DNA from: Protula sp. h YS-2021
Taxonomy: Eukaryota; Annelida; Polychaeta; Sabellida; Serpulidae
Direction: 5' to 3'
Assembly: GCA_949752745.1 (NCBI GenBank)
Contig: OX457034.1
Span: 7,834,904-7,898,903, forward strand
DNA length: 64,000 nt
Each line of letters begins with the position of its first letter. The first letter of the stretch is position 1. A model generated the notes under the pieces. That model ran no database searches. It saw nothing but the letters and a program-made list of their open reading frames with translations, and was not told the DNA's origin. The position numbers and the translations under genes are program-made. Below, one piece after another: positions 1 through 64,000 of the stretch.

Positions 1-144
1 ATAGATAATTTATAAATACATCATACAAGTGTTAAATTTCCGTATGGTCTTTATTATTATTATTATTATTACATTTAAATATCACGTCCAACCAAACTGG
101 ACAGGGTTTTTTGTGCAATAACAATAACCATGCAAGCGTATATC

Positions 145-150
145 TTTATT
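145..150 (-). promoter_or_regulatory. Poly(A) signal AATAAA of the receptor gene
   Basis: On the minus strand AATAAA lies about 35 bases downstream of the stop codon at 185-187. The corresponding site in the decayed copy 2 (near 20470) is altered. Confidence 0.5.
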
Positions 151-184
151 TAACGCAATAATAATGAGTTTAAGCGCTTTCTCT

Positions 185-3905
<3,721 letters not shown>

Positions 3906-4504
3906 AGTAAGTTAAAAAGCAAAACAAAACTATGCTATGTATACTTTTATGATGCCTTAGAAAATAGTGAAGGATTCTTCCGTTTATATCTGTTATATCC
4001 GTCCATATAAAGGTTACATACTCTTTCACGTAAAATATGTAATTATCACCAATTACAAGCATTTAAATTTAACCTCTACGTTATGAAGTTTGTAGTTTAT
4101 TTTGTTTACTTCCGTATTGAGCTCCATATTTGTATGTCTAACGTCGATTGAACTATCATACCTCGGTGTACACAGGCCAAGGCCAATATTTACACCAGCA
4201 TTGAATTATGTATTGAAATCCCCTGCTATCAAGTGCTTTCCTTGAAAGCAAAAGGCTCTGCAAAGCAGAGCGTGTTCTTGCAAACGTATTTGTACATGTT
4301 ATTGTGTTAGAAAGATTTTCATTATTTTGTTTAAGCTATTTACACTTAATTGTACGCCCTGTATCTTCATTAATATATTAAGTTACATCAGTTATATTAA
4401 TATTATGGTTATGTTAATATGTTGATGTTATGCTGTTTATAATTTAAAATTGTTATGTTAATATCATTAAATTATTAAACAATTAAAAAAACTTATTTCT
4501 TAAC

Positions 4505-4543
<39 letters not shown>

Positions 4544-5630
4544 TAATTAATAATATTTAAGCGTCTAACTAATTTATTTTGAAATTTAATATATTACACA
4601 TAAAGTATATATTAACAAATAACAATATTAATATCATTAAATGGATTGTATGTCTATTTATTTTAGACACACACACATGTAAGAAAAACTAATAACTCGG
4701 TAGACAGCAAAATTCTCAAGTTATTATAAAATAAGCAGTGCAATATATTTAGCTATGTATAATGCAGAGAACTAAAAGAACATTATTTAAACACTACTAC
4801 TTAACATACCGATACCTAATTGTATGCCCTGTATCTTCTTTGCTTTTTTCCATTTCATTTATACTCGGGAGTTATGTTACGTTATGGTTATGTTAATATG
4901 TAATTCAACAAAAAACGAATATATAATATTTGTGAAAAGGAACCGTAAAATGAAACATGAGAGTATTTGTTTACTCATTGCTTGAGGTCACAAACAGGAG
5001 TGCTGCTGGAAGGCTGTGAAAGTATAGGTTCAGTAGTATATACTTAATGTTTAACAAAGATCTTAACAAGCAATCAATCAATACATGGCACCCAAACCTT
5101 TAGATTCAGATTTAAGATATCTGTAATTGCTTTGTTTGAAAATTTAATGTGCCAAAGGGACTTCTATTCACAAATACATTCAAATATATTCCAGATAGTT
5201 GTGCATATGTTACGCTCGTGCCTTGTCCATCAATATAACGTTGAAAGCCTTGCTCTCAGTCAAGTGATTTGTAAAGGTCAATATCCGATGCGTTCACATC
5301 GAGAGAGTCAAGATGTATATTTGATTTTCATATTGTTGGTGCCTAATGTGTACTGACTGACTGTGTTATGGTGTTTTAGGATGCAGCTTTGATGCATCTT
5401 CATATAGTATATAACGCCTTTTAAGTATTAGAATGTTTTTACTTCTGTTATCAGATCTTACCTTTTCAGACGTAGTGGCGTTTTATGGCCCATTATAATT
5501 TATTATAATGCGATGTATTCTGTCGCTTTTCCACCAAATTTTACACACGGCCTTGCCATTTAAAAAGCATGCTTGCTTCTCATTTTACGTTTCAGTACAA
5601 ATATAAAAAAAACAACAAAAAACTGAAGCG
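3906..5630. other. AT-rich noncoding part of the duplication
   Basis: No exon was recognised. It contains an (AAT)n run at 4503-4543 and a diverged local copy (4678-4810) of the segment 3663-3795. Most of it aligns with 22603-24700 in copy 2, where the open frames are not conserved. Confidence 0.6.
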
Positions 5631-5689
5631 TATTTCATACCAACTGTATTACACCAATAGCGACATCTAGCATTCTTAACATTAATCTG

Positions 5690-5900
5690 TTTGTGATAAC
5701 AACATCCAGATTCATCTTTTTGAATCCTTTATTACCCAGATAAATAATCATGGCACCGCATTGATCAGGACAATCAGTCATTTCAATCTGAACATCGAAA
5801 TAAATCACGGCATACATGTCAAATTCAAATTCTTAATTTTTCAAAACTTAAGATGGAAGCGCTAATATTTCAGGTTGTAAGTTGCAAGTTTGTCAGTTTC
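5690..5900 (-). pseudogene. Relic copy of the receptor ectodomain exon
   Basis: Read on the minus strand, this stretch gives MYAVIYFDVQIE and MNLDVVI. These match the MYPVIYFKIEIE and INLDVVI positions of the ectodomain exon at 1387-1683, with the same spacing. The upstream Cys-containing part is scrambled and the splice donor at the end is lost. The corresponding segment of copy 2 (24775-24935) carries a further deletion. It looks like an old tandem copy of the gene that decayed before the large duplication. Confidence 0.6.
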
Positions 5901-6624
5901 CCGTACTTATATCTTTGATATCCAGTGGAGTAAAGATCGTATGTTCTTTCATGTAAAATATTTAATATTGAGCTTCAGAAATGTTTATCTTCCACTGAAT
6001 CAGTTATCATAACTCTATGTAGACACACAAAGGCCAATATATATCGGCCTTATTTATTGACTTATTTATTGAAATCTCCTCAGGTTAGAATTTTGATAAA
6101 AACAAAAGGTGCGTATGTAAATTTATGTAAGTTCCCTTGCGCTTGTCGCAGTTCATTCCACTAGGATAGAAATTCAATATTTCTTTGTATTTATGCCCTA
6201 TGCCTTCTTCGCTGTTTCTATTACACTGATACTGAGATACTGCCATGCCAGCATTATGGTGTTAGCATTATTATGTAGATATTGTGATGTTACTGTTATG
6301 ATTTTTACTTTAAGATGTTATTTTTGCACATGTTTATCCATAAAAGAGAACTGCTGCGTTTAAATTATCATCAATTTTTGCTAGAAATTACCAGTGAAAC
6401 TTTGTGGGACTTGATAGGATTAAAAGAAATAATTTCATGAGAAATTCCATTTTGTAAAGAAACTTAATGAGTAACTGAAGGAGAAGAAAAGAAAAATTGA
6501 TTTCAAATGTCATAATCTTCGCTTTGTGTTTTCATGATTTTAATTTTATATTTGAATGCGATCCTCATTGACAATCAATAAGGTAAGCATAACATCATTA
6601 AACTGTTTGTGGTTGTTTGCTAAT

Positions 6625-6843
6625 TTATTTTAAGATATACCACAAAGCCAGGCAGAACTTGGGCAGATGGTCGTGATAAGTTTTTTTATATTTTTTCAAG
6701 TAACAGCTGCGCATTCGTTTCAGTAATACGCGGCAAGTGAAGCACTCAAATGCGAAAGCTTCATAAAATATTAAATAAAGAAGAAAGGATAAAAATGCTA
6801 ATGAAAAGACAGTGTGGTGATATGAGATTATGTATTTACACAT
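6625..6843 (-). other. Short ORF with signal-peptide-like start, uncertain
   Basis: The 72-codon frame starts with a hydrophobic stretch (SLAFLSFLLYLIF) followed by ECFTC, superficially like the start of a Ly6-type secreted domain. The aligned stretch in copy 2 (25790-25930) has a stop shortly after the matching Cys-Arg-Val, and no flanking exon could be joined. It is either a decayed exon or a chance ORF. Confidence 0.2.
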
Positions 6844-8023
6844 TGCATGATGGTATAATCACAGGAGCTCCGATGTAAGATTACAAACCGTATGGGCTTG
6901 GTAAAAGGTGTTGGTTATTAAACACATATCCTTACCTAAAGCAACTAATTAAAACAATGCTTACATAAAACCTTTATGTTCAGCTTTATGGTATCTGTTA
7001 GAAAGGTTTTAATTTTTGTGTATTTATTTGGCACTTTTAGAAGCAAGTTCATTCGTGCAAGTTAGTGATCAAGGCTGGTGAACGAAAAATTATAATAATA
7101 TACAACGTTAATAATTAAGCAAAAGCACACTGATGACATTCAAATAAATTATCACTTTTATGTGTGTTGAGTGCATAACGTACAAAATACAAACTTCTAT
7201 ATAAATCTTCATGTGACAGTGTGTTGCAAACATCTATAATTATCACATTCCGATAAAGGCATATTGCGTGTTATAATACCGACAGCACATGGGGCTGGAT
7301 GTTTCGTATTAGATTCGGATACGCGTGGAGGGCGGTAAAAATACGACCAAATTAGCAAACCGAAAAATGAATAAGATTATGTTCAGTGATGATTAACTTA
7401 ATCTTGCACCTGAACCAGTATAAAATGAGGGCATTAACAATAAGGTTTTGATCATTGTAATAGAGTTTATTCATTCGAGACAGCTGCTACGTGAAAAAAA
7501 CATTAAAGAAGATTGTAGTAAGTTGTATAAGTTGTTATTGACTTACTACTTGCACTGAGCATCCCATCAATTTTAATTTGACCTACAATGCAGAAATTAC
7601 TTACGCTTCTCCTGGTAATACTAAACTTATAAGAACTTATAACACAGCCGCTATAACAATGTGGCGCTTTAATATCAAACCACCAATATCGATTGTTAAA
7701 CGACTTGGGTAAATGCCACAATCTGATTGGATGATTTCTGAGTCAATTATTCTGCCAACGTTGATCGGAACACGAAAGTACATATTGTTGCTATTTGCAA
7801 TAAAATCACGCATAATCATGTAGCAAAACATGTAACAAGAAGTTGCTATTAACCAGTTACGCAAAAGTCTATCTATAGGTCAACATTTTCTTCCTTGTCA
7901 ATCATGCTAGTCAATAGCTCATATTCAATGGCCAATTTTTACCAATATTTTTCAATATTTCAACATAACACTTTCACATTCAAGTCGTGTTCAACAATTT
8001 GAAAAGTAATGAAGTGTATATAT

Positions 8024-8259
8024 GACAGGATGTTTGGTAACACGTGACTTAGTTTTCCTCCTCTGTTATATGTAGAAATTCTCAGTCTAAAATCAAACAA
8101 ATAAATGGCTGTTATATTTGGTATTTTTTTCTCTAATTATATTAAATCGCACATTTCTGAGAGCATTAATAAACTGAAGCTAAATAAAAGTAGTATTAAG
8201 AAAAAAGAAATAAGAATTTCCAAAATTAAAAAATAAAATATATGTAATCATTTTAGTAA
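8024..8259. other. AT-rich sequence after the end of the duplication
   Basis: No gene, repeat boundary or RNA feature recognised. Confidence 0.5.
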
Positions 8260-8605
8260 CCTTTGTTTTCTTTTCTAGACTTTTACTTTATTTTTGACAA
8301 GCATGGCATGTTTGTGGTGTAGAACATATATACTCATATTCGTAGCCTTTGTTATTTTTTCTAGACTTTAACTTTATTTTTGACAAGCATGGCATGTTTT
8401 GTGGTGTAGAATATATGTAATCATTGTTGTAGCCTTTGTTATCTTTTCTAGACTTTTACTTTATTTTTTCAAAAGCATGGCATGTTTGTGGTGAAGAACA
8501 TATGTAATCATTGTTCTTTAGCCTTTGTTGTCTTTTCTAGACTTTTACTTTATTTTTGACAAGCATGACATGTTTTGTGGTGTAAAATATATTTGTAGAA
8601 TATAT
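8260..8605. repeat. ~87-bp tandem repeat, four units
   Basis: CCTTTGTT followed by TTTTCTAGACTTT and GACAAGCATGGCATG recurs at 8260, 8346, 8433 and 8522 (periods 86-89). Units differ by a few substitutions and small indels. No coding frame is kept across units. Confidence 0.85.
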
Positions 8606-11235
8606 GTAGCTCTCCATTTTATGTCATATGATATGAGCATTTACTTACCTCTTGCCGTTGTCCATTAACATTATAGAACTATATGTGCTATTGATGAAAT
8701 TGAGACTGTGTCTATCGAAATTTTGCACTATATAATCGAAAAGTAATGCATCTATACAATCAAAGAACGTGATGGATTTAACCGCCAGAGCACATGGTAA
8801 ATGTTTGCCATTGAAAAAGTTTACATTCTTCTTAAATAAGATTTTGTAAATCAAATTTACGCAATTTATAAACAGTTATGTAAACTAAAGGTGGCTAGTA
8901 ATTGTTAATGATTGTTGTTATGTCTGCTGAATAACTTGAATAATTAATAATTGAATAATTAAACATGTGAAGTATTTTAGCATCCCGCAACGCACAAAAT
9001 AAACAAACAACGCAGAGCGGCGAATACTGTCTCTGCAGTCTCTAATATCACTGGGCTCTGATACGGCTTTTATTACTTATATTTCGGCTTTCTCTTTGGA
9101 ATAAAGAAAGACTTTATTTTATTATGTTTTATGTCAGAGACCTAAGAATCACAGGCTTAAAAATCATACGTCAATAATTATAGGCTTATAAATGATAGAC
9201 CTATAAATCATAAGCTTATAAATCACAGGCTTAAAAATCATAGGCTTATAAAACACAGGCTCAAAAGCATGGGTTTGTAAATCAGAGACTTGTAAATGAT
9301 AGGCTTTACAATGATGACTACTTGTTTTGTACAAAAAAACAACTGTTTCTATTTTTCAGACAATTTCTTTCTGTATTTTGACTCATGACACCAATCTAAA
9401 CGATATCTTACTTACCGATTGTGAACCCTAACATTCAGGATCGGTCGTGGGAACTACAAAATTGATGCACCCTCAATCGTGTTACTTTCTTCACAAATCT
9501 CGAGTTCTTTAGTCTTTCCTTTTGGCTGTAGGATTTTCATTAGAAAACATAGCCGTCTACAAATAAATGAACAAGATGGTTAGGATAATATTGATTGTAT
9601 TTCGTTATCTAAATGTTATTTAAGAAGGTTTTTTCAAAGAAACACAACCACTGGTATTGTATGACATTATCAACCAGAATAACCTTCGACTGTAGATTTA
9701 TTCACATGTTCAATAGAACCAAAGAAATTTTAAAGTGGACATGAAAATGTCTAAAGAACAGCTCCAAACATAACCTATTACAGGAAAATCCAATATAATA
9801 TATTTCACATTATTATTTATCAGTCATGTGTTTATCAACAGTTTGTTTGCTCTGTTCTTGCAAGTGACGTTGCCACTATTGTCATGTTTTTCGTTTAATA
9901 ATTTCGCTTTTTGTTTAATCGTTTTGTTTAACAATGTACGTGCAAATACAACAGCTCTTCTGGTTTCTCAAAATTTAATGTAAATATACGAAGGTTGAAC
10001 ATATGATGTGCGTCAAATATTTTTACCTTTTGTGAGTCTTTAAAAGTATCTACTGGAAATATCTCCTTTGTGACGTGGCATCTTCCTTCCAATAGTTATC
10101 GGTCCTCTATTAAACCCAAGATTCTACAAAAGAAAAGAACCTGTCCTTTAGGTTCAGAATCTCCATTTAGGAATCTAGTTTATAACCAGGTTCAAGGTTG
10201 TTTTCGACAAATTTTTAATCCAATTTTAATTGATGTTGTTACTGTTGAATTAAACAAGATTTATATTTGTAATACCAGACTCCACAACTGAAAACAAATA
10301 AGTAATGTAATAAGTCGTCATTTGCAGAACAACCACAAAACCTGTAATTATAGAGATTCTCTTATATGACGAAGAAACTCGACTAGATAAGCTATAACTA
10401 TCTTAAGTTAGCAAGATCATCTAATCAGTGACGCGCATAATTGCATTAATGGCATTTGATGAAACCACATGGTTGGATTAATGGCATTCTCTATCCACTA
10501 TTTGGTGAAATCACAGCCAAGTGAATGGATTTGACAAACACGAACCTGGACGCCGCTGCCGCTAGTCTGAATAAGTTGTAACGCACGCTTGGGTTCCTAA
10601 ATTCTTACATTCCAATAGACTTACATGTAACTCACTCTCCACCATATAGCCTTACTTTTTAACACGTTGCCATAGTTCTGTAGATGGTAAATGCTATTTC
10701 GCCGTTGTGTCTGTCACATCCTAATCGACCCAATTTCGCCGACCCGCTTAATTTTTTCTGTGGTATGTAAAGCTCAAGCAGACAACAGACAATCGCGCCG
10801 CTCGAGAAATTTCATCGCTCAGGTTTTACAAGCAGTATGCAAGTTTGTAATTGGTCACAACGGTCAATATTGTGTAAAAAATGAAGATACAAATGTGAAA
10901 AATTATGCGTTCTGGTGCTGATGAGTTCATCCGTCAATATGTTATCATTGAGGTGCATTTTTTGCCCAGACCATCTCTATTATCCTACCTGATTTGAAGA
11001 TTTGCCCCTGTGCACAATGACAGAACATACTGCAGATGCAAAATGTTGTATTTTTTTGGCAATATATAGACAAAAATTTACACTTTGCTTCAACAATCGG
11101 GATTCTATCTGGGTAAGTTCAGAAACTATAAGACCCCAGGATTAAGTATCTTGTCATTGTTAAAAACCAAAAAAACTGAAAGTGTTTGTAGCATTTTATC
11201 AGCGGGAAAGTGAAGTATCTGTTCTTGCTGTGGAG
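8606..11235. other. Gene-free AT-rich stretch with a short simple array
   Basis: The only structure seen is a degenerate ~17-bp array at about 9138-9310, with unit like AGGCTTATAAATCATA repeated around nine times. Short ORFs at 8645-8854, 10070-10291 and 10691-10921 lack splice context, codon bias or recognisable motifs. Confidence 0.55.
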
Positions 11236-11239
11236 TGAT

Positions 11240-11540
11240 CATTGTCTACAAATAGACAAGTAAATATAAGAAAACGCGAATGCACCGATATTACCATTGT
11301 CCAACCAATACACTGCACAAATGTGACGGGATGGGGAGACATATATTTTCTTAACCAAAAGTGTGGCCCAAAGACTCAGAGGGCGTTAATTTATTCCTTG
11401 ATAGGTGATCTGATCCACCGCACTCGCCAAGCTACGGCAATTATAGCAAACATGAATCTCCCGCTTGCAAGCTTGAATTGGACCGAACGCTTTGGAATTA
11501 CCAGGACAACGCTGTAACCAGCCGAGCTAACCGTCATCAG
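11240..11540 (-). mobile_element. tRNA-derived SINE relic (candidate)
   Basis: Reading the minus strand from about 11540, the sequence begins with a tRNA-like head: GGTTAGCTCGGCTGGTTAC (A-box-like), a loop region CCTGGTAATTCCAAAG and a B-box-like GGTCCAATTC. The mismatches and the missing acceptor stem pairing argue against a working tRNA. The body that follows is unrelated to tRNA, as in a SINE. Confidence 0.45.
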
Positions 11541-13039
11541 ATTTGCCATTTTAATTATTTGTAATATACATTTCTGTGTAATATTAACTACTTAATGTGG
11601 TAAAATATCTCTAACAACCAGAATCCATATGCATCGTGTTATATGCATAAAATCGACCACCAATGCCTGATTTAGTTTCTTTAAAAATAGCCTTTTAAAC
11701 GTTGTAACATGCTCTAGGCAAGTGAAAAATGTACATTATCTTACGTAAATGGTTTTTCGATGCAAGCATTGTAGTTTCAACATTGAAAGCAGAACACCTG
11801 AGTGTTTATGCTCTTACCTTTTATTGAAAAGTGCTTTAGAACTATCTTCCAATATCAATTGAAATTTGGCCCCTTTTCCGGTGTCATCGTTTGCCACCAA
11901 GCTGCCGTTCATTCCTGAGTTAACTCTAGTGATCCGTGCTGTAGCAGCACTCTTCCTGCATTTACATACTTGTTTTTCATATTTGGCAATGTTTAATTAC
12001 TTTTTGTAAGGAAATTGTGTTGCAAATATTAATACACTTTGTGTCAAGCTCAGGAATTTTATGTCATATCTCATAAGAAATTTGTGTCTGAACGATGATG
12101 GAGAGTTTCGGACTGAATTCATGTCAACAAAGAGTAGATTATAGTCCTATACTGGTGGATACTGATTTTTGTCGGGGGAGGGGTTCAACTTCAAAAAAGT
12201 ACCCGAAGTAGCGAGTTTACCAGTCAATCAGAAAACATGAGGTATAACAGTCTAGATTTTTCAGATATAAGGAATGGGGTTTGCAAGTATGTGAACCAGC
12301 TACGTAGAATTTCGCTTGTGTGGGAGTGCGTTGGCCTTTTTAACTCTACGTCAGAGCTGAAGAAATGACGCGATCAGTTCTAGAGGTCATTAACAATAAA
12401 TCAATAAATTATTTTTTATATTTAAACTATCCTATTTACTTCCATTAAGAAAGTTGATTTGTAGACAGATTTTGAGATCAATAATAGTCTATAAACGTAG
12501 TATTTATCGGGAATATAAAACACTGGAATAATCTATAGCATAATTAATATATAGAAAAATGAAAAAATACACAGTTGGTGATATACTGATAATGCAAAAC
12601 TGCAAGCATTGTAACAGACTGACATGGACTTCTGGCTGTAGTGCTAACATATTTTGTTGAATATATTAGCTATTCTGGAAAGTGTCCGTTAATATATGAG
12701 CAGTGTTATGCTTAAGCATGTATTTTAATTCAACGTGAAGTAATTTACCAGGGAAAATGTTTGACTTTTCTGTAACGGTCATCATGTTAATCAGTGATGT
12801 ATCACTTAAATAGTGCTTTAATATATCAACGTGTAGTTAGGTACCGGGTAAAAGTTTGACTTTTCTGTAGCTGTCATCATGTTAATCAGTGATGCATCAC
12901 TTAATGGTACTTTAATTGCAAATAAGTGTACTGTCTATGAATAAATGAAAAATGCGCCCCGCTCATTGTTTCCAGGGGCCACTTAGCGCCAGTTTCATTA
13001 AAAAGGGGTGTAATTTTTGTCCCATAAAACGATTTTTAT
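11541..13039. other. Noncoding stretch with a ~105-bp tandem duplication
   Basis: Segments at about 12735-12830 and 12838-12925 are near copies sharing GTTTGACTTTTCTGTA and CATCATGTTAATCAGTGATG. Nothing else recognisable was found. Confidence 0.6.
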
Positions 13040-14086
13040 CAGAACTTTACTCCTCGTTTGGCTAAAAAATGGGGGGGGGGGGGTAATTTATCAGAAACAT
13101 AGCACTTCCTCCTTATACTTTTCTTTTCCCGTTTTGGAAACAAACACGTATCTTCCTTCTTTTCCCCTTGGACAATAACAGGTTTGTAATTGCACGTGAT
13201 ATCATGGATGCACACTGTACTCTTCAAATAACACGCCACGACATCGCTAATATACACAAAGAGTACACTGGCAAAGGGTTCGACTATTGTTAATATGGCG
13301 CATGCCGCATTACGCACAGCGCAAGCTCGGAAATAAAAAATTGCATCATCCTTCATGCAGTCAACATGTCTAATTCACGTCTTATTTCCATACTCGTGGA
13401 AACACATGCAGTACTTTTAAGGCTATATTTTTAAAACAAATCATACTGTCCCCTTCCCTCAATAAAAAGTTAATAAGAAATACTTTCCAAAAACTAAAAT
13501 TTGAGTTTTAAATATGACTTGTAAGATGTAATTATATTCGAATTTAGGGCAGTTCATTCACTCTAAGTTATTGAATTGTTCATTACTCTGTTGCTGCCAT
13601 CAATTGTGTTTTGTTAATTGCATACAAAAACAAAAAAGCTATTTAGAATGAGTTATTTGAAATAAGTAGCACCGCTTGCTATTGTGATTAACAATCGTGT
13701 AGCGCCGCTTGTCATTATGATCAACAATCGCTTAGCGCCACTTGTCGTTGTGATCAACAATCGTGTAGCACAGCTTGTCATTATGATCAACAATCGTATA
13801 GCACCACTTGTCATTGTGGTCAACAATCGTGTAGCGTGGAAATTAGATTATCGACATCATGAAAAGAATATACTAATAAAAAGATTGCCACAATGAAGTA
13901 AATGACCAGCAATCGCGTCAAGACATATTCTGACAAATGTGCCAAAAACATTTTCAGGACTATTAAGATTTAATATGAAAATTAGATATTAAGGCTGTAA
14001 GTAACTAATCGACTAGTCCACTGGCTGTTTCCATTTCTATAGTCAAACAGAGACTTGAGCAGTCGATTACACAGATTCATCTCCAG
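13040..14086 (+). repeat. Dispersed ~1-kb duplication, copy 1 (uninterrupted)
   Basis: Matches 34563-36204 in the same orientation, from ACTTTACT(C/T)CTCGTTTGGCTA through CACAGATTCATCT. In the other copy it is interrupted at 35162-35827 by a MITE, so this copy shows the empty site (near 13669). It contains a 33-bp array at 13665-13840. Confidence 0.8.
13665..13840 (+). repeat. 33-bp tandem repeat, five units
   Basis: The unit contains GATCAACAATCGTGTAGC and TTGTCATT. Because 33 is a multiple of three, a frame of INNRVAPLVIM type stays open through the array; this is a property of the repeat, not evidence for a gene. The matching site in the second copy (35830-35890) keeps only about two units. 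Confidence 0.8.
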
Positions 14087-15860
14087 AGAGATTATTTTAT
14101 GCATACAACTGTGTTAACCAGTTTTCCTGATGTATAAAAAATTATCCATTTTACCAGGTCAAGGAATCTGCATATTTGGCTACTTTCTTTCCGCGCTTTT
14201 GACACTCTTTTTAATGTTTGTTTGTTTTTACTTCCTAGCCGTTACTCTATATAATATAGTTTTGATACTGTTGGGCATTCAGCACTTTAAGTGCTTCCGC
14301 TTTGCGTTATTTGTATTGTTATGGATTGTTCAATCAAAAAGAGAAGCAGCAAAAAATACAGCTTGCCCAAAACCTTCCTACTTTTATTTGCATTTTATTG
14401 ACCGTATTTTGACTTATTCCGTGCTAGAGAGGCAATAAGCCTTTTTGGAATTATATTTATTTAAACATTTAAGAGCAAGAAGCAGCTACAACATCATGTT
14501 ACTGCAATCATGACGCAATGAGAAATGATTTGGTGCCATTTTTGGTCCCCCCGGAAAGTCACGAAAGACTCCTCTCCCCGTCCTACCCCGCATCATCTTT
14601 CTCTTCCGTCCTCTACCCCGTTGTGAGAAAAGTGAGAAACACTGCACGTAAAGTGGTCATTTGTAACGAGAACAGCAATCCGTGTGCACCACTTGTGGCT
14701 CCAGAACTACCCTGCTCGTTTCTCCGACGTTTTTTACGAACGTAAGAGAAATGCTGCTAAATAAACGCTGAGGATTACTATTCGAGATTACACAGAAATA
14801 ACCAGGGGGGGGGGGGGTCGGCTGTAATTGGTATGAGATGTGTTACCATGCGTGTTCAAAAGAAAAAAACGCGGAGAAAGGGGGTAATTTTAAGGACAGT
14901 GGCTGTCCGGGCAGAGTGTTCATTTCATTAAAAAGAGGGGTAATGTTCAATAAGTAATCCGAGTTTTCCACAAAAAAGGGGGAGGTTTTTTGGAATTTTG
15001 GTCCTCGTTTTGTGAAGAAAAGGGGGTGTTATTCAAAAATCAACACTTCGCGTTTAGCGTTTAGGGGTCGTTTCAAAAAGTCATGGACATGCAATGTAAC
15101 CAGTTGGTACGTGAGTGCCCCCCATTCTCCGAGAGAAATATACATATTTGTATACTTGTCTCATGTCCTATTGCCAATGTGTGCTATTGGTCTGACACTT
15201 GCGGCAAAAAACCTGTCACTATCCCCCCCCCCCTCAAACCAGCTTTTCAATTAAGTTGGAACTGAAGACAGAATCAATTCACTTTGCATGTTATGAAATA
15301 CCATAGTATATTTATCGGATGTGGAAACTTTTCCGCTAGAATAGGTGAATATTGTCGTTTCAGGCTTCATAAAATATTTACTATGCAAATAAATCCACTT
15401 CAACTCAATGGTTCATAATATTTGCCTGTAAAAAGAAAACTACTTCAAGCATGATATGTGACAGAAAGCCTGCTTAGAAATAATACATAGCGGCTTTATG
15501 ATAAAACTTCCTCCTTTTTGCTTATTAGATTTGAATGTTATTGCTGTCATATTTTCATTGTGTCGCTTCCTTTTTTATTCACTTCACCTTCCTTAATCTA
15601 GACCAGGATATTATTTTATTCCTTGCGAAAAATTTTTTAGATCGTCAAGTTAATTATGTCTCAAATCCTATTTAAGGGGGTTGTATTCTGTGGGGATAAT
15701 TAGCAGGCTTGCACAGTTTGCTTGTTTTTCAGACACTTATTTTTTCAGATAAAGAAAAAAGGATCAAGTCAAGAGTTTCATAAATGTTTGAAAGCTTGAA
15801 AACTTCGTTTATGGTGTGCATAAATTAGAACAAACGTTGATCTTTCGCTTCCTTGTGCCA
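14087..15860. other. No gene recognised
   Basis: It contains homopolymer G runs (14807-14817), C runs (15223-15232) and hydrophobic chance ORFs (14130-14438, 14518-14745, 15012-15254) without splice sites, start context or motifs. Confidence 0.5.
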
Positions 15861-15873
15861 TTTATTCTTGCAG

Positions 15874-16516
15874 TTAATGTGAAGATAGATGTGCGTATGT
15901 TGCGCCTGCGCCGTGTCTGTAATTATCCCCATGATCCGCTTGTGATCGGTCTAGCGGTTCGTAAACTTGAATATCCTCTGCACTGACAGTTCCTGAATTC
16001 ATGTTAATATTCTGTTCGTGTTCAATCTTCTGCCCTGCTATTTCGATGCTTTCTTGTGCTCTTTCTCCTCCCCGTTCTAGCTTCGATACGTCTTCATAAG
16101 GCAAATCGGTGTTACTAAAATGTTCATCCTTATCATTTCTACTATCAGTTTCACTCTGTGACGTCATCGCAGACGTAATGGGGTTTTCAGGACATTTAAG
16201 CAGCCCTTTGTCTGTCGCTTTTCAACTGAGTAAACCTTAAATATTAAGAAAATTACAAGTATTCCTAATACAAATAGGACTATGTCAATAACAGCGTACA
16301 ACGGCACGAGCGAGTGATTCTCACTGTCAGTGTTTGGTTTTATATTGTGTTTGTTGTTCCTAGGGGATGGCTCTCCAAAAACGTTAGGTGTAGTAGATGC
16401 CTCAAAATGCCAAAAAGATGTCTGTGTTGTTGCTCTTGTTCTTATCTGAAGCTGATTCTGTATAAAGGCTGGGTAGACGGTACGGGTGCATACTAAATCC
16501 AACGTTGTTTCTGAAC
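15874..16516 (-). pseudogene. Terminal exon of a related tyrosine-tailed receptor, frameshifted
   Basis: An acceptor TTCTTAG precedes 16516, in the same phase 1 as the exon 3 acceptor at 1002. The exon encodes TLDLVC (compare LNLVC in the intact gene), a stalk, a transmembrane helix (IDIVLFVLGILVIFLIF) and, after a one-base frame change somewhere in 16190-16225, a tail ending at the TAA at 15874-15876. The tail motifs are LPYEDV (ITIM-like, matching TPYEDV of the intact gene), VYEPL and ATYAHL (matching ATYAQV). AATAAA on the minus strand at 15866-15861 lies just after the stop. No upstream ectodomain or signal exon was found between 16517 and 18200. The frame change could be an assembly indel, so a working gene is not excluded. 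Confidence 0.55.
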
Positions 16517-16529
16517 CTAAGAAAGTCAT

Positions 16530-17220
16530 AAAAAAGGTAAATGTAACGTTAACAGTTTTCGCCCAAATCGTATAGGTTGACCTCTGATAAACTAAGTTGT
16601 TGTGAACATAAACGTTTGAGTTTCAAAGTTACGGGTCATATTTATTAAACAGATTTTCCTAAATGCCGAAAATTCTTTCTATTTTTTATTTGAACAGAAA
16701 ATTAAGCTCTTCAGAGGCACAAATCAAGTTCAGTGATGTGGATCTTGTGTCCATAAATATTAGCCGACAAGGATAAATTCAACAGTGATTTCATTGACAA
16801 AAGCAATGGACAACATTTAAACTAAAATTTGAACAATAAACAAAATGATAAAGTTTTTTATTAATGAAATAAATCAATGAATCACCAAAAAACAATTGAA
16901 TATATTTTTAATTAAATTAATATTTTTTAATAATATTGCTTAAAATATAATCAGTTTTCATGATCTTCTATAGTAAACACTGACATGCAATGAAAAAGAA
17001 AACTAGAACCTCATTTTGCTAGCATGTTAAACACTTGACAAAAATTAAAACGCAAAAATACTTCCTTCAATGGGTTATTTCTTGAATAATATATTGCAAA
17101 CAACACAGCTTGAATACGCCATGTAAGCCGAGTAGTGTTTGGTTTTTGCTGACTTAAGATTTTATTGATCAGTCATACGCCGTGTTATCTATTTACGCAG
17201 TGAAAGCTGAGCAATTTATA
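16530..17220. other. AT-rich sequence, nothing recognised
   Basis: No exon with matching phase or a signal peptide could be found upstream of the exon at 16516 in this stretch. Confidence 0.45.
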
Positions 17221-17224
17221 TTCT

Positions 17225-17623
17225 GTGCTGTGCGTTAAATGCTCCGCATTTACTTGCAAAAATACACTCTTTTCTCTTGGCGTTTTAAGCAAGAAAACGA
17301 AATCGAAGGCAAAAAAAAAGTGTCATGCACACGTTTATATCAAGTTCCACCTAAGTCCCAAGTTTCGTGGCCCTAGGGAACGTGGTGTCAGTGGAGGAGA
17401 TGACACAGGAAATCCGATCACTGTCAAGAAAAAAGATACCAACGGCTGCTCGCACAAATTCAAAAAGGCCTTACAAGCCAAAGTCGTTTCAAGTGTTAAC
17501 AATGGGAAATGTGTAAGCAACAAGTTAAACACCGGTGGTTTACATGAAATAAAAAATCGAACAAAGTTTAATTCTAAATATTACATTAACTGCCATGCCA
17601 TACTCAGATTTAGAAGCCAATGA
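17225..17623 (+). CDS. Hypothetical basic Cys-containing ORF, possibly a terminal exon
   Basis: This is an open frame of 132 codons in an AT-rich neighbourhood. From about residue 21 it is strongly basic (KKTKSKAKKKC) and contains five spaced cysteines and balanced codon use, unlike nearby chance ORFs. A pyrimidine-rich tract ending in TTTTAAG at about 17290 could be an acceptor for an exon starting there, ending at the stop at 17621. No family is recognised and no partner exon was found. A retroposed or decayed fragment is equally possible. Confidence 0.25.
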   Translation: MLCVKCSAFTCKNTLFSLGVLSKKTKSKAKKKCHAHVYIKFHLSPKFRGPRERGVSGGDDTGNPITVKKKDTNGCSHKFKKALQAKVVSSVNNGKCVSNKLNTGGLHEIKNRTKFNSKYYINCHAILRFRSQ

Positions 17624-17639
17624 GATCACAACATGGCTT

Positions 17640-18200
17640 TAATATTAAATGCAATAAAAATTTATATTTTGGCATGCTCAAGTCAAATTATTTATCAACT
17701 GCTGTATATTACTGAAAACATTTCTATCAAGGATAATTGATCATATCTACATATGAACAGCCTTTCTACTTCCATAGTCCAGCAACAACTTAAGACTTTA
17801 GACATGTTTAATAAACATTACAATATTAAAGTTATTCATAAATATTAATAATACAACACATTCAATATTCCACATTTATATATGTGTAAAGGTGTCGAAA
17901 AAATCAAGACAATCCACCAGTTTTTAAGATTTTGTTTCGTTGCATTTGAATTAAATAATGAAATTATACCAAGAAATTTATGTGGATTTTAAGACATATT
18001 TTTATATTTTTCAATCATTATTTTTGTGTGCTATAAATAATAATAGACTAGTAAAGTAGATATGACACTATGGACAAAAGGTAAGTAAATAATCAACTGC
18101 TCTCCTAAATCTAGTTCATTGCGCAAATGAAAATGAATTGCTTCATTAATGCATTATGCAAAACTTAATAAGCAAAATTGCATGATGTAACACAAATTCA
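17640..18200. other. AT-rich spacer, nothing recognised
   Basis: No repeat, gene or RNA feature seen before the transposon end at 18202. Confidence 0.5.
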
Positions 18201-18201
18201 A

Positions 18202-20294
18202 CTAGAAGCTAACTGCGCGAGCGCAATTGTCTCACATGGCATATTGGGGTACATTTGGGAAACTTGAGACAAAATACAGAATCATGGAACTTACACTAAA
18301 TGTCGGGGCCTTATTAATAAAAAAGAATTTGAAAGCACTTTTCACATTCAGACAAATTTTTTAAACAAAAACACAACTAGAATTGTTTTAACTCCGAAGG
18401 CTCGAAAACTCGCCGCCGAGATACCCTTCTATACAATGTGTTATAACCTTTGGGTCGAAAATTCGCTCAGAATCGCTCTATCTCTAACCGTTTTCGAGTT
18501 AGTGGCCAACTTCCGGTTTCGAAGTCGATCGTCACCCGACCGGGTCGCGCTCGCCGACATACCCTTTTCTACAGTGTGTTTTACCCTTTGGGTCGAAAAT
18601 TCGCTCAGAATCGCTCTATCTCTAACCGTTTTCGATATAATAGCCAGCTTCCGGTTTCGACGTAGATCGTCACCCGACCGGGTCAGGCCCACCGAGATGC
18701 CATCTTATACAAGTGTTTTAACCCCGAAGGATCGAAAATTCGCTCAGAATCGCTCTATCTCTAACCGTTTTCGAGATATTAGCCAACTTCCGGTTTCGAT
18801 GTCGATCGTCACCCGACCGGATCGACCTCGCCGAGATACCCTTTTATACAAGTGTTTTAAAACCTAAGGTTCGAAAATTCGCTCAGAATCGCTCTATCTC
18901 TAACCGTTTTCGAGATATTAGCCTACTTCCGGTTTCGACGTCGATCGTCACCCGACCGGATCGACCTCGCCGATATACCCTTTTATACAAGTGTTTTAAA
19001 CCCAAAGGGTCGAAAATTCGTTTGGAATCGCTCTATCTCTGACCGTTTTCGAGATAACGACCAACTTCCGGTTTCGAAGTCGATCGTCAACCGACCGGGT
19101 CGCGCTCGCCGAGATACCCTTTTATGCAGTGTGTAATAACCTTTGGGTCGAAAATTCGCTCAGAATCGCTCTATCTCTAACCGTTTTCGAGATATTAGCC
19201 AACTTCCGGTTTCGACGTCGATCGTCACCCGACCGGATCGACCTCGCCGAGATACCCTTTTATACAAGTGTTTTAAACCCAAAGGGTCGAAAATTCGCTC
19301 AGAATCGCTCTATCTCCAACCGTTTTCGAGATATTAGCCAACTTTCGGTTTCGACGTCGATCGTCACCCGACCGGGTCCCGCTCGCCGAGATACCCTTTT
19401 ATACAGTGTGTTATACCATTTGGTTCAAAAATTCGCTCAGAATCGCTTTATCTCTAACCGTTTTCAAGATATTGGGTAACTTCCAGTTTCGACGACGATC
19501 GTCACCCGACCGGATCCCGCTCGCCGATATACCCTTTTTATACAGTGTGTTATACCCTTTGGGTCGAAAATTCGCTCAGAATCGCTCTATCTCTAACCGT
19601 TTTCAAGATATTGGGTAACTTCCAGTTTCGACGTCGATCGTCACCCGATCGGATCCCGCTCGCCGAGATACCCTTTTATGCAGTGTGTTATACCCTTTGT
19701 TTCGAAAATTCGCTCAAAATCGCTCTATCTCTAACCGTTTTCGAGATGTTAGCCAACTTCCGGTTTCGACGTCGATCGTCACCCGACCGGGTCGCGCTCG
19801 CCAAGATACCCTTTTTTCAGTGTGTTATACCCTTTGGGTCGAAAATTCGCGCAGAATCGCTCTATAATCGTTTTCGAGATATTACTTGTTTTAACTTTGA
19901 CCTTGAATTTGACCTTGAAAACAATGCTCAAGGTCACTGAAATTCAGCGCAGATTCAGTTCACATTAGTCTACGTATGTGTGCCAAGTTTCAATTTTCTG
20001 CGCCCAGCCGTTTTGGAGGAGAAGCGCGAACAAGAATTCGGCCGCAATTTACATTTGACCTTGAATTTGACCTTAAAGATAATGCTTAAGGTCACTGAAA
20101 ATCGACGCAGATCGAGTTCACGTTGGTCTACATACGTGTGCCAAGTTTCAACTTTCTACGCCCAGCGGTTTCGGAGGAGAAGCGCGAACAAGATTTTGGC
20201 GGAAAAGTAAAAAAAAAACAAAAACAAAAACAAAAAATAGGTGAAGAATTCTAAGCATTTCAATCTCATATGGTATCTTTGATACCATGTGAGA
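18202..20294 (-). mobile_element. Helentron-associated-like element 2 with ~139-bp tandem core
   Basis: On the minus strand the 5' end is a 29-base hairpin (20293-20265, arms CTCACATGGTATC and GATACCATATGAG). The 3' end carries an inverted copy of the arm (ATGCCATGTGAG, 18242-18231), a perfect small hairpin TGCGCTCGCGCA (18225-18214), eight bases and CTAG (18205-18202) followed by T. The architecture is the same as the elements at 1739-3354 and 40272-42772, although the terminal sequences differ. The core (about 18390-19890) is a tandem array of 138-139-bp units (phases at 18451, 18589, 18728 and onward, roughly eleven) with CTATCTCTAACCGTTTTCGA and AACTTCCGGTTTCGA. Its 5' end abuts the left boundary of duplication copy 2. 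It is non-autonomous. Confidence 0.7.
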
Positions 20295-20512
20295 AATAGA
20301 TAATGTATAAATACACCATACAAGTGTTAAATCTCCATATGGTCTTTATTATTATATTATATTATATTATTTTCACTCTATTGTTATGCTTTTAATAGAA
20401 AAGCTTACATTTAAATGTCACATGCAGCCTTGGTCCGATTTTGTTATGCAATGACAATAAAAATACAAGCGATATATTTAAAGCATTACGAATGAGTCTG
20501 AGTGCTTTTCTT

Positions 20513-22602
<2,090 letters not shown>

Positions 22603-24770
22603 ATTAAGTTTAAAAGCAAAACATAAATATGCTATTTATAATTTTAGGATGCCTTAGAAAATAGCCAAGGATTCTTCCGTTTATATCTCTTACATTCGTC
22701 CATATAAAGGTTACATACTCTTTCACGTAAATATATAATTATCAGCAATTATAGGCATTTAAATTTAACACCTAGGTTATGAAGTTTGTGGTTTATTTTG
22801 TCTACTTCCGTATTGCGCTTCGTATTTGTATGTCTAACGTCTAATAAAATATCATACCTCTGTGTACACACGACAGGCCAATATTTGCATCAGCATTGAT
22901 TTATGTATTAAAATTTCCTGGAAAGCAAAAGGCTCTGCTAAGCAGAACGTGTTCATGCAAACGTTCTTATGCATGTCGTAATTTATTATATTATGGCGAT
23001 TTTCATTATTTTGTTTAAGATATTTACACTTGGTTGTATGCCCTGTATCTTCTTCATATTTTTTTTCATTTCATTGATACTGGGAGTTATGTCAATATTA
23101 TGGCTATATTAATATTTTAATGTTAAGATGTTTATAATGTAAAATTGTTATGTTGATATTATTGAATTATCAAACTATTGAAAGAACTTATTTCGTATTA
23201 ATAATAATAATAATCAATAAATAAATAATATTTAAGCGTCTAACTAATTTATTTTGAAAATTAATATATTGCACATAAAGAATATATTAACAAATAAAAA
23301 TATTAATATCATTACATGGATTGCTCATTTATTTTAGACACACAGCAAATTTTTGTGTTCGTCATAAGTTTTTATATGTAATAATTAATCAGTGAAACGA
23401 GCGCAATCATTTCAATATTAGGCGCCAAACCAAATAATCAAGTGACAAAACTTCATAACTAAGTAAATAAAGAAAAAAGAATATGAAATGTTTATGAAAA
23501 GGAACTGTAAAATGAAACACGAGAGTGTTTGTTTATACATTGCTTGACGGCACAAATGAGAAAATGATCAAAAAATCAAATGGCAAAAATTCATAACCAA
23601 TTAAAAAAAGGGAATATAAAATATTTGTGAAAAGGAGCTGTAAAATGAAACATGAGAGTATTTGTTTACTCATTGTTTGGCGGAAAAAACAGGAGTGTTG
23701 CGGTCAGGCTGTGAAAAGTATGGGTTCGGTAGCATATGCTTAATGTTTAACAAAGATCTTAACATGCAATCAATTAATACATGGCACACAAACCTTTAGA
23801 TTCAGATTTAAGATATCTATAATTGCTTTGTTTGAAATTTTAATATGCCAAAGGGACTTCTATTCACAAATAAATTCAAATGTATTACAGATAGTTGTGC
23901 ATATGTTACGCTCGTAACGTGACACAAAGACACACAAACACACACTTTACCTGCTCAGATACTGTGGATTATAGAAAGATTAAAATGCCACCAAGGCTCT
24001 TTGTTTTGGGCATACTTATAAAATGGATGTCAATGTCTAAATTTCATTTTTGTGTGTGAAATGCAAATGGGTTTTAAAGCAAATTACAGGATGGTCAAGT
24101 AGACTTCATACAGCATGTCTCCGCCAGATTTGGTCGTCCAAGCCATGTAGTTAGCTGAACATACTGGTGTGGCACAAAAAGGGTATCAAGTGAAAATTCA
24201 CAGTACCTGTCAGTACGGTGCTAACTCATAGTACAGATAGACGATATTTAATTGAAGGATATATTTGCAAAAGATGCTCTAGTGTCAAAATATTTTTAAA
24301 CAGAATTTTCACTGTACGAAGTTACTGTGCACATAGTTCATCAATATGACTTTGAATGCTTTGCTCTCAGTCCAGTGATTCGTACAGATGAATATCCTCT
24401 GCGCTGACAACCCGAGAGTCAAGATGATTTATATTTTCATATTGTTGGTGACTAATGTTTACTGACTGACTGTGTTATGATTGTTTGGCATGCAACTTTG
24501 ACACATCTTCATATGGTATATAATGCCTTTTAAGTGCTAGAATGTTTTTACTTCTGTTATCAGATCTTACCTTTTCAGACGTAGTGGCGCTTTATATCCC
24601 ATTATAATTTATTATAATACAATGTGTTCTGTCGCTTTTCCACCAAATTTTACACACGGTCTTGCTATTTAAAAAACATGCTTGCTTCTCATTTTACATT
24701 TCAGTATAAAAATTGAAACAACCAACAAGAAATTTAAGCGTATTTCATACCAATTGTATTACAGAAATAG
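22603..24770. other. Noncoding part of duplication copy 2
   Basis: Aligns with 3906-5690 apart from an insertion of about 420 bases (23918-24340) whose ends show no clear terminal repeat. No exon recognised. Confidence 0.55.
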
Positions 24771-24774
24771 CGAC

Positions 24775-24935
24775 ATCTAGCTTTTTTAACAGTTATCTGT
24801 TTTTGATAACAACATCCAGATTCATCTTTTTGAATCCTTCATTTCAATTTGAACATCGAAATAAATCACGGCTTACATGTCAAACTCAAACTCTTAGTTA
24901 TGTAAAACTTACAGTGGAAGCGCTAATATTCAGGT
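24775..24935 (-). pseudogene. Relic ectodomain exon, copy 2
   Basis: Counterpart of 5690-5900. The minus strand aligns with the ectodomain exon but has an internal deletion where 5690-5900 still has the middle part, and no open frame. Confidence 0.5.
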
Positions 24936-25927
24936 TGTATGTTGCAAGTTTGTCCGTTTTCCGTACTTATATCTTTGATAACCGGTGGAGTAAAGATCGT
25001 ATGTTCTTTCGTGTAAAATATTTAATCAACAAAAATTGCATGCATTGAAATTTAACGTCCATAGAAAATGTATGAAAATTGTGATTTATTTGTTTACTTC
25101 CATGTTGAGCTTCAGAAATGTTTCTCTTACAACGAATAAGTAATCATAACTCCATGTAGACACACAAAGGCCAATATATATCGATCTTATTTATTGACAT
25201 ATTTATTGAAATCTCCTCAGGTTCGAATTTTGATAAAAAGAAAAGGTGCGTATGTAAATTTATGTAAATTCCCTTGCGCTTGTCGCATTTCAGCAGTTCA
25301 TTCCACTAGGATAGAAATTCAATATTTCTTTGTATTTATGCCCTATGCCTTCTTCGCTGTTTCTATTACTCTGATACTGAGATACTGCCATGCCAGAATT
25401 ATGGTGTTAGCATTATTATGTAGATATTATGATGTTGCTGTTATGATTTTTACTTTAAGATGTTATTTTTGCACATGTTTATCCATAAAAGAGAACTGCT
25501 GCGTTCAAATTATCGTCAATGTTTGCTAGAAATTACCAGTAAAACTTTGTGGGACTTGACAGGATTGAAAGAAATTATTCCATGAGAAGTTCCACTTTGT
25601 AAAGAATCTTAATGAGTAGAACTGAAGGAGAAGAATAGACAAATTGATTTCAAATGTCATAATCTTTGCTTTGTGTTTTCAAGATTTTAAATTCATATTT
25701 GGATGCGATCCTCATTGAAAATGAATAACGTAATCTTAATATCATTAAACTGTTGTGGTTGTTTGCTCATTTGTTTTTAGATTTACCACAAAGCCAGGCA
25801 GAACTTAGACGGATGGTCGTGATAAATATTTACATATATTTCAAGTAACAGAAGCAGATTCATTTCATTAACACGCGGCAAGTCAATGCTTATGAAAAAG
25901 ACACTGTAGTGATATGAGATTATTTAC

Positions 25928-26284
25928 TTACACATCGCATGATGGTATCATAACAGGAGCGGTGATAGAAGAACATGAACCGCATGGGCGAGGTAAAAGG
26001 TGTTGGCTATGAAACATACATCTATAACTAACTGAATAATGCTGAAATAAAACCTTTATGTTCAGCTTTGGGGTACCTTTAAATGATCTCTTAGTAATCA
26101 AGGCTGGTGAACGAAAAATCATAATAGTATGAAAAGTTAATAGTTGAATAAAAACACACTGATGGAATTCAAATAAATTATCACTTTTATGTGTGTTGAG
26201 TGCACAAAATACAAAACTTCTATATAAATCTTCATGCGACAGTGTGTTGTGAACATCATAATTATCATATTCTGACAAAGGCAT
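25928..26284 (-). other. ORF with Tyr-rich start, uncertain
   Basis: The 118-codon frame begins MPLSEYDNYDVHNTL and SHEDLYR, reminiscent of tyrosine-rich receptor tails. The aligned stretch of copy 1 (7141-7270) differs by indels and has a stop in the same frame. No transmembrane segment or splice partner was found, so it is probably a chance or relic frame. Confidence 0.15.
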
Positions 26285-27112
26285 ATTACCTGTTATACCA
26301 GCGATAGCTCATGGTGCTGTAGGTTTCGTATTAGATTCGGATACGCGTGGAGGGCCTGTGAACTATTTTCTTCATACGGATGGGCATTGTGGTGCATGTT
26401 ATAACACGCGTTAAACATATTGAAATCGCAACCATTCCCTTAACTCTAAAATCCGATCAACTTTGCAAAGCGAAAAGCGAATAAGATTATGTTCAGTGAT
26501 GATTAACTTAATCTTGCATTGGTACCAGTATAAAATTAAGGCATTAACAATAAGGCTTAACCTTGTATTAGAATTTATTTATTCAAGAAAGCTGCTACGT
26601 GAAGAAACATTAAAATAAGGTTCTTTAAAATAAGTTGCATAAGTTGTTATTGACTGATTACTTGCACTGAACATCCCATCAATATTAATTTGACCTGGAA
26701 TGGAGAGATTACTTACGCTTCATCTAGTAATACTAAACTGAGGATATAACAGTACCAAACCACTAAAATCGATTGTTAATGACTTTGTAAATGATGCAAT
26801 CTGGTTGGATGATTTCTGAGTCAATTATTCTGCCAACGTTGATCGGAACACAAAAGTCGATACATATTGTTGCTATTTGAAATAAAAATCTCATACAACA
26901 AAACATATATTGACTTATGTTGAGTCAACAAGAAGTTAATAGTAACGAGTTACACAAAAGTTGATCTAAAGGTCAACATTTTCTTCCTTGTCAATAATGC
27001 TAGTCAATATCTCATATTAAATGGCCAATTTTTACCAATATTTTCAACATTTCAACATACCACTTTCACATTCACGTCGTGTTTAACAATTTGAAATGTA
27101 TGAAGTGTATAT

Positions 27113-27450
27113 ATTAATCAAATAAGTATAAGTAACTTCGAATAAAAACTTCACTTGCTTAAACAGCCAATTTGGAATTGAATTAATGAATGTCTTGGGC
27201 AGTAAAGAAAAAATGAACAGAAATGAACAGACTACAGATAACTATTGTCAACCATATGGGTATCTGCTGAGCTTCAAGGATTCACATAAATGACATGAAA
27301 TTGAAGAAATGCCCATAAATTATTGTCAAATGACAGCTGTTGTAAAACATATTAACAGCTACTAAGCTTCAAGAATTCACATAAATGACATCTATAATTA
27401 AATCATATGCTGTTTCATTGAGAAAATTTATTTGCCTTAAAATATATAGG
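27113..27450. other. AT-rich spacer
   Basis: Contains a short repeated phrase (CTTCA(A/G)GATTCACATAAATGACAT at 27277 and 27367). No gene seen. Confidence 0.5.
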
Positions 27451-27590
27451 TAATTGTTAGTTCAGATGATCAGAGCACTGGTAATTGTTAGTTCAGATGG
27501 TCAGAGCACTGGTCTGGTTATCACAAGGCCCAGAATTCTATTTCGGGCGGTAAAAAGGCAATAGAGCGAGTTCTACTTGTCCAAACCCAG
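27451..27590 (+). mobile_element. tRNA-like SINE head or tRNA pseudogene, with a 39-bp direct duplication
   Basis: GTTAGTTCAGATGGTCAGAG looks like a tRNA D-arm and A box, and CCCAGAATTCTATTTCGGG occupies the position of the T-arm and B box but is degenerate. The first ~39 bases are present twice in tandem. The acceptor stem does not pair, so a functional tRNA is unlikely. Confidence 0.45.
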
Positions 27591-28680
27591 CGAATACAGA
27601 GGGTTAGAACATCTGTCACACAGTACAAAATCAGAATACTATGCAATCTTTTGTTTAACAAAATCATTAAAATGTTATTTATCTTCAATATTAAAACATT
27701 GATCTTACTGGGGAGATATTTGTTGAATTATTTCAGAGACGAAAAGAGTGACAGAGAAAATCAAAACCATCTGTAACTAGATTCTGTTTGAACGTCAACG
27801 TTTTGTCAATAGATGTTATTAAGAATACAAAAGCGATAAATTTTTCTTATGAAATGTTTCGCTACCTTGAAATGTGAAACAAAAGAAGTGTATACTGAAC
27901 AGTTTAACTTTAACTGCGCAGACTTAAATGACTGAGAGATAATTTACAGCAGCTGTTGGTGCATCAGACCCATTTAAGCACTTGCTAGTCGGTAGTATAG
28001 GTTGCGGTATAAGGGTTTATTCTCAGCTTTCTTTTATAGCCATAGAAAAAATCCTATAGTTTTCTTGGATAGTTGAATAAAGACTTGGTCCTAAATTGGA
28101 AAAGTTCTTACATGCGCTAGCATCCTTAACACAGCCAAAGTACTCAACTGAAAGTGACAATTCTGACTCAGCGTATGCAATTGGCGGATTGGATATTTAC
28201 AACTCTGAACATTGTTCATCGTTGCAAGAAACTTTGCGCTGTTGAAACATACAAGTATGAAACATTACATGGGTTTTACATAGTAACAAATTGTTGCTGC
28301 GGATTGCGGATTCACTATGCATGCGTTGTTACAGGCAATTTGTGCAAATTTCATGCAGTTTCTGGCGCCATCTGGCATTTCCGTCAATTCGTCTTATATA
28401 TTATTTCACTGATATCCAAAATAAAATTAGGCTGTTGTTGAATCAAAACATGTTCTTGTAAAATTCATTGTCAGATATTTTCCCATAAAACTCCTAAGCA
28501 TTCAATTTATGTGGAATTTCACGCTAAGGCCAAGCAACAATTTACTGTTATTGCGTAAATTTCTAGGAAGTTATATTAAGTCTTTACAATATAAAGATTT
28601 CTGACATTGCTCAACCCGTCGAACGCTTCTTTCCATTTCACGAAATGGTGCCTGTCAACTGTTGGTTGTGGCACATGTAA
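27591..28680. other. Upstream region of the sulfotransferase gene
   Basis: No exon or clear promoter element recognised. An ORF at 28154-28441 has no features of a coding exon. The 5' untranslated region of the downstream gene probably lies here. Confidence 0.45.
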
Positions 28681-31600
28681 ATGACTCCTATCCTTTATCC
28701 CTTTACCTTGGAACAAACCAAAATAGGAATTATGGCAAACGCACATCAAAGCACGAAAAATAAACTGACATGTTTTTTAAAAGTAATCAGTATTCTAGCC
28801 GTTGTTGTGTTAGTTCCATTAGTTCAAAAGTCAGGCGTTTTGGTGACACAAGTAGCACATCAAACTGTACACAAAGCTCTTAGAACGGTGTCAATGCAAA
28901 ATATAAGCACATTGACTGCGCACATAATTAAACAAAACATAAACACAACGGATTTGATCAAGACTATGAAAACTAATACATTAAAATATCCAGCCAAGAA
29001 TGTCAAAGTTACAACATTAACGTCTTCTAGACATCATAATAACTGGACAGGTTTGTTTTACTTCAAAACAATTTTCTTGTTGTTTTATAAAAAAAATAAT
29101 TAGCTCATTTAATATATTCTTATTACATTTTTTTAAATACAGTCGAACCCGCGTAATATCAACACGGTTATAATGAAGTAAAGTGATTTACTTGGTCCTA
29201 ATTTCAATGCATTGCTTTATATGGACAAAATTGACGTAACTTGAAAACGCCTAATGTTAAGTTCATGGTACTGTAAAGTCCGGCATTATTTCCTACAGGC
29301 CAAACTTACTGCCTAATCTGTTCGCGTAATGTGAACTACATAAACGCCCAAGGACAAAGGCACATAGAACGCAAATGCACAATAGACGAATAAATGTCAA
29401 CATTGAATGTTATTGTTTATAAAAGACATTGTTGTTGGACCATCACAAAAGGGACACTAATTGCATTTGGCCAGTCATTGAGATGCCTTCATGCAGACAA
29501 AACAGCCGTAGCTATAAGTGATGAGGAACTCATCAGAGAAGTCTCGGCAGCAACAGCTGCCCTCAAACTTATCGATGTGCTGGTTTAACACACAAGCTGC
29601 TATTCCGGCGCAGGGAAAGGCTATGACCTTTTGGCCAAGTACATAGACTGGTCGCAGAAACAAAGAAGCAGAAGCTCCAAACAATCGAAAATTAAACAAT
29701 ACTTGAAATTGTGATTGATTTTAGCTGTAAATAGTGTGACTGTTCAAGTTCGAGATGTAAATAGCGCAAGCAAGAAATAAACCCAATAATCGTTCCAAAA
29801 TAAGCAATAAATCTATGCCTATTGAATGCATAGATGTTTGAAAGTGTTTTTGCTCTGTCAGGACGACTTCATTTTGCTTTACATTGTCACCTTGTTGCAT
29901 GCTATTGGTGTTAACATAAGCTGTATGTCTTTATTTTTATACACACAGAATACAATTTGTGCCAAATAAAACGTCTAAAGCGATTGCGACAGAGGTGTTA
30001 CAACAGCGGCTACCGTCAATTTCAGCCGTATAATTCTGTGCCTATGAATGTGCTGCAGCAATTTGTGTCCTACACCTTGACAGATAGAAAGCACCGCATA
30101 TTGATGTTGGCTGCTCCAAAATCAGGTGTTCAGCTGGAAATTTTCCAATACATGCGACTTTTAACTGTACTGTACTCGTGTAGTTAAGATATATAGCCAT
30201 GCACAAGCAATTATAAATGCTGATAAACTTTGTTCAATGTGTTAAGTATTTTCTACCGGTAAGACGTACCTTATAACGTTTTGACAAATAATGAACAGAC
30301 AAACTTCCATATTCAAATATTTTTATTTTAAATCCAGATTATTAACACGCTCTTAAGTTAAAAGGAACTTGGGCTTGTAAGATAGATTCTGCATAATTCA
30401 CAGGGATATACCTACATCATTATGCCAGCCATATTGACAGTTTATTGGCACCTATTGATTTCACTTTCTGAAATATAGGTTGCAGCTCGTGGAAAACTCT
30501 TTTGGTTAAGAGCGTAGCAACCAAGCAACAACTGAAGCGTTACAATCTGTCGTCATGGGAACCAGCAGACGGTATACTGCATGGTCTCGGCCTGCCATAC
30601 CTTACTCATGTCACCGCTTCAGCACATGATATTCAAAGCTATCTTAACAGCTACTTTTACATGCTTACGGGTAAGCAATTATCTTCTCTAATTGTAATCC
30701 ATTGACTCTTTGACTGTGTAATTTGAATACAGAATATTATACTACATTATGGTAAAGTGTGATATTAAGTTCTTTGATATGGTTAGTTTTTGATGCAAAC
30801 TAATAAGATTTACAGTATAATTTTCATATTATTGTATCTTATCTGATTTAAAATAACAAGCGTTCGAAAGGATACAAAGCTACTAAATAACCTATGTTAA
30901 GACCAAAAATAATTCCCCTGCCGGAGGGGGTAAGCAACGGTACATCCACCCCTTCACCCATTTGGGAACCCATTTGTTTCATTTCACTCTGGCCCCATCT
31001 ATTGACACGCTATTTAACTTGAATAATTGTTTATTTTTGCAGTGAGGCATCCACTGAGCAGGCTAGAATCTGCTTATAGAGACAGAATACAGGGTTTTTA
31101 TGCTCATTACACAAGAACATTCTGCTTGAAAATATTAAAACGCTACCGAAATATAACCAATGATACTCAAAAACGTGCCTTCAATAGCAATTTACATAAG
31201 ATCTTAAATACCTCAGACCCAAATACGATTTCATTTTGGGATTTAAGGAACTTGCCAAGACCAACGTTTGAAGAATTTTTGAGATATTTAATAGATAATG
31301 GTTACAGGGAAGATCCACACTGGCAGAATTATGAGACATTTACTCATCCTTGTGCTGTCCATTACTCGTAAGTACTCAAACATTTGTTCATCTTTGTACT
31401 ATCCATTAGACCTTTGTTCATCCTTGTGGTAATCATTACTCGTAAGTACTTAGATATTTGCTGGTTCTTACACTGACTATTACACGAAAATACTCGCTAC
31501 CCGTGCTGTCTGTACTAATTCTTCGGACAATTGTCCTTCCTTGTACTGCCCATTGCTCACATGTACTCAGACATTTATACTTTCTTCTGCTATTCATTCT

Positions 31601-32237
31601 TTGCACTGACCGTCACTTGTTCGTACTTAGACACCTGTTCCTCCTGGTGATGCAGATTACTTGTAAGTAATTAGACATTTCCCATAAGTATTTGATAATA
31701 TTATGACCTACCTCGGGTCTTAAAACTGGAACTTATGCTCTACAACTCATATGGAACTGATAAGGAATAAAATATCGGCTAGTCTTGTTATTTCATTGAA
31801 CCTGCATTAGTACATACTTTAGTCACTGTTTATTTTTGTGCTAGAAACTGCAAAAAATATCAATTTTTTACAAAAAAAGAATATTTGTATAAAATTATAG
31901 TGTTTTACATGATACATTTCAATATGTGACTTTCAGCTTTATTGGAAAACAAGAAACAATAGACTTGGATATGACTTATATTAGCGAATCAAGACTGTCC
32001 ATGAAAGCGGAACGAGTACATCTTAACATGAAAAGCAAAAATAGCAAATTAACAACCAGGTTTGCATTTTTGCCCTTGTTTGACAAATTGCCAAACAAGA
32101 AGAAATGGATTGAGCAAATAATGGAAATTTACGGTACGGATATGAAACTATTTGGTTATACTTTACATACTGACAAAGCTACTGGTACTCTTCAGGCGGG
32201 TTGTGAAGACTATGGATTAAATGGTCTGTGTTGCTAA
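28681..32237 (+). CDS. Carbohydrate sulfotransferase (CHST8-14/HNK-1 type), five exons
   Basis: Exons 28681-29050, 29949-30125, 30479-30670, 31043-31367 and 31937-32237 join (phases 1, 1, 1, 2) into 454 codons plus stop. The upstream triplet before 28681 is a stop; Met-18 (28732) is an alternative start. The product looks like a type II Golgi membrane protein: a short basic cytoplasmic end, a transmembrane anchor at about residues 32-49 (VISILAVVVLVPLV), a stem with NIT/NTT sites, then the Sulfotransfer_2 domain. The PAPS-binding 5' loop reads APKSGCSSWK (residues 179-188) and the 3' phosphate site reads VRHPLSRLESAYRD (from residue 247). Near the C-terminus come HYSFIGKQETIDLD and the FGY-containing end, as usual for the family. 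The family transfers sulfate from PAPS to GalNAc, GlcA or related sugars; the acceptor cannot be read from the sequence. The exon 2 donor (GTGTTC) is weak. Exon 4 is followed by donor-derived repeats. Confidence 0.9.
29140..29273. mobile_element. Pogo/Tigger-like MITE in intron 1 of the sulfotransferase gene
   Basis: The 134-bp segment starts TA-CAGTCGAACC and ends GTACTG-TA, with TA on both sides. Terminal CAGT/ACTG and TA target duplication are typical of Tc1-mariner/pogo relatives. It resembles in size and ends the elements at 38510-38683 and 43793-43927. Confidence 0.5.
31338..31690 (+). repeat. Degenerate ~42-bp tandem copies of the exon 4 end and donor
   Basis: The last 30 bases of exon 4 and the donor (CCATTACTC|GTAAGTAC) are followed by related copies: CCATTAG, then ATCATTACTCGTAAGTAC about 75 bases on, then TATTACACGAAAATAC, CATTGCTCACATGTAC and GATTACTTGTAAGTAA. 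There are about seven units, increasingly diverged, over 350 bases. At least two downstream copies keep a good donor. See the findings for the same pattern in the DUF229 gene. Confidence 0.7.
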
Positions 32238-32450
32238 CATTAAGATTATATTAATGTCATTGCAAGAAAGTTGCTTTAAATGTTTACGAAATAGCTTAAT
32301 AATACAAAATTTCTAGATGTTATTTGTTTGACCAAACAAAATTAGATGATAGTTTTTGCCATGAATTTCATATTTTCTCAGTGATATGTGTGAAATGCCG
32401 TTTTGACATTTAATGTTTATTTTTGACCTCAAAATATAATTAAAAATACC

Positions 32451-32456
32451 AATAAA
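32451..32456 (+). promoter_or_regulatory. Poly(A) signal AATAAA after the sulfotransferase stop
   Basis: First AATAAA on the sense strand, 214 bases downstream of the stop codon, in an AT-rich 3' region. Confidence 0.5.
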
Positions 32457-32469
32457 TCAACAGTGTAGA

Positions 32470-33180
32470 ATAATTTATATTTTGCTATCAATAATTGAAT
32501 CTTAGATGGCAAAAATTTATTTTAGAGATCAAAAAATTAATTTTACAAACTTAAAAAATCATAAGGGAGACACACATTTACGCAAAATATAACGAATCGT
32601 CAGTTAAATTGAGATCAATAATAACAATGCAATTTTTATCTCAAAAAATTGCTTCTTTTTGTACAGTAGAAACTTGAAAGAAGATTCTGTATGCAAGGAC
32701 CAGTCATTATTTATTTACAGACGTGTTTTTCGGATTTTTTTTTTAAAAAAAAGTAGACTGATATTATGATTTCAAAAATCAAGTTCTGAGATAAAAAATC
32801 AGATTTTAAAATACAAATTAAAAAAGCATCATTCTGAAATATTAATATCTGAAATAAATTCTTGATATAATACAACAAAAAAATGAATTATTGAGCTCAA
32901 AATTGATGTTTTGCTCTGAAATATGTCATTTTTCCTATCAAGAATTGAATTTTTGATCTCAAAAATTCAATTTTAGATGTCATTAAGTCATTTTGATATC
33001 AACACATATTTTTGATATCTGTAAATATTTATTGATATCGAAAATTTTTCTAGATCAAGAATACATTAGAGATATCAAAATATAGATTTTTGAGATCAAA
33101 AATTAATTCTTGATATAAAAAACATTTTTGAGATAAAAAATTAATCATTGATATCAATAATTCCCTAATAAATGTGAAAA
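32470..33180. repeat. Low-complexity region of GATATCA-centred palindromic words
   Basis: Phrases such as TTTTTGATATC, GAGATCAAAAATTAA and TTGATATAAAAAA recur irregularly on both strands without a fixed period. A second block of the same composition lies at 44540-45130. No coding potential. Confidence 0.6.
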
Positions 33181-33509
33181 TGGCATTCCATAGATACGTT
33201 GACCTTCAAGCAGAAATGCAGTAAGTCACAAAAGACTAAATAATATAGGACACTTCTTGCAATTGTTATGTTCTAGTAAACATTTGAGCGGCTTTATTCG
33301 ACAATGCAATTGCTTTGATTATGTAAAGCTCTATCAAGACATGTCCATATCTTGTGCTTATTTGCTCAAAACATTAACTAATGGTATAGTACAAGCTAAA
33401 CGCCATGCATTTATTCGTATTGATGGTTGTTGTGTGATCTGGGACGACGGCAAATAACAACTTGCTTAACCATTTGGTATACTATTGCCATCGTGGCATT
33501 CCAATTAGC

Positions 33510-34187
33510 ATGTACCGTGAAAATATCGTGCCTTAAATGTCTTTTATATTGTGAATGGTTTGCTAAAAAGCGTATACCGTGAAAATATCGTGCCTTAAAT
33601 GTCGTTTATATTGTGAATGGTTTGCTAAAAAGCGTATGCCGTGAAAATATCGTGCCTTAAATGTCGTTTATATTGTAAATGGTTTGCTAAAAAGCGTATA
33701 CCGTGAAAATATCGTGCCTTAAATGTCGTTTATATTGTGAATGGTTTGCTAAAAAGCGTATACCGTGAAAATATCGTGCCTTAAATGTCGTTTATATTGT
33801 GAATGGTTTGCAAAAAAGCGTGTACCGTGAAAATATCGTGCCTTAAATGTCGTTTATATTGTGAATGGTTTGCTAAAAAGCGTATACCGTGAAAATATCG
33901 TGCCTTAAATGTCGTTTATATTGTGAATGGTTTGCTAAAAAGCGTATGCCGTGAAAATATCGTGCCTTAAATGTCGTTTATATTGTAAATGGTTTGCTAA
34001 AAAGCGTATACCGTGAAAATATCGTGCCTTAAATGTCGTTTATATTGTGAATGGTTTGCTAAAAAGCGTATACCGTGAAAATATCGTGCCTTAAATGTCG
34101 TTTATATTGTGAATGGTTTGCAAAAAAGCGTGTACCGTGAAAATATCGTGCCTTAAATGTCGTTTATATTGTGAATCTTTTGCTAAA
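33510..34187 (+). repeat. 62-bp satellite, eleven units, with 5-unit higher-order repeat
   Basis: TACCGTGAAAATATCGTGCC recurs every 62 bases (33513, 33575 and so on). Variants mark a higher-order period of 310 bases: TTGTAAATGG occurs at about 33673 and 33983, GCAAAAAAGCGTGTACC at about 33810 and 34120, and GCGTATGCC at about 33630 and 33940. A block of five units was therefore duplicated as a whole. Confidence 0.95.
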
Positions 34188-34562
34188 AACATAAAGCTTT
34201 AACGACTGATCTTAACGCTAAACGTAAGTCGTGGATCAGTTTTACCTTGTTATATCTTGACTTAAATCTTTCATGATTTCATACATAAATAACTTACTTA
34301 ACTTACAAGTACCAGAAATTTTGAGTCCCATCAATTTTGTCGGACCTTTTCTTGTTCCCGATCATGCACCATCCACAAACTTGAAATATTTTGACAAGAA
34401 TCAGGAGGGAACTGTTTATATGTTAAAGAAATCATATGATTTGACAACTAAAATTTTAACATTTTTGACACCGATTAATCAATAAGATGTTTAAAAATAG
34501 TGTCATGTTTCAATTACTTACTACTTCATGTAGTGAAATATCTATAAAGTGATCATATTTAG

Positions 34563-36204
34563 AAAACTTTACTTCTCGTTTGGCTATGAAGGGGGAGGGG
34601 TAAATTATCAAAAACATAGCACTTCCTCCTCATATTTTCCTGCCTCCTTTTAGAAACAAACACTTACCTTCTTTCGTTTCCTCATGGATAATAACAAGGT
34701 TTATAATTGCACATGGCATCATATTTACACACTGGTCTCTTAAAACAATACGTCACGACAGCGCTACTGTACAAAAAGAGTACACTGCGAAAGCTCGGAA
34801 ATAAACAAACTGCATCATCCTTCTAGCAGTCAGCACGTATAATTTATAATTTTTCCTTCCAGATACGTGGAAACATATGTATTATTTTTAAAGCTATGTT
34901 TCTAATACAGCCATACTATTCCCTTTTCTCAATAAAAAGTTAACAAGAAATAATTTCCAAAAACTAAAATTTGAGTTAACAATTTAAATTTGTCTTGAAA
35001 GATATAATAATGTTCGAATGAAGGGCAATTCAATCACTCCTAACTGTAATTGATAATACCTTATTCAATTATAAATTGCTCTGTCACCGCCATTAGTCAT
35101 GTTTTGTTAATCGCATACAAAAACCAAAACGCTATTTGGAATGAGTTATATGAAATAAGTACCGGGAGTTTCCGAAAACAAGCTCTGGGGTTCTAAACGG
35201 AAACTCGACATTTTGAGCTCATATTGGAACCACGTTTCTAAATAGAAGCCCCGGGGCTTCTGTAATTATTTCGGCCATTCGTTAAATAAAAACAAGAAAA
35301 ACATGCAATTTTCAAACCAAGTCCTACGCCGCATTTCAGTTTCTGCTTTGAGATAATTTATCTGCATTATTGACATCATGTTAGTTCAATGTTTTACACT
35401 TAACTGCAATTAAGACACCATTTAATTTTGCATGCTATTACAATTAATAATCACAAAGTGGTTGCAATATTTACATAAAGCCTTTTCTGCGACAAAGCAT
35501 TTGCACCCATTTCTTCCTGAAATATACTGACCTCGTGGATTCCACCAAGCGAAAAGCTGACTACATCGCGAGTACCTTCTACTCCGGAGTACAGGCGCAA
35601 GTAGGGGGTTGAATTATGTTGACAAAAGGGGGAGGATTAGGGGTTGTTTGTGACGCAAGGGGATTGAGCGTAGCAGCACTTAAGATGTCAAGGAGTGGCT
35701 TTAATTTGGATTTTTTACTGTGGCCACCTTCAAACCAAATAGAAGCCTCGGGGACTTTTATTCGAAAACAGGTTCCAAACAGATGCCCCGGGCTTCTATA
35801 TGGGGGCTTCTTTTCGGAAACTCCCGGAAGCACCGCTTGGCCTTGTGATCAACAATCGTGTAGCACGGCTTGTCATTGTAATCTTTGACACACATTGAAT
35901 AGCACCTCCACTGGGATTAGAAATCAGATTATCAACATCGTGAAAAGAATTTGCTAATAAAAAGATTGCCACAATGAAGTAAATAACCAGCAATCGCATC
36001 AAAACATATTCTGACAAATGTGCCTATATAACAAATCGTAAACCCTTAAGCGACACACATTTTTATTTTAACAGTTTCAGGACTGTTGAGATTTAATATG
36101 AAAATTGAGGCTCCAAGCAACATATCGATTAGTCCACTAGCTATTTCAATTTCGATAGTCCAACAGAGACTTGAGCAGTCGACTACACAGATTCATCTGT
36201 AATT
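34563..36204 (+). repeat. Dispersed ~1-kb duplication, copy 2, interrupted by a MITE
   Basis: Matches 13040-14086. The alignment runs to AATAAGTA at 35161, is interrupted by 35162-35827, and resumes at AGCACCGCTTG. Confidence 0.8.
35162..35827. mobile_element. 666-bp MITE with terminal inverted repeats
   Basis: The left end CCGGGAGTTTCCGAAAA is the exact reverse complement of the right end TTTTCGGAAACTCCCGG. Further inside, GAAGCCCCGGGGCTTC-type words are found near both ends. The uninterrupted paralogue reads AATAAGTAGCACCGC. The flanks here are AAGTA and AAGCACC, consistent with a 2-bp TA-like target duplication, one base of which has changed. No transposase is encoded; ORFs inside it are incidental. 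Superfamily not assigned. Confidence 0.8.
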
Positions 36205-37340
36205 AACCACAATTTTTGTTAGTTTTTTGTTAAATTTAAAGTACATTTTATTTAGTTTTTTTAACGTTTACATTTTAAACTTCACATTTAATGGAAAATG
36301 ACTAGGGAACAAGTCATCTAATCGATGGAATATTCGACTAACTGATGGAGTAGTCTACTAACCGATGTGCTAGTCGACTATCTGGTGTACAATTTACCCT
36401 ACTGATGGGCTAGTGGACTAGATGGAGTAGTCCACTAATTGATTGACTATTGTCCAGCTTTATGAATATCTCACGCGCTTATTGGGCATCAAATTAATGT
36501 GCATTTCATGTGTCATTATTTAAATAAAATATTCCGATAGAATGTCTGTTATTTATTTGCATAATTAAAAATTGTGCTTGAAAATTTGTCTGACAACCGA
36601 ATTCAATAAACGTATCATCTATGCTTTTTTCTACCGCACTTATCTATAAATTTCTTATTTAATAACTATAGTAAATTTTAACCAAATACTAGTTTAATAC
36701 ATATCTTTTTCTTTATTTTCGGTACCATTGTTGCATTAAAGCCATTAAAAGCTGCCGATTGGACCAAAGACACAGAAGAATATAAAGCATAATTGACTAA
36801 CTGAATAAAATCTTGACGTGAAAAGAGAGTTTTCTTAAACTGAAGCAAATGTAGTAATCAGTGTCGTCTGATAAATGTTCCTTTACGTTATTTTATATGG
36901 CGTTTTTGTGATATCACGCTGCCGGTGAATACTTCTTTTGCCAAGAATGGGCTACATCCGTTCAACCCTGTTTTGTCGAACAAATCGAAGGATTGCGTTT
37001 TTTTACTATTGATAACAAATTTTTGGTATACAAAGTTACTTGTTATTGCGGAATCGGGTGACAAGAGGGGGCCGTCAAATACTCAGATACACCAATTGAA
37101 TATCATCCTTTTGCCTTTTGCCTTTCATTTAATTTTCATTTAATTTATCCTTTACTTAAAGTAAGTGCTATAGAATGTGAGCATTGATTTGCATTGAGAA
37201 ATTGTGCGCAATTCTTCTGCATGCTTTTAGTATCGTGCGCATGCCTCTACAGGCCGTTTCTTTGACTTCAGTGCACAGGTTTCAGTACAAATGTATAATA
37301 AGAACCGCATAATATAAAACCCACGCATACATATACACAG
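36205..37340. other. AT-rich stretch with a degenerate GTCGACTAA-type array
   Basis: Between 36290 and 36460, words like CTAGTCGACTAACTGATGGA recur about eight times at irregular spacing. The rest (ORF 36925-37143 included) shows no gene. Confidence 0.5.
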
Positions 37341-37348
37341 ACACAAAC

Positions 37349-37352
<4 letters not shown>

Positions 37353-37411
<59 letters not shown>

Positions 37412-37432
37412 GGGGGTTAGAGAGAGAGAGAG
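37353..37432. repeat. (GA)n microsatellite
   Basis: Roughly 40 GA dinucleotides with a short GGAAGGGGG interruption. Confidence 0.95.
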
Positions 37433-38505
37433 CATCTCAGTAAATATACATAATCAAATATCGTTCGTTAAAACAAAAAACTTCAAAGAACAGGAGATTT
37501 AGCTGGCTAAAAGTAATAATCTGGTGAACATGTGATACAGACAACCGACCAAAATGAGCTGAAAGGCGATCCTTGGATACATCAAATTGACGTCATCAGA
37601 ATGATGTCATCAGAAGCGGTTTTTTGCGACAGCGAATCTCATTGCTAAGACAATGCATGAAGTTACGTTGATGGTTTAAATGCACATAAATTTATATGTG
37701 TGTATATCCACTCGTCCTGTCATGAAAACGTGCACAGGGCAGTGAGAACAGATTAAAAAACAAAATGCCGCTGCTAAATTCACATAATGTTTGGCGCTAA
37801 TAGGGCATCAATACACATATATATGTCAAGAGAATGTCGCTCTTTGAACTGCAAAGAAATGTGAAATTATTATCTGCAAACTTGAAATAGCGCACAATCT
37901 TTGAAATAGACCGGCATTCAAAAATGATAATAGCAGAGTCCAGGGATAGTTAACAGCATGGAGCATGGGTTCATCTCTGAAATAGGGCCCATTGTTGTGG
38001 TGCCGTGCCAGTTACCGTTAATTGTGAGGGCGTTACAAATGGGACGATCCCGAAAAAACGGACCAAGTTTAGTTCAGTCCCACAACAGATCCTTTTCCTG
38101 GTTCCTGTTGTAATTACACAAACAGCACTTTATGTAGAGTTTATCTGGACAACTTTAAGTACAAAATGGGGTGTTCATTATATTGCTTTATTTATTTATT
38201 TATTTAGTTTTTTTACAATTGTTTTGAAATTTAATAAAGAGTATTAAAGGTCTGTTCAAGCTGTCGACTTCTTGAACATGAAAAGGCAAACCGATGTACT
38301 TCAGAAATTTTTTCCAAAGAGCGTAAAACAAATGTATGAAGACTAGACGAAAGTCTTTGATTTAAATGCGTAATAAACTAGACAGCTGTAGAAGCTCATA
38401 AACCCAACCACGGTTGAACCGAAATATTGAAGTCCGAACAAAATAGATCGGTTCGAAAAACATTTATCACATATTTATTCAAGAATCCTCATAAAAATAT
38501 ATGGG
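37433..38505. other. No gene recognised
   Basis: Noncoding AT-rich sequence; ORF 38005-38247 has no supporting context. Confidence 0.5.
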
Positions 38506-38509
38506 TATA

Positions 38510-38683
38510 CAGTACAACCTACCTACACCGGACAACGGGGGACTTGCTGATTTTGTCCGGTATATAGAGGTGTCCGGTATTCCAGGGTCATGTAAACCAA
38601 TGGGGAAAACGGGACTGAGAATTCATGTCCGGTTTTTACAATTGTCCGGTATTTCAGGATTTGTCCAAAATGAGGTTTTACTG
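38510..38683. mobile_element. Pogo/Tigger-like MITE (174 bp)
   Basis: The ends CAGTACAACC and GGTTTTACTG are inverted with one mismatch, and TA dinucleotides flank both (38508-38509, 38684-38685). The inside repeats TTGTCCGGTAT-type words in direct and inverted order. Non-autonomous. Confidence 0.65.
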
Positions 38684-38959
38684 TATTGGAAAAAGGCCTC
38701 TTCTTTGTTTAATTGCTTACGGGATACGTTGAAACTCGATTATCAAAAGAAGTTTCTCGCGCTACAACGCAAATGTGTTTACATGGTTGTAGACATGTGC
38801 ATGAAATAGTCTTAGCGTTGAATGCTGAGCAAATGAGGACACTGTGTACCTGGTATTTGAACAACAGGGAGGCTTTATATCAACAGACAAAAACAAGCCA
38901 TCGCCAAATGCGAAGAACCCAACCAGACACAACAAGTCGCCATTGTGCCAATTTTTACC

Positions 38960-39535
<576 letters not shown>

Positions 39536-39836
39536 ATCCAAAGTGTGACACACGGACGGACCGACAGAGGGCAATCCCATAGATCCTCCTCCCGGGCTAG
39601 CCCGGTTGGGGTCTAAAACGTGTCTTTCTGCCAACTTTAAGATTGACAAGTGCAACAGCACCGTTTCTGGGGACAGAAAGACTGCTTTTAATGAAGATGA
39701 ACAGAATAATATCAAATTTATCGTTAAAATGTTTCAGTTCTTTTTAGACCCCAACCGGGCGAGCCCGGGGGTCTATAGGATTACCCTCTGTCTTGCCGTC
39801 CGTTTGTCTGTCCGTCCGTCCGTCCGTCCGTGCCCG
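39536..39836. mobile_element. Inverted-repeat element around a 130-bp centre (candidate MITE)
   Basis: Arms 39539-39617 and 39748-39836 are inverted copies: GGACGGACCGACAGAGG with CCCGGTTGGGGTCTAAAA on one side and TTTTTAGACCCCAACCGGG with CCCTCTGTCTTGCCGTCCG on the other. The TCCG-type simple repeat extends both outer ends. It could be a foldback element or two elements inserted head to head. Confidence 0.55.
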
Positions 39837-40271
39837 CAATGATTATGTTATGTGGTGGATTTTCGGTACATCCATCACTTATGTGGTTTTTGTTTCTTAT
39901 GTGGCGGTTCTTATGAGGCAGCCAAACAAGCACCCACTGAGCACAAAACAAACCACATAAGGGAGTCCGTTAAAGTCCGTAGATCAACTGTCTGGTAACA
40001 CCATCTGTTGGTAAATAATGGAACTATAAAGCTAACTTCTAAAGCAAATAAGAAGAGCAGCATTTGTATAAATCCTGCTGTGGGGTGGGCAGAATCTTAA
40101 GAATACTCCCACTGCGTTCTGTTCCGTGCATTTCTTCATTCTTCCTTCTTTTTTCCCACTTATTTCTTTAGCATGTGCATCCTGATATACCAATCTTAGT
40201 TGGTGAATGGGACATTAAACACCAACAAAAGATTAAACGCAAAACAGACAAACAAACAATTTGTTTAAAAC
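39837..40271. other. Spacer without recognised genes
   Basis: Contains a short direct repeat (TTATGTGGTGG / TTATGTGGCGG near 39846-39905). Nothing else supported. Confidence 0.4.
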
Positions 40272-42772
<2,501 letters not shown>

Positions 42773-42789
42773 TGTACAAAACATTTGTG

Positions 42790-43260
42790 AAAGATAAGTT
42801 GTGAAATATCTTTATAAAGTAAAGTATCACATATAGAATTCCGTAGATTTACAAATGACACACACAAAGCATAAAATATTATTGACAATAAAATGACGCC
42901 TGCTTGGAACCACATAAGGGCACGCTCAAATATAAACCACCACGTAAGTATTTTTTATTCCCAAATAATCTTGTCCAAGACCTACCACTTAAATGCATTT
43001 CAGGCATATCAAATGCGACCACGTAATGCAGCCACCACACAAGATACCTCTCGTTGGTCCGTCCGTCTGTCCGTCCGTCCGTTATCCTAAGCATATGCTA
43101 CCTTTCACATTGAATATATATATATATATTGAAGTTGTGCAACGTTGTATTATTTTTTTAAATTGGTCAAAAATTGTCAAAATGGCGACTTGTTGTGTCC
43201 GATTGGGGTCTGCGCCTTCGACGATCTCATGTTCATGTTACGTGAAGTGAAATTATATTT
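42790..43260. other. Fragment of the TCCG/ATATAT repeat family
   Basis: GGTCCGTCCGTCTGTCCGTCC, ATATGCTACCTT and ATTGAAGTTGTGCAACGTTG at 43056-43150 match, inverted, the repeat at 38960-39560. ORFs here (42893-43090 and others) come from the repeat. Confidence 0.55.
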
Positions 43261-43792
43261 TAACTGGTGAAAGAGACGTATAAAATGACGTAGGAAAGAA
43301 TTACAAATAAAAACAAGTGGTTGAGCGTAATGCAAAGGGAATATTTTTTATACGAATTACGATTCGCTGGAACAAAGTGTTCCGGTCTCTACGTCTTCAG
43401 TTTAACAAGTTTGAAGTATAGTTTTAAGTGTGCCGAGAAAAAAGAGGTGGAAGCGTAGCGGGTTTACACTTCTAACGGTAGTTACAACGTTTTTAAGTTG
43501 ATGTGAACACTCTTTTAACATCCATAAACATAACTCCATGTATGTCAAGCATTATTCAAGTATCACTTAAACCTTTGACGGGCAATCTTTGCAATTATAT
43601 ATTAGTTCTATTACATTAATTGCACACCAGTTTTTATCAAAAGAAAAATGCTACGGCATATTGGCAAAAGCAATTTTTGAGCAATTTGAGATGGGATTAT
43701 TTTCGCTTTTTCCGAAAGAAATAAAATAACTACTAAAATCAACAAAATATACTGAGGATTATGAGATTGATCCTTTTCTCACGAAAATGTTA

Positions 43793-43927
43793 CAGTAAAA
43801 CTCTGTTATAAAAAACATTTCTTGGATCAGCTTAAATGTGCATTATGCAAAATTGTTCACTAAAGACAGGTGTACTAATCAGAGTTCATTCACAAAGCAG
43901 AGGTGTTCACTAACCGAGGTTTAGCTG
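43793..43927. mobile_element. Pogo/Tigger-like MITE (135 bp)
   Basis: The left end is TA-CAGTAAAACTCTG and the right end CCGAGGTTTAGCTG-TA. CAG/CTG termini and TA flanks match the elements at 29140-29273 and 38510-38683. TTCACTAA-type words inside are repeated. Confidence 0.55.
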
Positions 43928-45230
43928 TAGTTCATTTTATTCTTAATATCAGCTAGCCATGAGAGTAGTTGCAATGGGAAAAATTCCCGGTTAAGCACAA
44001 TTTGAAACTCCACCTAAATATATAATTACAATGTTTTACCCACCATAGAACAATAAAGTTGAATTCTATATAGTATTATATGTGAAAAGAGTTTACGAAA
44101 AATACTACCTTGGAACTACCTAAAAATCCATGCATTTCAAAACCTGAGTGCTTCACTCAATTTTTCCGATTGTTTACCATGCTTGTCCATGACATTTGAA
44201 AACGACTCATAACGCATAGTACTAAGTTTGAAATAATACCTCCTTTTTAACCAAATTCGAAGAGCAGTTCCAAAGGAATCTCCTTTCATGGTAAACGCGG
44301 AGTACTGACCCCGGAGTTCTCATATTTCTATAAAAATATTAGCAAATAAACAGGGCCAGTTTTAAAAAAAACTGAATATAAAATCTGCGAATTTGTGGTT
44401 TCATTGGTTCAAATATTTATGTGGGACTTGCTTGTTCGAAATTATTTCTAATGTTCGCACAAGGCAGTGGTCGTATCCACATACGCATATCAAAGAATCA
44501 AAACAGGATTTATATACAATACAGCTTTCATTTTCAGTTGTATTTTTTTATCAATAATTGAATTTTTGGTATAAAAAATTGAACTTGTGATATCAGCAAT
44601 TTAGCTTTTGATATCACTTAATATTCTATTGACATTAATAAAGGGGCTGAATTTGTGATGTCAATAATTTAGCAGATGGTATGAATAATTTAATTTTTAA
44701 CATCACAAACTAATATCTATAAATTATTTTATCAGTTTTTTTGTTTTACGTCATACTTCGAATTTTTAGTATCAATCATTCAATAACAAATAAACTTACA
44801 AGGAAAACGTCAATTTCCAATTGTTTTGGTATCCAAAATTAATTAAGAATTAAGAATCAAGAACTGGACTATCAGAAGTGTGATATCATAAACTCTTTTA
44901 TTCGTATCAAAAATTCCTTAGCGATACAATTAAAAGACCTTAAATTTGTGATATCAAGAAAGCAATTCTTGTTAACGTTAAAGCAATGTTTACTATAAAA
45001 ACTTGATAAGTGGTACTTATGATATCAGAAATTAGTTTTTTCTCATATAAGAATTTTTATGCTATTAATAGTTGTATTTATGATATCATAAATTTATTTT
45101 ATATATCAAGAATTAATAATCGATACAAGATATGCAAGAATTGAAATGGGATGAGCTGAATCGTATTGAAGCGATTGGATAGAAAAGTCTCAAAGATCAG
45201 AGTAAAAGTTGACTCCCGAGGATGCATAGT
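43928..45230. other. Gene-free stretch with a second GATATCA-rich block
   Basis: The block at about 44540-45130 is made of irregular TTTTTGATATCA and ATAATTGAATTTTT words, as in 32470-33180. No exon recognised. Confidence 0.5.
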
Positions 45231-45235
45231 TAACT

Positions 45236-46430
45236 CTCATTAAAAGAGAGGGGTGGAAGGGAGTGTGTGTGTGTGTGGGGGGGGGGGGGGAAACAAATAG
45301 ATGGCAAATGCACAGAAGGACTGCATTCTTTTATAAGTGGGTCACTTGTTAAATTGTTTGCAATGGGTCTAGGGCAATACCCCTCCCAAACAATACCCCC
45401 TGGTTGATACCTCCGACAATACCACCCCCAGACCATACCCTCTTAGGCCCATACCCCCGTACCAAACCCCCCTTCCCCAAACCATCATTTTTCCAAATTT
45501 CATTTTAAAGATTTGCATTAACGAACAACAAACTAATACAGTTTTGTGATCTGTAGTTTAAAACTAAGCCATTTCACTATGATCTACTTGAAAGGGGTAT
45601 AATTGCAGTTCTGTGATCTGTAGTTAAAAGTTAAGCTATTGCGCTATGATCTATTTGAAATGGGGTAAAATTGCAGTTCCACAACGCCTACAACTCATCT
45701 CATGTGATCCATTGATAAAAGCTATTGTACATAAAAAATCCTCCATAATCTAGTGAAAAGGTTTAAAAATGCAATTTAATGCATGCGTTCCATAATTGCA
45801 ATAATTATCAAATCGCGCCTCATTTCATTGCAATTAATTCTGCTGCCCAACGGAATTGTTGCAATTTGTGCTAAGCCTGTCGGGAGTTGCAAAATTTATT
45901 GGTTGGTCTATCCGGAGTCACAAAATTAGGAACATTGCTGGCGATTTCGCAAACCGCAACATACTGGACTGCCTTTGTGGAATAGAGCACAATATTCAGT
46001 TTTGAAAGATGTGGCCTATGAACTTGCAGGTTTGACTGTGAATGAGACTTAAGATATATCGATGTAAAGATTAAACATGGTGTTGGAGAGAAATAAAACA
46101 AGTCGCTGCACTTTTTCTCTTCATGTTCTTGTAACATTAAAAATTCGAAATATTCTGGTTGCCTGGGCAAGGGGGGCGGGGGGTATTGGCACGGGGAGTA
46201 TGGTCCTGGGGGTATGGTCTGGGGTTATTGTCGGTGGGTATCATCCGGGGATATTGTCCCGGGGGGTATAGTCCGGACTTCGTTGGCAATGTATAAACGC
46301 AGTTTCGTGAAGGAGGGAGGGAGGGTGGGGAGGGGGTGGGGTATAGATGGGAGCATAATAGTAGAAATCCGAAATTCCGAATCAATCCAGTCGGACAGAC
46401 GTACAGCAAACATCACTGCTGAAGGTCACT
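45236..46430. repeat. G-rich inverted repeat pair
   Basis: The C-rich arm at 45365-45480 (ACCATACCCTCTTAGG, CAATACCCCCTGG) is the diverged reverse complement of the G-rich arm at 46160-46275 (GGTATGGTCTGGGGTTATTG, GGGTATCATCCGGGG). The ~680 bases between hold no gene. Both arms are themselves built from a degenerate ~18-bp unit around GGGGGTAT. Confidence 0.6.
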
Positions 46431-46802
46431 GAGATAGCAACACAAGCTTAAGTCAGCTCACAGCTAAGTGGTTTATCAGTCTGTTTTATGTTTTGGTAAA
46501 TATAAGGTCAAAATATGATGATAAAAATATGCACGTAAAAATCGTATGTGGCTTAATTGCTTCGCCGCAAAACTTCGTTTTTATATTCAGTGAATAAAAA
46601 GGTCATTTATAAAAGATTTATTAAACGTCTACAGCGTTGCATTTTGCCTTCTCTGTTTTTAAATTTTGTTTTGCATATGTGTAAACACGCTTAAGTGCTG
46701 TAGTGTTTGTAGCTTTGCCAGTTTAAGTAATTGCACTTGTGTGAAATAGCTGTTAAAAAGAGCATTCGGTCAAAAGAGACCGAAGTCAAAGATCACTCAT
46801 TT

Positions 46803-47079
46803 TATGTACCGCTACACTTAATGCAGGAAGTTTTTGAATGCAGATAGATCTGGAAAGGACTTTGAAATGTAAATTACAAATAAGTGATTCAAAGAACAAG
46901 GACTAGAACCGCAACTTTATTTTGAGAGTTCGGTATTTATGTATAAAAATTAGGTAACAGCTTCAATTTTAAAAAGCAAACTTTGGTTACTTACAGGAAA
47001 ATAAAGCTGCATTTTGACAAGGTAAGCTGTGGCTAAGTTAATAACTTCAGTCTGTCTGTCTTCCCTCTCTCTCTCTCTC

Positions 47080-47138
<59 letters not shown>

Positions 47139-47623
47139 CCTCTCTCTCTCTCTGCTCTATTTCTGTCTGTCTATCTGTCTCTCTTTCCCTCGCTCTATGG
47201 CTCTGTCTCTGTCTATCTTTCTCTCTCTCACTCTCTCTCTTCCTGTCTGCCTCTGTCTGTCTCTCTGTCAGTCTGTCCCTCCCTCTCTCTGCCTGACTCT
47301 CTCTCTGTAATTATCTTAATTTTAAAATGCAATGTACAAACTGGTCAACCGCTTTATGTATAGCTACACTTAATTCAGGAAGTTTTTGACAATAGGAGCA
47401 GTCAGAAAGAGCTTTGAAATGCAAATAGCCAGTTATTGATTTAAAGAACAAGGAACAAAATTGCAACTGTATTTGTGAGTTCGGTATTCATGTAAAAAAA
47501 ATCAATGACAACTTAAATTTTGAAAAGCAAAGTTAATTCACTCGTAGGAAAGTCGCATTTTGATAAAGTAAGCTGTGGCTAAATCGATAACATCGATGTC
47601 TCAGCATTGCTCTCTCTCTCTTT

Positions 47624-47708
<85 letters not shown>

Positions 47709-47815
47709 CTCTCTAGTCTCTGTCTGTCTGTCGGTCTCTCTCTTTCTCCTTCTCCCTCCCTCCCTTCACTTTTTAAATTCAACATAGAAACTGGTCTAGA
47801 GGGGAGGTCGCACAG
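46803..47815 (+). repeat. Local tandem duplication (~550 bp) with (CT)n microsatellites
   Basis: Segments 46803-47330 and 47352-47800 align: both contain TACACTTAAT(G/T)CAGGAAGTTTT, GAGTTCGGTATT(T/C)ATGTA and AAGTAAGCTGTGGCTAA or AAGGTAAGCTGTGGCTAA, and both end in CT-rich microsatellites (47060-47310, 47608-47765). The AAG|GTAAGC words look like splice donors and could mark duplicated 5' exons of the ORF at 47900, which is an inference. Confidence 0.7.
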
Positions 47816-47899
47816 GCCTACATAAAGCAGAGCTTCCCCCAGATATACCGTTAAAATTCTTTCTAAAACTCTTTCTTACGGCTATTTAAACTAGATAAC

Positions 47900-48199
47900 A
47901 TGGCAGAAACGGAAGTCCAGGATGCCAATCATCGTGACGTCATGGACGCATGCGTAGAAGAGGTCAGGAAATCCGGTCGAGCGAGCCTCGTTCCCACCGA
48001 AGACGACTACGATGACGATCTTCACTTCGAAGAAACTGATTCGCCAAGGCTACAGGAAATCATCTCTAAGCTGTCCTACGCCCAGAACAGGGTGGCCCAA
48101 GATAACGACAAGTACATTGTACCACGTGATGGGATTACGTCATTTGTATATTTAGCAGACGACAAAAATACTTCCCCCAGTAGGGCCAGAGTTGATTGA
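47900..48199 (+). CDS. Small acidic hypothetical protein (99 aa)
   Basis: The frame is complete: ATG in good context (AACATGG), 99 codons, stop TGA. Codon use and GC are clearly higher than the AT-rich surroundings. The product is acidic with a Glu/Asp cluster (TEDDYDDDLHFEE, residues 34-46) and no signal peptide or transmembrane segment. No family is recognised. AATAAA at 48357-48362 lies 160 bases downstream. An acceptor-like CAACATAG at about 47787 in front of the start suggests a spliced 5' leader. It could also be a retroposed copy of a cDNA fragment. Confidence 0.5.
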   Translation: MAETEVQDANHRDVMDACVEEVRKSGRASLVPTEDDYDDDLHFEETDSPRLQEIISKLSYAQNRVAQDNDKYIVPRDGITSFVYLADDKNTSPSRARVD

Positions 48200-48219
48200 T
48201 GTCTAATAACTAGTTTCAG

Positions 48220-48765
48220 TTACTTTGTTGCAGTTGTATGCAAGCAAAAGCAACCATGATGAGGACCCCGCACTTCATGGAAAAATACATGCAACAAAAC
48301 GGCTGGATGTGAACGAAACTTTAGTATTAGGTTTTAAATTTAATTTATAGAATAAGAATAAAATCTCATCACCCAAATCAGTTGAAGAATATAAATAAGC
48401 GAGTTATAAATCCCACAACGTCACGTCAAAAAAAAAAAAAATTCGGAGAAATATAAACATTTTGTCCGCATCATTTCGTCCGTACCATTTTGTCCCTCAG
48501 TGTCAGTGTTGTTGCTTTTAGAGATAGACACGGACGTACTTTGGAATGTCATTTTCACTTTTATTAGCAGAGCTTGAGCAAGGATTGACCCTTTAGTTGA
48601 TGGAAAGAGAACTTGTTTTTGGAAATGGTATAAACTGGTGTTTCTTTCCATTATGTGAAGGTATGTATAGTTAAAGACCTTCGACTGGAACTCAAAAAAA
48701 AAGGCCACAGTCTTTCTTGTTTTGTTTTTTTCATAAAATTTACAACAAAGGTATAAGGTTAACTC
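48220..48765. other. 3' flank of the small ORF, nothing else recognised
   Basis: Includes the AATAAA at 48357. Poly-A and poly-T runs give chance ORFs on the minus strand. Confidence 0.45.
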
Positions 48766-49090
48766 TCACGTGACTATGTAAGAGTCACGTGGGCATGTTA
48801 GTAGTCTTACGTTCCTTGTCTTAACTAATTCTATCAGACACGTGATCATGCAGCCATTGTCACGTGACTATGTAAGAGTCATGTGGACATATTAGTAGTG
48901 TCACGTTTCTTGTCTCAACTTTAATTCTATCAGACACGCGATTATGTGGTCATGGTCACGTGAATATGTTAGAGGTGTCACGTGGACATTTAAGCAGTGC
49001 CACGCGACTGTAAACAAAGCAAAGAACACTTGAAACGATGTAGTTGTAGTCACTTTATTTCAGCTGGCACTGGCATACGTCACGTGTCCA
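48766..49090. repeat. Degenerate ~95-bp repeat with clustered CACGTG E-boxes
   Basis: About three copies of a unit with CTATCAGACACG(T/C)G, GTCACGTGA and TATGT(A/T)AGAG. CACGTG occurs roughly eight times in 330 bases. The palindrome is the core site of Myc/Max, USF and other bHLH factors; whether it is used here is unknown. Confidence 0.65.
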
Positions 49091-50630
49091 TCAGACAAAT
49101 ACATCGATTAAATGCATACTGTGTCGAAAACCTCATTCGCGCTTAGGTTAAAAAAAAAACTATTAAACTATTGCATAGTTAGTTGTAATCTTATTAGAAG
49201 CTTTTAGCAAACATATAATTTTAATACGTTTTGACGCTAAAATATATACGTTAATAAATTTGCGAAAACAGTTCGCACTGAATAATTGATATCGCCGTAA
49301 AATGTAATAAAGTAGAAAAAAGCATAGCTTTTTGTTTGTTTGTTTGGTTTTTACTTTACAATACCATACAGAGAAATATCTGCTACACCAAAAAACAACC
49401 GCTGACATCAAAAACTCTTGGTTATTTTGGACTGCTGAAGTAGCGGTCAAAGAACCCCCCCCCCAAAAAAAAGTTATTTTTAACGTATCTCTGGCTTTTT
49501 CTAACCAGAACCGCCTTATAGGTTATGTCCCGTGCATTTGTTTTAACAGGAAGCATCAGAATTAATTTGATAAAACTGATAGAAATAAGCCGCTATGTTG
49601 AACTTTTCAAATTTAAAATCAATCACATTTTTTAGTTTTAAGGTAATTTACAGACCAATAAATTCTCTGAAAATTATGATGCATGGCTATGGACAAAGCA
49701 GCGATAAGGAATGCATTATTTTGATACACCGTTTATGTCCAACAACAAACCTCTACGGCAGTATGGTCTGTTGTGTTTATCACCTTTTTACTCCGCAAAC
49801 CCACTGGGGATTCCGTGAAAATAGTACCCATAAAAGAGAGGAACTTCTTTTTAAAATATCCATTCGCTCTGTGTTTATGCATAACGCATAGATCACATCA
49901 GAGGTCAGCTGTTTTATAACAAAGTTTAATACAAAGCAACACTATTGTAGGCCACGCCAACACCTGTCAATCATTACCCCTACTGAAACGCCATTTATAC
50001 CATCAACAGCTGACTAGTACTGATGAAATATAGTTCTGAATTTAAGTTACATCGTTTCAAGATCATTTCAGATTCACTAATACTTGTAAAAGAACCGGCA
50101 TAAACAAACACACCGACGATTAGTAGAATGTTCATTTCACATCGGCATCTCCACATTCATGACAACAACAATGAAAAAAAAAGTGCTTAAAAATTCCGCA
50201 CCATATCATTTAAACGGTTAAGCCTCCAGAACGACATTCTTCGTTCAATTTTCATTGGACATACATTGACATCGTTTGATTCAGGAACTTCAATAATAGT
50301 GAGACTGTGCACTGACCTAAGACAGGTCACTAACGGCGTTTTAAGTGCATGGGCAGCATTAGATATTCGGTAATAACTAGAAATGACACATTTGAGCAAA
50401 TTTACCGGAAGTGAACCACACTCACAGGGCGCATGCCCTGCCTAGTATCTGCTTGCACAGTGCATGAAAACTAAATCAGTCTAATACAGCACACGTTAAA
50501 TCTTCATCCCCGGCATATAAAAATAAATCAAATAAACCTTTAAAAAAACATTCAAAAATATAACACGTACAAAAATATATCAGTTTACAAATATATGTTT
50601 TTTGGTAGTTTTCTATCAATTATTCTGCAT
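49091..50630. other. No gene recognised
   Basis: AT-rich sequence with ORFs at 49163-49450, 49595-49891 and 50187-50399 that lack any supporting signal. Confidence 0.5.
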
Positions 50631-50634
50631 CCGA

Positions 50635-51175
50635 CGTTCGCTCTTTTTCATTCCACATTCACCGTTCTTCGCTCCATACTCACCGTTCTTCACCCCACAT
50701 TTACCGTTCTTCACTCCACATCCATCGATCTTCACTCCACATTCACCGTTCTTTGCTCCACATTCACCGTTCTTCGCTCCACACTCACCGTTCTTTACTC
50801 TAAACTCACCGTTCTTCGCTCCATACTCACCGTTCTTCACCCGACATTCACCGTTCTTCGGTCCACACTCACCGTTCTTCACTCCACATTCACCGTTTTT
50901 CACCCCACATTCATCATTCTTTACCCCACATCCACCGTTCTTCACCCCACATCCACCGTTCTTCACCCCACAATCACCGTTCTTCACCCCACACTCACCG
51001 TTCTTCACCCCCCCCCCCCCACACTCACCGTTCTTCACCCCACACTCACCGTTCTTCACCCCACACTCACCGTTCTTCACCCCACACTCACCGTTCTTCA
51101 CCCCACACTCACCGTTCTTCACCCCACATTCACCGTTCTTCACCCCACACTCACCGTTCGTCACCCCATACTCTT
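50635..51175. repeat. 21-bp minisatellite, about 25 units
   Basis: The unit is ACCGTTCTTCACCCCACACTC with C/T variants. Since 21 is divisible by three and the unit has no stop, several frames are open on both strands (FFTPHSP, TVLHPTL and, on the minus strand, CGVKNGE). Right-hand units are nearly identical and left-hand ones diverged, suggesting growth from the right. No start context or flanking exon favours one frame, so I do not call a gene. Confidence 0.95.
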
Positions 51176-52075
51176 TAAAGCAATTCGCCAAGGTGCAAAC
51201 AATATCGTGTGGAAAGAAGCTATGACGAGCGCTACGCGTTGCTAGGCAACTTAATAATAAACTTCACAATAATAATAATGGATACATGGCCTACACACAG
51301 TCAACAAAGTCATGCTTACATTGCATTTCATCTACTAACCCAGACTAGTGCCTCTCAGCCTCTTGGTATTTAATACATGAACAGATACATCTGTACTATT
51401 AAACTTGGTACCACTCAAATAGTTAAATAAATTGTTCCTTAGAAAAACAAACAAAATCTCGAAAATGATCACCCCATTTAAGGCATGGACAAACACGAAA
51501 CCATGTACAAAAGATTCCACAGTAAGCTTAAAACAGCCTGCTCTAAAAATAGACCTAACCACAAATCACTACACCAAAAGAGATCACATTTCAGGAAAAA
51601 TATAATACTCCCCCCCCCCCCCCCCCGAGGCCATTAATATCCTTGAGAGTGGGAGAATTCACAGCAGTAAAATTGATTCACATAGCTCTATGCAATTACT
51701 CGAGCTTTCTCTTCCTAAATTGTGACGTTGCCAACGGGGTCGTCTAAAAAATGCCCCAAAAAATGTGGCGATTTTTGCACACCCTCTACGCAAAGCGCGC
51801 ATCCTCCTTCTTTTACTATATTATTATCTACGGGTCCATTGCCCCAAAGTTTGGACCCGGGTCCGTCAATTGGAACCGAGAACCGTTCCATCCCTACGTT
51901 TGACTTGATTTTTTTAACAAACAGAATAACAGTGCACCAGGTGACGTCAAGGCCATTTACATGAAAACACACTATGTAACAGTCCGGTATATCAAACACT
52001 CTCGCAACCAATCGGAAAGGAGCTTTTTGTTTACAAATGCAACAAACGTTGTTGTGACTGGCTGTAATTCTGGCA
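51176..52075. other. Spacer without recognised genes
   Basis: Holds a poly-C run (51610-51626). A minus-strand frame (51715-52215) is open through this region and the array beyond but shows no motif or splice logic. Confidence 0.4.
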
Positions 52076-52077
52076 TC

Positions 52078-52290
52078 TGCCGTAGTGACGTCGGCAAATG
52101 ACACTGGCACTGTGGCACCTGACGTAGTCACTACGGTAAATGACACTGAGACTACGGCACCTGACGTAGTCACTGCGGCAAATGACACTGTCCCTGTTTC
52201 GCCTGAAGTAGTCACTTAGGCAAATGACACTGACACTGTGCGTCGCCGCGGCAAATGACACTGGTATTGTGGCACTAGCTACTTCCACTC
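52078..52290. repeat. 42-bp tandem repeat, about five units
   Basis: GGCAAATGACACTG followed by GGCACCTGACGTAGTCACT recurs every ~42 bases; the last unit is shortened. Each full unit has a TGACGTAGTCA or TGACGTCGGCA word (CRE/AP-1-like). Confidence 0.8.
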
Positions 52291-52336
52291 TGGGCAAGCC
52301 ACTGTCCTCTAAGTGTGAACTGAGCAAAGCAACAGC

Positions 52337-52635
52337 AGCTCCTCCGCGCAGGAACCCGTTCTCAGCAGCTTCTCCGCGCAGGAACGCGTTCTCAGCAGCT
52401 CCTCCGCGCAGGAACCCGTTCTCAGCAGCTCCTCCGCGCAGGAACCCGTTCTCAGCAGCTCCTCCGCGCAGGAACCCGTTCTCAGCAGCTCCTCCGCGCA
52501 GGAACCCGTTCTCAGCAGCTCCTCCACGCAGGAACGCGTTCTCAGCAGCTCCTCCACGCAGGAACGCGTTCTCAGCAGCTCCTCCACGCAGGAACGCGTT
52601 CTCAGCAGCTTCTCCGCGCAGGAACCCGTTCTCAA
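52337..52635. repeat. 30-bp minisatellite, ten units
   Basis: CAGCAGCTCCTCCGCGCAGG with AACCCGTTCT repeats every 30 bases, varying only at the CG/CA and CCC/GCG positions. Both strands stay open (AAPPRRNPFS and LLRTGSCAEE), again a result of the unit length. Confidence 0.95.
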
Positions 52636-53030
52636 CATGGCACTGTCAATCACGCGGACACAATATCCAAGTCGCGTCCGAGTATTACAATTAAATGCGA
52701 AACAGCGGGGAATATGAACCACTCCCCCACCCCCCCCCCCCCCCTCCCGTACTGCCCACATCCATTCAAAGTCAGTAAATGTTTTCAAATCACAACACAG
52801 GGAAAAGACACAGAAAGAGTCGCCTCTTTATAAGGCGCATGACCGAGGCAGGAAAAAAAGATAAAAATAGACAGCTATGCCACAGTAAACCGAATTTCCT
52901 TAAATTGTTCTACTGCACTTCAAGCCCCTGGCGTATATATACATATATATTTGTAAGTTTCCAGATTGGGGGCTGAAACCTCGTATAAACATTGCAATAA
53001 AAAAAAACCTATGTCTAGACTATATTCCGG

Positions 53031-56000
53031 TCAGGATTTGGGCTTTTGGTGTTTACAGTAGCAATATTTTCGCAGTTCTGGCAGAGTTTTCAGGACACAG
53101 TGAGGCTGGCTGCCGTAAGCGTTAATCCGGCTAATCTCCTGGTTAATCCGCCAAGTCTCGTCCTTGACGTCATACTGCACGGTCGCCTTTTGGAAATAAA
53201 CGAAACAACTTATATTTACACTACATTTCTATTTATATTATATTTATATTTGCACTACATTTATATTTAAATTGTATTATTTCGTAAAAACAATTGTTAT
53301 CATAAGTTTATAGTAAACCATTTATTAGTACGCTGTGGATGGATGATTTAGTGAGAATCCTCATACAAGGCAGTTATGAACGTGTAAAATATAAATGCTG
53401 GTAGCCGGGTTCTTATCAAACCAGCGTGACCTCATTCAGCCCGTCATTAGTCCGTACTACAATTTGGTAGTACACTACATGTAATTCTACCTCACCTCAT
53501 ACAGCCCGTCATTAGGGCTGGTACGTACGATAATTTGGTAGTACACTACATCTAATTCTACCTCACCTCATACATCCCGTCTTTAGGGCTGGTCCGTACT
53601 ACAATTTGGTAGTACACTACATGTAATTCTACCTCACCTCATACAGCCTGTCATTAGGGCTGGTCCGTACGATAATTTGGTGCCACACTACATCTAATTC
53701 TACCTCACCTCATACAGCCCGTCACTAGGGCTGGTCCGTACGATGATTTGGTAGTACACTACATCTAATTCTACCTCACCTCATACAGCCTGTCATTAGG
53801 GCTGGTCCGTACGATGATTTGGTAGTACACTACATCTAATTCTACCTCACCTCATACAGCCTGTCATTAGGGCTGGTCCGTGCTATGATTTGGTAGTACA
53901 CTACATCTAATTCTACCTCACCTCATACAGCCCGTCATTAGGGCTGGTCCGCACGATGATTTGGTAGTACACTACATCTAATTCTACCTCACGTCACCTC
54001 ACCAAGTGAGTACACTACATCTAATTCTACCTCACCTCATACAGCCCGTCACTAGGGCTGGTCCGTGCTATGATTTGGTAGTACACTACATCTAATTCTA
54101 CCTCACTTCATACAGCCGGTCATTAGGGCTGGTCCGCACGATGATTTGGTAGTACACTACATCTAATTCTACCTCACGTCACCTCACCAAGTGAGTACAC
54201 TACATCTAATTCTACCTCACCTCATACAGCCCGTCATTAGGGCTGGACCGTACAATGATTTGGTAGTACACTACATCTAATTCTACCTCACCTCATACAG
54301 CCCGTCACTAGGGCTGGTCCGTACGATGATTTGGTAGTACACTACATCTAATTCTACCTCACCTCATACAGCCTGTCATTAGGGCTGGTCCGTACGATGA
54401 TTCGGTAGTACACTACATCTAATTCTACCTCACGTCACCTCACCAAGTAAGTACACTACATGTAATTCTACCTCACCTCATACAGCCTGTCATTAGGGCT
54501 GGTCCGTACGATGATTCGGTAGTACACTACATCTAATTCTACCTCACGTCACCTCACCAAGTAAGTACACTACATGTAATTCTACCTCACCTCATACAGC
54601 CTGTCATTAGGGCTGGTCCGTACGATGATTTGGTAGTACACTACATCTAATTCTACCTCACCTCATACAGCCTGTCATTAGGGCTGGTCCGTACGATGAT
54701 TCGGTAGTACACTACATCTAATTCTACCTCACCTCATACAGCCCGTCACTAGGGCTGGTCCGTGCTATGATTTGGTAGTACACTACATCTAATTCTACCT
54801 CACCTCATACAGCCCGTCATTAGGGCTGGTCCGTACGATGATTTGGTAGTACACTACATCTAATTCTACCTCACCTCATACAGCCCGTCACTAGGGCTGG
54901 TCCGCACGATGATTTGGTGGTACACTACATCTAATTCTACCTCACCTCATACAGCCCGTCATTAGGGCTGGTCCGTACGATGATCTGGTAGTACACTACA
55001 TCTAATTCTACCTCACCTCATACAGCCCGTCACTAGGGCTGGTCCGCACGATGATTTGGTGGTACACTACATCTAATTCTACCCTCACCTCATACAGCCC
55101 GTCATTAGGGCTGGTCCGTACGATGATCTGGTAGTACACTACATCTAATTCTACCTCACCTCATACAGCCCGTCGCTAGGGCTGGTCCGTGCTATGATTT
55201 GGTAGTACACTACATCTAATTCTACCTCACGTCACCTCACCAAGTGAGTACACTACATCTAATTCTACCTCACCTCATACAGCCTGTCACTAGGGCTGGT
55301 CCGTACGATGATTTGGTAGTACACTACATCTAATTCTACCTCACCTCATACAGCCTGTCACTAGGGCTGGTCCGTACGATGATTTGGTAGTACACTACAT
55401 CTAATTCTACCTCACCTCATACAGCCTGTCATTAGGGCTGGTCCGTACGATGATTTGGTAGTACACTACATCTAATTCTACCTCACGCCACCTCACCAAG
55501 TGAGTACACTACATCTAATTCTACCTCACCTCATACAGCCCGTCACTAGGGCTGGTCCGTACGATGATTTGGTAGTACACTACATCTAACTCTATTTTGC
55601 TGCTGAAGTTTGTGATTCTCTCGTCGGGGTTGCTCTTCAAGAACCGCAGCACCTAAGGACATCAACAATCAACCATTTTTTATTGAAAACAGAGAATTTC
55701 GGCTTTATATTGTACTTTATGTTGAACTAACTCAACATTATACCAACATCGGGTCGATTGTGACCTTGACTAAACTGTCCGTGAATTGACGCGCACACAT
55801 GCCAAGCTCGTGAATACACGTGGTCCATATAACACACGGACGGACACAAAGTCGTATCCAGCTCCCCCTCCCACGCCCCCACCCCTCCCCCCCCCCAAAA
55901 AAAAAAAGCAAGGAAAAGAAATTAAAAAAAAAAACACCTTGCATCCCTGTATTCGAAGAACAACAAAAAAATAATTCTCGCTTTTTTTTTATTTTCACAC

Positions 56001-59000
56001 ACTGGTACCTTTTCATTGGGTATGATCATTTTGGCGTCCTTGATTTCGCCCAGGCTGAGCTCCTCACACAGGCCCTCATGATCCTGCGTCAAACTGAAAA
56101 ACAAAAATCAAAACACACAGAAGACGCGCGTTAATAATACAGCGTCTGAATGCATAAACCGGCGAATGGCATTAAAATTCCGCGTCCTTGTTTCCCGGTT
56201 AATATAACCACATAATGTAACCACATAACCGCATAAATCCTATAATATATATCTTTGTAAGGAAAATTGGCTATGCGATTAATGGCAATTTGCTGCCCAA
56301 AACAACGGCCTGATTAACACAGTCACATTAAATAACAGTGAAATGTTCACAGCGTTAACAAGATGGCAAAAATGACGTTCTCGCAGCCATGACGTTCGTT
56401 GCAGTTCCAACGCCAATAATGTATTTTGATATATGACGTCAATGCACAGGTTCTTAAGAACGCTGAGCTATCACGCCAATGAAATCTTCACAAGAACACT
56501 GTCACACGACGGCAACGACAAGTTCACACGGACACTGATACACAAAGTCAACGGGCACTGCTCACAAGGACACTGGATATACAAGATCCATGACAGGTTC
56601 ACAAAGACAACAATGTACAATGTCAACGGACAAGTTCACAGGGACACTGATACACAAAGTGAAGGCACCTGTTGATGTGGCGCACGACTTTTTTTGCACC
56701 CTGGCGCACCAGCTCGTGGTCGAGCGCCACCTCTTCATACGTCATACACGTGCACCAGTGTATTTCGATGTGTGCCGATGCGCACGTGCGGTTCAGCGGG
56801 ATCTCGTGCAACAGGCTGATGCCTTATAGCAGCAGCAGTAACCAGCACACCAACCGCCAGCCAGCAGCAACCAGCATACCACCACCAGCCAGCAGCAACC
56901 AGCACACCACCACCAGCCAGCAGCAACCGGCACACAACCGCCAGCCAGCAGCAACCAGCACACCAACCGCCAGCCAGCAGCAACCAGCACACAACCACCA
57001 GCCAGCAGCAACCAGCACACCAACCCGCCAGCCAGCAGCAACCAGCACACAACCACCAGCCAGCAGCAGCAACAACAAAGAGAACGAAAACAATTATATC
57101 AGGAAAAATAGGCAGGGGTAAACGTTTAATTTTTATACAGTTTTTTTTTTTAAATTAATCTACGTGAAAATCTGAATAAAAATAGAGAACGGGCAAGAAC
57201 GAGGTAAAGGAGGAAACGCGGACAATATATGAAAATATGAAAGCGAAAGTGAAGCTGTAAAGTATATCCAGGAGATCCAGCAGCGCTACGTGGACATCGA
57301 ATTGTGTCGTCAGGTTGAGGTGTGTGGGAGAGGGGGGGGGGGGGAGGGAAGGGGAAGGCGGGAGGGAAGGGGGAAGGGGGAGCAGACGGAGGTCGGTTAC
57401 AGTGGTTATAAAACAGACCTCTAGCCTGGTGATTGACAGGCGTCGACGACCTCGATATATCCAGGAGATCCAGTAGCGTCTCATGGACGTCGAATGGCGT
57501 CGTCAGACGATCGACGTTCTTCTTTAAATTCTCGTACAACTTCGGGTACTTCTTTTGAAATTTCTCCGGGAACGTGAAGGACATCATGGGTAACCTTTCC
57601 TCTAATTTTCCCTGCACCGTCCTGGAGGCAGAAAAACCAGCTTTGCCGGTTATTTACACCGATCTCACACGCGCCACCCCATCCCCCCTCCCTCCCTCAC
57701 CGCCTCCCCTCCCCTTCTGCTTTACTTCAATTTGCTAAGTTGTTCTTTTCTTTGTGCTCTATATTAAACATAAACATTCTTTTTAGTTTTTGCCTTATGG
57801 TAAGAGATGTAAGTTCCATTTTTCTTTTTTTTTAAATTTTTTTAAAAATTTATTTATTTATTTATTTATTATTATTTTTTTTTTGAGGTGGGGGGGGGGG
57901 TGGTTGCTATTTTTCTTCTTAGTTTTTGTTTTTGTACTTCACACTTGTGGTAGAGATGTAAGTTCTATGCCCTCTATTTTATTATTATTATTATTATTAT
58001 TTTTTTTTTTTTTTTGAGGAGGAGGGGGGGGGGGGTTGGTTGCTATTTTTCCTCACTCACCAGCGGACCTTGCTGTAGCGTGCGCCGTGGTCTCCCATGA
58101 CGACGAGCAGCGTGTTGTCAAGGTAACCGTTGTCCTTGAGGAAGCGTAGCAACGCGGCCAGATCGGCGTCCACGTATTGGCCTGGGTTGTTGTCGGCGTG
58201 CGTCAAGTCACCCGTGAAGCCCAGAGCGAACTTCGGTATGTTGTTGTATCTGCAGGACCAAATACACTTCACAATTTAGGGAAGACCTCTGGGGAAGGGA
58301 GGGGGGGGGGGGGCGGGAGGAAGGGGGAGAGGAGACATCACTGACTTTATCATGAAATCGAGCGTAGTTGAGCGTGAATGCGGGTTCCTCCTGCCCGCCC
58401 AGACAGTACCTCCGGGGGTTGGCGGGCGAGGGGCGGGATGGGGTGGGGGGTGGGAAGAAGCGGAATCCACTTCGTCATGACGGCAGGCTGCACTCACTTC
58501 ATCATAAAGTCCTTCAAGTAGTTGAGTGTGAACGTGTGTTCCTCTTGTCTACCCAGGCGGTACCCCGGGGGGAGGGGAGGCGGGGTACAGGGAGGGGCAG
58601 AAGCGGCACTCACCTCATCATAAAGTCCTTCAAGTAGTTGATTGTGAACGTGTGTTCCTCCTGCCCGCCCAGACAGTGCTCGCGGGGGAGGGGGGGGGGG
58701 GGGTGGTGGCGGGGCAGGGGTAGCGGGGCAGGCTGCACTCACTTCATCATGAAATCCTTCAAGTAGTTGAGTGTGAACGTGTGTTCCTCCTGCCCGCCAA
58801 AGCAGTACTTGGGGGCCGGCGAGGGGCAGGGGGAGTGACTCACTTCATCATGAAGTCCTTCAGGTAGTTGAGTGTGAACGTGTGTTCCTCCTGCCCGCCC
58901 AGACAGTACTCCGGACTCGCCTTGTGAAGCCGGGCGTCGTGTATGGCCTGCCAGAACGGACGGATGTAATGGTCCACCGGACGTTCCTCGAACCCGTTGA

Positions 59001-62000
59001 AACGTAGCTGGAATGTCCCCATTCCTGAAGGAACAGCAGCAAATGGCGATTATTTCATACAATGATTTCTTTTTATTTGCACCTTGAAGAGTAAACAATC
59101 TGCCCCCCAGGGTTGTCAACAAATCACATTTCTTTCATAAAAAATCATGATTTTTATTTTTTTTTTACTGAAATCGATTTTTATAATTTAAATCACCAAA
59201 AATCAATGACGCCATAAATTACACAAAATACCCGTTTTTATCCCTTTTCCCTTGCTCCACCGAGCACTACACACAAATGCAACAACTACTTAATAAAATA
59301 GAATTAGACAGTGTGAAGCTACCCTCAGTCTTCTGCATGGTCACTGTTTACTTATCAGATAGCAACATACCAACACATCTTTGTTAAATACGCATAAATA
59401 AGGTGAAATACCGCTATTATATCTGATAGGGCAGAGGCATTTATCTACTGTTTATTCAACCTGCTTTTGAGGAAATCTACCTTCTGTCTTTTTTTTTTTT
59501 TTTTTTTTTTTTTTGGCAAACTAAGCAAAATCTTTTTTACAAGTATGCAAAATGGCCTATTTCTTGTCAACAAATGGCCGTTTTACTGTCAACAACTGGT
59601 CATTTTACTGTCAACAAATGGCCGTTTTACTGTCAACACATGGCCATTTCACTGTCAACAAATAGCCGTTTTACTGCCATACAAATGACCGTCTTCCTGT
59701 CAACAAAAGGCCGTTTTACTCCCAACAAATGGTCGCATTCTGCTTCAAAATGGCCGCTTGCCACAAAAATGGCCACTTTACCTGGCTGGTCCTCGGCGAA
59801 CAGTGTGACGTAACCACTTTGCTCATACTTATTCCAAACGAAGGGAAATTTGTCCACGTACGTCGATCCTGCGTGTCCCCTTCTTACTTCCGGTAGTTCC
59901 GTTTCATTTTTACCTGCAATCCAGGGTTCAGATTTCGCGGTCGCCCGGACGCCCATGGCGACCAACTTTTGGCTCGGGCGACCAACTTTTTCGAGTTGGT
60001 GGCCCGAGTGGCGACTAACTTTTTCGGAGTATTTTCAGGTAAATACTGTTGATTATTTTAAACACCATTTTGTTGTTGTTTTTTCATGTGAGGCCGGTTC
60101 GACAAACTTTGCAAAAAAAAATTGCGCAGGGCGACTAACTTTTGTGCCGGGCGACCAGAAAAATTAACGAAGTCTCAACCCTGCAATCAAATAGAAACTA
60201 GTAGATCCTAAATTAGTGATTATTTACGCACAAGGCAATCACTGTGGTCCCAGGACTAAATAGCGGAGTGTCTGACTATAGAGTGCTTTGTGTCCACTAA
60301 AATTTCGGCGAAACAGCGAAAACTATGGGCAATATTGACGACAGGCTACTATGTACAAGATCGTTTATAATTCAAAATGAAAGGTTTAGATTTCAAGTAG
60401 AAATCGAGATTTACAACGTAAAACGCAAAAAAAAAAACAACAACAAACCTTTGTCTCAACTCAGATTTAGAAGAAAACTTGTCAAGGCCTTGACAAACAT
60501 AAAATCTATCTGGAAACGCACACCATCAAGTAACACCTGATAAACAGAGCTCACAGATATGCGCTCTCTTCAAGCACGATCGGGTGTACTTCAAGTGACC
60601 ACACGCCTCCTGCACTCACCAGGCTCGTGGCATGTGACGTCACGCTGAACTGAATAAAGTACAGTTGCTTTCTGCTGCAGCGAACACATTCATAAGGCCT
60701 TCCCTAAATATATGTGCAATGGGGGGTACAAGCCATCAACAAACACACACACGCAGCCGACATCGTGATGACGTCAGACTCATATCTTCAACGTCATCAT
60801 GGAAAATGGCGTCCTTATACGGTCTTCAGCTGGCGCATGCGCACAAAAACATAAACTAGACCTAGGCCAGAAGTTTGTATCTGTGCACAGCCAAAAAGAC
60901 ACCCATCAGCCGCAAAGTAAAGAGGCCATGGGGAAAACCGGGCCATGCCAAAGAAAACTAGAGCAGTCTGCATAGCCCACATATTCCCCACAGGCCCCCC
61001 ATCAGTTAAACACGGCCATCAATAGTCAAGGGCTGAAATTTTCTAAGTCCAGCTGGTCCATTTTCCTTGGACGAACCTGACCCATTTACAATACCGATCT
61101 GAGTTTGTTCGCATAGAAGCTACACACCAAGTTTCATTAAAATCCTTGCAGCAGCTCTTAAGTTATCGTGCTAACAAGCTGTTGATGACAGACCAACACA
61201 CGGTCGATCGCATATATTCTCCCCCCCCCCCCATGGGGAATAAACAATGAGAGAGAACCAAAGAAAAACAGGTATTTTTACGGATAGGTAAAAAAAAAAC
61301 AGCTGTGTTCAATTAAAAAATACTTACCGCACGTTTTTTATTATGTAATCTGTACCCACGAAAAATGTTGGTAGCACATAGTACAGGCCTCATTACTACA
61401 CCCACTCTATCTCTTAACAATAGGCCTCTAAGTGCTGTTATCTTATCTTTTTTTCTGAACTGAACAAGTTTATTGTGCAACTTGTTCCCACACACGCGGA
61501 GTTTAACAATTATGTGTGACCCTCGCCAAAATGCCTTTCATATGGCACTTATTTTAAAAAGCTCATTATCTAACAAAATTCTTTGTTTAACATTTTCTAA
61601 AAAAAAACAGCTTGAAATGTGACGTCACAATGATCCAGCAAAGCATCCTGCCAGTTTTTTGTTTTTTTTTATTTCATAAGTATTCAGTGAGATATTCATG
61701 ATTCGTTCGCCGAGACCTGTACTGCACTTAAAATTGTACTGTACTAGGGTAAAATTTTTAAGCCCCCCCCCCCCCAGGCTTTTTCCCCTCAGATTTGTCC
61801 GACATTTTCTCATTGAAATCGACGATATATGTCAAAAAATTTCCCTTAAAGTTGACCGGAAATTTGAACGCTGTACCAAGGAATTTCAACTGTTTCCCGT
61901 GTGAGAACGGGTTAACACGCAGCACATGTATTACCTGTTAGAATGGGTAACATTGCAGCTGTTGTCGCATCACCCACAATATTGTAGCCGTTCAGTATGA

Positions 62001-63134
62001 CAGCTTTTAGGACGTCTCGTAAATAAGCGTACGTCTTCGGCAATTTCCGCTGATAGCTCATGTGCGACATGGAATCCATAGCGAACATCAAGACATTCAT
62101 CTGCAGCGAGTTGCGCTTCGGCCGCGTCGTCGTGACGCGTTCCATGACGTCATCCTGGATGGCTACCTGCGCAAAGTATTGATCGAAATCTGCACTGTTT
62201 ATGCCTGGCCAGTTCTGATAGCTGTTATAATACTCATTCTGCGAGTCGTACGTGGAATCAAGCTGGTCGTACTGATCATATTCGTCTTCGACACTCTCAT
62301 CGTCGTCACCTTGATCGTCACCTTCTGCCACTTCGTCATTTTCGTCATCGTCACTTTCGTCTTCGTGCAAATTTTCCGAATTCTCCTTCTCTTCCAAAAT
62401 GGCGCTTTCCTCTTGTTTTAAATCTTAAGGGAAAAAAAGCAAAAAATATCTGTATTTATTATTGAGTTAAAACGTATTAATTTCTAAACTCAGTTAGACA
62501 TTACCGTTAAAAGTGAAAAAGAAATTGCTATATAATATAATTCTACACGACCAGGCACATAAGCAACACGCATAAAATGATACCTTCCCTCCCTCCCCCC
62601 CCCACCCCGCCCCCCCCCCCTTACCTTTGTGTGCGTATATATTATCAGGCATATCAGGCATGCCCATGCTACCCAGCATCCTCGGCCGGTGTATCTCCCT
62701 TCCGTCCGCCCCTGCCTCACTTCCGTCTTCCAGTAACCTCCTCAATGGCGCTCCCCTATCCACTTCCGGTGGGCCCCGATCGCTGTCGTCCAGGTAGCAC
62801 TGAACCCGGTAAAAGTCATGCTTTACGTCTATTTCGAATGGTGCTTGATCCCGGACGTGAGCACGTGACACCTTATACGTCACATCCGTGTCCCATTCGA
62901 TTGCCGTATATTCACATTTAGAGAGCTTTCGCTTGCCCAATACTGTCTGGTTAATATGTATGCTGCCGTTTTGAGTGTAGAATAAAACGTCACCCTCACA
63001 GTCGAGCGGCCGCATGTGGTAAAATGCGAAATGATTGGCGTCATTCTCCAGACGAAGTTTCGGCATTTGGCAAATTCGTTCTTCGTCCTCTTCGTCCTCG
63101 AATAAATATTTTCGACGCAAACGACCCCTGCCGC
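53031..63134 (-). CDS. DUF229 family protein (sulfatase/alkaline-phosphatase superfamily), 3' ten exons
   Basis: Exons on the minus strand: 63134-62625, 62423-61935, 59913-59782, 59024-58844, 58249-58061, 57621-57419, 56822-56669, 56093-56009, 55652-55530 and 53186-53031 (stop). Every junction is GT/AG and the phases (1,1,1,2,2,1,2,0,0) all agree, giving 739 codons plus stop. Family landmarks in order: CQMPKLRL with the N-terminal Cys-rich region; an unusual acidic linker (about 45 residues, mostly D/E, then Y/Q/N); MNVLMFAMDSMSHMS with LPKTYAYL and GYNIVGD; GDLTHADNN; VVMGDHGARY (the metal-binding DHG of the superfamily); QGKLEERLP; LTTPFDVHETLLDLL; IPLNRTC with HWCTC; and the C-terminal ISRINAYG with RKYCYC. 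The biochemical role of DUF229 proteins is not established. The gene lacks its 5' part, which lies beyond the window. Confidence 0.92.
53430..55590 (-). repeat. 71-bp minisatellite made of exon end plus splice donor
   Basis: Read on the coding strand, each unit equals the last 60 bases of the exon 55652-55530 (20 codons, LDVVYYQIIVRTSPSDGLYE) plus the first 11 intron bases (GTGAGGTAGAA). The 71-bp period is seen at 53467, 53538, 53609 and onward, with close to 30 units. Six shorter inserts with CACCTCACCAAGTGAG break the array. The unit nearest the exon is the functional exon end. Units vary mainly at the CATTAGG/CACTAGG and ACGATGA/GCTATGA positions. Confidence 0.95.
56440..56668 (-). repeat. 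Degenerate tandem repeat starting at the donor of exon 56822-56669
   Basis: On the coding strand the donor region (CAG|GTGCCTTCACTTTGTG, TATCAGTGTCCCTGTGAAC) is followed by a copy about 100 bases on (CAGTGCCCGTTGACTTTGTG, TATCAGTGTCCGTGTGAAC), with half-units of GTGTCCTTGTGA type between. Confidence 0.7.
56825..57075. repeat. ~28-bp minisatellite at the acceptor of exon 56822-56669
   Basis: CCAGCCAGCAGCAACCAGCA followed by CAC(A)CCA repeats about nine times and ends a few bases from the acceptor AG at 56824-56823. Frames open on both strands are by-products of the repeat. Confidence 0.9.
57262..57318 (-). repeat. Duplicate of part of the preceding DUF229 exon
   Basis: The coding strand reads LTTQFDVHVALLDLLDI, a ~55-base copy of LTTPFDVHETLLDLLDI in exon 57621-57419, with about 80% identity. 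It lies in the following intron after a C-rich stretch. It has no acceptor of its own. Confidence 0.75.
57640..58060. other. Intron between exons 58249-58061 and 57621-57419
   Basis: Pyrimidine-rich on one side. Two similar segments (57870-57970 and 57985-58055) with poly-T, poly-G and TTGGTTGCTATTTTTC-type words suggest a local duplication. Confidence 0.5.
58335..58915 (-). repeat. Five copies of an exon end plus donor in one intron
   Basis: The functional exon end (about 58915-58844, TLNYLKDFMMK then donor GTGAGT) is followed in the intron by near copies at about 58808-58737, 58683-58611, 58565-58494 and a more diverged one at 58412-58338. Spacing is 100-155 bases, filled by G-rich runs. 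Three copies keep GAAGTGAGT or GAGGTGAGT at the donor position. Read through, each ends in a stop directly after the donor. Confidence 0.9.
59100..59530. other. Distal part of the intron between exons 59913-59782 and 59024-58844
   Basis: AT-rich, poly-T at 59488-59514. TCATGATTTTTATTTTTTT and related words near 59140 form a short low-complexity block. Confidence 0.5.
59560..59781 (-). repeat. 22-bp tandem repeat starting at the donor of exon 59913-59782
   Basis: On the coding strand the donor GTAAAGTGGCCATTTT is followed by units of GTAAAACGGCCATTTGTTGA with CA, about nine in all, at a 22-bp period on the far side and more irregular near the donor. The array unit is clearly related to the donor sequence itself. 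Confidence 0.8.
59922..60183. mobile_element. hAT-like MITE inserted at a splice acceptor
   Basis: The left end CAGGGTTCAGATTTCG and the right end (read inward) CAGGGTTGAGACTTCG are inverted copies, both followed by GGTCGCCCGG further in. Flanks share CCTGCAATC (59913-59921 and 60180-60188). The repeat includes the acceptor AG of exon 59913-59782, so the acceptor seems to have been restored by the target-site duplication. The exact ends are ambiguous because the terminal repeat and the flank share CTG. Internal GGCGACTAACTTTT words recur about five times. Confidence 0.7.
60190..60955. other. Part of the large DUF229 intron (61934-59914)
   Basis: No second gene recognised. ORFs 60325-60540 and 60665-60859 have no supporting signal. 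Confidence 0.5.
60958..61242 (-). mobile_element. Short Helentron-associated-like element 4 (candidate)
   Basis: Minus strand: the 5' part ATTCCCCATGGGG (about 61241-61229) is a small hairpin. TGGGGAAT (60990-60983) is its inverted subterminal partner, and CTAG (60961-60958) followed by T is the 3' end. A GCAGACTGC stem lies before CTAG. The body carries CACCAAGTTTCATTAAAATC, a phrase related to GTGTGCCAAGTTTCAA in element 2. It has no tandem core. Confidence 0.45.
61250..61930. other. Rest of the DUF229 intron before exon 62423-61935
   Basis: No gene or mobile element boundary recognised; poly-C at 61766-61777. Confidence 0.45.
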
Positions 63135-63139
63135 CTGAA

Positions 63140-63984
63140 GAACGGAGACAAACATCACGAATTTAAGCTCATCATTTATGCGTTAATGTATTATAAGCAA
63201 AGACCACTGGTATCATATTTACGAAAATATCTCGAAATTCACAACATCACTTTTTCAGGGTTACCTGAACGAAATAATTGCAGAACAATTCCGAAATAAA
63301 ATCAACCTATTTTCAATAATTATGATTTACTTTTGCTTTTCAAACACAAAATGAAAATTCGGAAACATGTTCATTAGTAAGCTTCATCCGCTATCAGTTT
63401 GACTCGGTGAGTTTAAGTCGTGCTTATGTAACTTGCTCAAGTGCACATTCCTTTTGCTCCTTTTTCTTTTGGGGAGGGAGGAGGTGGTAGAAGGAGTGGG
63501 AGAGAGGGGGGAATATGGTAGTGGGGGGGGGGGGGGGGAGAGGGGGCTGAGGGGGTTGGTGGGAGGAGTGGGAGTGGGAGAGAGGGGGAATATGGGAGTG
63601 GGGGGGAGAGGGGGCTGAGGGGGTTGGTGGGAGGAGTGGGAGTGGGAGAAAGGGGGAATATGGGAGTGGGGGGAGAGGGGGTTGGTGGGAGGAGTGGGAG
63701 TGAGGGGGGAATGTGGAGTGGGGGAAGAGGGGGCTGGGAGGGGGTTGGTGGGAGGAGTGGGAGTGGGAGAGAGGGGGGAATATGGGAGTGGGGAGAGGTG
63801 GCTGGAAGGGGGTTGGGGGAGAGGGGGCTTGGAGGAGGTTGGGGGAGAGGGGGCTGGGAGGGGGTTGGTGGGAGGAGTGGGAGTGGGAGAGAGAGGGGAG
63901 AATTTGGGGGTGGGGGGAGAGAGGGCTGGGAGGGGGTGAAGGAGGGTGGGCGACAGGGGGCTTGGAGTGGGATCTGTGCCTCAC
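63140..63984. repeat. Intron with a G-rich minisatellite next to the donor
   Basis: From about 63465 to 63960 the plus strand repeats GGGTTGGTGGGAGGAGTGGG and GAGAGGGGGAATATGGGAGT-type units of 25-75 bases, in variable order. The first intron bases on the coding strand (after the donor at 63985) lead almost directly into this array. 63140-63460 is AT-rich and featureless. Confidence 0.85.
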
Positions 63985-64000
63985 CTAAATGTCCAAATGC
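63985..64000 (-). CDS. Probable next upstream DUF229 exon, cut by the window edge
   Basis: On the minus strand AFGHL is followed by G|GTGAGGC at 63985-63978. A donor in phase 1 here fits the phase-1 acceptor before 63134, giving AFGHLGG across the junction. Only 16 bases are visible, so this is tentative. Confidence 0.4.

Follow-up and report, generated by a model that had tools for sequence, protein, structure and literature searches.

In the window, the 64,000-nucleotide stretch of Protula DNA that was analysed, a minisatellite (53431-55523, minus strand) lies behind exon i of a sulfatase-like DUF229 gene, and its unit is built from the end of that exon and the exon's own splice donor. We are confident that this array is a minisatellite of the 'mirage' type, produced by duplication of an exon-intron boundary and subsequent expansion and homogenisation, in which the first copy is coding, the rest are intron and the first donor would be the one mainly used.

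The gene lies on the minus strand, from 63134 to 53031, and comprises ten exons, whose ends were placed by eye and whose joined frame encodes 739 amino acids and a stop. Its first exon begins in an acceptor-like context, which suggests that further 5′ sequence of the gene is to be sought upstream, perhaps outside the window. The 739-aa protein belongs to Pfam DUF229 (PF02995), which it matches over residues 256-636 with 411.8 bits against a cut-off of 25 (E 5.2e-123). It also gives a weaker match to Pfam Sulfatase (E 2e-06), and a search of solved structures returned three weak matches, all sulfatases (best E 0.11). Among the matches listed, the closest named relatives come from molluscs and annelids. 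A tree built from the query and the first 40 of 120 listed homologues (41 rows) places the protein in an eight-member group that also contains the annelids Paralvinella, Capitella and Owenia as well as three unnamed rows; its support is 94/83, slightly under the program's own mark, and the placement makes an annelid source likely. Exon i (55530-55652) is 123 nt long and in phase 0, and the repeat derives from its final 65 bases (55594-55530). The unique remainder of the intron behind it (53187-53430) holds the acceptor TTTCCAAAAG, and the last exon j (53031-53186) encodes ATVQYD...ISRINAYG...YCYCK...stop, with three cysteines conserved in 114 of 120 homologue rows and gaps in the other six. 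Rfam yielded no match in the window at the gathering threshold.

We cut the array into units at the anchor TAGA(A/G)TTA, from the end of exon i onward. This gave 33 units with the native exon end included: the native one, 25 long units (24 of 71 bp and one of 72), six short units of 43 bp and one truncated last unit. Tandem Repeats Finder scores the 71-bp row at 1669, which excludes a chance origin. The match between exon and unit covers exon i positions 59-123, starting at TAGA(G/A)TTAG (55594); over these 65 bases, 22 of the 25 long units are 93.75-98.5% identical to exon i and the other three 87.7-92.3%. The first-pass annotation had proposed a minisatellite directly behind the exon, made of the exon's end and its own donor, and this comparison of exon with intron bears it out. 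Its figure of close to 30 units is inexact and the units are not equal, and its span of 53430 to 55652 took in the whole exon, whereas the array proper runs from 55523 to 53431. A unit of 60 exon and 11 intron bases had been assumed; 65 bases plus the six of GTGAGG describe it better, and the match at four of the five extra positions is suggestive of this split. Exon i reads TAGAG where all 25 long and six short copies read TAGAA, a change that would be silent in the exon. The short units have their first 21 bases in common with the long unit (one base differs in two of them) and then read TCACTTGGTGAGGTGACGTGAGG or nearly so. The first short unit (55481-55523) lies directly behind exon i and contains the sites TTG/GTGAGG and GGC/GTGAGG, where the slash marks the exon-intron boundary. 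The last unit (53431-53489) is worn, being only 80% like exon i, and the bases behind it (53430-53425) read GTCACG, which is no consensus donor.

We next consider the donors that the array carries. The native donor (55521-55529) reads GTGAGG and then an in-frame TAG (GTG AGG TAG). From the end of exon i through the array, GTGAG occurs 38 times, or 37 times without the native site. The exact GAG/GTGAGG accounts for 25 of these, the native donor and 24 copies, and the remaining contexts are TTG (six), GAC (five), GGC (one) and GAA (one). The claim that every unit repeats GAG/GTGAGG holds for 24 of the 25 long units but fails for the short ones, which show TTG, GAC and GGC sites. One long unit carries an extra G behind GTGAGG. 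When donors were scored by base frequencies, only the 25 exact sites passed the cut-off among the 246 GT sites of the intron; the TTG, GAC and GGC sites of the short units and the single GAA site fell below it, and the unique rest of the intron has no GT site above it. Within the gene, the donor of exon i ranks third by score among the nine native donors. Predicted pairing with U1 amounts to -10.2 kcal/mol at all 25 exact sites; the TTG sites, six in number, reach -8.6 and the other seven sites -5.2 to -5.9. The 24 exact copies thus equal the native donor in 9-mer, score and U1 pairing energy. We also asked whether the donor is conserved beyond the rest of the unit; GTGAGG is unsubstituted in the 25 long units, but 46 of the 65 exon-like columns are unchanged as well, and the observation is not telling.

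The protein identifies the productive donor. We aligned the query with all 120 listed homologues of 546 found, 117 of which have residues around the exon i/j junction. None of these 117 has an insertion at the junction, and one has a gap at a junction residue. The evolutionarily kept protein is therefore the one made from the first donor, the alignment showing which junction yields it. The earlier placement of the exon end at the first donor, which creates the E/A junction of the conserved protein, is in agreement with this. Of the 37 distal GTGAG sites we translated nine, namely the first eight plus the last good donor; in contrast to the native product, all nine distal products end in GLYEVR and a stop, and exon j with its 51 residues is missing from them. 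This stop is the in-frame TAG at 55523-55521, two codons beyond the first donor, and the prediction that a distal donor would run into it and forfeit the C-terminal module was borne out in every product translated. Nonsense-mediated decay is usually called in when a stop lies more than roughly 50 nt before a junction. At the first short unit's two donors this distance is 24 and 34 nt, and the other seven translated give at least 105 nt, so transcripts from most later donors would be expected to meet nonsense-mediated decay.

These products could also be read as a device. Some transcripts would use distal donors and be truncated or decayed, and the length of the array would tune the amount of full-length protein. 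The equal strength of the 24 distal donors and the common stop after VR in the nine products would suit such a regulated poison stretch, as would the human ABCA7 VNTR, whose length is described as associated with reduced expression and increased skipping of exon 19 (PMC5954066). However, the ABCA7 isoform that keeps one VNTR unit is reported at about 2%, constant across array lengths (PMC5954066), and the 3′-most units of the Protula array are worn. We consider regulation of this kind unlikely.

No computed property, be it sequence, score, U1 pairing or RNA structure, favours the first donor over its 24 exact copies. RNA structure was rejected as the cause of the choice, as the fold around the native donor does not outdo shuffled sequences (z -0.85; 39 of 200 shuffles were as good) and this donor is predicted to be less accessible than average, with an unpaired probability of 0.002 versus a mean of 0.015 across the 25 exact sites. 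Since the copies are equal in sequence, score and U1 pairing and structure gives no advantage, position would be what remains to explain a use of the first donor, should it occur: this site is the earliest to be transcribed and gives the shortest exon, 123 nt as opposed to 156 to 2157 nt by later donors. A rule from test constructs points the other way, in that among equal donors the one nearest the acceptor is favoured; it therefore predicts the last good donor (53496; intron of 309 nt), against first-donor use. According to the account in PMC5389562, U1 occupancy of several donors affects choice and not efficiency, unless the sites are very close. The many sites might conceivably act without being spliced, by offering U1 snRNP a landing strip. 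With 25 strong donor-like sites and 13 weaker ones in 2.1 kb, the array would raise transcript output, by protection from early polyadenylation or stimulation of transcription, while exon definition fixes the first donor, and array length would tune the dose of the sulfatase-like protein with its sequence unchanged. We give this idea little credence.

For the array's origin, we favour a mirage-type history. A tandem duplication over the exon-intron boundary would have carried ~65 coding bases from the end of exon i, together with the donor, into the intron. Unequal exchange or slippage would later have multiplied these copies and kept them alike. Only the copy that is joined to the real exon, the first, would have retained the coding role, with the remaining copies becoming intron. 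Splicing would occur mainly at the first donor, the earliest transcribed and the one that closes the shortest exon, and most later-donor transcripts, with their early stop, would presumably be removed by nonsense-mediated decay. The sequence itself shows how the units are built, where the exon ends (by homology), the stop and the recurrence within the gene; the order of events, first-donor use in Protula, decay and near-neutrality are what we infer from it.

The internal pattern of the array is consistent with such a history. Exact internal block repeats of 168, 135 and 130 bp are present, and the mean identity between units is 0.93-0.96 at nearly all distances. The most diverged units, 29 and 30 (0.915 and 0.895) and the last one, all lie at the 3′ edge. 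Judged by the sequence, this combination of block repeats, even identity and a worn 3′ edge is typical of minisatellite turnover. Compared with exon i, 19 of the 65 columns vary among the copies. Eight of them hold silent changes and 12 hold changes that alter the codon, one column being counted in both groups, and this fits the expectation for non-coding copies. A stop codon that the change at column 19 seemed to create in one copy was discarded, as a further difference at column 18 makes the codon in that unit read Trp. The array is probably neutral, and variation in its length is plausible, given the exact block repeats in the one sequence. Tandem arrays are prone to assembly error, and the array is known from a single sequence; an error that altered the repeat number would be compatible with the mirage-type reading. 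Yet the copies differ at many columns and short units are interspersed, which argues that the array is not one unit stuttered, and we deem such an error highly improbable.

Exon i is not the only exon of the gene with copies behind it. The last 67-71 bases of exon d (58844-59024, minus strand) are copied four times behind that exon (58346-58809; 58809-58743, 58681-58615, 58568-58498 and 58415-58346), with GTGAGT kept in three copies and GTCAGT in the last. A partial copy of exon f (57263-57313, minus strand; 51 bp, 84%) stops short of the donor. Downstream copies were thus found for three of ten exon tails, and upstream copies for none of ten exon heads. As a background, we searched random 85-mers for a copy within 2.4 kb downstream, with exons and exon-tail copies left out, and found one for 148 of 1000, and for 23 of 111 in 52-64 kb; with this array and the exon d copies included, the figures were 94 of 600 overall and 28 of 82 for 52-61 kb. 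The idea that exon ends are especially prone to duplication is therefore unsupported, three of ten tails being not clearly exceptional against this background, although with ten exons the numbers are compatible with a modest pull. Minisatellites with a period of at least 10 make up 33% of 52-64 kb, this array included, versus 14% of 1-52 kb. Because background copies are frequent and the region is rich in minisatellites, we prefer a neutral origin. Another splice site of the gene also adjoins an array, as a 28-bp minisatellite (CAGCAGCAACCAGCACACCACC...) at 56833-57068 ends about 11 bp before exon g. The last copies of the exon i and exon d arrays both have C for G at +3 (GTCACG at 53430-53425 and GTCAGT at 58345-58340, minus strand), two cases only and both in worn units.

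Could the copies be alternative exons, or raw material of a new intron or exon, through dual-specific AG/GT sites as in UBC or through mirage-based intron gain? AG/GT stands at the copied boundary in 24 of the 25 long units, and models of this kind are laid out in PMC3087553 and PMC10809524. Against this, none of the 208 AGs in the array is preceded by more than 10 pyrimidines out of 17, versus 9-16 at the ten native acceptors, so that the acceptor context is weak rather than absent; by this count, the five best AGs listed lie in short units. Moreover, of the unit lengths 71, 72 and 43 only 72 is divisible by three, the frame continued from the exon stops at the first TAG, and the acceptor of exon j lies 244 bp past the array. 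We accordingly regard this role as extremely unlikely, and birth of the present intron by this duplication was rejected, because the exon j acceptor lies outside the array. The array resembles the UBC dual-specific sites in having AG/GT in tandem, yet in UBC, as described in PMC10809524, AGGT is donor and acceptor at once and delimits coding monomers, whereas here the acceptor context is weak and the unit length breaks the frame. Three of the exon d tail copies are preceded by C-rich tracts ending in AG, with 13, 16 and 12 of 17 pyrimidines (58807, 58678 and 58409); by their sequence, these three would pass for small exons more readily than the copies of exon i.

Earlier work on amphioxus mirages is reportedly that of Canestro et al. 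2002. Repeats over exon-intron boundaries that include splice signals are already known from the 'mirages' of amphioxus (PMC3087553, PMC3902484). Such minisatellites are described there in Adh3, the globins BflGb6 and BflGb9 and other genes, to which PMC3902484 adds PGBD5 and troponin C. According to the account in PMC3087553, their units measure 10-160 bp, inner copies are homogenised with a divergent edge, and RT-PCR suggests that regular splicing is undisturbed by them. The Protula array shares three hallmarks of these repeats: a tandem unit that crosses the exon-intron boundary, with 65 exon bases and GTGAGG per long unit; splice signals within the copies, GAG/GTGAGG in nearly all long units; and homogenised inner copies with an excluded edge, units 29 and 30 and the last unit. 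As judged from sequence, it would be a new mirage case, and a large one beside the amphioxus globins. BflGb6 is described with three and six units in two haplotypes, on the acceptor side, and BflGb9 with one duplicate of a 3′ exon boundary, whereas here 32 copies stand behind a donor in a DUF229 gene. Among the open-licence papers listed, we found no donor array in an annelid DUF229 gene; for earthworm metallothionein genes, PMC12783039 describes duplicated exons missing from the final transcript and intron minisatellites.

The ABCA7 intron 18 VNTR offers a human parallel. As described in PMC5954066, it has a 25-bp unit whose first GT is the exon 18 donor and 23.7 copies in the reference; its splicing was measured, with about 14% use of a cryptic acceptor and about 2% retention of one unit, and use of the second donor shifts the frame. 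Both arrays of donor GTs start at the exon's own donor, with the native donor in register with the units. The ABCA7 unit, however, is described as intronic and starting at the GT, and the Protula unit holds 65 coding bases, which makes for likeness and not membership. ABCA7 alleles reach 9.7 kb in that account, longer than the Protula array, and splicing was measured there while the array here is known from DNA.

Several other features of the window were noted. Tandem arrays with units of ~128-139 bp lie at 2315-3163, 18414-19884, 40547-41673 and 42251-42557; by eye, they have stretches in common, for example CTCGAAAACGGTTAGAGAT or its complement, and appear to be a single repeat family present at several sites. 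Pieces matching Pfam Sulfotransfer_2 lie on the plus strand at 31027-31368 (E 2.4e-09) and 31893-32234 (E 0.0033, under the curated cut-off); the sulfatase-like gene thus shares the window with them. Two pieces at 188-1705 and 20764-22001 (minus strand), alike by eye, likely encode a membrane protein with tyrosine motifs in its tail (VVYADI); each adjoins an (AT)n/(AG)n tract, so they are probably a local duplication, and Pfam KIAA1549 is above its cut-off for the 188-1705 piece only (E 5.6e-06).

Taken together, mirage-type repeats, described in amphioxus and with a disease-linked relative in human, would extend to an annelid, in which the copies are numerous and a single gene has two such cases. 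Arrays of exon ends can also yield false exons, which is a warning for gene predictors. Importantly, exon definition predicts the first donor, with its 123-nt exon, and intron definition the last good donor, with its 309-nt intron. As 25 identical donors lie between one upstream and one downstream acceptor, a single RNA measurement would separate the two, making the array a handy natural test of splice-site choice.
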